A stretch of DNA of 64,000 nucleotides, taken from assembly GCF_900067135.1 (NCBI RefSeq), contig NZ_FJUR01000005.1, positions 138,170-202,169 of the forward strand. The letters run 5' to 3'. The stretch comes from Rhizobium sp. 9140 (lineage in GTDB: Bacteria; Pseudomonadota; Alphaproteobacteria; Rhizobiales; Rhizobiaceae). The notes beneath the pieces are model-generated. The model saw only the letters and a list, made by a program, of their open reading frames with translations, had not been told where the DNA came from and made no database searches. The position numbers were made by a program, and so were the translations under genes. Every line of letters begins with the position of its first letter. Position 1 is the first letter of the stretch. Positions 1 through 64,000 of the stretch are shown one piece after another.

Positions 1-947
1 CCGTAGATCCGAAACGTGCTGCGGCCGGACAGCTCCCGCACAGCACCGGAGGCCTCCAGCCGCTCGAACATGCGCCGACTGGCCCAGCGCGAGAGATCCG
101 CGCCCGGAGCGGACGCCGATACCGCATCCTCTTCCAGCAACCGGTGGATCACGCCCTCCCCGCCTTTCGTGCGCAGTTTTGGCGCGACGATCATGAGCTG
201 CCGGGCGCGCCGATCGATCTCGCTCGCCGACTGCAAAGCGGTTCCCGCACCCTCGACCAGCGCCAGACACACCGCACGCGCAAAACCTGGCTCGCCCGGA
301 CGCACCCGCCCGCGGCCGCCAAGCGTACGGAAGGCGGGTCCGCTTCGCTGCGCCATCAGGAGAAACACAGGCTGTGTCCAGCCGAGCCGCTGCGCCATCA
401 AACCGTCGGCAAGCGCCCAGGCCAGGCGTTCGGCATCCGGGCGAACGGCATGGATGGCTGAGACGAGATCGGCCGCGGCAAAGGGCGCGGATCGGGACGA
501 CTGCAGCGCGCCATCGAGCAGATCGACGACCCCGGCCAGAGGATCGTCCCAGCGGAGCGACAACAACGTGGCGAGTTCTTTCAGGATTGCCGTGTTCACG
601 GGACCCTTGCGGGCGCCGAGCGTCCGGTAGGCGGAATAGACGTTTCCGGCCGGACCGGGATCACCGGCATCCGACGACATCAGCACGGCATCCCGCAGTT
701 CGGCTTCCCCCTCGGTGCGCCCCGTCAGGCGCACGGCGGCAGCGGCAGATCGGAGCGCTAACCGCGCGCGCCAGCACCCGCTCCAGACCGGTTCGGTGCG
801 AACCAGATCGTCCAGTGTTTTCAGGGCGATGCCGGCCGAGAAGGCTGCGTCGCTTTCCGTCCCGGCAGACCGCAACGATGCCGACCATGACGGCAGGACG
901 AAGCTCTGAGCAGGTGAAGAAACGGTCGGGATGATGCGCGAATCCAT
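1..947 (-). CDS. DUF1403 family protein (3' end beyond window)
   Basis: The minus strand is open from an ATG at 947 to the left edge (315 codons, no stop), so only the last few residues should be missing. The translation starts MDSRIIPTVSSPAQSF and is rich in Ala, Leu and Arg helices. It resembles the DUF1403 proteins common on rhizobial plasmids, which are about 310-330 residues long. No catalytic motif is visible and the function of the family is unknown. The start was chosen because the frame is open and the length fits; no strong ribosome site is visible. It is read divergently from the split integrase at 1071, with the palindrome at 1024-1052 between them. Family assignment is from memory of the family pattern. 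Confidence 0.7.
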   Translation of the reverse strand, partial: MDSRIIPTVSSPAQSFVLPSWSASLRSAGTESDAAFSAGIALKTLDDLVRTEPVWSGCWRARLALRSAAAAVRLTGRTEGEAELRDAVLMSSDAGDPGPAGNVYSAYRTLGARKGPVNTAILKELATLLSLRWDDPLAGVVDLLDGALQSSRSAPFAAADLVSAIHAVRPDAERLAWALADGLMAQRLGWTQPVFLLMAQRSGPAFRTLGGRGRVRPGEPGFARAVCLALVEGAGTALQSASEIDRRARQLMIVAPKLRTKGGEGVIHRLLEEDAVSASAPGADLSRWASRRMFERLEASGAVRELSGRSTFRIY

Positions 948-1023
948 GTGATAAGCATAGAACGGATGTGCGGATGATGCTATCCCACACCGCCTGATCC
1001 GCACAGACCGTCGTTGTCAACAG

Positions 1024-1052
1024 ACGTCCGATAATCTTGCATTATCGGACGT
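1024..1052. promoter_or_regulatory. perfect 12-bp inverted repeat
   Basis: ACGTCCGATAAT (1024-1035) is followed by a 5-base spacer and its exact reverse complement (1041-1052). The site lies 19 bases before the ATG of the split tyrosine recombinase and about 75 bases before the DUF1403 gene. It could be an operator or a recombinase binding site for the adjacent integrase. Confidence 0.6.
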
Positions 1053-1070
1053 TCATGTCATTATAGAGAA

Positions 1071-1207
1071 ATGGCGCAAATCATCGAGCAAAATGCCAAT
1101 ATCCACGTCGAGGAGAGCCCAGCGACGTCTGACAGGACGGCGGCTTCGAATGATATTACGGGGGCGTCGCTGTCGGCCGAACCCGCAGCGCTTGGTGACG
1201 CCGACCT
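1071..1207 (+). pseudogene. 5' fragment of tyrosine recombinase split by the Tn3-type transposon
   Basis: An ATG at 1071 opens a frame (MAQIIEQNANIHVEES...) that runs 45 codons plus two bases to the transposon's target duplication at 1203-1207. If the transposon and one GACCT copy are removed, the reading frame continues without a break into the integrase body at 5018 (…GDADLPDIVDLVIAMGK…). This shows the gene originally began here and was interrupted by the insertion at 1208-5017. Confidence 0.8.
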
Positions 1208-1247
1208 GGGGCTCCGTGGGCATTTCTACATTAATACACGCTAAGGG
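1208..1247 (+). repeat. Tn3-type terminal inverted repeat, left
   Basis: A 40-bp end starting GGGGCTCCGTGG and finishing CGCTAAGGG. Its inner bases overlap the last codons and stop of tnpA. Confidence 0.95.
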
Positions 1248-4210
1248 AATTTGAAGTTGTTTGGATTGAAGCGGTTAGCCCGGATTGGCCTGAAGCGTTC
1301 GAGGGGTCGGTCAATTTCGTTCCAGAGGTAGTCGCCGGTGAGCGCGATATGCGCCCATGGTAGTGGTGCGACCTGGGAGAGCAGCTCGTCCGGAATGATA
1401 ATACCCTGACTGCTGATATAATCGACAGCACGGCTGAGATAGACAGTGTTCCACAGGATGATGGCGTTGACGACGAGGTTAAGACCGGACGCGCGGTAAG
1501 CCATGGTTTCGGCGACGCGGTTGCGCAATTCGCCGAGCTGGTGGAGGAAGATGGCGCGTGCGAGAGCATGACGGCTTTCACCCTTGTTGAGGATCGCATG
1601 CGATCTGCGGCGCAGTTTCGTATCGAGCAGCCAGTCGCAGATGAAGATCGAGCGTTCTATCCGGCCCATTTCGCGCAGGGCCTGGTTCAGCCGGTTTTGT
1701 CGCGGCGACGCTGCCAGCTTCTTGAGGATGACGGAAGGCGGCACCAAACCTGCAGCGATCGAAGCCTTCAGCCGCAAGACCTCATCCCAGTGGTGCTCGA
1801 CGACATCCATGTTGACGGTTCCAGCGATCAGCGCGTCGAGCGGTTCGTAAGCCGGATCGCGATCAATGACAAAGAGCCTGCGATTGCCGAGATTGCGGAT
1901 ACGGGGAATGAGCCTGTAGCCAAAGGCGTGGAACATGGAGAACGTCGTTTCGGTGGCGCCAGCGGTATCGGTTGCGTGCTCATAGATTTCGACGGAGCTT
2001 TCGTTGTGAAGGAGGCCGTCGAGAACGTAGGGGGCTTCGCCCTCGGATGCCTGGATCATGCGGGAGAAGAAGGAAGCAAAACGGTTGGATAGGAAGCCAT
2101 AGATCGACGCCCCCGGTCGCTTGCCGTATTTTGCATTGTAGTCGAGGCTGGCTTCGCCACGCCCGCCAGCCGGAAAGAACTGTCCGTCCGAGGAGGAGAT
2201 ATGGCCGTCACCCCAGATCGCGGCAAAGGGATGGGCCTGCTGCGCATCGACCAGCACGGCGGTCGCCGTGGCGTAGGTTTCCGATCGCATATGCCTGTCC
2301 ACCATCAGCATCATCTGGTGGATCGTGACGCCGCGTGAGCTTTCCGCCATACGTTCGGCTCCGGCATTGGTGGCGTCGGCAAGGATCGCTGCCATCAGCG
2401 CTGCCTCGTCGTTTGCCGTCTCACCGGTACGATAATGCGTGAAGCTGTCGAGGAATTTGGTCCAGCTTTGCACCTCGGCAAGCAGGCTGGTGATCCTGAT
2501 CCGTGGCACCAGAACATATAGTCGGCGGCTGAGCGCGACGATGCTGTCGCGCTCCTCCTCGCGGATCGGCGAGATCGACAGGCCCTTGTCGGAAATCGCT
2601 GCATCCGGAATAGCATTGGCAGCCGCCGCCTTTGCCAGCTCTTTCAGCTTCGCATCGAGCGTGGCGGTCCGTTCTGCTCGCCATTCGGCAAAGCTGTCGG
2701 GGAGTGCGAGCCCGAGCCGCCCCTCGGCGCGCATCAGCTCGAAGATCGGCCGAGGCAGAAGATAATCCTCGAAACTGCGCCATGCCCGGCTGCCTTCGAC
2801 CCAGATGTCACCGGCCCTCAGACGCTCTCGCAGGTGAACGAGGACCGCCACTTCCCAGGCGCGCAGGTCGATATCGGCACTGTTCGGGCGCACGCAGCGT
2901 CGCCATTTGCGGGTCAGAAAGGCGAGCGGCACCTGCGCCGGCAATTTCCGGCCGCCATAGAGCGCGCGCAGATGGTCCACTGCTACAAGGATCGGATCAT
3001 CAGCACGAAACGACCGGAACGAGAACGTGCGGAACATCAGTCTGCCCAGCTTGCGCAACGATTTGTGCCGCTTGATGAGCTCGTCGAATTCGTTACTGCG
3101 ATCAGGGTGGACGACAGATCTGGCTGCCGCCATGCTGGCGACCAATCCGTCCCAGCCGAGGGAGGCTGCGATCGCCGATGCAAGATCGGTTTTGCTCGCA
3201 CGAGCGGCCAGAAGCGCCTCGCCGAGCTTGAGATGCTCAAGCGCCACCCCATCAAGAACCTCGGCCTCTTTTAGCCGGCGTTCCGTGCGGCTGATCTCGG
3301 CCTTGCGGCGGTTGCTCCCAATCATTTTGCAGAACATGTCGATCGTCAGGTCGGTGATCGACGCCTGTCTCTCGATGACGAAGGCGGCCAGCGTGGCGTA
3401 GCGACGTTCGGATGTCAGGCGTCGTATCTCCCGGGCATGCAGAATGCGTGCATCCCTGGCGATGATGCCGTAGCGATTGGCATGGATCGTCTTGCGACGG
3501 TCGTCGGGAATGGCGGCTGAGCGCAATACCTCGAGGCGGGCGATCAAGCCTTTGAGGTTCTTCAGCTTCGCCCCTTCAGGTGCTTCCGCAATCCAGCCAA
3601 GGTGGCTCCGATCGCCGGCCCGCTCAGCGAGGAGCTGATCAAGCGCCTCGATCGAAGGCTGCTCCAGATCCCGGATCAATTCGCGATAGGCTTGTCGACG
3701 CGCCGCCGCCCGGCCGGCCAGTGCCAGACGGATCAGCAGCTCCGGCATAGGAACGAGCAACTTTCGTTCCTTCAAGGCTTCGATCACGGCCTTGGCGATC
3801 GGCGCACCTTGTTCAGTGGCCGCCGCCTCGCGTGCCGCCGCCGTTATCAACTCGCGATAGTCACTCGTCCGGACAGGCTGAAGCTCCAGTGCAGAGACGA
3901 TCTCGCGCGCGTGTTCCCGGCGCGTTTCGTCGCGCTGGGCGTAGAACTCGAACACTGCAGGGTCGATGCCCAGCTGGTCGGCGACAACAGAGACAACCGC
4001 CTGAGGTGGAACTTCGCCTATTCGCAGCAGACGGCCCAGATCACGCACCAGTGCGAGTTGGATCGCAAAGCCAAGCCGATTATGCGACCGGCGATGTTCC
4101 TTGACGAAGACAATATCCTCGGAAGTCAGTGCATAGCGCGCTTGCGCATCTTCATAAGCTTCGGGTGGTTCGAATAAAACGGCACGCGATTGCTCATCGA
4201 GAAACGCCAT
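1241..4210 (-). CDS. tnpA: Tn3-family transposase
   Basis: The protein is 989 residues, the usual length of Tn3 TnpA. The N-terminal half has the DUF4158-like DNA-binding region beginning MAFLDEQSRAVLFEPPEAYE. The C-terminal third has the DDE catalytic domain, with aspartates visible in WGDGHISSSDGQFF and in HATDTAGATE and a candidate glutamate in HQLGELRNR. It cuts and joins the 40-bp ends in replicative transposition and forms cointegrates. The gene starts 17 bases after the tnpR stop, and its stop lies in the left terminal repeat. No frameshift is seen, so it is probably active. Confidence 0.95.
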   Translation of the reverse strand: MAFLDEQSRAVLFEPPEAYEDAQARYALTSEDIVFVKEHRRSHNRLGFAIQLALVRDLGRLLRIGEVPPQAVVSVVADQLGIDPAVFEFYAQRDETRREHAREIVSALELQPVRTSDYRELITAAAREAAATEQGAPIAKAVIEALKERKLLVPMPELLIRLALAGRAAARRQAYRELIRDLEQPSIEALDQLLAERAGDRSHLGWIAEAPEGAKLKNLKGLIARLEVLRSAAIPDDRRKTIHANRYGIIARDARILHAREIRRLTSERRYATLAAFVIERQASITDLTIDMFCKMIGSNRRKAEISRTERRLKEAEVLDGVALEHLKLGEALLAARASKTDLASAIAASLGWDGLVASMAAARSVVHPDRSNEFDELIKRHKSLRKLGRLMFRTFSFRSFRADDPILVAVDHLRALYGGRKLPAQVPLAFLTRKWRRCVRPNSADIDLRAWEVAVLVHLRERLRAGDIWVEGSRAWRSFEDYLLPRPIFELMRAEGRLGLALPDSFAEWRAERTATLDAKLKELAKAAAANAIPDAAISDKGLSISPIREEERDSIVALSRRLYVLVPRIRITSLLAEVQSWTKFLDSFTHYRTGETANDEAALMAAILADATNAGAERMAESSRGVTIHQMMLMVDRHMRSETYATATAVLVDAQQAHPFAAIWGDGHISSSDGQFFPAGGRGEASLDYNAKYGKRPGASIYGFLSNRFASFFSRMIQASEGEAPYVLDGLLHNESSVEIYEHATDTAGATETTFSMFHAFGYRLIPRIRNLGNRRLFVIDRDPAYEPLDALIAGTVNMDVVEHHWDEVLRLKASIAAGLVPPSVILKKLAASPRQNRLNQALREMGRIERSIFICDWLLDTKLRRRSHAILNKGESRHALARAIFLHQLGELRNRVAETMAYRASGLNLVVNAIILWNTVYLSRAVDYISSQGIIIPDELLSQVAPLPWAHIALTGDYLWNEIDRPLERFRPIRANRFNPNNFKFP

Positions 4211-4226
4211 CAGCCACGGTCACTCG

Positions 4227-4832
4227 TCAAACTACGGTTTCGGGCGTGCCGGTCTTGCCGGGGCCTGTCCATCCAGTCCGCTTCAACGTGTCGATCAAGG
4301 TCGAGCGCGCCACCTTGAACGTCCGGCACACGGACGCCTTGCTGGCGCCAGCTTCCAAAGCAGCTAGAACCTGCTCGACCTTTTCCGCATCGATCGTTGG
4401 AGGTCTCCCGCCCTTACGGCCACGTCGGCGAGCCGCCGCCAGGCCGGCATTGACCCGCTCGGTGATCAGCACTCTCTCGTATTCTGCAAGCGAGCCGAAC
4501 AGGTTGAACAGAAACGCGCCGTGCGAATTCGTGGTGTCGATCGCCTCCGTGAGAGATCGGAAGGCGACACCACGTTCCTTCAAATCCTCGACGATGCGGA
4601 TCAAGTGGGAGAGTGACCGGCCTAACCGATCTATCTTCCAGACGACCAGGACATCGCCTTCGCGCAATTCGCCGAGGCATGCCTTCAGACCCGGCCGGTC
4701 ATCACGCGCTCCGGAAGCGCGATCCTGATGGAGATGGCGCTCATCGACCCCGGCCGCGAGCAGGGCATCGCGCTGCAAGGCAACCGACTGGCGCTCGTCA
4801 CTACTCGATACCCGCATGTAACCGATCAACAT
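4227..4832 (-). CDS. tnpR: serine resolvase of the Tn3-family transposon
   Basis: This 201-residue protein starts MLIGYMRVSSSDERQ, which includes the catalytic serine of the resolvase/invertase N-terminal domain (residues about 1-140, with IDRLGRSLSHL and LAEYERVLITER). It ends with a helix-turn-helix (KASVCRTFKVARSTLIDTL). It resolves cointegrates at a res site, probably in 4842-4977. The ATG at 4832 is preferred over an upstream TTG because MLIGY is the conserved family start and a GAGG lies 9 bases before it. It is co-oriented with tnpA, which follows it. Confidence 0.92.
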   Translation of the reverse strand: MLIGYMRVSSSDERQSVALQRDALLAAGVDERHLHQDRASGARDDRPGLKACLGELREGDVLVVWKIDRLGRSLSHLIRIVEDLKERGVAFRSLTEAIDTTNSHGAFLFNLFGSLAEYERVLITERVNAGLAAARRRGRKGGRPPTIDAEKVEQVLAALEAGASKASVCRTFKVARSTLIDTLKRTGWTGPGKTGTPETVV

Positions 4833-4841
4833 GTGCGACAA

Positions 4842-4977
4842 ACCTCAAATCAGGTGTTGCCGCACAGCCAGACATTCCGACAGGGTTTGTCGCGCAAAAA
4901 ATGGCCCTATTGCGTGGCCAGTTTGCCCCGCGATCACGGTGAGCGGAAATCATGTGTTTCCCGTCACCTGCAAAATG
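4842..4977. other. putative res site and tnpR promoter
   Basis: This 136-bp non-coding stretch lies between the resolvase start and the right terminal repeat. It has short GTTTGTCGC and TTGCGTGGCC type half-sites in both orientations. Position suggests the resolution site, but individual subsites were not proved. Confidence 0.4.
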
Positions 4978-5017
4978 CCCTTAGCGTGTATTAATGTAGA
5001 AATGACCACAGAGCCCC
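4978..5017 (-). repeat. Tn3-type terminal inverted repeat, right
   Basis: This is the complement of the left end with two differences. It is immediately followed by the second GACCT copy (5018-5022). Confidence 0.95.
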
Positions 5018-5041
5018 GACCTGCCCGATATCGTCGATCTC

Positions 5042-6100
5042 GTGATCGCGATGGGCAAGATGCCGGAAGAGCCTACCCCCTCCCCTCTCTCGGGCTTGGC
5101 CACTCCCCGCCTGCCAGCGCATCTCGAGGCCCTCGCCGATCGCGCGCGCGATTATGTCGAGGCGGCGAGTTCCGCCAACACTCGCAAAGCCTACGCTTCC
5201 GACTGGAAGCATTATGCTGCCTGGTGCCGGCGGTCCAACCTGGCACCCCTCCCCCCACATCCACAGACCGTTGGCCTGTATATCACGGCGTGCGCCTCCG
5301 GAACTGCTGAACGAGGCGCGAAGCCAAACTCCGTTTCGACGATCGAACGCCGCCTCTCCTCGCTTTCGTGGAACTATACGCAACGCGGGCTGACCCTTGA
5401 TCGCAAGGATCGTACGATCTCCACCGTGATGGCCGGCATCCGCAACAGTCATGCGCGGCCGCCGGTGCAGAAGGAAGCCGTGCTCGCAGAGGATATCATT
5501 GCGATGGTGGAAACACTCGACCGCGGATCGCTCCGCGGCCTGCGCGATCGTGCCATGCTGCTGATCGGGTATGCCGGCGGTCTGCGCCGCTCGGAGATCG
5601 TCGGCCTTGATCTCAAAGCAGATCAGACGGAAGACGGGCGCGGTTGGATCGAGATCCTCGACAAGGGCATGCTCGTCACCCTGCGCGGCAAGACCGGCTG
5701 GCGCGAGGTCGAGATCGGCCGCGGTTCGTCCGACGCCACCTGCCCTGTCCTTGCCGTCGAGACGTGGATCAGGTTCACCAGGCTTGCGCATGGTCCCCTC
5801 TTCCGCCGTGTGACGGGGCAAGGCAAAGCTGTTGGGCCTGACCGGCTGAATGACAAGGAAGTGGCGAGGCTGGTGAAACGCGCTGCAATGGCCGCCGGCG
5901 TTCGCGGCGATCTTAGCGAGATCGAGCGGGCTTTCAAATTTTCGGGCCACTCACTACGGGCGGGACTCGCCTCATCCGCCGAGATCGATGAGCGCTACAT
6001 CCAAAAACATCTGGGCCACACTTCCGCCGAGATGACGCGACGGTACCAGCGGCGACGGGACCGATTTCGAGTGAATCTCACCAAAGCAGCAGGGCTCTGA
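5042..6100 (+). CDS. tyrosine recombinase (5' end displaced by transposon)
   Basis: The intact part gives 352 residues from a GTG at 5042; the original first 45 codons are at 1071-1207. It has an N-terminal SAM-like core-binding domain (ASSANTRKAYASDWKHYAAWC, about residues 40-60). The catalytic domain carries the conserved residues Arg in AGGLRRSEIVGL, HSLRAG (HxxR), HLGHTSAEMTRRY with the final nucleophilic Tyr. The catalytic core is therefore complete. Expression would need a start inside the remaining frame or read-through from the transposon, so activity is uncertain. A decayed relative lies at 10165-10640. Confidence 0.85.
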   Translation: MIAMGKMPEEPTPSPLSGLATPRLPAHLEALADRARDYVEAASSANTRKAYASDWKHYAAWCRRSNLAPLPPHPQTVGLYITACASGTAERGAKPNSVSTIERRLSSLSWNYTQRGLTLDRKDRTISTVMAGIRNSHARPPVQKEAVLAEDIIAMVETLDRGSLRGLRDRAMLLIGYAGGLRRSEIVGLDLKADQTEDGRGWIEILDKGMLVTLRGKTGWREVEIGRGSSDATCPVLAVETWIRFTRLAHGPLFRRVTGQGKAVGPDRLNDKEVARLVKRAAMAAGVRGDLSEIERAFKFSGHSLRAGLASSAEIDERYIQKHLGHTSAEMTRRYQRRRDRFRVNLTKAAGL

Positions 6101-6356
6101 TATCGGGAATGGAACATCATTCGCTACCTGTTGCAAAAACCAGGTTTCTGCGCCGTCGCAGAAGTCAGACGCAAAATCGAAGCGCTGGGGATTTTCACTA
6201 ACGCTGAAAGACATGCGATGTGATGCCTGACGGACATAATCGGTCGACTCCATTTTCCTTTGCAAACCTGTCCCGCTGTCGTGCGTTCGCATGACAAGTC
6301 GGGGTGCCCCTCCATGCGAAGCTGCGTGGATGAAGCACCGGGACAGGAGAGAAATC

Positions 6357-6539
6357 GTGGACATCTACAGTCTCGCCATCACACACATTCGAGCCGAGAC
6401 TCGACCAGCGTGCATGATTGCTTTGGGCGAGGATCGCTATTACTCAAACCACACGGGCCTGCGCTTCAAAGCAGGGCTGCTTGGGTCGATCGCCACGGCA
6501 GCCGCCATGATCGCGATCCTTGGCATCACCCTGCCCTGA
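6357..6539 (+). CDS. small predicted membrane protein
   Basis: A 60-residue frame begins at GTG 6357 behind a good ribosome site (AGGAGAG, 6 bases upstream). It starts VDIYSLAITHIRAETRP and ends in a hydrophobic helix (LLGSIATAAAMIAILGITLP) that looks like a C-terminal membrane anchor. I do not recognise the family. It lies between an integrase and a LuxR-type regulator, 65 bases before the latter. Reality as a gene rests only on the ribosome site and the membrane segment. Confidence 0.45.
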   Translation: MDIYSLAITHIRAETRPACMIALGEDRYYSNHTGLRFKAGLLGSIATAAAMIAILGITLP

Positions 6540-6604
6540 GCGGCCCCGTGGAATATGGTTCCGACCGTGCTATGCAAATGCCTGGCATTTTGCGGAGATC
6601 ATGG

Positions 6605-7570
6605 ATGGACGAACGCGAGGCTGAAAAAGACGCGATCCTGGCAGTGCTCCGCAGCGAGACCGAGGCATGGTTGCAGCGGGACTTCGAAACATTGGCGAAC
6701 CACTGGGTACAGTCGCCGCAGACGCGGCGAATGGAATATTACGCCTCACTTGGGGTGCGGGTCGATGAAGGCTGGGACGTAATTGCCGCTCGACTTAAGA
6801 CGATCGTGGAGCGTTTCCCGCAGAGGCGCGCTTTTTCGGAGCATGTTCGGTGGGACAAGATCAACGTCATCGTTGCTGAGAGCATGGCGTGGGTCACTTA
6901 CGACCAAATCGGGATCGACGGCGGCGATGACCTTAAACGCGAGCTAAAAATTCTGCACAGGATCGATGGGGTCTGGAAGATCAGTTGCGTGGTGATGATG
7001 GAAAGTACCATCAAGCAGGCGAACTTCCCGATGATCGAGGTTGACGCAGATATGCGCATTCTGTGGACGAACCGTCTGGCGCAGGAGCGGATACAGGGCC
7101 ATCAGGGGCTCGCCATCGCTGCTGGTCGACTCCGCGCCAAGCGAAGCGAACACGCCTCCGTGCTCCGTGAAGCTGTCCGCTTGGCTTTTCGTGAGTTGCA
7201 GGGGCAGACACGACTAACCTTATCGCCGAAGCAGGCTTGGCCGGTGATCCTTGGCGAGGATGCGGCGGGGGTGCCGATGCACTGCTGGGTCCATCTTGAA
7301 GATGGCAAGGCGCTAGTATCATTCGATGATGCGCAGACGATCGCGCGCCGGATTGACCAGGCGCAGGAAATCTATGGTTTGTCGCCGGCGCAGATCAGGC
7401 TCGCCCGTCTCATCGTCGATGGACACGATCTGGCGGCCGCCGCCGAACGCCTGAGAGTCAGCACTAATACGCTACGCACTCAACTCCAGCGTATTTTTGA
7501 CAAAACTGGCGTGCGTAGTCAGGCCGCGTTGGTGCGTTCACTGCTCAGCGTTGAGGCACCCAACAATTGA
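6605..7570 (+). CDS. LuxR-type transcriptional regulator with NTF2/SnoaL-like N-terminus
   Basis: This 321-residue protein has three parts. Residues about 1-130 look like a SnoaL/NTF2-like cone fold (AILAVLRSETEAWLQRDFETLANHW…, ending KILHRIDGVWKISCVVMM). A middle PAS-like segment (MIEVDADMRILWTNRLAQERIQG) follows. The C-terminus is a LuxR helix-turn-helix (LSPAQIRLARLIVDG…STNTLRTQLQRIFDKTG). It has no autoinducer domain, so it is not a quorum sensor of the TraR type. The ATG at 6605 has GCGGAG upstream; an in-frame ATG at 6572 is less likely. Ligand and targets are unknown. Confidence 0.7.
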   Translation: MDEREAEKDAILAVLRSETEAWLQRDFETLANHWVQSPQTRRMEYYASLGVRVDEGWDVIAARLKTIVERFPQRRAFSEHVRWDKINVIVAESMAWVTYDQIGIDGGDDLKRELKILHRIDGVWKISCVVMMESTIKQANFPMIEVDADMRILWTNRLAQERIQGHQGLAIAAGRLRAKRSEHASVLREAVRLAFRELQGQTRLTLSPKQAWPVILGEDAAGVPMHCWVHLEDGKALVSFDDAQTIARRIDQAQEIYGLSPAQIRLARLIVDGHDLAAAAERLRVSTNTLRTQLQRIFDKTGVRSQAALVRSLLSVEAPNN

Positions 7571-7639
7571 CCGAACCTTGGGGTTGCTTCATTGCTCACT
7601 TTCCAACCGCAGACGAGATAGCTGTCGTCGAAATCCTGA

Positions 7640-7849
7640 TTTTTCACGGACGAGGCAGCTCTTCATGCTTGTGTCGCCGGTCTTGGTATGGTGCTCGTGC
7701 CGCCGATCCTCACGGCCAGGGAAACACGATCCGGCGCGTTGGTGGCCCCGTCTGGATATGAGCCGGTTGAAATTGGATCACCGGTCAGAACCGAGAGCAG
7801 TGCGCAGTTCTGTAGCTGGATGGTCGCCGAAGCCCGCGGCCTCGGATAA
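7640..7849 (+). pseudogene. LysR-family regulator, C-terminal remnant
   Basis: One open frame after a stop at 7637 reads EAALHACVAGLGMVLVPP… and ends at a TAA at 7847. This is typical of the last 60-70 residues of the LysR substrate-binding domain (GcvA-like). No helix-turn-helix or start is present, so it is a gene remnant left by rearrangement. Confidence 0.6.
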
Positions 7850-7885
7850 GGTGCTGTCGCAGGTCTCGAGAATTTCGCGATAGGA

Positions 7886-8335
7886 ATGGAAACAATATTG
7901 GCAATTCGTGTCGAAATAGAACGCCTTCCAAGTGACGATGTGCAACGCTTAATCGACGAGGGTTTGGACATCTTCAACGCGGAAAAGGTGGGCCCGGATA
8001 ACGCAGAAGATTTGTGGGTTATCGCGCGCGACGGCAATGGAGGCGTTCAAGGAGGCCTGAAGGGACGCACATTTTACTCTTGGCTCTTTATTGACTGGTT
8101 ATGGTTGTCTCCGGCGGCAAGAGGGCAACATGTAGGGATACAGCTCCTAGGCCGAGCGGAGATGGCAGCGCAGGCACGGGGTTGCATCGGTTCTTACGTC
8201 GATACATTCAGCTTTCAAGCCCCCAACTTCTATCGCAAAAACGGCTACGAAGAATTCGGGCGGATCGAGGGCCTTCCTCCTGGCCATGCTTGCATCTGGC
8301 TCAAAAAGACATTCGAAGAGCCGCAAAAATCCTAA
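7886..8335 (+). CDS. GNAT family N-acetyltransferase
   Basis: This 149-residue protein has the acetyl-CoA-binding pattern of GNAT enzymes: a beta strand WLFIDWLWLSPAARGQHVGIQLL (motif A, R/Q-x-x-G-x-G/A-like), then a helix. It ends with the typical FYRKNGYEEFGRIEG motif B region. The substrate cannot be inferred. It lies between a LysR remnant and an exporter gene read towards it. Start chosen as the first ATG; the upstream sequence has only a weak ribosome site (GCGATAGGA). Confidence 0.8.
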   Translation: METILAIRVEIERLPSDDVQRLIDEGLDIFNAEKVGPDNAEDLWVIARDGNGGVQGGLKGRTFYSWLFIDWLWLSPAARGQHVGIQLLGRAEMAAQARGCIGSYVDTFSFQAPNFYRKNGYEEFGRIEGLPPGHACIWLKKTFEEPQKS

Positions 8336-8403
8336 TACTTGCAGCAAGATCGCCAGCTCTGAATTCCCAAGGAAATTTCTATCGCAGATAGCAGGCGCAA
8401 GAG

Positions 8404-9351
8404 TCAGCCCCGCACGACTGAGTTTTGCGATAGACCGAGCGAAGTGCGCGGCTTGCTGAAAACAGCGATTGCGGAACAGACGCCGAGGAACTGCATGGCT
8501 ACCCCGATTGCTTCGGCTAGCGTTGGGAAGCGCCCCTCGAACGCAAAGCCGTAGGCGAGGCCAAAGACCGTTTCGGCAACGATAAGCTGGGCAGCGAGAG
8601 CCAGCGGCAGGCGGCGGGACGCGATCACCCAGCACCACGTCGCAAACCACGAGCCGGCCAGCCCCATCACCAACGCCCATGCGATGAACCGGAAGGTTTC
8701 CGCTGTGGATGCCGTATTTCCGAGATCGAACGAAACCAGTGGCAATAGGAGGAGACTCCCGACCGCCGCCCCGATGCCTTGCAATCCCGTCCATTGCAGA
8801 CCGTCCGGTGCGTCCGTTGACCGCATGACCCCCGCATTCACCAGACCGTAGGCGATCCAGATCGCCAACGCCGCGGAACTGGCGAGAGCACCGAGCAAAA
8901 TTGACCCTGTATCCGCAACGTCGGCCGCGCCTATCGTCGCGACGTTCACACTTGCCACGCCGATAGCAATTAGCGCCAAGGGCGGCGCGAGAGCCTTCCA
9001 TGGTGCGCAGCGGTCTCGGATATTGGCGATAATCGCCAGGAACACCGGCATGGTGCCAATGATGACAGGCGGAACGGCTGCCCCGGCGAGTTGGACTGCA
9101 AAGGCCGCACTGATGAAGTACCCGACGTATCCGGCGCCGCCGAGTAGCAGCCCGATCAAAAGCCGCGATGGCGCAATACCAGTGGGCCGGAAGCGTCGAT
9201 CGGCCATCAACAGCAGGCAGGCCAGACCGAAGATGCCATAGCGCGCAATCGTCAAATCCCAAGCCGTGAACGGCCCGATGGCGCGCGGGGCGATGAAAGT
9301 CAGTCCCCATAGGGCGCAAGTGGTGAGGCCGGCGATGATCCCGAGCAGCAT
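8404..9351 (-). CDS. DMT/EamA family exporter
   Basis: The protein is 315 residues with about ten hydrophobic segments (MLLGIIAGLTTCALWGLTF at the start, LLIGLLLGGAGYVGYF, LALIAIGVASV, LAIWIAYGLV, LVMGLAGSWFATWCWV). This is the usual EamA pattern of two five-helix repeats. Such proteins export amino acids or metabolites across the inner membrane. The ATG at 9351 has a strong AGGAG six bases upstream. It is divergent from the Lrp-type regulator at 9437, which probably controls it; such regulator/exporter pairs are common. Confidence 0.85.
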   Translation of the reverse strand: MLLGIIAGLTTCALWGLTFIAPRAIGPFTAWDLTIARYGIFGLACLLLMADRRFRPTGIAPSRLLIGLLLGGAGYVGYFISAAFAVQLAGAAVPPVIIGTMPVFLAIIANIRDRCAPWKALAPPLALIAIGVASVNVATIGAADVADTGSILLGALASSAALAIWIAYGLVNAGVMRSTDAPDGLQWTGLQGIGAAVGSLLLLPLVSFDLGNTASTAETFRFIAWALVMGLAGSWFATWCWVIASRRLPLALAAQLIVAETVFGLAYGFAFEGRFPTLAEAIGVAMQFLGVCSAIAVFSKPRTSLGLSQNSVVRG

Positions 9352-9436
9352 GGTTTTCTCCTGTTGGAGCAATCATGCAATGCGGTTTGGCTATTTTATA
9401 TGGAACTTTGAAAGCTGTTTCGGTAAATTAACTACC

Positions 9437-9916
9437 ATGTCGAAAGCAAAGACACCTGAAAACCTTCATATTGGAAAGTCGACGCTGGACGCGACCGACG
9501 CGCGGATTCTCTCCGCACTCGATTCCGATGCCCGCTTGTCGATGAGCGAGCTTTCCCGCCTTGTGGGTATGTCCGCGCCGAGCGTATCGGAACGCGTTCG
9601 CCGCCTTGAGGCCGCTGGCGTCATCAACGGCTTTACGGTCGATGTCGACACGCGCGCCATCGGGTACCAGATCAGGGCAATGGTGAGGATCAGGCCGCTG
9701 CCCGGCAAGCTCCACTTTGTTGAACGGCTCATTCAGGAGCGCCCGGAAGTTGTCGAATGCGACAAGATCACCGGTGATGATCCCTTCTTGGCCCGTCTCG
9801 TCGTTCATACGATCGAGCAGATGGACGATGTTCTCGAAGCGCTCTCGGAACACGCCGTCACGAGCACGGCCGTCATAAAGGGAACATCCGTCAAACGACG
9901 CTTGCCGCCTCTGTAA
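9437..9916 (+). CDS. Lrp/AsnC family transcriptional regulator
   Basis: This 159-residue protein is the normal size for the family. It has an N-terminal winged helix (TDARILSALDSDARLSMSELSRLVGMSAPSVSERVRRLEAAGVI) and a C-terminal RAM effector domain (IRAMVRIRPLPGKL…VVECDKITGDDPFLARLVV). It binds DNA as an octamer-type assembly in response to small ligands, usually amino acids. It is read divergently from the EamA exporter across an 85-bp gap, so it is likely to regulate that gene and itself. Confidence 0.88.
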   Translation: MSKAKTPENLHIGKSTLDATDARILSALDSDARLSMSELSRLVGMSAPSVSERVRRLEAAGVINGFTVDVDTRAIGYQIRAMVRIRPLPGKLHFVERLIQERPEVVECDKITGDDPFLARLVVHTIEQMDDVLEALSEHAVTSTAVIKGTSVKRRLPPL

Positions 9917-9985
9917 CAAACGTCAGGGATATCGCGTCCCAAGTCTTCGCTCGGGCAAAAACACGGCCTCAGAACGTTCACACAT

Positions 9986-10121
9986 GTTCCTGTCGATGCC
10001 GATCTCGTCGCTCTGGCGACGCAGGCCTGGCTGACCTACGGCAAGGGCCGCCACCCGGCATCCCTAAGTCTTGCTCTTTATGGGCAACGACTTTTCGCAA
10101 ACCGATATCAAGGCGGCGTGA
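9986..10121 (+). pseudogene. VapC-type PIN toxin, C-terminal remnant
   Basis: The frame VPVDADLVALATQAWLTYGKGRHPAS (from 9986) followed, after a deletion and frame change near 10068, by LLFMGNDFSQTDIKAA and TGA (10119-10121) matches the end of rhizobial VapC ribonucleases. The active-site N-terminus and the region with the last acidic residues are missing. No antitoxin is visible. Confidence 0.65.
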
Positions 10122-10164
10122 TGCGAAGCGGTGCTCATCTCGACAACGATCGACGCGGTAAACC

Positions 10165-10640
10165 CACTTCCCCGCCTCGCCACCGGCGGCGCTAGTTCCC
10201 GGTCTACCTCCGCAGTTTCAACCGCACGGATCGGGCCCGCACCTATATCGAGGCAGCGAGTTCCGCCGCCACCCGCAAAGCTTTCTCCAGCGAGTGGTAC
10301 CATTTGGACGCGTGGTGCCGTCGCTCCGGGGCATCTCCCCTCCCCATCCAACCCACACACCACCGGCCTCTACATTACCGCATGTGCCTCCGGCACGGCC
10401 GAGCGAAGCGCGCAAAGGCCAATTCCGAGTCGACCATCGAGCGCCGGTCTGTCTTCACTCTTCTGAAGCTTCGCCAGTCCCGCCAATGGAGAACGAAGCG
10501 GTAATGGCTGCCGATATCGTCGCTATTGATCGGCCACGCCGGCGGGCTACGGCAGAAACGTCATTTGCGATCGCTTTTGGACGGCTCGATCGGGACCAAG
10601 TCCAACTCGACAACGGTATCCTCACAGGTGAAGGTTTGAA
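10165..10640 (+). pseudogene. decayed tyrosine recombinase related to the one at 5042
   Basis: The DNA aligns with the 5' half of the integrase at about 5070-5650. Shared blocks include the segment encoding EAASSA-TRKA-SSEWYHLDAWCRRS, the ACASGTAERS block, the STIERR block and LIGHAGGLR. Frames are broken several times and segments are deleted, and the catalytic C-terminus is absent. It is therefore an old second copy of the same recombinase lineage. Confidence 0.7.
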
Positions 10641-10714
10641 AGATGTCATCAATCAATGCGCCAAGACCCGGTTACTCGACACCCCTCAGCCAGCGCTATT
10701 TCGGTGTGCAAAAA

Positions 10715-10730
10715 GTTGCCAGCCGGAAAC
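10715..10730. promoter_or_regulatory. parS-like centromere site
   Basis: GTTGCCAGCCGGAAAC fits the 16-bp repABC parS consensus GTTNNCNGCNGNNAAC bound by RepB. It lies about 2.8 kb beyond repC, outside the operon, and shares its core with the sites at 13426 and 15917. Confidence 0.75.
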
Positions 10731-11140
10731 TTTTCTTACTCGTGGCTATTTATCTCTTTATTTCAATACGTTACCGGAAATTTGCATAATCCGCTTCTTT
10801 GAGAAACGGGCGAGGGGGCGGTTCAGCTTACGCCTGATCCCGACCCCGGGCCGCGTTCGTCGCGCGGGGCTATGGGTAGGCTCGGGCTTAAGCAATTACA
10901 AAGGTTGAGTGCACGGTCGTCCGGAGGACGTGATCGATGATTTCGTTCCGGCAAAGACAGTCAGTAGCCGTGCCTGCAGAATTAATTCGTTGATACTCTT
11001 GCAGGTTCGCTCTGGAGCACGGACAGGATTGGCGCAAGTAGCCTGAACAAAACCATGCCCTCGCTCAAAGTCATTGCGTTGACATTCTCTCCCGCACTCG
11101 CCATTCGTCACGTCATCAGCACGAGCATGAGGATTGCAGA
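10731..11140. other. intergenic, no gene seen
   Basis: About 410 bp between the parS-like site and the next gene. It begins with an AT-rich stretch (TTATCTCTTTATTTCAATACG). I see no supported coding frame; the short minus-strand frame here has no ribosome site or family likeness. Confidence 0.5.
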
Positions 11141-12028
11141 ATGACCTTCGACGACGAATTCGGAGTCCGTGAGGTAGAATTTGCTGTTCACGCGGCACAG
11201 GCCGAAAGGCTCTTCGTCCGGGGCGCGAATGCTCTCAACGACCGGTACTTCGATAATCAGGCGAAGGAGAACCACATCTATGGTGTAAACAACGCACTGA
11301 ACCAGCTTTTGGGAGACGCGGCCGTATTGGTCGAGGGAGGCGGGCTCTCAAAGACTGCAGAATATTTCATGCGGTTTGGCGTACTGCGGCGCCTCAGGAT
11401 GCTGATAGCTTCATTTCGCAGCTTCCAAAGTATCATAATGCCCGATCGTGCTGCCCCACTAACACTCGAACAGTCTGACGAAGCGTGCCGCGACCTCAAC
11501 GCGATCTACATCAACATTCTCGGCCTACTCGATAACTATGCGTGGACGATTGTCCATCAGGCAGGCAGTGCCGGCACGCAAGCCGCAAGACCACTCTCCA
11601 TCAGTCTTTTCAAGCCTGCCTTCGCTGCAGATCCGAAACTACAACACCTTGCCACCACATTATCTCCGTTTTCTACCTGGGAAGAAGATGTAAAGAAACG
11701 GAGAAACCCCGCGGCACACCGCATGCCGTTGTATGTTCCTCCAGCAGCTTATGACTCTGAGGCAGCAGCAGCTCTTGAGGAATACGACAGGCAGATCTCT
11801 ACAGCGTTAAGGGCTCAGGAGTATGGAACGATGCAAGAGCTGCATCGAAGGCGGGAGCAGCTCGGCATATTCGTTCCAGTTTTTCTCCACGACCCTGAAG
11901 AGGAAATATGCGAAATCTATCCTACTTTGCCCCAGGATATTGGACAGATGATCAAGATTGGCCGGGTCTGCCAGTCGTTCATACGGGCAAACCTCCTAAC
12001 ACCTGGCGCGCTCTTTCCTGCTGGCTGA
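11141..12028 (+). CDS. hypothetical protein with HEPN-like Rx4H motif
   Basis: This 295-residue, mostly helical protein is not one I can name. Near residue 185 it has KKRRNPAAHRMPLYVPP; RNPAAH matches the R-x4-H pattern of HEPN ribonuclease-like domains and lies in a suitable helical context after a predicted LLDNYAW helix. HEPN proteins are often RNases of defence or toxin systems, but the motif alone is short and could be chance. The ATG at 11141 follows GAGGATTGCAG. The gene is convergent with the nuclease-like gene at 12072 (43-bp gap), and both lie between parS-like sites near the replication genes. Confidence 0.6.
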   Translation: MTFDDEFGVREVEFAVHAAQAERLFVRGANALNDRYFDNQAKENHIYGVNNALNQLLGDAAVLVEGGGLSKTAEYFMRFGVLRRLRMLIASFRSFQSIIMPDRAAPLTLEQSDEACRDLNAIYINILGLLDNYAWTIVHQAGSAGTQAARPLSISLFKPAFAADPKLQHLATTLSPFSTWEEDVKKRRNPAAHRMPLYVPPAAYDSEAAAALEEYDRQISTALRAQEYGTMQELHRRREQLGIFVPVFLHDPEEEICEIYPTLPQDIGQMIKIGRVCQSFIRANLLTPGALFPAG

Positions 12029-12071
12029 CACGAATGCAAAAAGATGGCTGGTCGCTCGACATTGTGAGCTC

Positions 12072-13355
12072 TCAATCTCGAGGTAGAAGACCCGCGTTTC
12101 GAACTGGCTCCTCTAAAGCTTTCTGTTCGTATCCCGCGCCTTGATAAGAGAGCAGCTCAGTGTTTGATGTCGCTATTCTAATATCGCCAGCTCTCACGAT
12201 TTCAGCAGCCTGTCTTGGAGCGACGGAACCTGGCCTGAATTCCGCAAGATCCTTTTCATTCCCCAGGACCGCAAAACCGTCCGGGAAAATTGCCCCGCCA
12301 GCCTGCTTGGCCGCTTCAACGATATCATCACCGAATTCAGGAAGGTTCTCCAGAGAATGTGCTTCGGGCGCTTCCGCTTCGATGTAGGCGAACACGCGCT
12401 TTGCGATCTCCAGGTCAATTGCCAGGCCATTGAACCAGCGGAACGTTGTTTGTTTAAACGCGACCCTTCCATCCTTGCCAACCACGAAAGATTCCGGCGC
12501 AATTTCTTCACCAAGGATCCAGGTGCGGTCGAGCCAGACAACAGTCGAAAAACTCTGCTCGGACGGACGCCACGCACGCGCGCGCGCAGCCTCTCCAACT
12601 TCCGGTCCGAAAAGAAGGGTTAGCACGCCGCAGTAGCTTCCGAACCGCACTCCGGTGGGATCAGATCGCTCTTCGGCAGCTGACCCTTCGACAGTTGTCG
12701 GATCGGCTGCATCCGTATGGTGGACGAAGATTTCTGCCCCTTTTACCGGTGTCATCCAGCTTCCGACAGAAAAGCCGTGAGAGGCAATCCAGCTGCCGAT
12801 CTTGCGACCTAGATAAGGCTCAACCTGATTTTTGTAACCGTCCTCAACGCGTTCATTGAACGCCTTCTTCGAGGTACCCTTTGTTGCCTTGGATTCGGCC
12901 AGTGCCACAAAGAAATCATTGCTGCGGCTGAAAATGAAATCGGGAGATCGAGCTGTCGGCTTCTTTCCGTGCACCACATGGCTTTCAAAATGATCGACCC
13001 ATCGATATCCGTCGCGGGCCATATGAAGATAAGCGATGCCGTCTCCCACCAGCCCCGTCATTGCCTTCCTGACATAGTCTTTCAGATCTCGAGATGAGTC
13101 CAGAAGTGCGAAGCGTTCCCCTTTTTCATCAACGTGGCGAGCGATCAGATGCCTGCAAAATGCTACATGAGCTCGCGCTGCTTGCTGGTCCATTCGGCGC
13201 CGACTCGAGCATTGGGCCATCGCCCCATACAGTTCTGCTGGCGTAAACGACAACTCCATGCTTCCAGGCTCCCGGCCCATGATCAATCGCGAAGACGTCG
13301 GCCGGTGTGCACTGACCTGTTTCACGCTCAAGAGTTTACGCTTTGCTCGCCACAT
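12072..13355 (-). CDS. hypothetical protein with PD-(D/E)XK-like nuclease motif
   Basis: This 427-residue protein contains SPDFIFSRSNDFFVALAESKA around residues 135-155. The PD…ESK spacing fits the metal-binding core of PD-(D/E)XK nucleases, with KATKG following the last strand. No helicase or methylase domain is present and no family name can be given. The ATG at 13355 has ACGAGGG seven bases upstream; internal ATGs at 13277 and 13259 are alternatives. It is encoded between repC and the HEPN-like gene, in the same direction as the rep operon, with a parS-like site at its 5' side. A DNA-cleaving defence or maintenance role is an inference. Confidence 0.6.
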   Translation of the reverse strand: MWRAKRKLLSVKQVSAHRPTSSRLIMGREPGSMELSFTPAELYGAMAQCSSRRRMDQQAARAHVAFCRHLIARHVDEKGERFALLDSSRDLKDYVRKAMTGLVGDGIAYLHMARDGYRWVDHFESHVVHGKKPTARSPDFIFSRSNDFFVALAESKATKGTSKKAFNERVEDGYKNQVEPYLGRKIGSWIASHGFSVGSWMTPVKGAEIFVHHTDAADPTTVEGSAAEERSDPTGVRFGSYCGVLTLLFGPEVGEAARARAWRPSEQSFSTVVWLDRTWILGEEIAPESFVVGKDGRVAFKQTTFRWFNGLAIDLEIAKRVFAYIEAEAPEAHSLENLPEFGDDIVEAAKQAGGAIFPDGFAVLGNEKDLAEFRPGSVAPRQAAEIVRAGDIRIATSNTELLSYQGAGYEQKALEEPVRNAGLLPRD

Positions 13356-13425
13356 GGAGTGCCCTCGTTAAATTCTCCGGTTCGGCCTTAAGCTGTTGCG
13401 ATGCATCTTGACCAAGGATCGAAAA

Positions 13426-13441
13426 GTTGTCAGCCGGAAAC
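13426..13441. promoter_or_regulatory. parS-like centromere site
   Basis: GTTGTCAGCCGGAAAC fits GTTNNCNGCNGNNAAC. It lies 57 bases beyond the repC stop, a common place for repABC partition sites. Confidence 0.8.
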
Positions 13442-13497
13442 TTTCACAATCTATCGCATTTAATGGTTTATAATCAACGGATTAGTCCCCCGCGGCG

Positions 13498-14715
13498 TTA
13501 TGATGTCGCTCTCAAGGACTGGTTGTTCGCCCTTAGCAGCGCAAACAGCATCGGGCCAAGCGAAAATTCCCCTCGCCGCGCCTTCGACGTCAAGTCTCGG
13601 AGATAACCGCCGGCCGAGTTTATATGTCCTGCACGTTCATAAATGCAGGCGATAGCAATCGCTGCCGCCGCTTGCCCCATGACTTCGCAGGCCTCCTCAT
13701 ATGCCGACGGACTGACGCCGAGCGTCGAACGAGCAGTTACGGCCGCGGCCATCAACTCCCGCCAATTCCCGATCGATCCTCCGGGGCCGAAGTTCCCAAT
13801 TTCGGGGCATGCCCTCAGAACCATCGACAACGGGAAGGTCTGCGGCTCGTCTTTCAGCTTAGGCCGGCTGTTTGGCTCAGGTCTTTCCCCCGGCTTCTTT
13901 TCGAAGCGAGGTTCAAGTTCATGGATAGAGTCGGTATTTGAATTCTGTATGTGGCAACCAGATGCGATGTCATTGCCATCGGTTTTTTTGGATTCTTCTC
14001 GTGTTTCCAACATCCTGGACACTTCCTCGTGCAGAAGCGTCATTTCGTCGAGGCTCGATTCCAGGTCGCCAAGCGTTGGCCTCCTCTTAAACCGCCCTAC
14101 GATGTTGATAAAGGCGTCTTCCGCAGCATGCCAGTCGCCAGCAACGCCTTCCGTTAAGCCGACGGTGATAAGCTTTCGAACATCTCGCCGCACGATCGTC
14201 AGCCGATCTTTCACTAAGCGGTAGCGGCGCTGCTCGGCCGCAACCTCCTGGGCCAGCGCAGCGAATTCAGCGGCGCGGCTTACAAGAGGGGCAAGGTTAA
14301 ACCCATAGGCATCTTCAATTCTGCCCTCATCGTCTTTGCGAGCATATCGCTTTCCATTCGGGCTGTCCTTGCGGATGATGATGCCCGCCTCGACCAAGGC
14401 CAAAAGGCATTTACGCAATGTGGTTCCGGCTATGCCGTTTGCGCGCGCGGAGAGCTGGGCGTTGGATGGAAAAACGACGAGGCTGCGATCGGCGCTTAAT
14501 TCGGTGGCTGGAAAGAACGACAAGAGAGCGTTCAAAACAGCGAGCGCGCGATCATGAATGCCGAGCCTAGAACGAGCGTCCCCGACGTCCCGAAAGACAC
14601 GCCACTTATCCACCGAGGCTTCCGCCGGGGCCTGTTCAGTTGCCTGTTGACGCCGCACCAGGGCAAGCGTCATCGGCCGCCGCCCAAAGGGCGTCGTTAA
14701 ATAACCAGTTTCCAT
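13498..14715 (-). CDS. repC: replication initiator RepC
   Basis: This 405-residue protein begins METGYLTTPFGRRPMTLALVRRQ, the hallmark start of RepC, and matches the family length. Residues about 40-150 form the DNA-binding winged-helix region (DRALAVLNALLSFFPATEL…QLSARANGIAGTTLRKCLLALVEAGII). RepC initiates replication at an origin that in this plasmid group usually lies inside repC itself. The ATG at 14715 is preceded by AGGTGAAGG; a GTG nine bases upstream is less likely. It is the last gene of repABC, separated from repB by the ctRNA gene, which limits RepC translation. Confidence 0.95.
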   Translation of the reverse strand: METGYLTTPFGRRPMTLALVRRQQATEQAPAEASVDKWRVFRDVGDARSRLGIHDRALAVLNALLSFFPATELSADRSLVVFPSNAQLSARANGIAGTTLRKCLLALVEAGIIIRKDSPNGKRYARKDDEGRIEDAYGFNLAPLVSRAAEFAALAQEVAAEQRRYRLVKDRLTIVRRDVRKLITVGLTEGVAGDWHAAEDAFINIVGRFKRRPTLGDLESSLDEMTLLHEEVSRMLETREESKKTDGNDIASGCHIQNSNTDSIHELEPRFEKKPGERPEPNSRPKLKDEPQTFPLSMVLRACPEIGNFGPGGSIGNWRELMAAAVTARSTLGVSPSAYEEACEVMGQAAAAIAIACIYERAGHINSAGGYLRDLTSKARRGEFSLGPMLFALLRANNQSLRATS

Positions 14716-14769
14716 GTCCTTCACCTTTCACAAGGCAAAGAAAAGGCTACGCCGGATCGACGTTGACTC

Positions 14770-14798
14770 TTGACTGTGATTCCAGGAAGTGCGATTCT
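14770..14798 (+). promoter_or_regulatory. predicted ctRNA promoter
   Basis: TTGACT (14770-14775), a 17-base spacer and GATTCT (14793-14798) form a sigma-70-type promoter on the strand opposite the rep operon. It is directly upstream of the terminator hairpin at 14821. Confidence 0.6.
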
Positions 14799-14804
14799 CT
14801 AAGC

Positions 14805-14853
14805 GACCAAACTGAGAGAGGCCTTCTGGAACACCGTTTCGGAGGGCTTTTTC
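14805..14853 (+). ncRNA. counter-transcribed RNA between repB and repC (incompatibility RNA)
   Basis: In repABC plasmids a small antisense RNA is made from the repB-repC gap opposite to the operon; it represses repC and sets copy number and incompatibility. Here the 174-bp gap has a plus-strand promoter and about 6-8 bases later the presumed RNA start. The RNA would end at a 12-bp hairpin (14821-14832 pairing with 14836-14847, three G-U pairs, loop ACC) followed by five T. The RNA length of about 50 nt is typical. Identification is by position and structure, not by sequence match. Confidence 0.7.
14821..14852 (+). terminator. intrinsic terminator of the ctRNA
   Basis: GCCTTCTGGAAC pairs with GTTTCGGAGGGC across a 3-base loop and is followed by TTTTT. 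On the rep operon strand the same stem may serve in the attenuation that controls repC. Confidence 0.75.
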
Positions 14854-14889
14854 TTTGCGCTACGGATACCTTTCTTTGTTTCGCTTCAT

Positions 14890-15849
14890 CTACTGCCTCG
14901 TCTTTTTGAACGATGCATAGATTTCGGGCAGGGCCGACATCAGGTACTCGCCGAATTCCGGCGCCGCCTTCTTGTCGATCATCAGGGTCAGTGTCTTTTT
15001 ATCCTGTCTGAAGCTGGCAGCCTTGACGCCATCGTCGGCCTGCCAGACTTCCGTTTTAAACTTAGCGCTTTTCGTTTTCTTCGGCGCCACCGCATCAAAA
15101 ATACGGGCAAAACGTTCGTCCGAGGCCATGGACATGATTGCTTTGTCAGAAAGCAGTGCACGCGCCGTTTCAAGTGCTCCATCTGCGCTCAGTCGTGAGG
15201 ACAATTCGTACCAGCGATCACGCCCTGTTTTCGGAGCGGCACCGATGAGGCGAATGACGTCGGCTGGCAACTGGGTCGCCGCTTGGATAAGCCGCGACAG
15301 GTTGCTCTTATCAACTGCAAGCGCGGCCATGATAACGGAGCGCTGATATCCATTTGCCTCAAGCTGCGCGGCATAAAGTGCCCGCTCGATGAAGGAGAGA
15401 TCTTGGCGTGCGCTGTTTTCCTGACCCTGAGCCAGGACAAGCTCGTCGTCCGTCAGAGACCTGATCGCGGCTGTGATCTTGACGCCTGCCGCCTTGACTG
15501 CGCGCAAGCGGCGGCGGCCATATGCAATCTGATAACGGCCCTCTATCGTCGGATGAGGGCGGACAAGAATTGGAACCTGCTGCCCGTTCTCACGAATGTT
15601 GCGAGCAAACTCTTCGAATTGATCGTCATCTTCGTCGAGCCGATCCGTAACGGCCGGCGCATCGATCAAATCAGGATCGATCTCGGTCAAACCCTGAGAC
15701 TTCAGAGCCTCAATCGAACGAGATACCGCCCCGATTGCACCCCTTGGGGCGTAATGGGGCGGAGCCGCGACTGTAGAGGTTGACTCACCCGTGTGGTCCG
15801 TCGAAGTCAATGAAGCCTTGAGCTCCGAGAGAAGATGTTTTCTAGCCAT
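14890..15849 (-). CDS. repB: plasmid partition protein RepB (ParB family)
   Basis: This 319-residue protein begins MARKHLLSELKASL. It has the ParB N-terminal nuclease-like/CTP-binding domain (FARNIRENGQQVPILVRPHP…YQIAYGRRRLRAVKAAG, about residues 80-130; QGQENSARQDLSFIERALYA) and a helix-turn-helix (VIMAALAVDKSNLSRLIQAA). It binds parS sites and works with RepA in segregation. The ATG at 15849 has AGGAAAG upstream, and an upstream in-frame start is not needed. Three parS-like sites (10715, 13426, 15917) fit its target consensus. Confidence 0.95.
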   Translation of the reverse strand: MARKHLLSELKASLTSTDHTGESTSTVAAPPHYAPRGAIGAVSRSIEALKSQGLTEIDPDLIDAPAVTDRLDEDDDQFEEFARNIRENGQQVPILVRPHPTIEGRYQIAYGRRRLRAVKAAGVKITAAIRSLTDDELVLAQGQENSARQDLSFIERALYAAQLEANGYQRSVIMAALAVDKSNLSRLIQAATQLPADVIRLIGAAPKTGRDRWYELSSRLSADGALETARALLSDKAIMSMASDERFARIFDAVAPKKTKSAKFKTEVWQADDGVKAASFRQDKKTLTLMIDKKAAPEFGEYLMSALPEIYASFKKTRQ

Positions 15850-15916
15850 CAACTTTCCTCTCGCGTTTGGCACAATTGATTGTCTCCGCGCGCCCTAGAA
15901 GGGGAGGGGGGGACGA

Positions 15917-15932
15917 GTTTCCGGCTGGCAAC
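15917..15932. promoter_or_regulatory. parS-like centromere site between repA and repB
   Basis: GTTTCCGGCTGGCAAC fits GTTNNCNGCNGNNAAC (in the opposite orientation to the other two sites). It sits in the 120-bp gap between repA and repB. Confidence 0.8.
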
Positions 15933-15969
15933 TTGCCGCGAAGGATCGATTTTGCGGTCGGGGCGGGCC

Positions 15970-17166
15970 TCATTTGCGACCCCACGATGACTGGATAAGC
16001 TGCTCAATCTCGCTGTTGACGTTGTCGAGCGACTCCATTGCTCGATCGTAGGTCGCCCTCGTAAACTGATCGCGGCTCACTTCGTAAAGTGTCTGCTTGG
16101 TGATGCCAGCGTCAGAAACGGCCGTGCTCTTCAGCATAGGGTGATTTAAGACATGATCGCCGAACATGGTTCGCATAAACGACACCATCTGATTTTGCGG
16201 TCCATCACCCGGCTCATACCGGGTGACCAGGTAACGCATCCAGTCATAATTCATGCTGCCCCCGGCATCTGCGACCACGCTTAGAAGCTCGGAGGTCATC
16301 AGGAGGAACTGGCACATCGACATGACATCGAGCATCTGCGGATGGACAGTAACAAGAACCGCCGTCGCCGCGCAAAGAGCCGAAATGGTCAGGAAGCCGA
16401 GCTGCGGAGGGCAATCAACGACAACGACGTCGTAGTCATCAGCCACGGACGCAATCGCGTCATCCATTCTCGTAAAGAAGATATTCTTCCGATCATTGGA
16501 GCTTAGTACCTTTGCGGTATCGTGTTCGAACTCCATCAGCTCGAGATTGCCGGGGACAAGATCCAGATTCGGGAAGTAGGTCTTCTTGACGACGTCCCTC
16601 ATAGGTCGACGTTCTTCATCATAGCGAACGGCCCCGTAGAGCGTCTCATTGTCCTTGACGTCGAACTCTGGCTGGAACCCGTGAAGCGCGGACATACTCG
16701 CCTGCGGATCGAGGTCTATTGCCAAGACCCGATAGCCATTCAGAGCAAGATATTGAGCGAGGTGCGCGGCCGTCGTCGTCTTGCCGCTACCACCCTTGAA
16801 ATTGACTGCCGTGATAACCTGAAGATGCTCACTACCGGAGCGCCTTGGCGAATAACGGCGGTCACCCTTGCCGTTCTCGTCGAGATACTCGCGCAGCGCC
16901 TGAATGGTGTCGACGGAGTAGGAACGGCGATTGTTATTGCCGATCTCAGGCTGAGGCCCTTTTCCTTCGATTGAAAGATGGCGGAGATACCCGTCGTTTA
17001 CTCCAATGAGCTTCGCCGCCTCGGTTGACGAAAAAGACCGGAGCGTCTTGCGTGCCTCCGGCGGGTACAGCTTGATGCGATGCTCGTGCAATGCGCCAGA
17101 GAGGTCTCGCGCGTGGGCCGCTATCAGTTTATGAATAGCTTTTTGAAGCTGGGCGGGATTTTCCAC
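15970..17166 (-). CDS. repA: plasmid partition ATPase RepA (ParA family)
   Basis: This 398-residue protein has an N-terminal helix-turn-helix region (SSTEAAKLIGVNDGYLRHLS) and the deviant Walker A box KGGSGKTTTAAHLAQ near residue 125. The Walker A' strand ends VVVDCPPQLGF. RepA is the partition motor and, with RepB, represses the repABC operon. The GTG at 17166 is preferred because GAGAGGAC lies 4-6 bases before it and the length matches the family (about 400); an ATG further upstream would give 420 residues. It is the first gene of the operon, divergent from trbB. Confidence 0.94.
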   Translation of the reverse strand: MENPAQLQKAIHKLIAAHARDLSGALHEHRIKLYPPEARKTLRSFSSTEAAKLIGVNDGYLRHLSIEGKGPQPEIGNNNRRSYSVDTIQALREYLDENGKGDRRYSPRRSGSEHLQVITAVNFKGGSGKTTTAAHLAQYLALNGYRVLAIDLDPQASMSALHGFQPEFDVKDNETLYGAVRYDEERRPMRDVVKKTYFPNLDLVPGNLELMEFEHDTAKVLSSNDRKNIFFTRMDDAIASVADDYDVVVVDCPPQLGFLTISALCAATAVLVTVHPQMLDVMSMCQFLLMTSELLSVVADAGGSMNYDWMRYLVTRYEPGDGPQNQMVSFMRTMFGDHVLNHPMLKSTAVSDAGITKQTLYEVSRDQFTRATYDRAMESLDNVNSEIEQLIQSSWGRK

Positions 17167-17534
17167 GTCGTCCTCTCGTACACACGGTAATTTTCGTAAA
17201 CACACCTTTTTGCCGTCGATAGGACAACCCATTCCACCGCGTTTTGCAAGAATTTTAAAGTTAACAAAGTCTTAACGCGATTTGCTGGTTTCGAACGTCT
17301 CCCGGACTCATTGTTAGATTCCAGCGGGTTACCGCAAGAAGCGAAGAGTTAACTCTGCAGATCTTTCCTGTGACTCAATCGCCACCGTCCAGCGAAAATA
17401 GAGTGTCAGGGGCCGAATCGCAGCAAGCCTGACGGAATCACTTGCACACTACGAGATGCAAATTTGCACCTCGACAATCTGCGATCTTCACGGTCTGTCT
17501 CTTCACACACTCAAACGAGGAGACGGTTTCCCCC
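17167..17534. promoter_or_regulatory. repA-trbB divergent intergenic region
   Basis: This 368-bp region should hold the repABC promoter on the minus strand and the trb promoter on the plus strand, with the tra-box-like dyad at 17454. In Ti plasmids the traI gene lies at this place ahead of trbB. Here no such gene is found, so the trb operon begins directly with trbB. Confidence 0.6.
17454..17471. promoter_or_regulatory. tra-box-like dyad upstream of trbB
   Basis: AGATGCAAATTTGCACCT is an 18-bp dyad with 7-base arms, a 4-base centre and one arm mismatch. It resembles the TraR-binding tra box (core GTGCA-N4-TGCAC). It lies 63 bases upstream of the trbB start and shares its right half with the dyad at 36544. 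Confidence 0.65.
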
Positions 17535-18500
17535 ATGCTTCAATCGCACTCCCGCCTTGTCCGCAAATTGCAGGATGCACTTGGTGAGCGGCTTTGCATT
17601 GCCCTTGACGATCCGACCGTCGTTGAAATCATGCTCAATCCGGACGGCAAACTCTTCATCGAACGCCTGGGCCACGGCGTAGCTCCGGCTGGCGAGATGG
17701 CCGCGACAGCTGCCGAAACGGTCATTGGTTCGGTGGCGCACGCCCTCCAGTCGGAGGCCGACAGTGACCGCCCGATCATTTCGGGTGAGCTTCCCATCGG
17801 AGGTCACCGGTTCGAGGGATTGCTTCCACCAGTGGTCGGCGCGCCGACGTTCACCATCCGTCGTCGCGCGTCGCAGCTCATCCCCCTCGAGGACTATGTG
17901 AACACAAAGATCATGACGGACGCGCAAGCAGCGATCATCCGCAGCGCTATCGCCAACCGGCTCAATATCGTTATCGCCGGCGGAACCGGATCTGGGAAAA
18001 CGACACTTGCAAATGCCGTGATTGCTGAAGTCGTGACCGCCGCACCGGAGGATCGGATTGTGATCCTTGAAGACACCTCCGAAATCCAGTGTGCCGCAGA
18101 AAATGCCGTCAGCCTCCACACGAGCGATACCGTCGATATGGCCCGGCTTCTCAAGAGCACAATGCGCCTGCGACCAGATCGCATCATCGTTGGAGAAGTC
18201 AGAGATGGTGCAGCTTTGACTTTGCTAAAAGCGTGGAACACCGGCCACCCGGGCGGCGTGACGACAATCCACTCAAACACCGCGATGTCGGCGCTCCGGC
18301 GCCTCGAGCAACTGACAGCAGAGGCAAGCCAGCAGCCGATGCAAGCGGTCATCGGCGAAGCGGTCGATCTGGTGATTTCGATCGAGCGCGCCGGCCGGGG
18401 GAGGCGGGTGCGGGAGGTCCTTCATGTCGAGGGTTTCAGCGGATCCCGTTATCAGACAGAGCACTATCCGCAAATCGATGAGGACAGCCATGCCGCATAA
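17535..18500 (+). CDS. trbB: conjugal transfer ATPase TrbB (VirB11 family)
   Basis: This 321-residue protein has the VirB11-type secretion ATPase layout. It has an N-terminal domain ([20 protein letters not shown]), Walker [16 protein letters not shown] near residue 155, an Asp box ([14 protein letters not shown]) and Walker B-like [16 protein letters not shown], with a His box around [12 protein letters not shown]. It forms a hexamer at the cytoplasmic base of the conjugation channel and powers its assembly and substrate transfer. The ATG at 17535 fits the family start; the AGGAG is about 14 bases away, which is long. It is the first gene of trbBCDEJKLFGHI. Confidence 0.95.
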
Positions 18501-18876
18501 TCGCTCCCTTCGTTTGGGAATAGCCGCCGCGTTCATTTGCGCATCGATTGCCGCTCCGGCGTTTGCGGGTTCAGGAGGGAGCCTCCCGTGGGAGGGCCCA
18601 CTCGAACAGATCCAGGAATCAATCACCGGGCCGGTCGCGGGCTATATCGCGCTGGCCGCCGTCGCGATCGCTGGTGGCATGTTGATCTTCGGCGGCGAGC
18701 TCAATGATTTCGCACGGCGGCTGATGTATGTCGTCCTTGTCGCCGGCATCCTTCTCGGTGCCACCACGATTGTCGGCCTCTTCGGTTCGACGGGCGCCTC
18801 GATCGGGATTGGGCAATTCGCAGGCCAACCCACAACGCCGCCCACCAGCGCGGAAGGGGAGGGGGGCAATGGCTGA
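18490..18876 (+). CDS. trbC: conjugal transfer pilin TrbC (VirB2 family)
   Basis: This 128-residue pre-pilin begins [30 protein letters not shown], a long signal sequence with an AFA-type cleavage site. Two hydrophobic segments follow ([20 protein letters not shown] and [20 protein letters not shown]), the usual pilin topology. Mature TrbC is expected to be cyclised in this family by the TraF protease, which is encoded here at 32516. The ATG at 18490 has GAGGAC upstream and overlaps the end of trbB. Confidence 0.92.
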
Positions 18877-19168
18877 GCCAAGGGTCAATCTCCACCGCAA
18901 TCGGGTCCACCGCGCTCTTTCGCGCCCAAACCTCTTGATGGGTGCTGACCGGGAGCTTGTGCTCCTGACCGGGCTTGCGGCGGTGATTTTGATTTTCGTC
19001 GTGCTCACAGTCTACTCGGCGCTCTTCGGGATATTGATCTGGATTGTTATCGTCGGCGTCCTGCAAATGATGGCAAAAGCCGACCCAATGATGCGGCAGG
19101 TTTATGTGCGCCACATGCGATATCGGCCGCATTACCTGCCAACGTCTTCGCCCTGGCGACAGTTCTGA
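18869..19168 (+). CDS. trbD: conjugal transfer protein TrbD (VirB3 family)
   Basis: This small 99-residue inner-membrane protein has a basic N-terminus ([20 protein letters not shown]) and a hydrophobic hairpin ([20 protein letters not shown] and [17 protein letters not shown]). It assists the TrbE ATPase in pilus assembly. The gene overlaps the trbC stop by eight bases, indicating translational coupling. Confidence 0.92.
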
Positions 19169-19174
19169 GGGTTT

Positions 19175-21613
19175 ATGATGGTTGCTTTGCGCTCATTTCG
19201 CTCCGCCGGCCCATCGTTCTCGGAACTCGTCCCTTATGCGGGGATCGTCGATAACGGAATAATTCTTCTCAAGGACGGCAGTCTGATGGCGGGTTGGTAC
19301 TTTGCTGGCCCGGACTCTGAAAGTGCAACCGACTTTGAACGCAATGAGCTGTCCCGGCAGATCAACGCGACCCTGTCGCGGCTGGGTTCGGGCTGGATGA
19401 TCCAGGTCGAGGCGGTCCGCTTCCCGACTATCGACTATCCTTCGGCTGACCGAAGCCATTTTCCCGACGCCGTTACGCGCATGATCGATGACGAGCGACG
19501 CAACCACTTCGCGCGGGAGCAAGGGCATTTCGAAAGCCGGCACGCCCTGATCATGACGTATCGACCGCCGGAACGACGCCGCTCCGGCCTGACCCGCTAC
19601 ATATACTCGGACACCGAAAGCCGCACGGCGAGCTATGCCGATACCGTGCTGGAGACGTTTCGGCGGTCGATTCGCGAGATCGAGCAATACCTTGGAAATT
19701 CGGTTTCGATTCAACGCATGCTCACCCGCGAGGTGCCGGAGCGTGGCGGCGCCAGGGTTGCCCGCTATGACGATCTTTTTCAGTTCATCCGTTTCACGAT
19801 CACTGGCGAAAATCATCCCATTCGGCTGCCTGAAATCCCCATGTATCTCGACTGGCTGGTAACAGCGGAGATGGAGCACGGCCTCACTCCGCGGGTTGAG
19901 AATCGTTTCCTCGGCGTCGTGGCGATTGATGGACTACCGGCGGAGAGCTGGCCGGGTATCCTCAACAGCCTCGACCTGATGCCTCTGACCTATAGGTGGT
20001 CGTCACGCTTCATCTTCCTCGACGCCGAAGAAGCAAAGCAGCGGCTGGAGCGCACGCGCAAGAAATGGCAGCAGAAGGTTCGACCGTTTTTTGACCAGTT
20101 ATTCCAAACGCAGTCCCGCTCGATTGATCAGGACGCAATGGCGATGGTCATGGAAACAGAGGACGCGATTGCCGAAGCGTCCTCACAGCTCGTGGCGTAC
20201 GGCTACTATACGCCAGTGGTCATTCTCTTCGACGAGAGACTGGAGGCTCTGCAGGAGAAGGCTGAAGCTGTCCGCCGCCTCATCCAGGCCGAAGGATTTG
20301 GTGCGCGCATCGAAACCCTGAACGCGACCGACGCCTTTCTCGGAAGCCTGCCGGGGAACTGGTACTGCAACATTCGGGAGCCCTTGATCAACACCCGTAA
20401 TCTGGCAGACCTCATCCCACTCAACTCGGTCTGGTCGGGAAGTCCGACGGCGCCATGCCCGTTTTATCCGCACGATGCGCCGCCGCTGATGCAGGTAGCG
20501 TCTGGTTCGACGCCGTTTCGGCTGAACCTGCATGTCAACGACGTCGGCCACAGTCTGATTTTCGGTCCGACCGGCTCGGGCAAGTCCACCCTTCTTGCGC
20601 TGATCGCAGCGCAGTTTTGCCGCTATGAGCAAGCCCAGGTCTTCGCCTTTGACAAGGGTAACTCAATGCTGCCTCTAACGCTCGCTGTCGAGGGCGACCA
20701 CTACGCGATCGGCGCCGAGGACGGGGAGGGTGCTAAACTCGCCTTCTGCCCGCTTTCGGATCTGTCGAGCGATGGGGATCGCGCCTGGGCATCCGAGTGG
20801 ATCGAAACTCTCGTGGCCTTGCAGGGTGTTACGATCAATCCGGACCATCGCAACGCCATTTCCAGGCAGATCGGCTTGATGGCCGCAGCGCCCGGCCGAT
20901 CGCTTTCCGATTTCGTCAGTGGCGTCCAGGCGCGCGACATCAAGGACGCGCTTCATCACTATACGGTCGACGGGCCAATGGGACAGCTGCTCGACGCAGA
21001 GCATGATGGCCTGGCGCTCGGCCGCTTCCAATGTTTCGAGATCGAACAGCTTATGAACATGGGTGAGCGAAACCTCGTGCCGGTCCTGACCTATCTGTTC
21101 CGCCGCATCGAGAAGCGCCTGGACGGTTCGCCGAGCCTGATCATCCTCGATGAGGCTTGGCTGATGCTGGGTCATCCGGTTTTCCGGGACAAGATCAGGG
21201 AGTGGCTCAAGGTTCTGAGAAAGGCCAATTGCGCCGTCATTCTCGCGACGCAATCGATCTCAGACGCCGAGCGTTCAGGCATTATCGACGTCCTGAAGGA
21301 ATCCTGCCCGACCAAGATTTGCCTCCCAAATGGTGCTGCCCGGGAAACCGGTACACGGGAGTTTTATGAGCGGATCGGCTTCAACGAACGGCAGATCGAC
21401 ATCGTCGCGAACGCCATCCCCAAGCGGGAATATTATGTGACCTCGCCAGACGGCCGCCGGCTTTTCGACATGTCACTTGGTCCGGTTACGCTGTCTTTCG
21501 TCGGCGCGTCCGGGAAATCCGACCTTGCCCGCATCCGGGCGCTTCAATCCGCCCATGGCAAGGAGTGGCCGGGGCAATGGCTCATCGAAAGGGGGATCAA
21601 TCGCTATGCGTAA
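19175..21613 (+). CDS. trbE: conjugal transfer ATPase TrbE (VirB4 family)
   Basis: This 812-residue protein has the size and layout of TrbE/VirB4: an N-terminal CagE/VirB domain, then an ATPase domain with Walker A FGPTGSGKSTLLALIAAQ (about residue 455) and Walker B SLIILDEAWLML (about residue 655). The conserved ATQS motif is in VILATQSISDAERSG. It energises pilus biogenesis and DNA export at the inner membrane. It starts six bases after trbD and overlaps trbJ by eight bases. Confidence 0.95.
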   Translation: MMVALRSFRSAGPSFSELVPYAGIVDNGIILLKDGSLMAGWYFAGPDSESATDFERNELSRQINATLSRLGSGWMIQVEAVRFPTIDYPSADRSHFPDAVTRMIDDERRNHFAREQGHFESRHALIMTYRPPERRRSGLTRYIYSDTESRTASYADTVLETFRRSIREIEQYLGNSVSIQRMLTREVPERGGARVARYDDLFQFIRFTITGENHPIRLPEIPMYLDWLVTAEMEHGLTPRVENRFLGVVAIDGLPAESWPGILNSLDLMPLTYRWSSRFIFLDAEEAKQRLERTRKKWQQKVRPFFDQLFQTQSRSIDQDAMAMVMETEDAIAEASSQLVAYGYYTPVVILFDERLEALQEKAEAVRRLIQAEGFGARIETLNATDAFLGSLPGNWYCNIREPLINTRNLADLIPLNSVWSGSPTAPCPFYPHDAPPLMQVASGSTPFRLNLHVNDVGHSLIFGPTGSGKSTLLALIAAQFCRYEQAQVFAFDKGNSMLPLTLAVEGDHYAIGAEDGEGAKLAFCPLSDLSSDGDRAWASEWIETLVALQGVTINPDHRNAISRQIGLMAAAPGRSLSDFVSGVQARDIKDALHHYTVDGPMGQLLDAEHDGLALGRFQCFEIEQLMNMGERNLVPVLTYLFRRIEKRLDGSPSLIILDEAWLMLGHPVFRDKIREWLKVLRKANCAVILATQSISDAERSGIIDVLKESCPTKICLPNGAARETGTREFYERIGFNERQIDIVANAIPKREYYVTSPDGRRLFDMSLGPVTLSFVGASGKSDLARIRALQSAHGKEWPGQWLIERGINRYA

Positions 21614-22415
21614 TGGCAGCCGGTTTCAAAAAACGCTTAGGGCAATCGCCACTGTCTCCATAAACCTCGGCCTCGCATTGTCACCGACTCTATCCTTCGC
21701 CGGCTCCGCGGCCGGCGGCGCTACAGAGTGGACGCAGCTTCTCAATAATGGCGAGCTGATCTCGCTGGTCGGCCAATCCGGTACCCAGATCGAAAACCAG
21801 ATCAAGCAGATCACCCAGCTTGCCGAGCAGATTCAGAACCAGCTCAACATTTACCAGAACATGCTGCAGAACACTGCGCAGCTTCCAAACCATATCTGGG
21901 GAGAGGTCGAGAACGACCTCGATCAGCTGCGAGACCTCGTAGATCAAGGTCAAGGCATCGCGTTTCAAATGAGTAACGCGGACGACCTGCTGAAGCAGCG
22001 GTTCAAAAGCTACGCTGATCTAAAGACGAGCCTGCCTAATGCTGAGAGCTTCTCGTCGACCTATCAAACCTGGTCGACCACGAACCGGGATACGATTTCG
22101 AGTACTCTCAAAGCCGCAAGCCTGACCGCTGATCAGTTTGACAGCGAAGAAGAGACGATGAGCGCGTTGCGCTCAATGTCGCAATCGGCCGACGGCCAGA
22201 TGAAGGCCCTGCAGGTTGGCCATCAGATTGCTGCCCAACAGGTGGCCCAAATGCAGAAGCTTCGGGGGATTGTCTCGCAGCAGACGACAATGATGGGAAC
22301 CTGGCTGCAAAGCGAACAGACCGACAAGGATCTTGCCCAGGCTCGCCGCGAGAATTTCTTCAATGCCGATGTCCAGTCGGTCCCGACCGGGCAAAAAATG
22401 GAGCCGCGCTGGTGA
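21606..22415 (+). CDS. trbJ: conjugal transfer protein TrbJ (VirB5-like)
   Basis: This 269-residue periplasmic protein starts with a signal peptide (…SINLGLALSPTLSFAGSAAGG). A long helical coiled-coil region follows, rich in Gln and Asn (ENQIKQITQLAEQIQNQLNIYQNML). It is thought to act in mating-pair formation as a pilus-associated component. Its C-terminus (ENFFNADVQSVPTGQKMEPRW) resembles the end of the next protein, TrbK. The stop overlaps the trbK start codon. Confidence 0.93.
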   Translation: MRNGSRFQKTLRAIATVSINLGLALSPTLSFAGSAAGGATEWTQLLNNGELISLVGQSGTQIENQIKQITQLAEQIQNQLNIYQNMLQNTAQLPNHIWGEVENDLDQLRDLVDQGQGIAFQMSNADDLLKQRFKSYADLKTSLPNAESFSSTYQTWSTTNRDTISSTLKAASLTADQFDSEEETMSALRSMSQSADGQMKALQVGHQIAAQQVAQMQKLRGIVSQQTTMMGTWLQSEQTDKDLAQARRENFFNADVQSVPTGQKMEPRW

Positions 22416-22615
22416 CCAGAACCGTTCTGATCGTTTCCGTCCTTGCAGGCGGCTGCGCCCTCGTCGCTGTATCTGCCGTAATCTTTGCCCAAAACAGGAC
22501 CACCGCTGCGCCTGAGATGAGCGGAGAGCAGCGCGCCGCACGTGAGAAGTTCTTCGGGACAGGCAAGGATCTGTCCCCGATTGAAAAGGGGCAGGAGATG
22601 CGGCCGAGATGGTGA
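22412..22615 (+). CDS. trbK: entry exclusion protein TrbK
   Basis: This 67-residue protein starts at a GTG overlapping the trbJ stop. It has a hydrophobic N-terminal segment (TVLIVSVLAGGCALVAVSAVIFAQ) and a conserved tail (EKFFGTGKDLSPIEKGQEMRP). TrbK in this position blocks entry of a second related plasmid. The segment contains GGC, but the lipobox is weak, so lipidation is uncertain. It overlaps trbL by seven bases. Confidence 0.88.
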   Translation: MTRTVLIVSVLAGGCALVAVSAVIFAQNRTTAAPEMSGEQRAAREKFFGTGKDLSPIEKGQEMRPRW

Positions 22616-23790
22616 GGCGTGATTTGACGCGGATCTTCCTGCTTGCCGGCGCGACCTGCATTTTCTTGGCGGCACCGGCCATTGCACAGCAAGGTCAAGT
22701 CCTCACGGAATTGGAGAACCAGGTTTCCACGGCCGCAAAAGGCTGGGAAACCACCATTATGGATGCAGCACAGTCGCTGTTCTGGATCCTCGCCGGGATC
22801 GAAGTTGGCATCGCGGCGGTGTGGCTCGCGACGCAGGCCGCCTCTCTCGACAGCTGGTTTGCCGAACTTGTCCGCCGCATCATGTTCATCGGCTTCTTCG
22901 CGTTCGTCCTGACCCAGGGGCCAACCTTTGCCAAGGCGGTTGTCGATAGCCTCTTTCAGATCGGCGCTGGCGGCGGATCCGCATCGCCCGCCGAAGTCTT
23001 CGACGCCGGGATCCGCGTTGCATCCCAGATGTCGGAGCAGGCGAAATTCGGGGTCTTCGAAGACAATGCGCTTGCAATCGCAGCTGTGCTCGCGATGGGC
23101 ATCGTCGTTATCTGCTTCTCGCTCGTGGCTGCGATTTTCGTATCCGTTATGGTCGAGATGTATGTGGGGCTTCTCGCCGGCATGATCATGCTTGGACTGG
23201 GTGGATCGTCGTTCACCAAGGACTTCGCCATTCGGTATCTTGTCTATGCCTTTGGCGTCGGCATGAAGCTGATGGCGCTCGTGATGATCGCCAAGATCGG
23301 CTCAAATGTTCTTCTTGGTCTCGCGCAGGCACCGACGGCCGAATCCGATCAATTCATCACAACGCTGGCGATTGCCGGAATCTCCGTCGTTGTTTTCATA
23401 ATCGCTCTGTATGTTCCCAACATCATTCAGGGCGTGGTGCAGGGGGCCTCCGTGTCCGGTGGGATGGAGACGATCCGCCACGGCGGCCAGGCCGCTTCGT
23501 TTGCGGCGGGCGGAGCCTTCCTCGGTGCTGGTGCCGTCGGAGCAGGGTTTGCGGCGGCGCAGGCTGCGAGGGCCGGAGGGGCCTCCGCATCGGGCGCGGC
23601 TCTTCGAGGCATGGGAGCCGGCTTCACATCCGGCGCAATGGCGGCCGGATCAGCAGCTAAGGATAAGGCGATCGGCTCTCCCGGCGCTTATGCCGGATCG
23701 ATCTTGGGCCTCGCGAACGCCAAGCTTGATCAGGCTCGCGGCAAATCATCGTCCTCCACTCCGCCGCCAGAACGGCCGGATAAATCTTAA
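22609..23790 (+). CDS. trbL: conjugal transfer protein TrbL (VirB6 family)
   Basis: This 393-residue polytopic inner-membrane protein has a signal-like start ([20 protein letters not shown]) and about six hydrophobic segments ([64 protein letters not shown] and others). The tail is rich in Ala, Gly and Ser, as usual for TrbL. It forms part of the inner-membrane channel through which DNA passes. Confidence 0.93.
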
Positions 23791-23810
23791 CAATCAGACA
23801 GGAAACGAGC

Positions 23811-24473
23811 ATGGCAGCGCAACGCGCACCGGATAATCCATATCTTGCGGCGAGACAGGAATGGTCTGAGCGGTATGGCTCCTACGTGAGAGCCGCCTCT
23901 GCATGGAGGGCTGTCGGAATCTTGAGCCTGGCTATGGCCGTCATAGGTTTCGGCTATGCGCTGTATCTGAGCACGCAAGTGAAACTTGTGCCCTACATCG
24001 TCGAGGTCGACAAGCTCGGCAACACAGTGTCGGGAGGTTTCCCGCAACAGATCGAATATGCCGACGCCCGGGTCGTGCGCGCCACGCTGGGGAATTTCGT
24101 TGCAAGCTTTCGCTCCATTACACCCGATGCGGTGGTTCAAAAGCAATATATCGACCGCACTTACGCACTGCTGCGGACAAGTGATCCCTCGACGCAAAAG
24201 GTCAATGCCTGGTTCCGCGGAAACTCGCCTTTTGAAAAGGCCGTGAATGCGACCATTGCGATTGAGGTGAACAACATCGTCGCACTCTCCAACCAGACTT
24301 ATCAGATCGACTGGACAGAATACGAGCGTGACCGGAAGGGCAAGGAAGTCGCAACTCGCCGGTTCCGCGGCATCGCCACCGTCGCGATCACTTCACCGCA
24401 GGACGAAGCAACAATCCGGCTCAACCCGATCGGGGTGTACGTGACCGACTTCGACTGGACCGCACAACTCTAA
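23811..24473 (+). CDS. trbF: conjugal transfer protein TrbF (VirB8 family)
   Basis: This 220-residue bitopic protein has a cytoplasmic start ([20 protein letters not shown]), a membrane helix ([20 protein letters not shown], residues about 35-55) and a VirB8-type periplasmic NTF2-like domain ending in [19 protein letters not shown]. It is a scaffold that joins inner and outer parts of the channel. It follows trbL by 20 bases with AGGAAACGAGC before the ATG. Confidence 0.94.
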
Positions 24474-24488
24474 GGGCAGGGAAATGCA

Positions 24489-25319
24489 ATGGGGACCCTA
24501 TACGGATATGCAGCGGTTGGCTGCTTGCTTGCACTGGGCGTAACGGCCGGCGCACCGACGCCGGCGCTTTCGCAAAGCCTGACCAACAACGAGGTGAAAG
24601 GCACCAATCTGTCCGGAAAATGGCGCGGTCAGGCGGGATTGGTCACGCGCGGCCCAGATGGGAAGGTGATCTTCCTCTTCGGCGAGACCCAACCGTCTGT
24701 CGTATGTTCACCTCTTCAAGTCTGCGATATCGAGCTACAAGGTGGGGAGATCGTCCGCGATGTTCTGGTTGGCGATACTGTTCGATGGAAGGTCGAGCCG
24801 GCTACATCGGGCGCCGCGACCGGGCAAGCAATCCATCTGATCGTCAAGCCCTCCGAACCCGGCCTGGTAACCTCGATGGTCGTCACGACATCTCGGCGGA
24901 CGTATCATATCCAGCTGAAATCGCATCCCAGCCAATACATGGCACGCGTCGGCTTCGAATATCCGGAGGATGCGTCGACCAAGCTTTCGGACATCAATGC
25001 CAGGATCCAGTCGATGAGTGGACCGGGCGGCGGCGTACCGCCGGAACAGCTGGCGTTTTCCTACTCATTGAGCGGCAGCGCGCCTTGGCGACCAAAGCGG
25101 GTCTATTCCGATGGCCAGAAGACCTACATCCAGTTCCCGCGCGCAATTTCCGGTCAGGACGCGCCCGTTCTCTTCGTCGTTTCGGGAGGACAAAACCGCA
25201 TCGTCAACTACCGGCTGAAGAATGACATGATGATCGTCGACTACAATATCGACAAGGCCGTGCTGTTATCGGGAGTTGGCTGGAGGCAGCAGAAAATCAC
25301 CATCCGGCGGGGAGGCTGA
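24489..25319 (+). CDS. trbG: conjugal transfer protein TrbG (VirB9 family)
   Basis: This 276-residue protein has a signal peptide ([22 protein letters not shown]) and the VirB9/TrbG beta-rich domain (VITSM…[41 protein letters not shown] near the C-terminus). With TrbH and TrbI it builds the outer-membrane core complex. The ATG at 24489 follows AGGGAAATGCA, 15 bases after trbF. Confidence 0.94.
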
Positions 25320-25322
25320 AAC

Positions 25323-25769
25323 ATGTTGCGTCGCTGCCTTCTGCCGATTGCCTTTTGCCTGAGCCTTGCGGGTTGTCAAAGCGCAACCGACGGTCTGACC
25401 ACAAGCGCCGCCTCCGTTGACGTTACGGAGCCGGCAGCGAGCGCGATTGCCGGTGATATGGCGGGGCGCTTTGCCGAGCAGGCCGGATCGACCGCTACGC
25501 CGATCAGGCTCAAGAAGGATAGTTCCGATTTTGCCGTCTCACTGGAATCTGCGCTGAAGGGATGGGGGTTCTCCATCATTGGCGACGAAAAGGCCACAAG
25601 CGCGAAAGACGGGCCCAAGCCTGTCGAGGTGGCTTATTCGATTGTCGCCTCCGATGGACAGGTCCTCGTCAGGTTGTCGACGGACACGCTTGAGCTCGGG
25701 CGTGCGTACTCCGTCACCAACGGCGTCGCGACGCCTGCAAGCCCGCTTTCTTTGATGAAGCGCAACTGA
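25323..25769 (+). CDS. trbH: conjugal transfer lipoprotein TrbH
   Basis: This 148-residue protein has a lipoprotein signal (MLRRCLLPIAFCLSLAGCQS) with lipobox LAGC. Cleavage should leave Cys18 lipidated. It fills the VirB7-like place in the outer-membrane core. Three bases separate it from trbG. Confidence 0.92.
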   Translation: MLRRCLLPIAFCLSLAGCQSATDGLTTSAASVDVTEPAASAIAGDMAGRFAEQAGSTATPIRLKKDSSDFAVSLESALKGWGFSIIGDEKATSAKDGPKPVEVAYSIVASDGQVLVRLSTDTLELGRAYSVTNGVATPASPLSLMKRN

Positions 25770-25782
25770 GGCGGAAACGATC

Positions 25783-27081
25783 ATGGTCCAATCTCTTCAG
25801 TTGGGAACAAACGGCTCTGCCGACACCCAGGGGATGAAGCGCCTCAATCGCGTCCCACTCTTTCTCGGTATCGGCATCGCGGTCGTTTTTCTTGCAGTGC
25901 TCGTGTACGGGCTCTCCTCCCGTGGGCTTCGCTTCGGTCATGACCTTCCGAATGAAGCCGGATCGAATAGTCCGGCGTCCAGTTTTGCGGAACAGATGAA
26001 GCGGGGTGTGAAGGATGGTATTATCGGTGATCAGGAGGAACAGCCTGTCTTCCAGCCCACCCCCGACACGAGCAGGACGGTCGTCAACCAACCTGTTGAA
26101 GCCGAAGCTAAAGAGGAACCTCGCGACACCCGACGGCCACGCATGGAATCGGATGAGGAATGGAACGCCCGCATGCTGCGCGAGCAGCGAGAACAGATCG
26201 CGCGCGAGCAGCAGCGACAGCGCATGGCGAGCCTTCAGGCAAAAGGCGCCGCCATCGACTCGCCGTTGAAGGTCGACATATCGGACATTGCCGCAAAGGG
26301 AGGCCATGCCGACAGCACGACTGAGCGCACACAGGGAACGACGGGTCCAAGCGGTGCCTCAGATCTTTATGCTGCAGCGTTGAGAGGGGGCATAGCTGGA
26401 CAAGCCGGGGATCCCAACGGCCAGGCTTCGAAAGAGGATTTCTTCAATGCTGACATCAAAGAGCTTGGCTACCTGCCCAATCAGGTCGTGCTGCAGCAGT
26501 CTCGATACGAATTGAAGCGTGGCTCAGTCATTCCCGCTACCTTGATCACCGGCATCAATTCGGACCTACCTGGCCGGATCACTGCCCAGGTGAGCCAGAA
26601 TGTCTATGACAGCGCGACGGGTCACTTCCTGCTGGTGCCGCAGGGGACGAAACTCTTTGGACGCTATGACAGCAAGGTTTCCTTTGGCCAGAGTCGAGTC
26701 CTCGTGGTCTGGACCGACATCATCTTCCCGAATGGGTCTACGCTGCAGATCGGCGGCATGGCAGGGACCGACTCTGAGGGGTATAGCGGCTTCCGCGATA
26801 AGGTGGACAATCATTATCTGCGGACATTCGGCTCCGCTGCGCTCGTCGCTCTCATCGGGACAGGCATCGACATGGCGGTACCGGAAAGCTCGACACTTGC
26901 CACTCAGGATACGGCGTCGGATGCAGCCCGGCGAAATTTCGCGGAAACTTTTGGTCGGGTTGCCGAGCAAACGATCTCTAAAAACCTGAATGTGCAGCCG
27001 ACGATCAACATTAGGCCGGGCTACCGGTTCAACGTGATCGTAGATCAGGACGTCATTTTCCCGAACCTTTATTCGAACTAA
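25783..27081 (+). CDS. trbI: conjugal transfer protein TrbI (VirB10 family)
   Basis: This 432-residue protein has an N-terminal membrane helix (VPLFLGIGIAVVFLAVLVYGLSS, about residues 25-48) and a charged Arg/Gln-rich periplasmic linker (EQREQIAREQQRQRMASLQ). The TrbI/VirB10 beta-barrel domain follows (LKRGSVIPATLITGINSDLPG…LLVPQGTKLFGRYDSKVSFGQ). It spans the envelope and transmits energy from the ATPases to the outer core. It is the last trb gene. Confidence 0.95.
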   Translation: MVQSLQLGTNGSADTQGMKRLNRVPLFLGIGIAVVFLAVLVYGLSSRGLRFGHDLPNEAGSNSPASSFAEQMKRGVKDGIIGDQEEQPVFQPTPDTSRTVVNQPVEAEAKEEPRDTRRPRMESDEEWNARMLREQREQIAREQQRQRMASLQAKGAAIDSPLKVDISDIAAKGGHADSTTERTQGTTGPSGASDLYAAALRGGIAGQAGDPNGQASKEDFFNADIKELGYLPNQVVLQQSRYELKRGSVIPATLITGINSDLPGRITAQVSQNVYDSATGHFLLVPQGTKLFGRYDSKVSFGQSRVLVVWTDIIFPNGSTLQIGGMAGTDSEGYSGFRDKVDNHYLRTFGSAALVALIGTGIDMAVPESSTLATQDTASDAARRNFAETFGRVAEQTISKNLNVQPTINIRPGYRFNVIVDQDVIFPNLYSN

Positions 27082-27237
27082 AAATGACTGGCCAGCCTCC
27101 GGCCTCGTTGCGCTTCACTCAATTTACCGAGTCAAATGGGAACCGTGTTAATTGAGGTGCAGATTTTGGTACGGCTGCCAAATCATTACCTTTGATATTG
27201 TCGTTCGCTCCAGGATTCATAAATGCTTGACTTGCGC

Positions 27238-27276
27238 ATAAACCTGTTGCCAAATTGTGATTGGCAACAGGTTTAT
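27238..27276. promoter_or_regulatory. perfect 16-bp inverted repeat before the resolvase gene
   Basis: ATAAACCTGTTGCCAA (27238-27253), a 7-base spacer and its exact complement (27261-27276) end 10 bases before the resolvase ATG. It may be an operator, a resolvase binding site, or a terminator for the trb operon, although no T run follows. Confidence 0.75.
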
Positions 27277-27286
27277 GTAGCAGAAC

Positions 27287-27937
27287 ATGTTAATCGGCTA
27301 CGCGCGGATTTCGAAGAACGACGGCCAGGAGGCGGCAACCCAGATAGAGGCGCTCTGGGAAGCCGGTTGCGAACGTGTATTTGATGAAAAGGCATCAGGT
27401 GCTCGATGGGATCGGCCTGAGCTTCATCGGTTGCTTGACCAGCTGCGCGACGGAGACACCCTCGTCGTCTGGAAACTCGACCGACTCTCCCGTTCGCTGA
27501 AGGATCTTCTCCATATCCTGGACAAGGTGGAAGCAGCCGGCGCCAGCTTCCGGTCGTTGACCGAAGCCGTGGACACTTCGGGCCCGGCGGGTCGCATGAT
27601 GATGAAGATGCTCGGGGCATTTGCCGAATTCGAGCGCGCCATGGTACGCGAAAGAACTCGCGCGGGATTGAATTCTGCTCGTGAACAAGGCCGCGTTGGA
27701 GGCCGACCGCCGAAATTCAATGATGAACAGCGCGCAGAAATCATCGACATGCTCGAGGCCGGCCGGAAACCGGCCGATGTGGCACGGCTGTTTCGTGTGC
27801 ATCGAGCAACCATTGCGCGGCTGACGGCAGCGATGAAGTTTGAACAGGATGAAGATTCGGACGAGGCGCGTACGGTCGGGGTTTCCTTGCTGTCGCCCAA
27901 ATCCAGCGCGGACAGGAGACCTCCCCATGTTAAATGA
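27287..27937 (+). CDS. serine recombinase (resolvase/invertase family)
   Basis: This 216-residue protein has the resolvase catalytic domain. It begins MLIGYARISKNDGQ (Ser near residue 9) and contains WKLDRLSRSLKDLLHIL and FAEFERAMVRERTRAGL. It ends with a helix-turn-helix (RKPADVARLFRVHRATIARL). It may act as a plasmid multimer or cointegrate resolvase. It is not flanked by transposon ends that I can see. A strong 16-bp dyad precedes it, and its last 11 bases overlap the methyltransferase-like gene, so the two are probably cotranscribed. Confidence 0.9.
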   Translation: MLIGYARISKNDGQEAATQIEALWEAGCERVFDEKASGARWDRPELHRLLDQLRDGDTLVVWKLDRLSRSLKDLLHILDKVEAAGASFRSLTEAVDTSGPAGRMMMKMLGAFAEFERAMVRERTRAGLNSAREQGRVGGRPPKFNDEQRAEIIDMLEAGRKPADVARLFRVHRATIARLTAAMKFEQDEDSDEARTVGVSLLSPKSSADRRPPHVK

Positions 27938-28778
27938 GCGAGCCAGCATCGAAGAAATCAGAGGGTTTTATGCCCGCCTCATGGCGGCGGCCAGCAGATC
28001 GTCTGATCCGCGGCTTGAGAGAGCTTTCGAGGCTGTCCCTCGCGAAGCTTTTTTCCCTCCCGGCCCTTGGAAAGTCATGGTTAACCTCCGGTACTTTGAG
28101 ACGCCGAGCGCTGATCCAGTCTACCTCTATCAAAATGCCCTCGTGGCGCTGGATGCACAAAAGGGGATCAATAACGGCGAACCTTCGCTTCATGCGGCAT
28201 GGATAGGAGCGGTAGCGCCACAGCGCGGGGAGGCCGTCACGCATGTCGGCGCAGGAACCGGGTATTACACCGCGATCCTGTCAATGCTCGTCTTGCCCAC
28301 AGGCAAGGTTACCGCATTCGAAATCGACGGGAACCTGGCCGGAGAGGCCACGCAGAACCTCGAACCGTTTGAAGGCGTAGATGTCATCACGGGTGATGCT
28401 ACGAGGAAGCGGTTGCCGCTGTCGGACGTGATCTACGTGAACGCCGGCGTGGCCGCACCGCCGACCGAGTGGTTAAGGGCGCTGAAGCCCGGCGGACGGA
28501 TGATCTTTCCGTGGCGACCGAGCGAGGAGGTCGCGCTGACATTGCTGGTGCGGGCAGAAAACGGGGGCTTTAGCGTCACACCCCTGATGCCTGCCTGGTT
28601 TATTCCATGCGTGGGCGCGTCGAGGGAGGTCACTGCTTCCATGTTGCCAGCCAGTTTTCCGGAAGCTCGGTCCATTCGCTCGCTGTGGAGAACGGCCGAT
28701 CGCGCCCCTGACGAAAGCGCGATAGCCATCTATCCCGACGTTTGGTTCTCCACCGAGCCTGCCAGTGCGATCCATTGA
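27927..28778 (+). CDS. protein-L-isoaspartate O-methyltransferase-like protein
   Basis: This 283-residue protein has a PCMT-like N-terminus (FEAVPREAFFPPGPW) and the SAM-binding motif I (AVTHVGAGTGYYTAIL, near residue 108). Post I acidic KVTAFEIDGNL and motif III-like region WLRALKPGGRMIFPW follow. It probably methylates a carboxyl or other group using S-adenosylmethionine; repair of isoaspartate is not assured. GGAG lies about nine bases before the ATG, and the start overlaps the resolvase stop. Such a resolvase/methyltransferase pair next to a conjugation operon is unusual. Confidence 0.75.
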   Translation: MLNERASIEEIRGFYARLMAAASRSSDPRLERAFEAVPREAFFPPGPWKVMVNLRYFETPSADPVYLYQNALVALDAQKGINNGEPSLHAAWIGAVAPQRGEAVTHVGAGTGYYTAILSMLVLPTGKVTAFEIDGNLAGEATQNLEPFEGVDVITGDATRKRLPLSDVIYVNAGVAAPPTEWLRALKPGGRMIFPWRPSEEVALTLLVRAENGGFSVTPLMPAWFIPCVGASREVTASMLPASFPEARSIRSLWRTADRAPDESAIAIYPDVWFSTEPASAIH

Positions 28779-29245
28779 AGTTAACTTTGGCAATCTCCTG
28801 GAGCCAACTTGGGAAATGACCCTCGCCCGGTGGGTAATGCGCTGCGCAAAGTTCCGGAAGATATCCTCGCGGGTATTTTTCCGTCCCGAAATCGTCGCGG
28901 TCGCTATCATCTTGCGCTAATAGCACCGATACCATTTCACATCCTTCCGTGAAACCGAGCCTTGCGGCCGATCCTCCATCATCTGGCAGCAATCGGCCCG
29001 GCCTCGTGTCGTTTCGCTTTCTTCGGCGAGTTCCTCGTAGGATGACACTAACCGGGATGGCTCCCCTCGTCTTCGCTGGTCTGATCCACGTTTTCCCGGA
29101 ATGTCTGGTCGCAGCCTTCGCGATCTGTTGGCAAAGTTTACCACTCGCTGCCAGTGAGAGTTCATCCGTTGCAATTCTGTAGTGGCGTGGTAGAGCCGCA
29201 AGCGCTATAAGCCCTCTCGAGGTAGTACGCGCTATCTCGCGGGCT
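28779..29245. other. intergenic, no gene seen
   Basis: About 470 bp with several open frames on both strands but no ribosome site, start context or recognisable protein. It precedes the hairpin-rich element. Confidence 0.5.
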
Positions 29246-29380
29246 TAGTAACCCGAGCATGTCGGTTTGGCGTCCGCCGTTAGGACGTCGAATTCCTCGA
29301 CCTATGGTCGGGGAGCCATGGACTCATGTCCAGGTTCCTCGGAACTAAAGGTCCATGGGCCGGCACATGCTCGGTTACTA
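29246..29380 (+). ncRNA. nested-hairpin element upstream of traM (candidate structured RNA)
   Basis: An outer stem TAGTAACC-C-GAGCATG (29246-29261) pairs with CATGCTCGGTTACTA (29366-29380), one bulged C. It encloses three further helices. The first is CGTCC/GGACG (29271-29275 with 29283-29287). The second is CCTCGACC/GGTCGGGG (29295-29302 with 29306-29313). The third is CCATGGAC/GTCCATGG (29316-29323 with 29351-29358), which itself contains GTTC-CTCG-GAAC (29334-29345). This is a compact multi-branched fold of 135 nt ending 65 bases before traM. I do not recognise it as a known RNA family; a palindromic intergenic repeat element is the alternative. Confidence 0.5.
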
Positions 29381-29445
29381 ACTCCCCGATCGCCAGGGGT
29401 CAGGAACAATGCGGGGGCGTACCGCGCATTCGTTTGGGAGGAGCC

Positions 29446-29745
29446 ATGTCCAAAGAGGAAAATGGCACGATTGAAGACGTAGACCTTCGTCCACTCGTCG
29501 GGTTGCTGGCAGGTGTACCTGAACGGATAATAGAGGGACTAACCGTCGAAGCGATCAAAAAGCACCGTGATCTGGTGGAAAAGGCTGAGATACTGTTTCA
29601 GAACTTACCGACTAACGCGCAAGGCGGCATCGACGGGAATGACGCGGCTCAGATTGACTATTTCGCAGCGGCCATCGAAATGCACGCCCAGATGTCCGCT
29701 CTGACGACACTCTTGAAGATCCTCGGTCGGACACCGAAAGTCTGA
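29446..29745 (+). CDS. traM: quorum-sensing antiactivator TraM
   Basis: This 99-residue protein matches TraM of Ti and Sym plasmids in length and pattern: DVDLRPLVGLLAGVPERIIEGLTVEAIKKHRDLVEKAEILFQ, then IEMHAQMSALTTLLKILG near the end. TraM binds TraR, blocks its DNA binding and keeps conjugation off at low autoinducer levels. The ATG at 29446 has GGGAGGAG directly upstream; longer upstream starts lack support. It converges on traR, with a 10-bp gap. The hairpin element just upstream may influence its expression. Confidence 0.92.
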   Translation: MSKEENGTIEDVDLRPLVGLLAGVPERIIEGLTVEAIKKHRDLVEKAEILFQNLPTNAQGGIDGNDAAQIDYFAAAIEMHAQMSALTTLLKILGRTPKV

Positions 29746-29755
29746 CCGCACCTGA

Positions 29756-30460
29756 TCAAATCAACCCACGGCGTATCGCCAAGGCAACCAGTTGCGTGTT
29801 ATTGCACAGATCGTAACGTCGCCGCGCGTCCGCCAGGGCTATCCGAACGGTGTTGTACTTGACGTTCTCGATATCTGCCGCGTCTTCAACCGTTTTACCC
29901 TGTTCAAGCCACCGGACGTAAGTGGCCTCTTTCGGGCTAAGGTAGACAGTTTCCTCGATCGAGGGCTGCACTTTAAGCTGGTCAATACGAGCGTGTAATT
30001 GCGCTACCGCTGAAGCGGCCACTATCGCATCAATGTCGTTCTCAGTAGACAGGTTGGCCTTGGAAGACGCAAAAGTGAGCATTGAAATCGCACCGTTGGG
30101 TGTCGCCACCGGGATCGAGACGCCGGACCGGATATCATATTCGCTCGCATCTGCGAAAAATCGCCGCTCCTCTTTGCTCAGCGAGGCCTTTTCTGATTCT
30201 CCGGACCACGCGAACGCGCGACGCCATTTCTGGGCCTGGCGCACGACCGGGTCCAGGTGCCTGAAATTTTCCTGGTAATATCGCTCTTGCCATTCCGCCT
30301 GATAGTTTGAAACTGCAAAAGAATGACCGGGTCGGAGGTTGACGAACGCATATCCGGAGAAGTCGAACCGATCGGCAAGCTGCGAGAGTGCCGCTTCGAG
30401 GGTACTTTGATCTCGAGCGATCGCAGTAATGTCCAATAGTCTTTCGAGCCAATGGGCCAT
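29756..30460 (-). CDS. traR: LuxR-type quorum-sensing activator TraR
   Basis: This 234-residue protein has exactly the TraR length. The N-terminal autoinducer domain shows FSGYAFVNLRPGHSFAVSNYQAEWQERYYQENFRHLDPVV, with the Tyr, Trp and Asp ligand residues of the family, and WSGESEKASLSKEERRFF. The C-terminal helix-turn-helix is LSPKEATYVRWLEQGKTVEDAADIENVKYNTVRIAL. With its acyl-homoserine lactone it should bind tra boxes and activate tra and trb. No traI synthase is in the window. Start ATG 30460 fits the family start MxHWL. Confidence 0.93.
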   Translation of the reverse strand: MAHWLERLLDITAIARDQSTLEAALSQLADRFDFSGYAFVNLRPGHSFAVSNYQAEWQERYYQENFRHLDPVVRQAQKWRRAFAWSGESEKASLSKEERRFFADASEYDIRSGVSIPVATPNGAISMLTFASSKANLSTENDIDAIVAASAVAQLHARIDQLKVQPSIEETVYLSPKEATYVRWLEQGKTVEDAADIENVKYNTVRIALADARRRYDLCNNTQLVALAIRRGLI

Positions 30461-30728
30461 CGACAACCTCACTGTATTTTTAGCACTGCAACCCCACTTC
30501 GCCCGACCGCGAAGCGCTGGCTTGCAGCGCGCGCTAACAGTGATGAGCGACCAGGCGGCGCATCGCAAGTTGCATTGAGTGACCGATTATCAGATACAAT
30601 GAGACGGTTGTAGCGCGAGAATGTACGATTGCAAAGATTTAAAATGGCGTCCTGCTAGGCGAAATTCTATACGCTTATCTGCCACGAGCAGCTGGTCTAT
30701 TGGCCGTCCCAGAACGCCGGATATGCGA

Positions 30729-31343
30729 TTATTTCTGTCCGCCGATTCGCGACAGGTCAATTCTGATCCCAGCGTCGGCCGCGCTAGCGGGGTTGGATGT
30801 CGACGCAGCTGTCTGACCACCAGGATCGGACTCAGGCTCGTCCGGCGGGCGGCCGGTTTTGGGGATTGCTTCGAAGAAGGTAGGACCGCCAGGGTCATCT
30901 GCCCTGAACACATTGCTCCCTTCAAAACTGCCGGTCCTCCAGGCATAGATGGCGTCATCCAGCATTTGCGGTAGAAGTTCCGTGTTGGTCGGGTGCCCAT
31001 ACCATTTGGTAACGATCCGGGCAATTTTTGCAAACATGGCCGTGCCGGTCCGAAGGTTCTCGCAGGTGTCGAAGATGATCGCCCTTAGTTGCGACGCATC
31101 GCTTGCTCCGATCCCCGCCGGAAACTGCGTCAGGCCGACCCGCACGACTGCATGACCCACATATTCCTTCACGACTTCGAGCGCCTCGTCCGCCGAGCGA
31201 GGCCTCGGTATCAGTACGAGACGGCCGTTCTCTTTGACGGTGATAGCAAGTGGATCGTCGCTCCCGACAGCCGCCACAAACTGCTCGACAATCGCCGGGG
31301 GGAGGGCAGGATCCGCACACGTATCGATGAAACCGGCATCCAT
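30729..31343 (-). CDS. traH: conjugal transfer protein TraH
   Basis: This 204-residue soluble protein matches TraH of the Ti-type traAFBH operon (ALPPAIVEQFVAAVGSDDPLAITVKENGRLVLIP; VVRVGLTQFPAGIGASDASQL; ARIVTKWYGHPTN). Its role in transfer is not well defined. The ATG at 31343 has GGAG eight bases upstream; an in-frame TTG at 31355 is less likely. It is the last gene of the operon, after traB. Confidence 0.9.
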   Translation of the reverse strand: MDAGFIDTCADPALPPAIVEQFVAAVGSDDPLAITVKENGRLVLIPRPRSADEALEVVKEYVGHAVVRVGLTQFPAGIGASDASQLRAIIFDTCENLRTGTAMFAKIARIVTKWYGHPTNTELLPQMLDDAIYAWRTGSFEGSNVFRADDPGGPTFFEAIPKTGRPPDEPESDPGGQTAASTSNPASAADAGIRIDLSRIGGQK

Positions 31344-31356
31344 GGTTTGCTCCAAA

Positions 31357-32526
31357 TCACGTGTTGAAAGACATCACGAGCGGCTTGCCGAACAAGCGAG
31401 CCCAAGCCTCAGCGCTGGCGCGTTGGATTGAGACGATACTTGTCCCCTTGGTCCACCATCCGTTTCCGACCGCGACTATGAGGTCGGGATCGTGCAACAT
31501 CGACTGGAGAACGGGCCAAACGATCAGCTGCTCGTAGCAAATGAGCGGTGCAACCCGATATCCGAGCACCTCGGCCACCGGATTTGCGAAGAAATGTGCC
31601 CGGGCGCCGCTGCCTTTGCCGATCAGCGGAAGCCACGGCTGCCACATCGAGCCTGGGACCGGCATTCGCTCACGATAGAGAATTTCGCTGCTCTCGGCCG
31701 AGATCCGTACGAGGATATTGTCGTATCCTTCGGCGTTGATCATCGCTGCGCCTGCGACGACTGTAAGGCCGGTTCCCGATAGCTGCTGGCGCCACAAACG
31801 ATCCACCGAGGATGTCCATAAGCCTAGTGCGCTCTCGGGCAACACCACGATGGAACGGCCGGAAACGTGTTGATCGAAGACTGTCGCGGCGAGATCACGA
31901 TGGCGAGAAAGACTTCCATCCCGGCCGAGACTGCTACCGAGCTGCAGGTCGACTGCTTGCCAGCTTTTGGGCCAATCTTCCCGGTCTGTCGCCAATGCAG
32001 CCGGTCCAAGCCATAGGCCTGCGAAGGCGAAGGCCGCAGCTGGCCAGCATCGTGTCGACATAATCACGAGGCCGGCCGCCATTGACACAAGCCCGCCCCA
32101 GCCCCACCCGGGGAACAGGATGCCTGCGGCCGTGATCGGATGGGCCCATCCGACGATGCCGAAAGGGGGCACAGCCATCAGCAATATGGCCGCGAAGTAC
32201 CGTAGGGCCCTCCGCCACCCAGCGTGTGGCGTCCACACGACTGTATGGACAAACACGAACCCGGTGGAAGCGGCAATCCAAAGGATCAAACCCGGCCAGA
32301 GATCCGACTGGTAGAATGCGGCGACGCCCTGTGGCAGTCCGCGCGATGCGGCGAGGAAGTAGGCTGTGGATACAGCTGCCGCGCAATGCCGTCTTGGCGC
32401 CAATGACCAGATTAGCGGAAAGGCCGCTGACAAAGGAAGTGCCGAGGCCTGGCCGCTCCAGGCGATGAAACCGACAGCTCCTGACGCAACGATGAGGGCG
32501 AGAGCGAGCTGGCATTCATGGCGCAA
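31357..32526 (-). CDS. traB: conjugal transfer protein TraB (nitrilase/Lnt-like)
   Basis: This 389-residue membrane protein has several N-terminal hydrophobic segments and a C-terminal carbon-nitrogen hydrolase-like domain: Glu in SIVVLPESALGLW and Cys in VAPLICYEQLIV, the same order as in apolipoprotein N-acyltransferase. Its exact reaction in conjugation is unknown; it raises transfer efficiency in Ti plasmids. The start appears to be a TTG at 32526, within the end of traF, so translation is coupled. Confidence 0.9.
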   Translation of the reverse strand: MRHECQLALALIVASGAVGFIAWSGQASALPLSAAFPLIWSLAPRRHCAAAVSTAYFLAASRGLPQGVAAFYQSDLWPGLILWIAASTGFVFVHTVVWTPHAGWRRALRYFAAILLMAVPPFGIVGWAHPITAAGILFPGWGWGGLVSMAAGLVIMSTRCWPAAAFAFAGLWLGPAALATDREDWPKSWQAVDLQLGSSLGRDGSLSRHRDLAATVFDQHVSGRSIVVLPESALGLWTSSVDRLWRQQLSGTGLTVVAGAAMINAEGYDNILVRISAESSEILYRERMPVPGSMWQPWLPLIGKGSGARAHFFANPVAEVLGYRVAPLICYEQLIVWPVLQSMLHDPDLIVAVGNGWWTKGTSIVSIQRASAEAWARLFGKPLVMSFNT

Positions 32527-33070
32527 AGGTCAGCACCTCGCTCGCCAGACCGAGAATGCCCTCTTCGGGAATCGGCCCGAAATATCGCGAGTCCCAGGAC
32601 CCTGAGAAAGCCGAATGGAGAAAGATCGAGCGGGCCGGAACCACGCCGCCTTCATACGGTCGTAGCGGACGGCCTCGACCGTCGCGGGCTAGAGGTCGCG
32701 ACGAGGGAATGACGCGTCCATCCACGCTCACGCCGGAGGCGACATCAACCTGCTGGCCGCCAACAGCTATGATGGTTTTGATCAGCGGGCCGAAGCCACC
32801 CGGACATAGCCCTGGTCGCAGATAGCCTCTGGTCTTCCCGTCCATGACGGTTGCGGTTGTGGGAAGGCAAACGAATACGGTGTCGCCGACCTGAGCGGCA
32901 CGATCAAGCAACACGATTCGCCAGATTCCAAGCGGCTCGCTTGGCGTGGTGTTAACCCGCAGCCGGCCGGCGAGCCCGCCCACAGACACGATGAGTATGA
33001 AGCCCGCGAACGCAGCAAGGAGGAGGAGAGCCCCACGTTGTTGACGTTGGTAAGTCGTGGTTTCGATCAT
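32516..33070 (-). CDS. traF: conjugal transfer pilin peptidase TraF (S26 family)
   Basis: This 184-residue signal-peptidase-like serine protease has a membrane anchor (ALLLLAAFAGFILIVSVGGLAG). The catalytic Ser lies in NTTPSEPLGIWRI (residue about 42), and a Lys is present in GFGPLIKTIIAVGGQQVDV. In this plasmid class TraF processes and cyclises the TrbC pilin, linking the tra and trb operons. Its ATG overlaps the traA stop. Confidence 0.93.
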   Translation of the reverse strand: MIETTTYQRQQRGALLLLAAFAGFILIVSVGGLAGRLRVNTTPSEPLGIWRIVLLDRAAQVGDTVFVCLPTTATVMDGKTRGYLRPGLCPGGFGPLIKTIIAVGGQQVDVASGVSVDGRVIPSSRPLARDGRGRPLRPYEGGVVPARSIFLHSAFSGSWDSRYFGPIPEEGILGLASEVLTFAP

Positions 33071-36000
33071 TTCAGCGACAGCCCCTTTGACTGGGTCTGG
33101 CGAAGCGTTTCCGCATGCTTCAAGGCGACGGCCGATCGCTCGTGGGCGGCGAGTTGCTGAACCGTCCGCATTGTGTCCCAGGCTGATCTAAGCTCGCTCT
33201 TTTGCGCTTGCTGCATCCCCACGGACAAAGATTTGAACGCTTTTCCGTCAGCGGTCTTGGCAGCAAGAGGAAGGAAGGCTCGCTCCCCAAAGCGCTCCGC
33301 CACGATCTTGGCGAACCCTTCCAGTTCAGCTTTTACCATTTTATCGGCAAGGGCGTATTCGAGGCCGGCTGGCAGGTCGTTTCGATCGATTGCATCGCGC
33401 ACCCGCTCGAGAACCTGGTGCGCCGAGGCAGACAAGGCAGGAATATCGAGCGAGAGCTTGCTGCGAAGAGCCCGTTCCTCGGCTTCGTATCGGGTTGCGG
33501 CTTCCGACCGCTTTGAAATAAAACTCTCAAGATCGCGGGCAAGCGCGGGAGCATTGATGAGGGCGTTGTCTCGCGCCTGTCGATCGGCGCGGCCGGCAAA
33601 CAAGCCGGTCTTTCCTTTCAGCGATCCGAAGCTTTCAGGCTGCTCGGCGATCTTGATGATCGTTGCCTTCGCGGCGGCCCCATCGACCAGCATGGCGTCG
33701 ACGTTGACTGCTTTGAACGCTGCCTGCGGGTCGGCATAGATATGATGGAAGCGCGCGGAGACCTCTTGCCAATCCGCCTTCAGGGCAGGGTCGGCTGAAA
33801 GCTTGTCTTCGATCGCCTGACCGATCGAATGCGGGAAGATCGTCGTACCGGACACCATGGGCTTTCCCTCCTTGATCGCGGCTGAGGTGGATGGGTCGAG
33901 CTTTGTTGTCCCCAAACCGAGTTTGGCGGCCACAGCAGCAAGACGAACGCCAAGCTCGGCGAGCCTCGACGATTGGCGAATGGTCCATCGGAGCTGGTCG
34001 TGCGCGATCGTGCGGGCGATATTGACGAGGTGGAGACCGCGGGCTTCGGCAAAGCGAAGCGCCTGGGCGTAGAACCGGCCAGCGGCATAGTCCAGCGTCG
34101 TTTCCTTCGCATTGGAGCGGGACAGGATCGGCACGAGACCGCCAGCCTTGGCGAAGGATCTCCGCCCATAATAGACTGCGAGATCCTCGCGGTGGCGCGT
34201 CATCGCCACATAGGTCAGATGACGATCAAGCGAGAGGGAAGCTAGCACCTTGACGTGATCGACGGTGGCGCCCTGGCTTTTGTGGACGGTCGTGGCATAG
34301 CCATGATCGATGTTGTTGTAGAAGCGCTGCTCGACGGTGACCAGCCGAGGGTTTCCAGCACCACCGATCTGCACGACGAGGCGACCCGGGGCGGCATCCA
34401 CGACTTTCGCCAACATGCCATTCTTGACGCCAAGCGAACCCTCATTCTTGAGGAATACGACCTGATCACCGGCGGCAAAATTTCGGTTCCCGTCCGCAGT
34501 TTTGAACGAGTGGCCGATATCAATAATCCCCCTGTCGACCAGTTTCCCCCGTGCCAGCTGGTTCAGCATCCGGATATCGCGACGCAGATGGGCAAGGATT
34601 AGTGAAGACTTGGTCGGATCGTAATCGCGGCTCCAGTCGGAGATCAAATTGATGACGGCATCCGTCTTCAGCTCTGAGCCCATCAGCTTTCCATTGGCGC
34701 GATAGGCATCGACCGCTTTTCCGACCCTGCCTCGGGCGAGATCGAGTGACGCGTCGCGCATCCATCGCTCGCGCTGGCGATAGATGGTCTCCAGTTCGGC
34801 GTAACCGATGCGGTCGGCGATCGCGCGGAAGGCCGCACCCGCTTCGATCGGCTGGAGCTGTTCTGGATCTCCGACCAGGACAAGCTTCGCGCCGGCCTTT
34901 GTTGCAACTTCAACGAAGAGCGCCATCTGCCGGGACGAAACCATTCCGGCCTCGTCGAGGACGAAGACGGTTCTGTCGTCGAGTTGGCTGCGACCTTGGC
35001 TCCAGCGCAATTGCCAGGACGATAAGGTGCGCGAGGCAATCCCCGCTTCGCTCGAAAGTCCTTCGGCCGCCTTTCCGGCGAGGGCACCGCCGACGACGCG
35101 ATAACCGGCGCTTTCCCAGGCCTCGCGGGCCGCCTTCATCATCGTCGTCTTGCCCGCACCTGCGCGACCGATCACAGCCGCGATCCTCTCGTGTCCTGCC
35201 ACATGCTCGATCGCTGTTCTCTGCTCGTCCGACAGGCGCTCATGGCGGGCGAAGACGGACTTGAGAACCAGGTCCCTGACGCGGTGAGACGAGCGCTGCG
35301 ACAGCCAGATCGCCCGGTTTGCCATCTCGGCTTCGATCCGGATCAGCTCGCGCGTCGTGTATTTTGCCGGTGCTTTCACACCCGTCACGAGGTCCATGCG
35401 CTCGCGATCCAGCCGGAGCGTCTGCGGGCTTTGCAGGATCCGCACCATCAGGGTTTGAAAAAGCGCGACATCGTCGATATAGCGATAGAGGATCTTGGCG
35501 ATATCGCGTTCGTCGAAGACGCTTTTTTCTCGTGTGACCAGGTCGAGCACGATCTCTGGATGGCGTTGAATCCGCCGGGCGTTCTGCGCCCGCCGCTCCT
35601 CCTGCAGCTCAAGCCGTTCCAAGGCAAGGCCGATCTTGGCATCCTGCGCTTTCCGTTCGATCGCTTTGGTTCCGACGCCGAGATGAATCGTCGGCGTGAG
35701 CTCGATACCCTGCTTTTCGAAGGAGCGCCCGTCTATGCGGATGTCCATTCCGGCAAGCGCCAGATGCCGGTTATGGCAGGCGAACCATCCGTCCCGAAAC
35801 ACGTTGAAATCGTCGGCACTGCCGGCCCAAAGTTCGTAAACGATCTTGCCGGCGTCGTTTCGAACCGGCTTGCCATCCGGCCCGATAACCGCCACCTTTT
35901 TAGCTCCGAAACCATCTTCCGTCAGGGGCCGCAGTGTTGTCATCAGGTGGATATGCGGATTGCCGGGCGCGTCGTGGAAAACCCAGTCGGCGACCATGCC

Positions 36001-36378
36001 CTTGGCGGTGACATGCCGTTCGACGAAATCGCGGACAAGGGCGATGTTCTGGTCCGCGGTAAGTTCGATCGGGAGAGCGATCGTGACGTCCTTGGCGAGC
36101 TGCGCATCAGCACGTTTCTCAAAAGCCTCGACCTTGTTCCAGAACACTTCGGAGGCGCCCGATATCGATCGGTCCGCAATCATCGCCCGCACCCATGCTG
36201 GAGCATCCTCGGGAATGACGAACTCCTCGTGGATGAGGCCAAGCTTGCGGGTGTAGTCGATCGTCCGTGCTTCGCGCTCGAACTCCATCTTGGCGCAGTG
36301 CCGATAAGCCGCCGACAGCACGGCACTGCGGCCCGAGCCGCGTGCGACGATGCTGACTGAGAAATGCGGAACGGCCAC
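33067..36378 (-). CDS. traA: conjugal relaxase/helicase TraA (MobA/MobL family)
   Basis: This 1103-residue protein is the normal TraA size. The N-terminal relaxase domain (MAVPHFSVSIVARGSGRSAVLSAAYRH…) has the metal-binding HIHLM motif in HDAPGNPHIHLMTTLRPL (around residue 165) and a candidate nucleophile Tyr near the start. A TraI-type helicase domain follows, with Walker A VIGRAGAGKTTMMKAAREAW (about residue 390) and FVLDEAGMVSSRQM. It nicks oriT, leads the strand into the recipient and unwinds it. The start is a GTG at 36378 with AAGGA upstream; oriT lies just upstream. Confidence 0.95.
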   Translation of the reverse strand: MAVPHFSVSIVARGSGRSAVLSAAYRHCAKMEFEREARTIDYTRKLGLIHEEFVIPEDAPAWVRAMIADRSISGASEVFWNKVEAFEKRADAQLAKDVTIALPIELTADQNIALVRDFVERHVTAKGMVADWVFHDAPGNPHIHLMTTLRPLTEDGFGAKKVAVIGPDGKPVRNDAGKIVYELWAGSADDFNVFRDGWFACHNRHLALAGMDIRIDGRSFEKQGIELTPTIHLGVGTKAIERKAQDAKIGLALERLELQEERRAQNARRIQRHPEIVLDLVTREKSVFDERDIAKILYRYIDDVALFQTLMVRILQSPQTLRLDRERMDLVTGVKAPAKYTTRELIRIEAEMANRAIWLSQRSSHRVRDLVLKSVFARHERLSDEQRTAIEHVAGHERIAAVIGRAGAGKTTMMKAAREAWESAGYRVVGGALAGKAAEGLSSEAGIASRTLSSWQLRWSQGRSQLDDRTVFVLDEAGMVSSRQMALFVEVATKAGAKLVLVGDPEQLQPIEAGAAFRAIADRIGYAELETIYRQRERWMRDASLDLARGRVGKAVDAYRANGKLMGSELKTDAVINLISDWSRDYDPTKSSLILAHLRRDIRMLNQLARGKLVDRGIIDIGHSFKTADGNRNFAAGDQVVFLKNEGSLGVKNGMLAKVVDAAPGRLVVQIGGAGNPRLVTVEQRFYNNIDHGYATTVHKSQGATVDHVKVLASLSLDRHLTYVAMTRHREDLAVYYGRRSFAKAGGLVPILSRSNAKETTLDYAAGRFYAQALRFAEARGLHLVNIARTIAHDQLRWTIRQSSRLAELGVRLAAVAAKLGLGTTKLDPSTSAAIKEGKPMVSGTTIFPHSIGQAIEDKLSADPALKADWQEVSARFHHIYADPQAAFKAVNVDAMLVDGAAAKATIIKIAEQPESFGSLKGKTGLFAGRADRQARDNALINAPALARDLESFISKRSEAATRYEAEERALRSKLSLDIPALSASAHQVLERVRDAIDRNDLPAGLEYALADKMVKAELEGFAKIVAERFGERAFLPLAAKTADGKAFKSLSVGMQQAQKSELRSAWDTMRTVQQLAAHERSAVALKHAETLRQTQSKGLSLK

Positions 36379-36457
36379 GGCGCGAAGTCCTTTTTATCGC
36401 GAGTAAAATCAAGGCGTTCTCTCAGAGGCGCGGCCCCGCCGGGGCATCTTCAACAGC

Positions 36458-36488
36458 ACGTCGCGGCAGCGACGTATAATTGCGCCCT
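36458..36488. other. oriT: probable oriT (nic region) of the Tra system
   Basis: A perfect 7-bp inverted repeat, ACGTCGC (36458-36464) and GCGACGT (36469-36475), is followed directly by ATAATTGCGCCCT. The TAATTGCGCCCT block resembles the nic region of Ti-plasmid and RSF1010-type origins. It lies between the divergent traA and traC genes, where oriT is found in this plasmid class. The exact nick was not determined. Confidence 0.8.
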
Positions 36489-36543
36489 TTGATCCGCTCC
36501 TTCGGAACGGCGGGATCATTCGCCAAAAGCTGACGCTTTGGCG

Positions 36544-36561
36544 AGGTGCAAAATTGCACCT
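36544..36561. promoter_or_regulatory. tra-box-like dyad between traA and traC
   Basis: AGGTGCAAAATTGCACCT has perfect 7-base arms around a 4-base centre and contains GTGCA-N4-TGCAC like the TraR operator. It lies between the divergent traAFBH and traCDG operons, so one site could serve both, as in Ti plasmids. Confidence 0.8.
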
Positions 36562-36631
36562 TTCCAGCGGAAGAAGACTTGGTGCAGGCTTCGGCCTCAT
36601 CAGACCAGCAGTTGAGAGGAAGCGAACGCCT

Positions 36632-36904
36632 ATGAAAAAGCCTACAGCGAAAATCCGTGAAGAAATCGCGCGCCTGCAGGAGCAGCTCAAGCTGGCAGAA
36701 ACGCGCGACGCCGAACGCATCGGCCGTATCGCCTTGCGCGCGGGCCTTGGCGAGATCGAGGTCGAGGAGGGGGAGCTTGTTGCAGCGCTCGAAGAGGTAG
36801 CGGCGCGGTTTCGGCGCGAGACGAAATCCGCTCACGGGCGAAAAGGTCCCGCCACGCCGCCGAACGGCACTGGCGATGCTGCGGGCCAGTCTTCTGAGGG
36901 CTGA
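36632..36904 (+). CDS. traC: conjugal transfer protein TraC
   Basis: This 90-residue protein ([49 protein letters not shown]) matches small TraC of Ti-type plasmids. It is a relaxosome accessory protein with a helical N-terminus and a short basic tail. GAGAGGA lies upstream of the ATG at 36632. It heads traC-traD-traG, the operon divergent from traA. Confidence 0.88.
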
Positions 36905-36908
36905 ACGG

Positions 36909-37121
36909 ATGCAGCGGATGACCACAGTCGAAGCCCGAAAAAAAGACGCGCGGGAGAAGATCGAGCTTGGCGGACTGATCGTCAAGGCGGGCTTGCGATA
37001 CGAGAAGAGAGCGCTTCTGCTTGGCCTGTTGATCGACGCTGGCCAACGGATCAAGGCGGACGAGGGGGAGCGGTCTCGCCTGACGGAGATCGGAGCAAAG
37101 GCTTTCACTGATGACGCCTAA
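36909..37121 (+). CDS. traD: conjugal transfer protein TraD
   Basis: This 70-residue protein has the conserved core [29 protein letters not shown] found in Ti-type TraD, a small relaxosome accessory protein that is not the same as F-plasmid TraD. It starts four bases after traC and overlaps traG by 11 bases. A second ATG at 36918 is an alternative start. Confidence 0.88.
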
Positions 37122-39072
37122 AAAGATCTTCCTCGCCGCCGCTCCCGCCGTCGCGATGCTTGCTGTTGTCTTCGCAGTACCAGGTATCGAGCACTGGGTT
37201 GCGGGTTTCGGCACGACCAGCGAGGGGCAGGTAATGCTTGGCCGGATCGGACTTGCGCTACCTTATGCGCTCGCGGCTGCTTGCGGTGTCATCTTCTTGT
37301 TCGGAGCGAGGGGATCGATCGACATCAGGACCGCAGGATGGAGCGTGGCCACCGGGGGGCTGGGCGTCGTTCTTGTCGGGGCGTTCAGGGAGGGAGCGCG
37401 GCTGCTGAGCTTTGCAAGTCAGGTGCCCGCAGGACAGTCAGCGATGTCCTATGCGGACCCGTCGACAGTCCTGGGCGGGGGGCTTGCGATCCTCGCAACA
37501 TTCTTTGCGCTGCGCGTCGTCAGAATGGGGAACGCCGCTTTTGCGCGGAGCGAACCGAAGCGCATTCGGGGGAGACGCGCGCTCCATGGGGAGGCTGACT
37601 GGATGTCGATGCAGGAAGCGGAAAAACTGCTTCCTGAAACGGGTGGCATCGTCATCGGCGAACGATATCGCGTTGACCGCGATAGTCCGGCCGCCGTCTC
37701 TTTCCGTGCGGCCGAGCCGGCCACCTGGGGCAGAGGCGGGTCGGCGCCTCTTCTGTGCTTCGACGGTTCCTTTGGTTCGTCGCACGGGATCGTGTTTGCC
37801 GGGTCTGGTGGCTTCAAGACCACTTCGGTGACTGTGCCGACCGCGCTCAAATGGGGCGGCTCACTTGTCGTGCTCGACCCGTCGAACGAGGTGGCGCCGA
37901 TGGTCATGGATCACCGGCGCAAGTCAGGTCGGCGCGTGATCGTGCTCGACCCGAAGATTGCCGGTTCCGGATTCAACGCACTTGATTGGATCGGCCGCCA
38001 CGGCGGCACCCGGGAAGAGGATATTGCGGCTGTCGCATCCTGGATCATGAGTGATAGCGGCCGCGCGACAGGTGTTCGCGATGATTTTTTCCGTGCATCC
38101 GGTCTCCAACTGTTGACGGCGATGATCGCCGACGTCTGCCTCTCCGGTCATACGGATGAAAAGGACCAGACATTGCGGCAGGTCAGAGCCAACCTGTCCG
38201 AGCCGGAGCCGAAGCTGCGTGCCCGGCTGCAGGAGATTTACGACAATTCCGCCTCCGACTTCGTGAAGGAGAATGTCGCGGCATTCGTGAACATGACACC
38301 TGAAACCTTCTCTGGCGTTTATGCGAACGCGATCAAAGAGACGCACTGGCTGAGCTACACGAATTTCGGCGCGTTAGTGTCCGGCTCCAACTTTTCAACC
38401 GATGCTCTGGCGAACGGCGATACGGACGTCTTCATAAACATCGACCTCAAGACCTTGGAGACGCATGCCGGCCTGGCACGCGTTGTGATCGGCTCGTTCC
38501 TCAACGCTATCTACAACCGCAATGGTGCTATGAAGAGCCGAACATTGTTCCTCCTTGATGAGGCCGCAAGGCTCGGCTACATGCGGGTGCTTGAAACGGC
38601 CCGCGATGCCGGCCGGAAATACGGTATCACCCTCACCATGATCTACCAGTCGATTGGCCAGCTGCGCGAAACATATGGCGGACGCGATGCGTCAAGCAAG
38701 TGGTTCGAGAGCGCCAGCTGGATCTCGTTTGCAGCGATCAACGACCCCGAGACGGCCGATTACATTTCGCGTCGCTGCGGCACGACCACGGTCGAGATTG
38801 ACCAGGTCAGCCGCAGTTTTCAGTCGCGCGGCTCATCGCGGACGCGTTCGAAGCAACTCGCATCACGGCCTCTCATCCAGCCGCACGAGGTCTTGAGAAT
38901 GCGCGCCGACGAGCAGATCGTATTCACTGCCGGCAATGCGCCATTGCGGTGCGGTCGGGCGATCTGGTTTCGGCGGAACGATATGAAAACCTGTGTAATG
39001 CAAAACCCTTTCCATCGTCCGGCTGCTTTGCCGCATGGGGTGTTCGATCAACGCCAGGCAGATCAAGAGTAA
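37111..39072 (+). CDS. traG: type IV coupling protein TraG (VirD4 family)
   Basis: This 653-residue inner-membrane ATPase has N-terminal membrane segments ([39 protein letters not shown]). The VirD4-like domain has Walker [18 protein letters not shown] (about residue 235), Walker [15 protein letters not shown] and a conserved [14 protein letters not shown] segment. It docks the relaxosome and pumps DNA into the Trb channel. Its stop overlaps the ATG of the nuclease gene (TAATG). Confidence 0.95.
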
Positions 39073-39536
39073 TGACCAGGAACGTAACCAATGCTGTGTT
39101 CGCGGTTACCTTGGCGATGATCTTCGGAACGATCGCCGCGCGGGGTGAAGCGCAGACGCGCTCTTCAGACAGCATGTCTGCCACCTTCACGATTTGCGGA
39201 GAAGGGCGACGCGTGAGCTGCGTGGTCGACGGAGATACGTTCTGGTTTCAGCGCCAGAAAATCAGGATCGCGGATATCGACGCGCCTGAACTGAGCCCGC
39301 CCCGTTGCCCTTACGAACGGGAGAATGGTGAAGCAGCCAAGCAGCGTCTTCTATCACTTCTCAATCAAGGCAGTTTTTCATTAGCGACGGTAGACCGGGA
39401 TGAGGATCAATACGGACGAAGACTTCGCCTTGTCACAAGGGCAGGACGGTCCATCGGCGATATCTTGATCGATGAAGGCCTAGCCCGCCCATGGGGAGGG
39501 CCGCGGCAAAGCTGGTGCGAGCGAACCGAAGGTTAA
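39072..39536 (+). CDS. secreted SNase-like thermonuclease family protein
   Basis: This 154-residue protein has a signal peptide (FAVTLAMIFGTIAARGEAQT) and the staphylococcal-nuclease-like fold. The signature VVDGDTFWFQRQKIRIADIDAPEL carries the metal-binding Asp and catalytic Arg, followed by RDEDQYGRRLRLV and GLARPWGG. It is likely a periplasmic or secreted nuclease. It overlaps traG and so belongs to the traCDG transcript; such nucleases are often found at this place, and a role in DNA processing or cell-surface DNA removal is inferred. Confidence 0.85.
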   Translation: MTRNVTNAVFAVTLAMIFGTIAARGEAQTRSSDSMSATFTICGEGRRVSCVVDGDTFWFQRQKIRIADIDAPELSPPRCPYERENGEAAKQRLLSLLNQGSFSLATVDRDEDQYGRRLRLVTRAGRSIGDILIDEGLARPWGGPRQSWCERTEG

Positions 39537-39634
39537 AGTCGGTCGCCCCATTTGGCCCTTGGCGATAGTCCTGCTGTCCGAGACCCGGCATATGCGCTAC
39601 TGGTTTGAGGCGGCGTGGCAACGGGGGGAAGCAC

Positions 39635-42544
39635 ATGACGAAACGTAATGGAGAAACGGGCCCAACTGTTGTCGACGCGGTCCAGCTCGGCCGCATCGAA
39701 GCGACGCATCGCGGTTTTTTGTATCAGCATCTTTATGTTGCAGCGGTTCTTCTGCGCGCCGCCGAGTTCAAGGTTTCGTCTGTGCTGGTCGAGAGCGATG
39801 AGGATCTGGAGATCCTGTCCGACACAGGCCACATCTATGTGCAAGTTAAGCTCCGCGCGGATATCCTGGGCTGGTCGGATATTTCGGATGCGATGGATCG
39901 CTTTGCTTCCTATCGTGCCCTGCATGAGGACGGCACGCGCGCCGGATCCGCGCGTTTTGTCATTGCAAGCAGCGCACCACCGCGACCTTCGCTGATCGAA
40001 CAGATGAACGACCCGGGCTGGCCAGCTGATGTCACGATCGAGTGGCCGGACGGGCGATCCCGGTCCGACAATGTGCTCCCCTGGCCAAGGCCGAATGTGA
40101 TCGACATGGCCGACCATGTCAGAGCCTTGGCCGAACGGCTGCCATTTGCGGTTCTGACACCTGACACGCTGATGTGGAAGCTTGCCGGAGTCGTCACGCT
40201 CGCAGCGGCAGGCCAGCCACCAAGAACCGATCACCAGTTCCGCTCCACCGAGCTGCCGAAACTCTTCGAGCAGTTGGTGATCCAGCTTCAGGACTTTCCA
40301 GCCCCTCCGAGCCCATACCGCGAGCAGGAAGACGAGCCATCTCTGACGGGGCATGGACCGATCAGAATGATTACGGGATATTCCGGTTCGGGCAAAACAT
40401 CGTGGGCAGCGAATGCGGCCCTGCATACGGCAGGCACATTCATCTATTTCGACGCGCAGGACATTCCAGGGGGAGGCCTGGCTGCGGGGCTTGCACGAGA
40501 AGTTGCCGCCCGAATCTATCAGGAGAGCGGAGGCCTGGGTGAGGTGCTTCTGCCCGGCGCGTCCGGCGCGGAGATCCTTCAGTCGATCGGAAGGGAGCAG
40601 ACAGCCGACGAGCCCGTCACGATCGTTTTTGACAATGCACACAAGCCGCCGGCGGCTGATGTGGCGGCATGCATTCGCGCGGCAAAGGGGTTCGGTTTTG
40701 TTCTTCTTGGCCAGCCCGGCCGGAACACACAGGAACTCGCCGCGCTCCTTCAGATCGGCGAAGAAACGCTTGTAGGTTGGTCGGTGGATACGATCGCGGC
40801 GGAAGCTGCATCAAATTCGTGTGTCGCAGATCCGGCATCCTGCCAGATGCTGCTCGACCAGACTGGAGGACTGCCGCTCTACATTCAGAACGCCGTCGAG
40901 ATCGCGAGAACAGAACATGCGGGATCGCTCGCAGAATTCTGCAACAAGCTGGCAGGTCTTGTCCACACAGTCGAGACGGCGCAAGAATTCATTCTTGCTC
41001 ACGTAATCGACGCTCTTCCAGAGACGGCAGGCCGTCTGCTGGCAATTCTCAGCCTGAGCGACATTGCATTGTCCCGTGACGAGGTTGCGGCTTACGCCAA
41101 CGCCGTGTTCGGCACGAACCCGACAGAACTTGCCGCCAGCCTCCGGCGCCTGCGGACAGCAGGTTTGGTGCAGACGTTCGGAAGTGATGCGCTCAAGGCC
41201 CACGATGCGGCGAGACTCGTGGGCCGTAGCCGGCTCCAGGAACTGGGCGATGTCAAAGCTCACACCGCCCGCGTGGCGCTTAAGGATGTTCTCGCAGGTT
41301 CGATCCGGAAGCGATGGGAATACAGAAAGGTCGCACTTTACATCCGGATGCTGGGCGAGGCGGGCGAGATAAAGACGCTCGTGCAGTTCGGAACCGATGA
41401 AGTCTTTCACGAAATGGGCTTGTGGCCAATCATCGAGCCGCATCTGATGGCAGCGGCATTCGCTGACGATGTTGACGCTGAGTCCAGGTTCTGGGCACTG
41501 GATGGCATCGTTTTCAACGAAATGCGCAAACACACAGGCAACCCTCGAAAACACATAGACGAGATGAAGCGCCTGACTGAGCAGTTCGAGCTTGGTGGTG
41601 ACGAGCGCTTGGCTGTGGGAATGAAGGAAATGACACTTCTTGCGCAGGAGGGAGATGCGGAAGGCGCGAAAAGATTGATGAACAGCGTGCGGGCTGGCCT
41701 TCGAAACACACCCGCCCACAGCCGGATCTTTCGTTACAACGTCGCATCTTCAATGTTCTTTCTGGGCGAATACGACGTTGCAGAATCTCAGATCCTGCAG
41801 GTTATGGACGAATATTTCAAACTGCTGGGCATCAGGCCGGAGACGGTTGTCGGTCTCAACCCTCCGCAGCTATATCCCCTCCTGACCAAGACGCCTACTG
41901 TCGAGGACGACATCAAGCACCTCGCCGACTGCCTGGATCTTCTGGCAAAAATCAAGACGGCGCAGGGTCAGATCTCGCCCTTCGCTCGCCTGCACGCCAT
42001 AAAATTTTATGCGATGGCGAACTCGCCCGAATCGTTGATCCGGGTCGGCCAGGACCTCGTCGACGAGTTTATGAACAGACATGACTATATTGGTGCGCGT
42101 GAGATAATTGAAACAAATCTTCTGCCCAATTTGCTGGAACTGAAACTCGCAAGCTACATGATTCCGGTTCGCTCGCACTACGCGGTTGTGCTCGCCTATT
42201 GTGGCGACTTTCCCCGGGCCGACTTGGAAATGGAGAGACTGGCGCCGTACGAAGCCGGTCTCTCCCCACAAGGACGGGCCGAACTCACCGAGCAACGGCG
42301 CATTATCGCGCAGTTAAAGCGCTTCGGGCCTCCGCCCCAGCTGCAGCTTCCCGATAATCTCCAGCAGCGCATGGCGGCCTTTCGAGACTCCATCACCAAC
42401 AATGCCCCGCAAGGCCAACGGACGCGAATTGGCCCTGTGGTTCAGGAAAGAAATACAAGAAATGCCATGGAGGTGGCGGATAGTCCGCGCATCCATGCTA
42501 GGGAAACAGCAGGTCCGACTTCGCCATATCCGTCAGACTCATAA
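39635..42544 (+). CDS. DUF4297-like nuclease / STAND NTPase (putative antiphage protein)
   Basis: This 969-residue protein has three parts. Residues about 15-110 look like a DUF4297/Cap4-type PD-(D/E)XK nuclease: HRGFLYQHLYVAAVLL, then VLVESDEDLEIL and IYVQVKLRAD (E…D…QVK). Residues about 245-460 form a STAND-type NTPase: ITGYSGSGKTSWAANA (Walker A), VTIVFDNAH (Walker B) and GGLPLYIQNAVEIA (GLPL motif). The rest is helical repeat (TPR-like). This is the plan of Avs-type defence proteins, where sensing by the repeats activates the nuclease. The ATG at 39635 has GGGGGGAAG upstream. It follows the nuclease gene by 98 bases. Confidence 0.75.
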   Translation: MTKRNGETGPTVVDAVQLGRIEATHRGFLYQHLYVAAVLLRAAEFKVSSVLVESDEDLEILSDTGHIYVQVKLRADILGWSDISDAMDRFASYRALHEDGTRAGSARFVIASSAPPRPSLIEQMNDPGWPADVTIEWPDGRSRSDNVLPWPRPNVIDMADHVRALAERLPFAVLTPDTLMWKLAGVVTLAAAGQPPRTDHQFRSTELPKLFEQLVIQLQDFPAPPSPYREQEDEPSLTGHGPIRMITGYSGSGKTSWAANAALHTAGTFIYFDAQDIPGGGLAAGLAREVAARIYQESGGLGEVLLPGASGAEILQSIGREQTADEPVTIVFDNAHKPPAADVAACIRAAKGFGFVLLGQPGRNTQELAALLQIGEETLVGWSVDTIAAEAASNSCVADPASCQMLLDQTGGLPLYIQNAVEIARTEHAGSLAEFCNKLAGLVHTVETAQEFILAHVIDALPETAGRLLAILSLSDIALSRDEVAAYANAVFGTNPTELAASLRRLRTAGLVQTFGSDALKAHDAARLVGRSRLQELGDVKAHTARVALKDVLAGSIRKRWEYRKVALYIRMLGEAGEIKTLVQFGTDEVFHEMGLWPIIEPHLMAAAFADDVDAESRFWALDGIVFNEMRKHTGNPRKHIDEMKRLTEQFELGGDERLAVGMKEMTLLAQEGDAEGAKRLMNSVRAGLRNTPAHSRIFRYNVASSMFFLGEYDVAESQILQVMDEYFKLLGIRPETVVGLNPPQLYPLLTKTPTVEDDIKHLADCLDLLAKIKTAQGQISPFARLHAIKFYAMANSPESLIRVGQDLVDEFMNRHDYIGAREIIETNLLPNLLELKLASYMIPVRSHYAVVLAYCGDFPRADLEMERLAPYEAGLSPQGRAELTEQRRIIAQLKRFGPPPQLQLPDNLQQRMAAFRDSITNNAPQGQRTRIGPVVQERNTRNAMEVADSPRIHARETAGPTSPYPSDS

Positions 42545-43595
42545 CGCGGTGTGCCAACGCCCTGTTCTCCGCTGCTGCGCGCGCGAGATGAGCGCCAAGT
42601 TTTGCGAGGTTCGACTTTTGCCGTTCATCGAGAGCAGTCACATCATTTCGGATCTTGGCCGTGTCGGTGAGAACGAGATAATTGAAGAATTTTCCCAGCA
42701 GACCGGCGGTGATATCCGACAGTTGTATCATGGGCTCAAGCTTGGAATCGGAAAATCGAAACGTAATATTGGAAGGAAGAGGGAACGACTGAAACTTCTC
42801 GCGCACCACCTCTTCTACATCGAGGACATGGTCGGACTTTCCCAGGATCGTCAGGCGATGACGGAAGAAGATGTCAAAACCTTCGATGAGAACATGTCCG
42901 TCTTCCGGCGTGCCTTCGATGAATGGAAACTCGTCGCCTTCGGCAGCTGCTTCAAAAAGACCATCCAGCATCTGACCATAAACAGGATGGAGATGGCGAG
43001 CCTGTCGCTGAAGGATTGTTCTCAGGGCTTCGTAAAATCGCGGTCCTTCCTTCGGATCGATGGCCGGGTAATTGAAGGCTCGAAACAGTGACAGCGTGGT
43101 GTTGAAGTCGCGGCGGAGCGCGATGTTCAACATATCCTTCAATGGCGGGAGGACGGGAGCCAAGTCGAACCGGTCCGCTGCCGAAATCGCGCTGTCGACG
43201 ATATCGACGATCGACCAGTAGAGTTGGTCGAGGCATTGGTAGTGGATGAAGAGGCCTTTTGCCTCAATCCAGTCGAGAAAGTCACCAAGACGTTGGGAGC
43301 GCAAGACCTGAATGAAGTCCCCCTTGGCCACGTGGGTGAGCTTGATCTCTGCGGTCGTCGGTTGCAGGTAGAGAACACGCCTTAACTCCTCAATGTCCGG
43401 TACGGCAACGCCGCCGGGGATTGCCACACCCGCCAGCACGAAACAGCCAGGATCTTTGACATTCAAGCCGTTCGCGGTGAAATGCAGCTTTCGATGATTG
43501 TTGGTCTCATCATAATAGAGCGTGTAGACGACATCGGCCCGTTCCAGGCCGTGCATGCGAATTTCCAGATCGCGAAGATCGTCTACGTCTGTCAT
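42498..43595 (-). CDS. DUF3800 domain protein
   Basis: This 365-residue protein has the DUF3800 pattern: VVYTLYYDETNNHRKLHF near residue 20 (paired acidic residues) and IQLSDITAGLLGKF near residue 305. The fold is thought to be RNase H-like with metal-binding acids, and genes of this family often sit in phage-defence and mobile regions. Its 3' end overlaps the end of the convergent STAND gene by 47 bp. The ATG at 43595 overlaps the stop of the small gene upstream, which suggests coupling. The function is unproved. Confidence 0.8.
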   Translation of the reverse strand: MTDVDDLRDLEIRMHGLERADVVYTLYYDETNNHRKLHFTANGLNVKDPGCFVLAGVAIPGGVAVPDIEELRRVLYLQPTTAEIKLTHVAKGDFIQVLRSQRLGDFLDWIEAKGLFIHYQCLDQLYWSIVDIVDSAISAADRFDLAPVLPPLKDMLNIALRRDFNTTLSLFRAFNYPAIDPKEGPRFYEALRTILQRQARHLHPVYGQMLDGLFEAAAEGDEFPFIEGTPEDGHVLIEGFDIFFRHRLTILGKSDHVLDVEEVVREKFQSFPLPSNITFRFSDSKLEPMIQLSDITAGLLGKFFNYLVLTDTAKIRNDVTALDERQKSNLAKLGAHLARAAAENRALAHRVMSLTDMAKSDLLFP

Positions 43596-43777
43596 TCCGT
43601 CAAAACCCCTGTTGCCCGCCGAGCTTGGCGGTCGGCTGCTAGTTTGGCAAGTGCTTTGCACTCGGCGAGAGGATCGTCACCCGAATGGGCGAGACCGCTT
43701 GCGGCTTCGGGCCGCAATGCGGCTAGAGCCGTGCGCCCGCGGCGTCTCGCCCAGATCACGTCAACGAAATGAATCAC
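43592..43777 (-). CDS. small hypothetical protein coupled to the DUF3800 gene
   Basis: A 61-residue frame from GTG 43777 reads IHFVDVIWARRRGRTALAAL…DPLAECKALAKLAADRQARR, basic and helical. Its TGA overlaps the ATG of the DUF3800 gene (ATGA), a common sign of an operon. The ribosome site (AAAGAGCG) is weak and I do not recognise the family. Confidence 0.4.
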   Translation of the reverse strand: MIHFVDVIWARRRGRTALAALRPEAASGLAHSGDDPLAECKALAKLAADRQARRATGVLTE

Positions 43778-43840
43778 TTGCGCTCTTTCGATTCAAAACT
43801 CTCATTGGACGCGAAGTGAAGAATTTCGGATTCTGCGATC

Positions 43841-44098
43841 ATGATCACGCAGCCCTATCGTCTTCATATTGAACGCGTCGACGCCACGAAAAACATGGCG
43901 CGGTACTATACGCTGGAAATTACGACGACATTGTTTGGAGAGGCGTGCCTGGTACGCTCGTGGGGGCGCATCGGAAAAAATGGGCAGAGTAAGAAGCACC
44001 ATTTCGACCGGGAAGAAGACGCCGTCGACCTCTTCCTCGCCCTTGCCCGGCAAAAACGTGCAAGGGGTTATCGACTACGCCACCGTCTGGAAGACTGA
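43841..44098 (+). CDS. WGR domain protein
   Basis: This 85-residue protein is a single WGR domain: YTLEITTTLFGEACLVRSWGRIGKNGQSKKHHFDREEDAVDLFLALARQKRARGY. WGR domains bind nucleic acid and occur in PARP enzymes and in small bacterial proteins. No second domain is present. It is read away from the DUF3800 operon across a 63-bp gap, so the two may share control. Confidence 0.85.
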   Translation: MITQPYRLHIERVDATKNMARYYTLEITTTLFGEACLVRSWGRIGKNGQSKKHHFDREEDAVDLFLALARQKRARGYRLRHRLED

Positions 44099-44216
44099 CT
44101 TCCTATAGCTGGCGCCCGCACGCCTTGGTCACAAGCTCCGACTTTTTTGTCTGAGTTTTCCGACGGAAATTTCCTTAGTGATTTAACGCCTAGGATTTCC
44201 TCGCGGACCTTAGGGA

Positions 44217-44972
44217 TTATCGCGACAAATGCGACAGCAGAAAATGGGCCGCGCGCTGGTGAGCTGCGCTAGCGTTCCGGGTTCCCGATCTCAAGAAAAA
44301 GTCGTGCGCGCCGCCCTCATAAACGTCAAGCGTAACTGGCCCGCCAAGCTGCTGCGCCGACCTTTGCAGCTCCCGGCCGATCGACACGGGAAAAGTCTGG
44401 TCGGCGTTGCCCCAAATCAAAAGGAGGGGCGGCAATGAGCGGACAGGCTGCGAATAGCCATTCGGGAAACCGCCATCGACCAGCACCAGAGCGTCAATGT
44501 CGCTTCGCCCGGCCGAAGCCGCAGAAGCAATTTGCGCGCCAAGGGAGATTCCAAGAACGCCGATCTTACCGCCGTGGCGCGATTGCCCCTCAAGATGGGC
44601 GGCTACACCTTGAACGGCGGAAATCCAGTCCGGCAACCGCTGCGCATAATAGGCGATGCGCCCTCGCGCGCTGCCCGCTTTCGCGATGGCGTCGACGTCG
44701 GTCGGAGACAGGACATGAACCAAGTAGGGATTCAAGCCCGCCGCCCGGAACGTCTGGCCGATCTCGTCATAAACGGGTGCTCCAAACCCTCTGCTGCCGC
44801 TCAAGATCAGAACGGCCGGGCAGATTGCGCTCGCGCAACCTCCGACGCTCTCGACCAGAACCGCGCCGCTGGCTGTCGGCACAGTGAATTGCTGTCGAGT
44901 TGTTTGAGCGTTGGCCCCGACTGGAAGAAGTGAAAGGGCCAGGGCCGCGATAATAATGTTGAATGGACGCAT
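44217..44972 (-). CDS. secreted alpha/beta hydrolase (dienelactone hydrolase-like)
   Basis: This 251-residue protein has a signal peptide (MRPFNIIIAALALSLLPVGANAQ) and an alpha/beta hydrolase core. The nucleophile Ser lies in LGISLGAQIASA, Asp in VLVDGGFPNG or WGNADQTFPV, and His in YEGGAHDFFL. It is probably a periplasmic esterase; the substrate is unknown. The IS21 element is inserted about 84 bases upstream and may have displaced its promoter. Confidence 0.82.
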   Translation of the reverse strand: MRPFNIIIAALALSLLPVGANAQTTRQQFTVPTASGAVLVESVGGCASAICPAVLILSGSRGFGAPVYDEIGQTFRAAGLNPYLVHVLSPTDVDAIAKAGSARGRIAYYAQRLPDWISAVQGVAAHLEGQSRHGGKIGVLGISLGAQIASAASAGRSDIDALVLVDGGFPNGYSQPVRSLPPLLLIWGNADQTFPVSIGRELQRSAQQLGGPVTLDVYEGGAHDFFLRSGTRNASAAHQRAAHFLLSHLSR

Positions 44973-45055
44973 GAACCTGTCTTGTGTGCAATCGCCGCAA
45001 AATCCTCGTTTTGAGCGACATTTGTTTTAGTGCTATTGCAAGTCGCAGAATAGGT

Positions 45056-45110
45056 TGTCAACGGCGGAGTAAAATCCTGCCACGCGGCGGCGCAAAAGTC
45101 GGCCACTTGT
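45056..45110 (+). repeat. IS21 left terminal repeats
   Basis: The outer unit AACGGCGGAGTAAAATCC and the inner unit GGCGGCGCAAAAGTCGGCCA match the inverted units at the other end. They are presumed IstA binding sites. Confidence 0.85.
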
Positions 45111-45187
45111 GGCGCGCGCATGAGACCGCCGGGAGGGCTTAGGCCCGAGCGGGGGTCTCATGCGCGCGTTGCGATTTTCGAAGGGCG

Positions 45188-45946
45188 TCAGCCGGCCTTT
45201 CGGGCGCGGCTTTGGGCGAGACGATAGCTGTCGCCGTTCATCTCGAGGATGCTGACGTGATGGGTGATGCGGTCGAGCAAAGCGCCGGTCAGGCGCTCGG
45301 ACCCCAAGGTTTCCGTCCATTCGTCAAAAGGAAGGTTGCTGGTGATCAGGGTCGCGCCTCGCTCGTATCGTTGCGAGATCAGCTCGAACAGCAATTCCGC
45401 GCCGGTCTTTGACAGCGGCACGAAGCCCAGTTCATCGATGATCAACAGCTGGTAGGCGGCCATCTGCTTCTGGAACCGGATGAGACGCCGCTCGTCGCGC
45501 GCCTCCATCATCTCGCTGACCAGTGCGGCCGCTGTCGTGAACCCAACGGACAGGCCCTTCTGGCAGGCGGCCAGGCCGAGGCCGAGCGCCACATGGGTCT
45601 TGCCCGTGCCGCTGGGGCCGAGAGCGATAACGTTCTCCCTGCGCTCGATCCATTCGCAGCGCGCCAGTTCCAGCACCTGCATCCTGTTCAGCTTTGGGAT
45701 GGCGGCGAAGTCGAAACTGTCGAGGCTTTTGACGACCGGGAACCTGGCCGCCTTGATGCGACGCTCGACCTTGCGACGGTCCCGTTCGATCATCTCCCGC
45801 TCGGCAAGCCGGGTGAGGTATCCGACATGATCGACGCCTTCGGTGGCGCACAGCCGGGCCAGCTTCTGGTACTCGCGCTGGAAACTCGGCAGCTTCAGGG
45901 TTTTGAGATAATGGGTGAGAAGGATCTCGGGTGCTTGGGTGTTCAT
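45188..45946 (-). CDS. istB: IS21 helper ATPase IstB
   Basis: This 252-residue protein starts MNTQAPEILLTHYLKTLKLPSFQREY and has the AAA+ motifs Walker A ALGPSGTGKTHVALGLG (about residue 105) and Walker B LLIIDELGFVPLSKTGAEL. IstB selects targets and activates the IstA transposase. Its ATG overlaps the istA TGA (ATGA), so the two are translated together. Confidence 0.94.
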   Translation of the reverse strand: MNTQAPEILLTHYLKTLKLPSFQREYQKLARLCATEGVDHVGYLTRLAEREMIERDRRKVERRIKAARFPVVKSLDSFDFAAIPKLNRMQVLELARCEWIERRENVIALGPSGTGKTHVALGLGLAACQKGLSVGFTTAAALVSEMMEARDERRLIRFQKQMAAYQLLIIDELGFVPLSKTGAELLFELISQRYERGATLITSNLPFDEWTETLGSERLTGALLDRITHHVSILEMNGDSYRLAQSRARKAG

Positions 45947-47439
45947 GCGACTTCTCCCGCATCCGACGACAGGAGACGCATATACGCCTTCGCCGATGTC
46001 GTCTCGACCGTCGCCCTCGGCAAATACGGGTAGATGGACAGGTCCAGTCTGGGCGGCCGGCGTTCCACCCGGCACAGGATCAGATGCTTGACGGCGTCAA
46101 AGCCAATGGCGCCAAGCTGGATCGCCTGCTTCACCGCCGCATGCAGATCGGCGAGTTCGAAGCTCTCCAGCAGGCGGAGGACCTGCACGTACTCACGCCG
46201 GCCGTGTTTGGCCATGCGGCCTTCCATCAACCGGCGCAGCGTAGCGAACTCTTGCGGCAAGTCCCAGCCCTGGAGGGGCGCTGCCTGATCCAGCGAATTG
46301 ATCTTCTGCTCGATCAGCGGCAGGTAATGGACAGGATCGAAGACGACGTCTTCCCGTTCCCAGCACCGAGGATGGCGGGCGATGATCTCGCCACGGCCAC
46401 CAATGACCACTTCGTTGACATAGCCGCGCACCCACACATCCTGATGGCCATAGGCGACCGGGACGGAATAGTCGTTGGTCTTGTAGCGCACCAGCGACTG
46501 CGCCGTCACCTTGGCACTTGCCTGGTCGCAGGCATCAAATGGCGAGGCTGGCAAGGCGCGCATGGCAGCCAGATCGCGCCGCAAGCGCTCGCCGATCGTC
46601 TCGCTCTCGCCGCGCAGCCTGTCGCGCTGGCGCTTCCGGCACTGCTCCTCCAGAAAGGTGTTGAACGCCTCCCATGTCGCAAACTGCGGGATCGGTACCA
46701 TGAAGTTGCGCCGGGCATAGCCGACGAGACCCTCGACGTTCCCCTTGTCGTTGCCCTTGCCGGGACGGCCATAGCGATCCCGGATAAGGTAGTGGGACAG
46801 GAAGCCGCTGAACAACGTCGCGCGCTTGCGGGTGCCGTCAGGCAAAATCTTCGCCACCAGGCAACGGTCGTTGTCGTAGACGATCGATTGCGGCACGGCG
46901 CCGAAGAAAGCGAACGCATGGACATGGCCATCGACCCAGGCCTCGGCCACTGCCGCCGGATAGGCCCGCACGTAGCAGCCGTCGCTGTGCGGAAGGTCGA
47001 GCACGAAGAAATGCGCCTTCTGCTCGACACCGCCGATGACCACCATCGCCTCACCGAAATCGGCCTGCGCATGGCCGGGCGGATGCGACAGCGGCACGAA
47101 CACTTCCTGGCGGCGCTGATCCCGCTCGCGCATGTAATCCTTGATGATCGTATAGCCGCCAGTGAACCCGCATTCGTCTCGAAGCCGGTCAAACACCCGC
47201 TTGGCCGTATGGCGCTGCTTGCGCGGCACTTGTCTGTCTTCGTCCAGCCAGTGATCGATCGTCGAGACAAACGCATCCAGCTTGGGCCGCCGGATCGGTG
47301 ATTGTCGCTGATAGCCAGGTGGCGTCGAATAGGACAGCATCTTGGAAACGCTGTCGCGCGATATGTTGAAATGCTTTGCAGCCTGACGCCGGCTCATGCC
47401 TTCCGAGCAAGCCAGTCGAACCTTCAGATATAATTCCAC
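45943..47439 (-). CDS. istA: IS21 transposase IstA
   Basis: This 498-residue protein has an N-terminal helix-turn-helix (CSEGMSRRQAAKHFNISRDSVSKML) and an rve-type integrase core with acidic residues in PGHAQADFGEAMV and in FAFFGAVPQSIVYDNDR, and Glu in GNDKGNVEGLVGYARRNF. A C-terminal Mu-type beta domain follows. It cuts and joins the element ends. The gene ends within istB by four bases. Confidence 0.94.
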   Translation of the reverse strand: MELYLKVRLACSEGMSRRQAAKHFNISRDSVSKMLSYSTPPGYQRQSPIRRPKLDAFVSTIDHWLDEDRQVPRKQRHTAKRVFDRLRDECGFTGGYTIIKDYMRERDQRRQEVFVPLSHPPGHAQADFGEAMVVIGGVEQKAHFFVLDLPHSDGCYVRAYPAAVAEAWVDGHVHAFAFFGAVPQSIVYDNDRCLVAKILPDGTRKRATLFSGFLSHYLIRDRYGRPGKGNDKGNVEGLVGYARRNFMVPIPQFATWEAFNTFLEEQCRKRQRDRLRGESETIGERLRRDLAAMRALPASPFDACDQASAKVTAQSLVRYKTNDYSVPVAYGHQDVWVRGYVNEVVIGGRGEIIARHPRCWEREDVVFDPVHYLPLIEQKINSLDQAAPLQGWDLPQEFATLRRLMEGRMAKHGRREYVQVLRLLESFELADLHAAVKQAIQLGAIGFDAVKHLILCRVERRPPRLDLSIYPYLPRATVETTSAKAYMRLLSSDAGEVA

Positions 47440-47478
47440 GGTATAGATCCCCAGGCCCTCCTGCGCTCATTGCAGAAG

Positions 47479-47561
47479 AGAAATAGGTGGCCGACTTTTA
47501 CGCCGCCCGAAGCGGGACAATCCCGCCGCTACCGTGGTCTAATTTTGCACCGCCGCTCTCA
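47479..47561 (-). repeat. IS21 right terminal repeats
   Basis: This is the inverted counterpart of the left end, with outer and inner units separated by a GC-rich spacer containing TCCCGC and GCGGGA. Confidence 0.8.
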
Positions 47562-48026
47562 TAGGTAGATTTGCAACAACAGCAATCGGTAGGTCAGCCC
47601 AAGTCGGCCTCGGAAAATGATAATCAGCGTCGCAACTCCCGATCGGCGAACGTCCTCGGAGCTCCAGAAGGTCACCGCGTGTCAGAGGTCGAAACACTAC
47701 CATTCCATCCCGCTACCGCAACGAATGGCGATCCCGCAACGTAACAAGATTGCAATTTCGAGAGCGTGAATCAAACAAAAGAGATGGAACCGTAGCTCCT
47801 TGTATGTTGATGCGAGACCCCAACGGAACGAAATGGTGAGAAGCATCGTGCTCTCATCGCATCGGCTGAAAAATAACGCTAAAGTTTAGGCAGCTATCCC
47901 GACACAAACAAGGAATTGAATTTCAGCGTAGTTCGGCATATAAATCTTGTGTCCAGCTCCCATATTGTGAGCTTCGACCATCGCTGAACGCTCTTTGCAA
48001 TCCTTGGACCTGGAAAGGGGATCGGG
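47562..48026. other. intergenic, lower-GC region before the regulator gene
   Basis: About 465 bp after the insertion sequence. I see no plus-strand gene. On the minus strand a small frame with a good ribosome site (47886-48047) is listed separately. Confidence 0.5.
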
Positions 48027-48047
48027 TTGAATAGCGCTGACCATCAT
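47886..48047 (-). CDS. possible 53-residue peptide, divergent from the GntR gene
   Basis: The frame starts with two ATG codons (48047 and 48044) behind GGAGAG, eight bases upstream. It ends AGHKIYMPNYAEIQFLVCVG plus IAA. It overlaps the first codons of the GntR-type gene on the other strand, so it competes with that gene's proposed TTG start. The size and hydrophobic tail would suit a precursor or regulatory peptide, but there is no family match and it may be chance. Confidence 0.3.
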   Translation of the reverse strand: MMVSAIQPDPLSRSKDCKERSAMVEAHNMGAGHKIYMPNYAEIQFLVCVGIAA

Positions 48048-48692
48048 GTGTATCTCTCCATTAGAGAGCAAATCTTCGATGGCAGACTTCCAGCAAACTC
48101 GTTCATCCACATTCAGAGCTTAGCCACATTCCATAAAGTTAGCGCGCTTCCAGTCAGAGAAGCGTTAATCCGTCTCTCGGCGGAAGACCTGGTGGAATAC
48201 AACAGATCGAGAGGCTTTATGCCCTCCCTGATTAGCTTGAATACGCTGGTCGACAGTTATGACATAATTTACCACATCTATCAGCTCAATTTGAGAATAA
48301 ATATAGCAACGAAGCCGGCAGACAATCTACCCGATGATGAAATTATCATGAGCATCGCCGAAGACGAAAACATTACGGCTAGATCTGTTGATGAAGCTTT
48401 GGAGCTTTTTGCGTCTCGACTGCTGAGGGAGCACTTCTATGGTTGCTTTCTTAGAGAGCTGAGGCGCACCCGGCCCTTTCGATTCCAAACTTTTCAACTG
48501 AGGGACGATATCGCTTTGATCGCGGAATATATCCGCGACATGAAGGCGATGGTTATAAATCGCGAGTACGCAAAGATATACAGAACAAACAGAGATTTTC
48601 AAAGGGCCAATATTTCCAAACTGAAAGATAGATACCACTTATTTGTAGAAAACACCCGGAAGAGCCAAGTATATAATACAATTATATCATGA
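48027..48692 (+). CDS. GntR-type transcriptional regulator
   Basis: This 221-residue protein has an N-terminal GntR winged helix (YLSIREQIFDGRLPANSFIHIQSLATFHKVSALPVREALIRLSAEDLVEYNRSRGFMP, residues about 9-66). A helical, FCD-like effector part follows. The start appears to be a TTG at 48027 with AAAGGGGATC upstream; a GTG at 48048 would remove only seven residues. The codon use is clearly more AT-rich than the neighbours. It precedes the GRDP-like genes by 108 bases in the same direction and is the likely local regulator. Confidence 0.75.
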   Translation: MNSADHHVYLSIREQIFDGRLPANSFIHIQSLATFHKVSALPVREALIRLSAEDLVEYNRSRGFMPSLISLNTLVDSYDIIYHIYQLNLRINIATKPADNLPDDEIIMSIAEDENITARSVDEALELFASRLLREHFYGCFLRELRRTRPFRFQTFQLRDDIALIAEYIRDMKAMVINREYAKIYRTNRDFQRANISKLKDRYHLFVENTRKSQVYNTIIS

Positions 48693-48800
48693 TTATATTT
48701 GTTTAATTTCATTAAAATATAGGGATGGCGCTTCTTCCTCTGAGAATCGTGTGTCAAAATCTCCTAGCCACTGAAAAGGTCAGTGAAAAGGAGGAAAGAT

Positions 48801-49403
48801 ATGACCCAGACGCAAATCCCGGGCGAGCAGGCTGTTGCCATGCCACCCCCATCAACCGTTACCTCCCCGGAGAAAGTCAGTTCCGGAGCAATCGCCAGCG
48901 GCCATGCACAGGTTGTTCCCGGTTACGTCGAAGATGCAAGGCGGCGCGCCGAAATGGCAGATCGCTTCACGCTCGAACCGATCCTCGCCCGCTATTGCAA
49001 GGAAGAAGGGCTTTCGATGGAGATCGCGAAGGATCATCGACGCGAAATGTTGCGCTTTCTCGCGCTTTGCGGGACAGCGACACAGCACGGCAAATTCTAC
49101 GGGATGACCGGCGCTGTCGACGAACTTTGGCATACCTTCGTCATCTTCACCCGTGAATATGCTGCTTTCTGCGATGCCGTGGCGGGGAGGTTCCTGCATC
49201 ACGTGCCGGAGGTCGAGGGCCAGATGTCCGCAAACACCTTCGAGCATTACCTCGCCTTCCTCGCCGACTACGAGGCGGTGTTCAATGAGCCGGCTCCTGC
49301 CGCCTACTGGCCGCGGCCCGAGGGCGATCCAGAGTCGGTCGCCTGTAAGGGTTGCAGCGCCTGCAGTAGCTGCGGTGGCGGAGGCTCCTGCACCGTACAC
49401 TGA
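48801..49403 (+). CDS. GRDP-like protein with five-cysteine C-terminal tail (copy 1)
   Basis: This 200-residue protein has a variable N-terminus (residues 1-45) and a helical core resembling the GRDP/DUF1399 family (MTGAVDELWHTFVIFTREYAAFCDAVAGRFLHHVPE, about residues 94-130). It ends with the short tail CKGCSACSSCGGGGSCTVH. The tail looks like a precursor core or metal-binding segment joined to a folded leader. There is no signal peptide. The start at 48801 has a perfect AGGAGG-type site (AAGGAGGAAAGAT). Copy 2 follows 37 bases later, then a glycosyltransferase and an ABC exporter. Confidence 0.75.
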   Translation: MTQTQIPGEQAVAMPPPSTVTSPEKVSSGAIASGHAQVVPGYVEDARRRAEMADRFTLEPILARYCKEEGLSMEIAKDHRREMLRFLALCGTATQHGKFYGMTGAVDELWHTFVIFTREYAAFCDAVAGRFLHHVPEVEGQMSANTFEHYLAFLADYEAVFNEPAPAAYWPRPEGDPESVACKGCSACSSCGGGGSCTVH

Positions 49404-49440
49404 CGACCCCATCGAGTTGAACAAATTAGGAGATGAAACG

Positions 49441-50037
49441 ATGCTTCAAGAAGCGATCGAAGACCGCAATGCTGTCGCCAGCGCCCCGGCTGGAATGCAA
49501 CCTGCTGACGCCGATGCGGCGACAAAGCAAACAGTCGGATATGCTTCAACCATCCCCGACTTTATCAAAGACGCTCGTCGGCGGACCAAAGTTGCCGAGA
49601 GCTTCGCTCTTGAGCCGATCCTTGCTCGCTATTGCAAGGAAGAAGGGCTTTCGATGGAGATCGCGAAGGATCATCGACGCGAAATGTTGCGCTTTCTCGC
49701 GCTTTGCGGGACAGCGACACAGCACGGTAAATTCTACGGAATGACCGGCGCAGTCGACGAACTGTGGCATACCTTCGTCATCTTCACTCGAGAATATGCC
49801 GCTTTCTGCGATGCCGTGGCGGGCCGGTTCCTGCACCATGTGCCGGAGGTCGAAGGCCAGATGTCAGAAGGAACCTTCGAGCACTACCTCGCCTTTCTTA
49901 CTGACTACGAGGAGGTGTTCAACGAGCCGGCTCCTGCCGCCTACTGGCCGCGGCCCGACGGCGACCCGGAATCGGTAGCCTGCAGAGGGTGCAGCGGTTG
50001 CAATAGTTGCTCCGGCCAGAGCTGCACCGTCCATTAA
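49441..50037 (+). CDS. GRDP-like protein with five-cysteine C-terminal tail (copy 2)
   Basis: This 198-residue protein is nearly identical to copy 1 over residues about 55-178 (ALEPILARYCKEEGLSMEIAKDHRREMLRFLALCG… onward). Its first 50 residues differ. The tail is CRGCSGCNSCSGQSCTVH, with the same five cysteines and CTVH ending but different bases between them. The ATG at 49441 has TTAGGAG upstream. The pattern of conserved core and changed N-terminus and tail suggests a tandem duplication with selection on the cysteines. Confidence 0.75.
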   Translation: MLQEAIEDRNAVASAPAGMQPADADAATKQTVGYASTIPDFIKDARRRTKVAESFALEPILARYCKEEGLSMEIAKDHRREMLRFLALCGTATQHGKFYGMTGAVDELWHTFVIFTREYAAFCDAVAGRFLHHVPEVEGQMSEGTFEHYLAFLTDYEEVFNEPAPAAYWPRPDGDPESVACRGCSGCNSCSGQSCTVH

Positions 50038-50106
50038 TCGCCGATGCATTCGCCGAAAGTCCACCTCGGGCGGATAGCCGAGGTGGATCGGCTGAGGAGG
50101 TTTCAA

Positions 50107-51429
50107 ATGCATGTTCTTCTTTTTGGAAAAATTCCACCCATTCAAGGGGGAGTTTCTCGCAGCACGTGGCTAGCCGCCTGTGACTTTCTGGACGCCGGAC
50201 ACTCCATCGACGTCATCACCAATGCGGAGGCGATGGAATATGGGTTTCGCCAGATGACAATGGAAGCTGACGACGAGATAGAAGTCTTTCAGCAGCGAGG
50301 CGGCACAATTCATAATGTCGAGAGCATTCCAACCCAATCATATATCCCCTGGGCGCCTCCGTTTTTAACCCAGATGCTTGGTGCGGGCCTTGAAAGCATC
50401 AAGCGCAAAGTCCCTGATATAATCATCGGCTGGTACTTCGAACCTTACGGCGTCGCGGCATCATTGCTCGGAAGGATGTATAATGTCCCGGTAGTTCTGC
50501 GGCATGCAGGTAGCGATCTGGGCCGACTGCGGAATGTCTCAACCCTGGGCATCGCATATGATGCATTTCTATCGGAGGCCGCGGCCGTGATAACGGGAAA
50601 GAGCGCCCAAACCGAGACTATTTTGAAACAAGCCGGCGTCAGGGACGATGCCGTATTCAGGGCCAAGGGTAGGGCCCTGCACAGATCGTTTTGCGATCCT
50701 TCACAAGTTTTCGACTTGCCCGAGCTCGTCGCCCGGTCGGAGGAGTGGTTCTCGAATTACGGCTTCGATGACGACACCTATCAAAAGCTGATCGCATGGA
50801 ATCGCGCAGGCCTGGAAAGTGATGACCCTGCGATCGGCTCATATGGGAAAATCGCGGAAGTTAAAGGCACTTACAACCTCATCGACGCAATCGACGCTCT
50901 CGCAAGCAAGGGGATCAAGGTATCTTATCGGGCATTATGGAGCGCGACGCCAAAGAGGTTCGCCCATGCGTTCAAATATCTGTCCGAAAGACAGAACATG
51001 CGAGGCCGCTCCATTGTCTTGCCGCCAGTAGCTCCATGGCGGGTGCCAGGATTTATCCGGTCGTGCTCGGCGGTGGCGTTTCTGGAAAATCGTTTCCCAA
51101 TAACATTTCACACTCCACAAGTCCCGCGCGAGGTAATAGCCTGCGGATCCCCCTTAATCCTCAGTGGGGAAATCTATGAGAAGGTGTATTTTGGAAGCCA
51201 ACTCGTGGATCGGGTCAACGTCCTGAAGATCGATGATCCGCAAGACGTCGCGCAATTGGAAAAAGGAATCGCCGATCTGATCGCGAGCTCCGAATTGCGG
51301 CAGTGCCTGATCCATCACAGCAAGGCGCTTTCGCGGGTCCTTGAAGCGCGAGCCCCCATTGGAGATCCTATCGTTGAAATTGCTGAAGGATTGGTTGGCA
51401 ATGAATATCGCTCAGCGGCCGTCGGCTAG
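50107..51429 (+). CDS. family-4-type glycosyltransferase
   Basis: This 440-residue protein has the GT-B fold pattern. The N-terminal start MHVLLFGKIPPIQGGVSRSTWLAACDFLDAGHSIDVIT has the acceptor-side GGV loop. The C-terminal half has a nucleotide-sugar region (GSYGKIAEVKGTYNLIDAIDALA) and PREVIACGSPLILSGEIYEK with the conserved Glu area. The sugar donor and acceptor are unknown. The ATG at 50107 follows GAGGAGG. Its place directly after the two tailed proteins suggests that it modifies them. It overlaps the exporter gene by 29 bases. Confidence 0.8.
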   Translation: MHVLLFGKIPPIQGGVSRSTWLAACDFLDAGHSIDVITNAEAMEYGFRQMTMEADDEIEVFQQRGGTIHNVESIPTQSYIPWAPPFLTQMLGAGLESIKRKVPDIIIGWYFEPYGVAASLLGRMYNVPVVLRHAGSDLGRLRNVSTLGIAYDAFLSEAAAVITGKSAQTETILKQAGVRDDAVFRAKGRALHRSFCDPSQVFDLPELVARSEEWFSNYGFDDDTYQKLIAWNRAGLESDDPAIGSYGKIAEVKGTYNLIDAIDALASKGIKVSYRALWSATPKRFAHAFKYLSERQNMRGRSIVLPPVAPWRVPGFIRSCSAVAFLENRFPITFHTPQVPREVIACGSPLILSGEIYEKVYFGSQLVDRVNVLKIDDPQDVAQLEKGIADLIASSELRQCLIHHSKALSRVLEARAPIGDPIVEIAEGLVGNEYRSAAVG

Positions 51430-53146
51430 TTTATCAGGCTTCGATGAATCTCCAGGGCAAGTCGATCAGAAAGCGGCGGCCAAGGCATTGTTGCGTTCCA
51501 TTGTGGCGCTTCAAAGCAGCCGAACGATATTCGTGTTCCTGTTTCTGAGCATTGTGCTTTCTTTCCTTGCTAGCGTCCTGCTGGCGATCTCGCCGGTTCT
51601 TTTTTCAAAAGCCGTTGACGCGCTCTCGTCGGAAAGCACGGTAACTTCGGGAGCGTTGATTTTTGTCCTGCTCTCCCTAATCGCGCTCGGCATCTCCAAA
51701 TTCCTTACCGAGCAGCGCTGGCTCATCTATCAGCCCGCCGAGAACCGAATACTAAATTCGGTCCGTGAAACCTACCTTCAGCATTTGCTGAATCTTCCGG
51801 TCAGCTTTCATGTCAACCGCTCGATGGGGCGACTTGATTCAATTGTCGGCCAAGGTCTGGCCGGGATTCAAACACTCAGCGGAATGGTGTTTACCCAGCT
51901 TTCTCCGCTAATATTTGAAATCCTCATCACATCGGCCGCTGTCTTCACATTTGTTGATGCTGACATATCCGCAATAATCCTCGCTACGATTGTGTTCTAC
52001 GTTCTCACACTTGTCATTGGTGCCGAATGGGCGAGCAGACGACTAAAAATGGCGTTGAATGTCTCGATTGAGGCCCAAGGCGCGGCCGGCGATGCAATAT
52101 TGAACGCCGAAGGGATAAAGACACTTGTCATCGAAGATGAGATCGTCAGATCATATCGCGAACGATTGCATGATGTTCATCTGCGCTTCCGAAAATTCTA
52201 CTTCAGTCGCGGCTTTCTTGGCATCACCCTATCTGCCGTTCTGCTTTGTGGATTTGCTGCCGCCCTGTGGCTGTCAGCTACGCGGGCTGTATTAGGCGAG
52301 TTGTCCGTCGGCGCTCTCGTCCTGACGAACACCTACATATTGCAGCTTTTCCGAACGATGGAAGGATTTAGTTTTTCGTACCGTGACACCAGGCAGTCCT
52401 TTGAATCTGTTAAACGGTTTCTGGAAGTTTTTGCTGAGGATAGGGATGCGGATCAGCGTTCTCTCGGTCCAGTTGATGCTCTCTCGGCGATTGACATCGA
52501 CAAAGTGAGCTACAAATATCCTGATGGTCGATGGGCGCTCCGTAATGCCAGCTTGCGGGTCGAAAAAGGCAAGATTACTGCTTTGCTTGGGAAATCTGGC
52601 AGCGGAAAATCAACGCTAGTCCGTCTCGTTTTGAAGTCGTTGCCCCTAAGCGAAGGCAATATCCGCGCCAATGGCGTGGATATCAACGAGCTCAACGGTC
52701 TTGAACTTCGTCGAAAGATCGCCGTCGTCCCGCAGGATGCGGTAATGTTTCGCGAAAGCCTTGGTTTCAATATCAGCCTTTCGTCCAACCCCGATCAGAG
52801 GAAGATGGAAGCAGCCGTCAGAGCAGCCGAAATTGCCGATCTTGTTTTGGGCCTCCCTGATGGTTACGACACCGAAATAGGGGAGCGGGGTTTCAAACTA
52901 TCAGGCGGCGAACGCCAACGGCTGGCGATAGCAAGAGCGATTTATCGCGACGCGGACATACTCATTTTTGACGAAGCCACCTCTGCACTGGACGAAAGAA
53001 CGAAGGCTGAGATTTTGAACTTGATCAGGTCGCTGTCCGTCAGCCGGGGGATATTGCTGATAACCCATGATCAGGCGGTGGCGGCAATAGCCGACACCAT
53101 AGTGGCGCTTGATCGTGAGAAGGATCAAAACAGCCTGCCGACCTGA
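51401..53146 (+). CDS. ABC exporter (fused membrane and ATPase domains)
   Basis: This 581-residue half-transporter has a six-helix membrane domain (residues about 40-320, for example TIFVFLFLSIVLSFLASVLLAIS). The ATPase domain has Walker A LLGKSGSGKSTLVRLV, signature KLSGGERQRLAIARAIYR, Walker B ADILIFDEATSALDE and H-loop LLITHDQ. It resembles peptide, lipid or siderophore exporters of the MsbA/HlyB/Atm1 type, but has no N-terminal C39 peptidase, so any leader removal would be done elsewhere. The start overlaps the glycosyltransferase gene. It is the last gene of the cluster. Confidence 0.88.
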   Translation: MNIAQRPSASLSGFDESPGQVDQKAAAKALLRSIVALQSSRTIFVFLFLSIVLSFLASVLLAISPVLFSKAVDALSSESTVTSGALIFVLLSLIALGISKFLTEQRWLIYQPAENRILNSVRETYLQHLLNLPVSFHVNRSMGRLDSIVGQGLAGIQTLSGMVFTQLSPLIFEILITSAAVFTFVDADISAIILATIVFYVLTLVIGAEWASRRLKMALNVSIEAQGAAGDAILNAEGIKTLVIEDEIVRSYRERLHDVHLRFRKFYFSRGFLGITLSAVLLCGFAAALWLSATRAVLGELSVGALVLTNTYILQLFRTMEGFSFSYRDTRQSFESVKRFLEVFAEDRDADQRSLGPVDALSAIDIDKVSYKYPDGRWALRNASLRVEKGKITALLGKSGSGKSTLVRLVLKSLPLSEGNIRANGVDINELNGLELRRKIAVVPQDAVMFRESLGFNISLSSNPDQRKMEAAVRAAEIADLVLGLPDGYDTEIGERGFKLSGGERQRLAIARAIYRDADILIFDEATSALDERTKAEILNLIRSLSVSRGILLITHDQAVAAIADTIVALDREKDQNSLPT

Positions 53147-53158
53147 CGCGATCTCTCA

Positions 53159-53514
53159 ATGATCCGCGTAAGTTATGCTCGCGTCAGCTCGAGCGCCTCA
53201 AGGCAGCGGGTTGCGAAATTATTCAATCCGAAACAGTCTTTGGCGCATTGCGAGACGGGCGCACTGAACTGGAAACCGTTCTCCAGTTTCTCCGCACGGG
53301 TGACGAGCTTGTCGTTTTACGTCTCGACATCCTCGGGCGATCAACGCGCGACGTGCTCAATCGGCTCCACGAACTGGACTGCAAGGGTGCGTCACTGCGG
53401 GTTCTTGAGCCGCAAGTCTCAACGGCCGGAGATGGCGGACAGCTCGTTATCACGATCCTTGGCATGGTCGCGGATATGGAGCTGCGGTTCATGAAGGATC
53501 GGCAACGACGTTGA
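53159..53514 (+). pseudogene. serine recombinase remnant
   Basis: The start MIRVSYARVS is the resolvase N-terminus. After a small deletion with frame change near 53188, the frame continues QLERLKAAGCEIIQSETVFG…LRLDILGRSTRDVLNRLHELD…MVADMELRFMKDRQRR and stops at 53512. The C-terminal DNA-binding part is missing because the direct-repeat block starting at 53509 replaces it. Confidence 0.8.
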
Positions 53515-54388
53515 AAGGAGCGGGCTCGACGCCCTTTACCGGCTTTCTCAAGGCGACCGGTTGGCCCCGCCCTGGCGGCGGGGCCTGCAGGTCTCAGTCG
53601 CGGTTCGGGCGGGACCAGATCAGCTGGTAGCCATCCTCACCTTCCACCTCGCTCAGCGTGGCGTAGATCGGGGCGGGGAAGCTCGGATCGTCGAGCTTGA
53701 CCGAGAGGTAGTCGCGGTCGCTCTCGCTGGAGCGCTTCTGCCAGGCGGCGCCGAGTTCAACGGAGCCGGCGAAGATGCGGAACTGCGGGCCTTTGTCCGA
53801 GGGGTTCTCGATGCGGGCGATGCGAGCCTTGACGTTGAGAGCGAGGGTGCGGATCGAACCGGTGAAACCGTTTTCGGTGGAGGTGAAGGTGCCGATGGTA
53901 GCCATTGTCATATTCCTTTTTTGCTGTTTCGGGCCGCTCCATTGCGGCCTCGATGGCAGTCGCAAAGGCCGGGGACGATCGGACCGCACCCAAAGGGCCG
54001 GAACAGCGTGGAGGGGGGCGCGGAGACACTTTCTTGTTTCGCGAGGAATGGCGGCGTGAGCCGGCAGGGGATGAAAGTTTTGCAGAGCCGTTGCGGGATC
54101 AAGAGCGAGGCGAAGCCGTTCTCCGGTCAGACCTGCCCCATCGAGCCCGCCTATGGAGCCCCTCCCAAACGGAGAAGGGATATGACGATGGCGAACCGCA
54201 CAGTGCAATCCCCAGCAAATGGCTCCGGCGGGTTGCAGCATCTGCCAGAGCTACTGTGAAGTTTTGCACACTCGTTGCAGACCATCGGCCAGGCTCTGCT
54301 TGCAACAATCGTCGTGTCATAAAGTTGCCAGTGACCGGCCGCCTGGAGCAAAAAGCATCAGCATGCCGTCCGTCTTCGTTGGGATCAG
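53509..54388 (+). repeat. direct repeat, copy 1 (DUF736 block)
   Basis: About 880 bp align with 55565-56445 in the same orientation. The first 650 bp are almost identical; the rest drifts, with several substitutions and small indels. Each copy carries a DUF736 gene on the minus strand. The two copies flank a 1.2-kb segment with a NUDIX gene and a small gene. Confidence 0.9.
53594..53905 (-). CDS. DUF736 family protein (copy 1)
   Basis: This 103-residue protein starts [29 protein letters not shown] and contains [24 protein letters not shown] and [22 protein letters not shown], the DUF736 pattern frequent on rhizobial plasmids. Its function is not known. GGA lies eight bases before the ATG at 53905; a second ATG six bases upstream is too close to it. 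The protein is the same as the copy at 55650. Confidence 0.88.
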
Positions 54389-54523
54389 ATGCCCGTTGAT
54401 GCAGTCGCTTACGTCAGTTTCCCCGCTCGATCTGGAAGTATCACGCATTTGAACAAGATGATTATTGGCGAAGCCGCGGTGTTGTTTTATTAGCGGATTG
54501 CTCGCATCTTCAGGAGACCGTGA

Positions 54524-55009
54524 ATGACTGATATCCCCATCCGTTGTTTTGCCGTCTCGGTTGTCGTTCTCCGTGTAGTCAACGACGAAACGAAGGTCTT
54601 GTTACTTCGTCGAAACCACACTTTGATTGGAGAGTGGTGTCAGGTAGCTGGCGCCATAGAGAGCGGCGAAAAAGCCTGGGAGGCAGCCCTCAGAGAAGTG
54701 AGGGAAGAGACGGGCTTGATCTGCGACAGCCTCTATTCGGCTGATATCTGCGAGCAATTCTATGAAGCTGATCGCGACGCTATATGTATGCTGCCTGTTT
54801 TTGTTGGGTTCGCGAACGGCGAAGCGCCCGTTGTTCTCAATGAGGAACATAGCGAATTTTGCTGGGTGCCATTTGAAACTGCGATCAGCCTGGTGCCTTT
54901 CGCAGGGCAGCGTCACGTTCTAAGACATATCCAAGCCGAGTTCGCTGAAAAACAGCCGCTTCGGCATCTTCTTATCGATATGTTGCCGCCGGCCCAGCCT
55001 GAGACATGA
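54524..55009 (+). CDS. NUDIX hydrolase
   Basis: This 161-residue protein has the NUDIX box GAIESGEKAWEAALREVREE followed by TGL (Gx5Ex7REUxEExGU), near residues 44-66, that binds metal and cleaves nucleoside diphosphate derivatives. The remainder fits a single-domain hydrolase. GGAG lies about 10 bases before the ATG. The substrate is unknown. It is located between the two DUF736 repeat copies. Confidence 0.9.
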   Translation: MTDIPIRCFAVSVVVLRVVNDETKVLLLRRNHTLIGEWCQVAGAIESGEKAWEAALREVREETGLICDSLYSADICEQFYEADRDAICMLPVFVGFANGEAPVVLNEEHSEFCWVPFETAISLVPFAGQRHVLRHIQAEFAEKQPLRHLLIDMLPPAQPET

Positions 55010-55020
55010 TATAGCCGACC

Positions 55021-55194
55021 TCATTCGAGGTCAGCGAGATAGAGTGCGATGTCGCGAGCAAACTGCTCATCCTCAGCTTGCGCCTGAGCGATCAGGGCGG
55101 CGAGTTCGGCCTCCGCCATCGCGCGTTCGGTCTTGGTGAAATAGCAGCTCCGAAGCTCGGCGCGCAGTTCGTTGATTTGATCGAGAGTAGTCAT
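55021..55194 (-). CDS. small helical hypothetical protein
   Basis: This 57-residue protein (MTTLDQINELRAELRSCYFTKTERAMAEAELAALIAQAQ…) is predicted to be a helical hairpin rich in Ala and Glu. The ATG at 55194 has a strong AAGGAG upstream. Similar short proteins occur near DUF736 and ArdC genes on rhizobial plasmids; the function is unknown. Confidence 0.65.
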   Translation of the reverse strand: MTTLDQINELRAELRSCYFTKTERAMAEAELAALIAQAQAEDEQFARDIALYLADLE

Positions 55195-55564
55195 GTTGAT
55201 CGTCTCCTTTTTGATGACGTCAACGGGGCGACGTGCGCACGAAGCCCGGGTCAAGGAGCGCGAAGCGACCGCCAGCGGCGGCGAGTGGGGTGCCGGTTTT
55301 GTCGGAGCGCAGGGAACCGGAGCGGAGGCAAAATCGGGGGCCCACGCTGTCCTTTAGGCGGGCTGAGAAGCCGTAAAGTAGGACGGCAGAAAGAAGAGAA
55401 CCCGCGTCACGACCAGGGACGCGACCGTACTCCGTAAGGCGCTGTCTTCTGGTGATGTCGATAACAGTAAGTACCTCCTCGATACTTTGGAGGTTTTACA
55501 GTTATTCTCGAAACCCTCACGGCACGGGCAACTCCCGCTTTGGTTTCCAGACCTTCGGAAACGG
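55195..55564. other. intergenic, no convincing gene
   Basis: About 370 bp upstream of the small helical gene and before repeat copy 2. It contains the inverted repeat at 55467-55499. Open frames across it lack ribosome sites. Confidence 0.45.
55467..55499. promoter_or_regulatory. imperfect inverted repeat
   Basis: GTAAGTACCTCC (55467-55478) pairs with GGAGGTTTTAC (55489-55499) across a 10-base spacer. It may be an operator or a hairpin; no gene start is directly attached. Confidence 0.4.
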
Positions 55565-56445
55565 CGTTGAAAGGAGCGGGCTGGACGCCCTTTACCGGCT
55601 TTCTCAAGGCGACCGGTTGGCCCCGCCCTGGCGGCGGGGCCTGCAGGTCTCAGTCGCGGTTCGGGCGGGACCAGATCAGCTGGTAGCCATCCTCACCTTC
55701 CACCTCGCTCAGCGTGGCGTAGATCGGGGCGGGGAAGCTCGGATCGTCGAGCTTGACCGAGAGGTAGTCGCGGTCGCTCTCGCTGGAGCGCTTCTGCCAG
55801 GCGGCGCCGAGTTCAACGGAGCCGGCGAAGATGCGGAACTGCGGGCCTTTGTCCGAGGGGTTCTCGATGCGGGCGATGCGAGCCTTGACGTTGAGAGCGA
55901 GGGTGCGGATCGAACCGGTGAAACCGTTTTCGGTGGAGGTGAAGGTGCCGATGGTAGCCATTGTCATATTCCTTTTTTGCTGTTTCGGGCCGCTCCATTG
56001 CGGCCTCGATGGCAGTCGCAAAGGCCAGGGACGATCGGACCGCACCCAAAGGGCCGGAACAGCGTGGAGGGCGGCGCGGAGACACTTTCTTGTTTCGCGA
56101 GGAATGGCGGCGTGAGCCGGCAGGGGATGAAAGTTTTGCAGAGCCGTTGCGGGATCAAGAGCGAGGCGAAGCCGTTCTCCGGTCAGACCTGCCCCATCGA
56201 GCCCGCCTATGGAGCCCCTTCCAAACGGGAAAAGGAATATGACGATGGCGAACCGCCATAATGCAAATCCCCAGCAAATGGCCCGGCGGGTTGCAGCCTC
56301 TGCAAAAGCCACCGTAAAGACTTGCACACTCGTTGCAGACCATCGGCCAGGCTCCGCTTGCAACAATCGTCCTGTCGCAGAGGTGCCTGTGACCTGCCGC
56401 CTGGAGCAAAAGCATCAGGATGCCGTCCGTCTATCGTGGGGATCA
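55565..56445 (+). repeat. direct repeat, copy 2 (DUF736 block)
   Basis: Partner of 53509-54388, offset 2056 bp in the first part. In this copy the small plus-strand frame at the end stays open, while in copy 1 it is closed by a frame change. Confidence 0.9.
55650..55961 (-). CDS. DUF736 family protein (copy 2)
   Basis: This 103-residue protein is identical to the copy at 53594 in every residue I compared, with the same ribosome-site arrangement before the ATG at 55961. Two identical copies 2 kb apart indicate a recent duplication or gene conversion. Confidence 0.88.
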
Positions 56446-56508
56446 AGCAATCCCGTAGGCCGAAACCCGACACCCGGCAAACGTCGTTTTTGGGGAAGCT
56501 GGTTTTGA
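56245..56508 (+). CDS. possible small protein at the end of repeat copy 2
   Basis: An 87-residue frame ([36 protein letters not shown]…) begins with the same leader arrangement (AAGGAATATGACNATGGC) as the divergent DUF736 gene. The copy 1 version is disrupted after about 23 codons, so it may not be needed or may not be a gene. No family is recognised. Confidence 0.35.
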
Positions 56509-56606
56509 GGATTGCCGAGGATTATCTGGCTGAGGCGAACCCGATGATTGAGCCGGCCACCGCTGAGCGAGGCGACCGGCCTTGACGCCATCCGAGGCGG
56601 AAACCT

Positions 56607-56815
56607 TCAGGCCACCTTCCGAGCCTCCTCCTCCACGGGCTGCAGCCCGTGGAGAAAAGTTGCCGCGCGCTGCGCATGCGCCGCCGCTTGGAAGATTGCC
56701 CGTGTGTCGTTTGCCAATACGTCGAGCCATGACTGAAGGTAGGAGGCATGGTCGGGCCGCGGCTCGAGTTCCGGTACGATCCCCAGATCGGCACATAAAA
56801 AGCAGCTGCCGAGTT
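56607..56815 (-). pseudogene. ArdC-type antirestriction protein, C-terminal remnant
   Basis: The minus-strand frame reads VELGSCFLCADLGIVPELEPRPDHASYLQSWLDVLANDTRAIFQAAAHAQ… and ends EEEARKVA, stop at 56607. It matches the end of the complete ArdC-like gene at 58176 (LADLGIAHHPRPDHAAYVATWLKVLKDDPKAIFTAAS). The N-terminal two thirds are absent. Confidence 0.8.
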
Positions 56816-56874
56816 CGACAAGATATCCTGACAGTCAAGCAGCAAAGCCGCTGTCGACCCAAACCGGTCATCAG

Positions 56875-57491
56875 CTAGCGCTGTGCAGATGCCATGAACC
56901 CAGCGGCCAGCAGGATCATTCCGCCCGCCGTTCCGTCAATCAACCTGCGCTTCTTGTCATTGAGGTGGCCACCGCCGAGACGGGACAAGGTAAGGCTCAG
57001 GATCGAGTAAACGACCGCACACCAGAACATGAACGCGAGAGACAGGCTTATGGCTTGTAAGGTCACGTTGCCCGCCTGATGGTCCATGAACTGGGGGAGG
57101 ATGGCGACGTAGATCATCATACCCTTTGGGTTCAGGAGCGCCGTCAGGAAGCCCTTGGAAAGCTGGTTCTCGACCTTCCGCCCGGATACGGCGATGTCCT
57201 GAGACTGCATGGCTGATCTGATGAGCTTGTAGGCGAGGAAGAGCAGATAGGCGATACCGATCCATCTGATCGCCTCGAACAGGACGGGAGAGGCCGCGAC
57301 GACGGCGGCAAGTCCAAGGGCGACCAAAAGGGAATGAACGCCATAGCCCAGCACCACGCCGAGCGTTGAGCGAAGCCCTGCTCGCGATCCCCCGGACACA
57401 GCCTGGGACGCGATGAAGAGCATGTCGGGCCAGGCGTGCAGATCAGTGGCAGAACCGTGGCGGAAAAGAGTAGGAGCAGATGTGCGTTCAT
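56875..57491 (-). pseudogene. LysE-family exporter with a frameshift
   Basis: The start MNAHLLLLFSATVLPLICTPGP (ATG 57491) is in one frame. The rest, MLFIASQAVSGGSRAGLRSTLGVVLGYGVHSLLVALGLAAV…, is in another. One base is missing in the GGCCCGACATG stretch at about 57425. Rejoined, it is a LysE/RhtB amino-acid exporter of about 205 residues with five or six membrane helices. It is divergent from an Lrp-type regulator that has a similar one-base loss. Either both are decayed or the assembly has an error here. Confidence 0.8.
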
Positions 57492-57597
57492 ATCGATGTT
57501 GTATCTGGATGCGAGCGCAATCGGGTTGCTAATGTTGCTTGCAGAGTGAATATATTGGCATTTGCTGCCAACGGAAGACAAATTTGTATGTTTCAAA

Positions 57598-58051
57598 AGC
57601 TCGATGAGATCGACAGGCGCATCCTGAAGGCTCTTCAACGTGACGGCAGGATGCAAAACATCGATCTGGCTAAGGAGGTCGGCTTGTCGCCTTCCCCTTG
57701 CCTTCGGCGGGTGAAGGTCTTGGAGGAGGCGGGGTCATCAAGCGATACGTCGCGGTTGTCGACCAGGCAAAGGTCGGCCTTCCCCTGTCGATGTTCTCGC
57801 GGGTCTGGCTGACGGCGCAGGATGCCGAGACGATTGACCTCTTCATCGCTGCGATGCGACGCCTACCGGAGGTGGTTGAATGCTACATCATGCTGGGGGA
57901 GAGTGACGCGCTGCTGCGCGTTGTCGTCGCCGATCTCGATGACTACCGGCGCTTTCAGTCCACGCACCTGACGCGCAAGAACGGTATTCAGTCGGTGAAG
58001 ACAGACGTGCCGAGCGAGGTCATCAAGCAGACTTTTGCACTTCCGGTTTGA
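57598..58051 (+). pseudogene. Lrp/AsnC regulator with a frameshift
   Basis: The ATG at 57598 gives MFQKLDEIDRRILKALQRDGRMQNIDLAKEVGLSPSPCLRRVKVLEEAG. At about 57731, in a GGGG run, one base appears to be lost. The frame then continues as VIKRYVAVVDQAKVGLPLSMFSRVWL…ESDALLRVVVADLDDYRRF to a stop at 58049. Rejoined, it is a normal Lrp/AsnC regulator of about 150 residues, paired with the LysE exporter. Confidence 0.82.
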
Positions 58052-58175
58052 ACGCGGAGCAAGCCCATGTCCGGTGTTGGCGCACTCCTGCCAAAACCGT
58101 GCTCGCACGAACGGGCCGAAGTGAGGTCACCTCGGCCCTATCAAGGTCAAACCCGACGAGGCGAAGCGATGTTGA

Positions 58176-59078
58176 TCACGCCGCCATTGTCTCTACTTGG
58201 GGCTGCTGAGCGTGCATCCAATCGGCAGCCTGCTGCGCCTTGCTCGCAGCGGTGAAGATGGCCTTGGGATCGTCCTTCAGGACCTTGAGCCATGTGGCAA
58301 CATAGGCGGCGTGGTCGGGGCGCGGATGATGGGCGATCCCCAAGTCAGCCAGGACAAGCCCGCTGAGAATTTCCACGCAGCATTCTTCGGCGGCGTAGGC
58401 GGCCGAACCGAAGCGCCCGGAAAGATCACGGTCGAGTCTGTGTTTTGCACCACTGGCATGGCCGGTCTCATGCAGCCAGACGCCGTAGAATGACGCGGCA
58501 TCGCGAAACGAGGTGAAGGGCGGCATGAACACCGTGTCGGCCGAGGGCCGGTAATAGGCTTCCGACCCGCCGAATTCGGTCTCAACGCCCAAGTTTGCGA
58601 TGAATGCTTCAGCGTGGGCGAGGCGTTCGGCCTCGGGCAGTACAGGAGTCGCTGGGCGCTCGTAGCCGTCGACCTGAGCGACGTTGAAGACGGAGAACGC
58701 ACGGGCGAACATCCTCCGATGCCCGTCATCATCGTCTTGGTTCTCGGCCTGCCTGGAAGACCGGATCTCGCTCCACAGGACGACCGTGGTGGAGCGTTCG
58801 CCTTCACGCACCTGCGCGCTAGCATCCTGCCATTGCTTGTAGGTGCCCCAGAGACCATCGCCATATCCGGCGGCGAAACCTGCGGCCCAGAGCGCCAGCG
58901 TGTTTATGCCGCGATAGCGCTTGCCGGATGAGATGTTGGTCGGACGCGCGATGCTGGTGCCGTTGTGGAACCAGGGCGCACGCCATTCGCCGGCACCTTG
59001 CTCGATCGCGGCGATGATCTCGGCCGTGACGCGAGAATAGACGTCAGCGCGCTGGACGGATGCTGATGTGCTGGGCAT
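58176..59078 (-). CDS. ardC: ArdC-like antirestriction protein
   Basis: This 300-residue protein has the DUF1738/ArdC N-terminal ssDNA-binding region (DVYSRVTAEIIAAIEQGAGEWRAPWFHNGTSIARPTNI…RYRGINTLALW). The zincin-like metallopeptidase domain has HETGH in FYGVWLHETGHASGAKHRLDR (about residue 205). Such proteins protect incoming plasmid DNA from host restriction in conjugation. The ATG at 59078 has GGAGATTCC upstream. A remnant of a second copy lies at 56607. Confidence 0.9.
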   Translation of the reverse strand: MPSTSASVQRADVYSRVTAEIIAAIEQGAGEWRAPWFHNGTSIARPTNISSGKRYRGINTLALWAAGFAAGYGDGLWGTYKQWQDASAQVREGERSTTVVLWSEIRSSRQAENQDDDDGHRRMFARAFSVFNVAQVDGYERPATPVLPEAERLAHAEAFIANLGVETEFGGSEAYYRPSADTVFMPPFTSFRDAASFYGVWLHETGHASGAKHRLDRDLSGRFGSAAYAAEECCVEILSGLVLADLGIAHHPRPDHAAYVATWLKVLKDDPKAIFTAASKAQQAADWMHAQQPQVETMAA

Positions 59079-59398
59079 TGGGAATCTCCGCGGCCGGCGG
59101 CGCGAGCCTCTCTCGCCCCCTCAACCGACCGCCCGACTCCGGCCTTCCTCTTCCTCTCCTGCCGCCCGTTCGGGCGGCTGTTCTTCATGTTTTGTCTTGT
59201 CATGATTGTTGCTCCTTCTCCGCCCGGGGCCTGTCCCGGCGTCGGAGCAGCGGATTGCGATGTCTCAGGCGCGGCCGTGCACTCGCAGAGCCGAAGCGCA
59301 AGCGGAGGACGGCGTCAGCCGTTGCGCGGATGCGTCGGGCATCGCGCGCTCCGAGCTCGCCGGGCGGGCCCCCGGCGCAGGAGCCCACCCGGCTCCGT
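59079..59398. other. intergenic upstream of the ArdC-like gene
   Basis: About 320 bp. On the minus strand an ATG at 59203 has a strong AAGGAG and opens a basic frame (MTRQNMKNSRPNGRQERKRK…), but it runs into the ArdC gene in another frame with no family likeness. It may be a leader peptide or a remnant. Confidence 0.35.
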
Positions 59399-61565
59399 TC
59401 AGGAGCCAGGTGCGGATCGGGCTTCGTCTATGCCGGCCAGGACCGCGTTCGCCCGCTCAAGATCCTGCTGAAGGATGCTTCGCTGAAGCGTGGACAGCCG
59501 CTTCTCCTTCAGCAGGTCTGCGGCTTCCTGTGCGGACCGGACCCATGCTGGCCGGTGCCTTGAGGTAATACAGGCATTTGGACAGTGGGTTGGCTGGCAG
59601 AGTGCGGTCAGCGGCCCTTTGAAACCGGTGGCCTGCTTCAGACAGACGGCCGTGCCGGGATCGAAGAAGCAATCCGCCAGCACGCCGACATGAAGGGTCC
59701 GCGCGAGGCTCGCGAACATGGTGCGCAGTCGGGCGCGATCAGCGATCATGGCCGGAAGCGGCCCGAGATCATCCGAAACGCTGTCGAGCGTCTTTGCGAT
59801 CCGTGCCGCCGCAGGCCCCGACAGCCTTGCTCCGGCCTGCCGCTCGTCGAAATAGATCAACAGGTCATCGAGCTGGCCAAGGCTACGCTGGTTCTCGACT
59901 TCGGCCCGAAAGCCGGATCGGCTCGAGCCGGCATAACCTTCGAACGCCGCGACGGAAGCATGCTTGTACTGGATCATACCGGCAATGGTGCCGAAAGGAC
60001 GATTGGCGATGTGCCATGCGATCGTGCGCCTAAACTGGCGCGTCGTGATCCGCCAAGGCTGATCACCAGGCCCATTCGGGACCGCCGGCGTGTCCGGGGT
60101 GGCGAAAAGATCGTTGAGGTGGTCGCGGAAGCGGTTGAGTTGGCGGACGATCTCGGCGGACAGGTGGTCCTTGCAAACAGGCCTTGCGATCAGAACGGGC
60201 CAGAGCGTCGTGAGGCCGCGGGCGGAGGCGGCCGGAAAAGACAGGCGTTCAAGAACCTCGACAGCTCTGGCGACAGGTTCGATGGTAACCCACTCGGCAG
60301 GCTCGCCCCGGCAGACTTGCCCTTATAGGCGACGGATCGAACGCAGTGGCGCATGATCATGCCATCTTTGCTTCGCGCCACGGAAAGACAGCCGCGCCGC
60401 ATCGCCTGGACTTCGCAATCTCGCATGCCGGTCAGATAGGCACAAAGGATATACGCTGCTGATTGCAGCATGCGCTCTTCCGTCGCCAAGGTCCTGGCGT
60501 CGAAACGAGACCGCCAGGGCTTGCCGGTCTCTGGAAGAATGGAGACGGGCGTATTCATGCCGCCAGTCTCGACACCGAGCTCGAGCACCGCAGCTCTGAT
60601 CTGGCGTGGAGCGCGTTCGTGAGTTGAATGTGCATCTTCGGCTCGGCCAGCGTGTCGATACCGATGTGCAGGTGAAGCAGGTGGGCGTTGACGGGTGGCG
60701 ACAGCTCTCCTGTCTCGGGATGCCGGAGAAATATACCGTTATGGGCAGTGCCCCAGACCGGCACTCCGCGACCTTCACTGCGCAACCGACCGAAGTAGTC
60801 CTCAAGCCGCTTACGCTGCTGGCGCCGCCGGTCTTTACGTTCGAGAACGCTGTCCTGCTCGATGAGTGAGGCGCAGTGGGCTTCGAGGTTGTCCAACTCC
60901 TCGCGGGCTGCGAAGATATCGGCGGCGAACTTGGTGACATACCGGATCGACCAGGCGAGCAACGGTGAGATGATTGTCTCGGGAATGCGCGGCGTCCGGT
61001 TCTCCCGGACTTGACGATAGCCCGCGACACGCGCTGGTGATCTTCCGGTCCAAGGTTGAAACCTCAGTCCTCCGGAGGGCAGATGGTCGCGATAGAAGAA
61101 GAGATCGGCAGGTACTTCCAATAATTGCGCGACAATGACGGGCCGGCGGGCACGATCGGCACTGAGATGGCGGGCATAGCGGTCCAGAAGTGGCTGATCG
61201 ACCCGGTGAAGATCGACAACACCGAGTTCATCACGCACGAAATCGAAGAAGCGCCGCGCTCGGTTGAACGCCTGCCGGACACTGCCGGGAGGAAGGATCC
61301 TGCGATGGCCAGGCAGATCGACGTTCAGCCGGGCATAGAGGAGTTCGCGCAACGCCTCGCGGACGCCCGTATCCTCAACCGAACCGAAATGCACGGTGAC
61401 GTGACAGCGACGGGCGCTCTCGCGAAACACGGCCGGGCCGAGATCCCAGCTCGGATCACAGTAGCGCGACAGAGCGTCTCGATCAAAACCAGGCTTCAGC
61501 GGAGCGGTCGCGAGAACCGGGCGCTCGTAATGCCGGGAGGAAGCGGCTGGCGATAGTCCCGTCAT
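59399..61565 (-). pseudogene. large tyrosine recombinase C of a three-gene set (two frameshifts)
   Basis: From the ATG at 61565 (MTGLSPAASSRHYERP) the protein runs to about 60610, where one base is lost. It continues as RAAVLELGVETGGMNTPVSILP…GMRDCEVQAMRRGCL, and after a second loss near 60307 as PAEWVTIEPVARAVEVLE…TTRQFRRTIAWHIAN…GMIQYKHASVAAFEGYAG, ending at 59399. Rejoined it is about 720 residues, with catalytic Arg, RxFRR box and final Tyr visible. The ATG overlaps the stop of recombinase B (ATGA). Confidence 0.75.
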
Positions 61566-63345
61566 TGGCGGGCCTCTGGCGGGAGATAGAGGGGATACAC
61601 TTCCGCCTCGCGACGGGCTGCGGCAACCACACTATCAGGGAATCCTGGCAGAACCTGCCCGGCAATGCGAGCATGGGCACGTCCAAACTTCATGGCCCAG
61701 TCCGCCGCGGAGACCCGCCCGCTGCTCCTCGATAAACCGTAGGAACGCAATGATCGCCGGCAGCTTGCGCGCGGTGATGACAGCGTTACGGCATTCGAGA
61801 CAGCCCCAGAACGGTTGTGGGCAAGGCTCGCCTGGGGTTCCGAACGGGCTGCGGTCAAACCTGGAGCATGCCGCCAGCCAAACGTCCTGCTCGCCACTGA
61901 GGATGCCGTCTATGTTCTCGCTCGCTTCGGGCCTCGCATCGGATTGCCGCCAGGAAGCTTCCTCCGTAGGCGCCAGAACGACCGGACCTGAAGCGGCCGC
62001 GACCTCTGAGAATGCCTCGGTAATGGTGGCTTCGTGTAGCTGTCGCAGCGAGGGGATATCCGCGTAGTGGCGAGCGGCGATCTCCGGCGTGTGGCCGATG
62101 GCGAAGCGGGTCATATGACCCTCAGTCTTCAGATACCAGAGCGCCTTGTGGGTCTTGCGCAACCTGGAAAGAAGGAGACGAAGAGGTTCACCTTTGTCAT
62201 CGACGATCCCATGGCCTGCGGACCATCGGTCGACGAGCTCCTGTGGATGCTCGATACCCGCCCGGAGCTGCGTTGGCCCGGTATAGTAGTAAAGCCAAAG
62301 GCAATTGCTCGGGACAAACTGCCTGGTGAAGGCCGTGGCCTCGATCAACTTGCGGATCAAACCGCCCGGTGTTCCAGCCCCTCCATCGCGGACGCGAATG
62401 TGTTTGTGCTCGGCGCCGCGGGCCCGGCGCTTGACATAGGCAATCTCGACGGTGCCAGGTCCAGGGTTCTGGAGGCAATCGACCGTCAATGCCTTGCAGC
62501 ACTCGATCTCGAGGCCAGTCTCCAATGACAGGAAGGTCAGTAGAGGCGGAATATCCATTGCGCGCAGATGGAAACGGGCGTGCAGATCCTCGGAAAGTGC
62601 CGATACCGGAAGACTACGACGCAGCCTCATGAAATAGAGCTTTTTGAAGGAGGGGTCTGCGCTGCTGAGCCTGCCGGACGCGACGATCCGGGCATTGGCC
62701 TCGTCGGTCAGTCTGCGAAGCTTGGGATAGTTGTCGTCTTCATCAAGCAGGTTGCCGATCCGCCGGAATATCTTGGCGATGTCGCCACGGGCAGCATCGC
62801 GAAGCTGCCGTGCAACGAGTGGGCTATAGGCATCACGTGGTCTGGATCGTCCGGCCGAGTGTGCGCTGGTGTAGCTCAGCCGACGACGAACACCTTCATC
62901 CAGAAGACCTGGCTGGTCGGCGTCGATCGAGCGCAAGGCAAGTATAGCTTTGGCAAGAACAACATGTCGGTGGATCGGAGACATCCCGCCAGCCTCGAGG
63001 AAATCTTCATACCCATTAATATCATGAATACGCAGACCGGCTGGCGTGGTTGCCGTGGAGTGCTCGCGCAGGTATTCGAAAAACCGAAGGTACGCCGAGA
63101 GATGCTGCTTAATCGTGCTGCGCGCGCCGAGCGGACCGCCGAGCTCGGACTGCCGGCGTAGAGCTCCTGCAAACGCGAGGGCGATGGGTCTCGGATGCTC
63201 GCCGAAGATCAACTTCGACGGTCCCGCCATAGCGCGCCTCGATGTTGAAGCGCAGACCCAGCACCGGATTGCTGGCGTGTGGAGGAACAACGCCATCGGC
63301 TGGCTCAAAGCGAACCGCAGTTCCCTTGCGTGGGCGCCCCCTCAT
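61562..63345 (-). pseudogene. tyrosine recombinase B of a three-gene set (two frameshifts)
   Basis: The N-terminus MRGRPRKGTAVRFEPADGV (ATG 63345) and the main body (IFGEHPRPIALAFAGALRRQ… to LRFIEEQRAG) are in different frames, joined near 63200-63230. The last part SAADWAMKFGRAHARIAGQVLPGF… after about 61712 is in a third. Rejoined it is about 590 residues. The box where Arg I is expected reads ETGLEIECCKAL, with Glu in its place. RLRKTH and GHTPEIAARHY are present. The ATG overlaps the stop of recombinase A. Confidence 0.72.
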
Positions 63346-64000
63346 AGCATGGCCTCCGAGGGGAGCAGTCCCAGGAGTTCTTCAACAGCCGCATCGACGG
63401 TATCGGCGCGCGTCGCGATGTGGTCCAAGTAAATATATGTTGTCGTCAGGCTGGCATGGCCCAGAAGCCGTTGCACCTGCTGGAGAGGATCGCCAAGAAC
63501 TTGCCGATATCCCTCCATCGCCCCGGCAGGCAAGGCAGCATCGCGGAGGCGGTGCTGAATGAGCATCGCCAGCATTGTGAACGGCGAAGGTGTGACGGAG
63601 CTGGTGCGGGCTGATGCTGATATCGAAACCGAAGGATCTGCACCGGCTGGAGGCACGCGCGAAAGCGACTTCCCATGAGTTCGGCTGCACCGGCAAGCCG
63701 ATCTCCGAAAGCCATAATATCGCCGGTTCGCTCGGTGTGCCCTCGCTGTCGCAAATAATGATCCGACCGCGTTCCTCCGGGTTGAGCAGGTCGAGTACGA
63801 TATCGCCGCCATCAAGCAACCGCAGCCGGGCAGCATCCCGATCCCGATGAACGAAGATCGGTCGGTCGACCGACCGCCATGCAGAGCGTTGCTGGAACTT
63901 CGTAACGGCACGAGCACGTTCGACATCGACATAGGCGCGCACCCTGCTCGAGCAGTCGAGCGGGAACAAGAATCTGGCGGCCGCGATCACCCTTGGTTTG
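63342..64000 (-). pseudogene. tyrosine recombinase A of a three-gene set (5' end beyond window, frameshift)
   Basis: The frame from the right edge contains the end of a tyrosine recombinase: ISPHQLRHTFAVH, then after a one-base change near 63575 MLIQHRLRDAALPAG…QRLLGHASLTTTYIYLDHIATRADTV, with the HxLRH box and the catalytic Tyr in TTTYIYLDH. It ends at 63342, overlapping the ATG of recombinase B. The N-terminal part is outside the window. Confidence 0.75.

What the first reader, a model, noticed from the sequence alone, without database searches (positions are those of the whole stretch)
48027..53146. Candidate new system: Cys-tailed GRDP-like proteins + glycosyltransferase + ABC exporter under a GntR regulator
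Seen: five co-directional genes with tight spacing or overlaps (108, 37, 69 bases, then a 29-base overlap). Two encode similar proteins of about 200 residues, each ending in a detachable-looking five-cysteine Gly/Ser tail (CKGCSACSSCGGGGSCTVH and CRGCSGCNSCSGQSCTVH). They are followed by a GT-B glycosyltransferase and a fused ABC exporter. Known: glycosyltransferase plus ABC exporter beside small Cys/Gly/Ser-rich peptides is the pattern of glycosylated RiPPs (glycocins), but those have short leaders. Inference: the GRDP-like domain is an unusually large leader or carrier, the tail is modified (S- or O-glycosylation, or metal or disulfide chemistry), and the product is exported. I know of no described system with this gene set.
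Basis: partly seen in the sequence, partly recalled or inferred. Interest (0 to 1): 0.85.

Follow-up and report, generated by a model that had tools for sequence, protein, structure and literature searches.

The report
Cysteine-tailed peptide maturation and export operon
A bacterial plasmid carries a conserved gene set that probably makes and exports a sugar-decorated cysteine-rich peptide which starts life as the tail of a larger helical protein; that protein belongs to a widespread family of unknown function, and it looks like a peptide-maturation factor not described before.

Summary
In detail: GntR – GRDP1 – GRDP2 – GT4 – ABC exporter, co-directional, with the stated spacings; both GRDP proteins end in five-cysteine Gly/Ser tails. 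The set is a conserved unit: two Roseibium loci have the same order, and 14 of 24 contigs (≥5 kb) with close GRDP relatives also carry the GT and/or ABC. 'Tail = modified, exported product' is partly supported. (1) Tail-less GRDPs often sit beside tiny Cys-rich peptide genes (12 of 45), tailed ones do not (0 of 49; control genes 17 of 973), so tail and free peptide seem to replace each other. (2) The GT subfamily occurs fused to a tail-less GRDP, fused to PqqD (a RiPP peptide-binding domain), and beside an MNIO RiPP enzyme with a Cys peptide. (3) Other GRDPs sit with ABC exporters plus JmjC or TauD oxygenases, or with double-glycine Cys peptides, HlyD and a C39-peptidase exporter. The domain is unlikely to be only a leader: in 170 members D-W-H-Y-C-H-H are ≥95% conserved, and it occurs without a tail. 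I propose a Cys-peptide maturation domain fused here to its own substrate. Not a glycocin by GT type, leader or peptidase. No product is shown; most tailed GRDPs elsewhere stand alone.

The parts
48027..48692 (+). GntR-family regulator (TTG start; the CFBP6625 annotation starts 27 nt earlier)
   Evidence: PF00392 E=3e-12; 34% homologue in the same position in two Roseibium loci
48801..49403 (+). GRDP1: about 180-aa GRDP-type helical domain with tail CKGCSACSSCGGGGSCTVH
   Evidence: AlphaFold model mean pLDDT 77, residues 183-200 below 50
49344..49400 (+). Cys/Gly tail of GRDP1 (residues 182-200), proposed core peptide
   Evidence: five Cys conserved in 23-25 of 25 close relatives
49441..50037 (+). 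GRDP2: paralogue with tail CRGCSGCNSCSGQSCTVH
   Evidence: 75% identical to GRDP1; codons 60-140 differ by 14 synonymous and 0 non-synonymous changes, 101-nt identical run, N-terminus and tail diverged
49981..50034 (+). Cys/Gly tail of GRDP2 (residues 181-198), proposed second core peptide
50107..51429 (+). GT4-like (GT-B) glycosyltransferase; subfamily consensus starts MRILxxGKxPPIQGGVS
   Evidence: model pLDDT 93.8, best PDB matches MshA/BshA, Foldseek E about 5e-18 to 1e-15
51401..53146 (+). fused ABC exporter (TMD+NBD, no C39 peptidase domain)
   Evidence: PF00664 + PF00005, no PF03412; homologues on contigs of the same length as GRDP contigs

Best explanation
The locus makes a ribosomal peptide product. 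Each GRDP protein is a precursor fused to its own maturation or recognition domain: a helical domain of about 180 residues with a near-invariant D-x2-W-H-x5-T-x2-Y-x3-C-x4-G-x3-H-H-x-P signature, followed by an 18-19-residue Cys/Gly/Ser core. The GRDP domain presents, and perhaps chemically alters, the cysteines of the core. The GT4 enzyme adds a sugar to a Ser, Thr or Cys of the tail, and the ABC exporter moves the tail (or the tailed protein) out. Two paralogues with tail types A (..CGxGGSCTVH) and B (..CxGxSCTVH) suggest a two-component product in this clade member; Roseibium has a single GRDP. Shown: gene set, conserved order, conserved tails, complementary distribution of tails and free Cys peptides, GT fusions and neighbours. 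Inferred: that the tail is modified, the kind of modification, release of the tail, export and bioactivity.
For: Operon conservation: GntR-GRDP-GT-ABC in Roseibium L001 and L002 at 34 / 62-70 / 54 / 53-54% identity; contigs of identical length join GRDP with GT and/or ABC in 14 of 24 cases; all 3 plasmid records with this GT have a GRDP hit next to it. Tail/peptide complementarity: tiny Cys peptide genes with an RBS-like motif directly upstream of 12 of 45 tail-less GRDPs, 0 of 49 tailed, 17 of 973 control genes; same counts when GRDP and control genes are treated alike, 14/45, 1/49 and 24/973 with a wider window; sequences. Exporter context: double-glycine Cys peptides + GRDP + HlyD + C39-ABC in four genomes; GRDP + ABC + JmjC on E. 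coli plasmids; small Cys ORF + ABC + GRDP + two TauD in L118. GT linked to peptides: P0123 is a GT fused to a tail-less GRDP; six of 120 listed GT relatives carry precomputed PqqD; the one genome of 166 with this GT (class of G1288) has it beside an MNIO enzyme (PF05114 E=4.5e-73) and a 59-aa Cys peptide. Domain constraint: D 99, W 100, H 97, Y 100, C 96, H 95, H 99% over 170 domains.
Against: No product, protease or modification is shown. Most tailed GRDPs of the wider family stand alone: 46 of 51 ORFs have no such GT within 5 kb. L003-L006 (4 of 6 loci) and R. gallicum (GRDP+GT only) lack part of the set. Ten of 24 GRDP contigs showed no GT or ABC match, and seen from the GT side only 10 of 21 relatives (>=49% identity, contig >=5 kb) share a contig length with a GRDP hit; two of the other 11 share one with an ABC hit alone. 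Length matching undercounts, but absence cannot be told from it. The small-peptide screen was tightened after the loci had been seen, and its positives come from few lineages (in one search one genus gives 6 of 12, one genome 3); two of the 12 change with the start rule (L104 and an L194 gene, L142 and L144) and several may be chance ORFs. A looser screen gave 34/48 tail-less, 25/50 tailed, 468/991 control.
Confidence: 0.5

Rival explanations
1. The Cys tail is a permanent metal-binding or redox segment of the GRDP protein (a metallochaperone or buffer); GT and ABC act on an unrelated glycan or lipid.
For: Cys/Gly tails are common in stand-alone GRDPs, some with likely membrane segments, without GT or ABC; the domain itself has conserved His/Cys/Asp.
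Against: GT-GRDP fusion P0123 and GT beside MNIO or fused to PqqD; tail and separate Cys peptides exclude each other in the strict screen; the tail is predicted disordered.
Confidence: 0.22
2. The whole GRDP protein is a type I secretion substrate: the tail is a C-terminal export or anchoring signal and the GT glycosylates the protein.
For: Fused ABC exporter without peptidase domain directly downstream; best NCBIfam scores include type I secretion permeases, well under their cut-offs.
Against: Tail-less GRDPs also sit beside ABC exporters, several with a separate Cys peptide next to them; no HlyD-like gene seen in the window operon.
Confidence: 0.13
3. GT plus ABC belong to a surface polysaccharide or glycolipid pathway and the GRDP genes are passengers on a plasmid cargo island.
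For: GT4 and fused ABC pairs are common in such loci (recalled); Foldseek also lists WaaG, PimB' and HepE; the R. gallicum pair lies among nif genes without an exporter; 11 of 21 close GT relatives have no GRDP hit on a contig of the same length.
Against: No other sugar gene seen in the operon; all 3 plasmid records found by the GT have an adjacent GRDP; peptide-linked relatives of the GT. The Roseibium loci were found through GRDP, so its presence there is no independent evidence.
Confidence: 0.1

Closest known systems
Glycocins (sublancin, glycocin F; recalled)
   Same: Glycosyltransferase + ABC exporter + Cys/Gly/Ser-rich peptide
   Different: GT4-like GT-B fold here, not the recalled GT2 type; no short double-glycine precursor; no C39 domain; precursor fused to a 180-aa domain
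Borosins (recalled; N-methyltransferase fused to its own core)
   Same: Large N-terminal domain plus C-terminal core in one chain; related forms with the domain in trans
   Different: No methyltransferase match: GRDP1/2 have no Pfam or NCBIfam match at E<=1; all-helical model with no convincing PDB relative
MNIO (PF05114) RiPPs such as bufferins (PMC12452194: start of abstract and term search only)
   Same: Cys-containing precursors; in L215 an MNIO gene lies beside the same GT subfamily
   Different: No PF05114 match in the five operon proteins
GRDP + ABC + JmjC set on E. coli plasmids such as pHUSEC41-3 (L009)
   Same: Tailed GRDP (..VCGCSGKGCGAGCSCNSR), fused ABC without a C39 match
   Different: JmjC enzyme in place of the GT; GRDP only 33% identical over 94 residues
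PqqD-fused glycosyltransferases (P0157 Corallococcus, P0165 Hyalangium)
   Same: Same GT subfamily, 35-36% identical; fused to a peptide-binding chaperone domain
   Different: PqqD (RRE) instead of GRDP

Membership tests
Glycocin | GT2-type (GT-A) S/O-glycosyltransferase | tested here: not met
   GT4-like Pfam domains only, below cut-off; GT-B type model, best PDB matches MshA/BshA. The GT2 criterion is recalled.
Glycocin | short precursor with double-glycine leader | tested here: not met
   tails follow a ~180-aa domain with no GG site before the tail
Glycocin | C39 peptidase-containing exporter | tested here: not met
   no PF03412 in the window ABC
RiPP (general) | gene-encoded precursor with conserved core next to a candidate tailoring enzyme and exporter | tested here: met
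RiPP (general) | core is post-translationally modified and released | not testable with these tools
   needs mass spectrometry
Borosin | SAM-dependent N-methyltransferase domain in the precursor | tested here: not met
   no Pfam or NCBIfam match in GRDP1/2 at E<=1; the criterion is recalled
MNIO RiPP | PF05114 enzyme in the cluster | tested here: not met
   absent from the five operon proteins and the two downstream ones scanned; present in L215
GRDP-like (PF07173) | match to the curated PF07173 model | tested here: inconclusive
   no match locally, but the control genomes also rang in 0 of 14; relatives carry PF27765.1 and NCBI's name
GntR regulator | GntR winged-helix domain | tested here: met
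   PF00392 46.5 bits, cut-off 27
Polysaccharide export locus | further sugar or polymer genes in the operon | tested here: not met
   none among the operon proteins scanned or by eye among ORFs of 48.0-53.1 kb

The most novel reading that the evidence does not exclude
The GRDP-type domain is an unrecognised family of cysteine-peptide maturation enzymes (probably metal-dependent, using the conserved D/H/C/H/H residues). It acts either on separate tiny Cys peptides or on its own C-terminal tail, so that many bacterial 'glycine-rich domain-containing proteins' would be self-modifying precursors of a new RiPP class. Here the class is glycosylated by a GT4 subfamily and elsewhere tailored by JmjC or TauD oxygenases.
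Probability: 0.33. Interest if true: 0.9.

Novelty: new variant of a known kind. Interest (0 to 1): 0.74.

Why it matters
If true, it assigns a function to a family that is now only named 'glycine-rich domain-containing protein' and that turned up here in Pseudomonadota, Actinomycetota, Bacillota and Bacteroidota. It would give genome miners a new class marker for ribosomal peptides, and add a precursor-fused maturation logic and a GT4-type peptide glycosyltransferase. Because one version lies on small E. coli plasmids (at least 80% of the three-gene stretch in 29 of 5,426 E. coli genomes), the idea can be tested quickly in laboratory strains.
Full report
WHAT IS THERE. The window is part of contig C5 of a 5.43-Mb genome and matches plasmid pAtCFBP6625a of Agrobacterium tumefaciens, with the five proteins 100% identical and in the same order. 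The stretch 47.5–53 kb has 47–59% G+C against 60–64% upstream and 55–62% downstream. It lies between an IS21-like pair (45188–47439; IstB PF01695 E=1.7e-73, Mu-type transposase C domain) and a truncated resolvase (annotated at 53143–53514 in the plasmid; PF00239 E=8.5e-17 on 53248–53514), so it looks like plasmid cargo.

THE TWO GRDP PROTEINS. They are 75% identical, but unevenly. Codons 60–140 differ by 14 synonymous and no non-synonymous changes and include a 101-nt identical run. The N-terminal 54 aligned codons have 38 non-synonymous changes, and residues 179–200 have 5 in 21 codons plus one gap, with every Cys kept. This fits homogenisation of the domain while two distinct tails are held. 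The A/B tail pair recurs on other contigs of equal length, P0015+P0021 and P0018+P0026; Roseibium has one GRDP only. In 25 close relatives the tail (63% mean pairwise identity) is far better kept than the N-terminus (26%) and about as well as residues 56–178 (66%). The AlphaFold model (36-row alignment) is all-helical; ten-residue means of pLDDT are 82–97 over residues 41–130, 95 and 93 over 151–170, and 45 and 35 in the tail. No solved structure resembles it convincingly. Over 170 GRDP domains D, W, H, Y, C, G, H, H and P of the motif are 95–100% conserved, in 168–169 rows with a residue there. That is a pattern expected of an active or metal-binding site rather than of a passive leader; this last step is inference, as I could not inspect coordinates.

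THE OPERON IS A UNIT. In genome contigs, 6 loci encode relatives; 2 (Roseibium) have GntR–GRDP–GT–ABC in the same order and 4 have a GRDP without GT or ABC. The GT has 3 plasmid hits, all with a GRDP hit adjacent; the R. gallicum locus that I read has no ABC. L107 has remnants of GRDP, GT and an ABC, with GRDP and GT in pieces. As a wider test I compared contig lengths between the protein-search lists. For the 26 GRDP hits with E<1e-20 on contigs of at least 5 kb (24 distinct contigs), 14 contigs have a GT and/or ABC relative on a contig of the same length: 9 both by list, 1 (the window/CFBP6625 plasmid) both by annotation, 3 ABC only and 1 GT only. Ten have neither. From the GT side, of 21 relatives with at least 49% identity on contigs of at least 5 kb, 10 share a contig length with a GRDP hit (one of them the Roseibium locus L002) and 11 do not; two of those 11 share one with an ABC hit (30145 and 161801). 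The matching undercounts: the lists show one longest contig per 90% cluster, the GT list shows 120 of 148 hits, and the ABC list was cut at 1e-100. P0029, for example, ends like the R. gallicum GRDP that sits beside the GT in L010 but has no length match. It shows linkage, not adjacency; for Rhizobium sp. RHZ02 the locus tags IB244_01585 (GRDP) and IB244_01595 (GT) are two steps apart. In broad genome samples GRDP matches are rare: 26 of 397 genomes in the order, 24 of 385 in the class, 29 of 398 in the phylum (overlapping samples that include the window's genome).

WHAT THE TRANSFERASE DOES ELSEWHERE. The GT subfamily consensus starts MRILxxGKxPPIQGGVS. Three links tie it to peptides. P0123 is a fusion of this GT with a tail-less GRDP domain. 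Six of the 120 listed relatives carry precomputed PqqD, two of them named 'PqqD family peptide modification chaperone' by NCBI; these two (P0157, P0165) were rescanned and pass the Pfam cut-off, while two others (P0139, P0173) match below it. In 166 genomes of the class of G1288 (unnamed; by gene content probably Gammaproteobacteria) only one has the GT at E<=1e-50, and there it follows a 59-aa Cys peptide, an MNIO enzyme (PF05114 E=4.5e-73) and a third protein. The same genome has tail-less GRDPs on another contig (L214). PqqD-type domains as RiPP recognition elements, and RRE fusions to PF00535 glycosyltransferases, are mentioned in PMC12710340 (passages seen). The model of the GT is GT-B-like (pLDDT 93.8), nearest MshA and BshA; this does not decide the acceptor.

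TAILS AND FREE PEPTIDES REPLACE EACH OTHER. In one unnamed genus (g627) four genomes (L150, L193–L195) have 42–55-aa double-glycine peptides, mostly in tandem, with Cys-rich cores, one or two tail-less GRDPs, HlyD and a C39-ABC exporter (HlyD and C39 domains confirmed in all four); L196 has a double-glycine Cys peptide and a GRDP. Only 5 of 96 genomes of that family besides the query's own had a GRDP match. In two further genomes, tail-less GRDPs follow 26–40-aa peptides such as MKEKIIKKIVRGKVLKKSKGWCGPGTCVG and MKSQLIKKIIEIKIQQNANSKCAQCKHGCHPVPCAGQCGV; a like peptide lies between the two GRDPs of L214. A strict screen (RBS-like motif, 22–65 aa, at least two Cys in the last 22, within 160 nt upstream, same strand) gave 12 of 45 tail-less GRDPs, 1 of 20 intermediate, 0 of 49 tailed and 17 of 973 other genes; Fisher p=3.6e-10 against control and 6e-5 against tailed. 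With GRDP and control starts treated alike the counts are the same; with overlaps up to 130 nt allowed they are 14/45, 1/20, 1/49 and 24/973. The screen was tightened after seeing cases and several positives share a genus or genome, so the p-values overstate the strength; 33 of 45 tail-less GRDPs showed no such peptide. On the tree the clade with the peptide-linked tail-less proteins (support 0.98) contains both the GT fusion P0123 and the tailed E. coli protein. That is what one expects if a separate substrate can become a fused tail or the reverse.

OTHER TAILORING PARTNERS. E. coli plasmids carry tailed GRDP + ABC + JmjC_2 enzyme (E=3.3e-21; PDB relatives MINA, NO66, YxbC); 29 of 5,426 E. 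coli genomes hold at least 80% of the stretch, all on plasmids, while 88 have any match, many only a 200-base piece. L103 has GRDP + JmjC. L118 has a small Cys ORF + ABC + tail-less GRDP + two TauD oxygenases, and L143 has GRDP + ABC. L220 has a Cys peptide + GRDP with a divergent ABC exporter. Other GRDPs stand alone but end in Cys repeats: (MCGGMLKED)n, (ALCVPSKE)n, (TAYCAGPHIGK)n.

AGAINST. Of 51 tailed GRDP ORFs in the loci read, only 5 (4 loci, two of them Roseibium) have this GT within 5 kb, and 6 an ABC match, one of which (L157) does not look like an exporter. So a Cys tail by itself does not predict this operon. No protease gene was seen in the window operon, and no chemistry is shown.

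VERDICT. Conserved operon: near certain. Peptide-type substrate: likely. Tail as core, GRDP as maturation domain fused to it: about even odds for the whole picture. I file it as a RiPP-like system that works like a glycosylated RiPP with a fused precursor. It is not a glycocin, a borosin or an MNIO RiPP by the features tested. No description of it turned up in the ten paper searches listed under Tried and rejected.

Noticed in passing
window 53499-54353 and 55555-56411: A stretch with a DUF736 gene (PF05284) is present twice (300 nt at 99% plus 155 nt at 82%), bracketing a NUDIX gene at 54524-55009.
   Followed up: no
window 45188-47439 and 53143-53514: IS21-like istA/istB pair directly upstream of the GntR gene (IstB PF01695) and a truncated resolvase directly after the ABC gene: plasmid cargo boundary.
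   Followed up: partly
window 39605-43661: A 979-aa P-loop protein (GYSGSGKTS, by eye) convergent with a 387-aa protein at 42498-43661 that has no Pfam match at E<=1e-6.
   Followed up: no
L009 376-3592: Tailed GRDP + ABC exporter + JmjC enzyme on ~7.9-kb E. coli plasmids (at least 80% of it in 29 of 5,426 genomes): a candidate peptide system in a tractable host.
   Followed up: partly
L193 5634-11047, L194, L195, L150: Double-glycine Cys-rich peptides (core REEAFCFELCFEFCLSICFDD) with tail-less GRDPs, HlyD and C39-ABC exporter; a second double-glycine peptide type (SGGNVADDGICIGHQFCE) lies beyond the operon in L193 and L194, a similar one in L195.
   Followed up: partly
L215 5654-8796: Cys peptide + MNIO (PF05114) + unknown protein + GT4: a possible glycosylated MNIO RiPP cluster.
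   Followed up: partly
L165 4772-7138, L134 4881-5600, L139 4219-4731: Lone GRDP domains followed by several near-identical one-Cys repeats (TAYCAGPHIGK; MCGGMLKED; ALCVPSKE).
   Followed up: no
L128, L132, L138, L140: Short GRDPs ending in a single Cys close to the C-terminus (..AMCIS, ..SSICW, ..ASSCS, ..SAICSR, ..AAFCS).
   Followed up: no
L010 7836-9814: GRDP + GT pair without exporter inside the nif region of R. gallicum plasmid pRgalIE4872c.
   Followed up: partly
L180 6765-8391: Aureibacter plasmid (Bacteroidota): 33-aa peptide ..GHCSNCGHCSASF upstream of a tail-less GRDP, then a 310-aa unknown protein and a TonB receptor. The peptide lacks a clear RBS and was not counted in the strict screen.
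   Followed up: no
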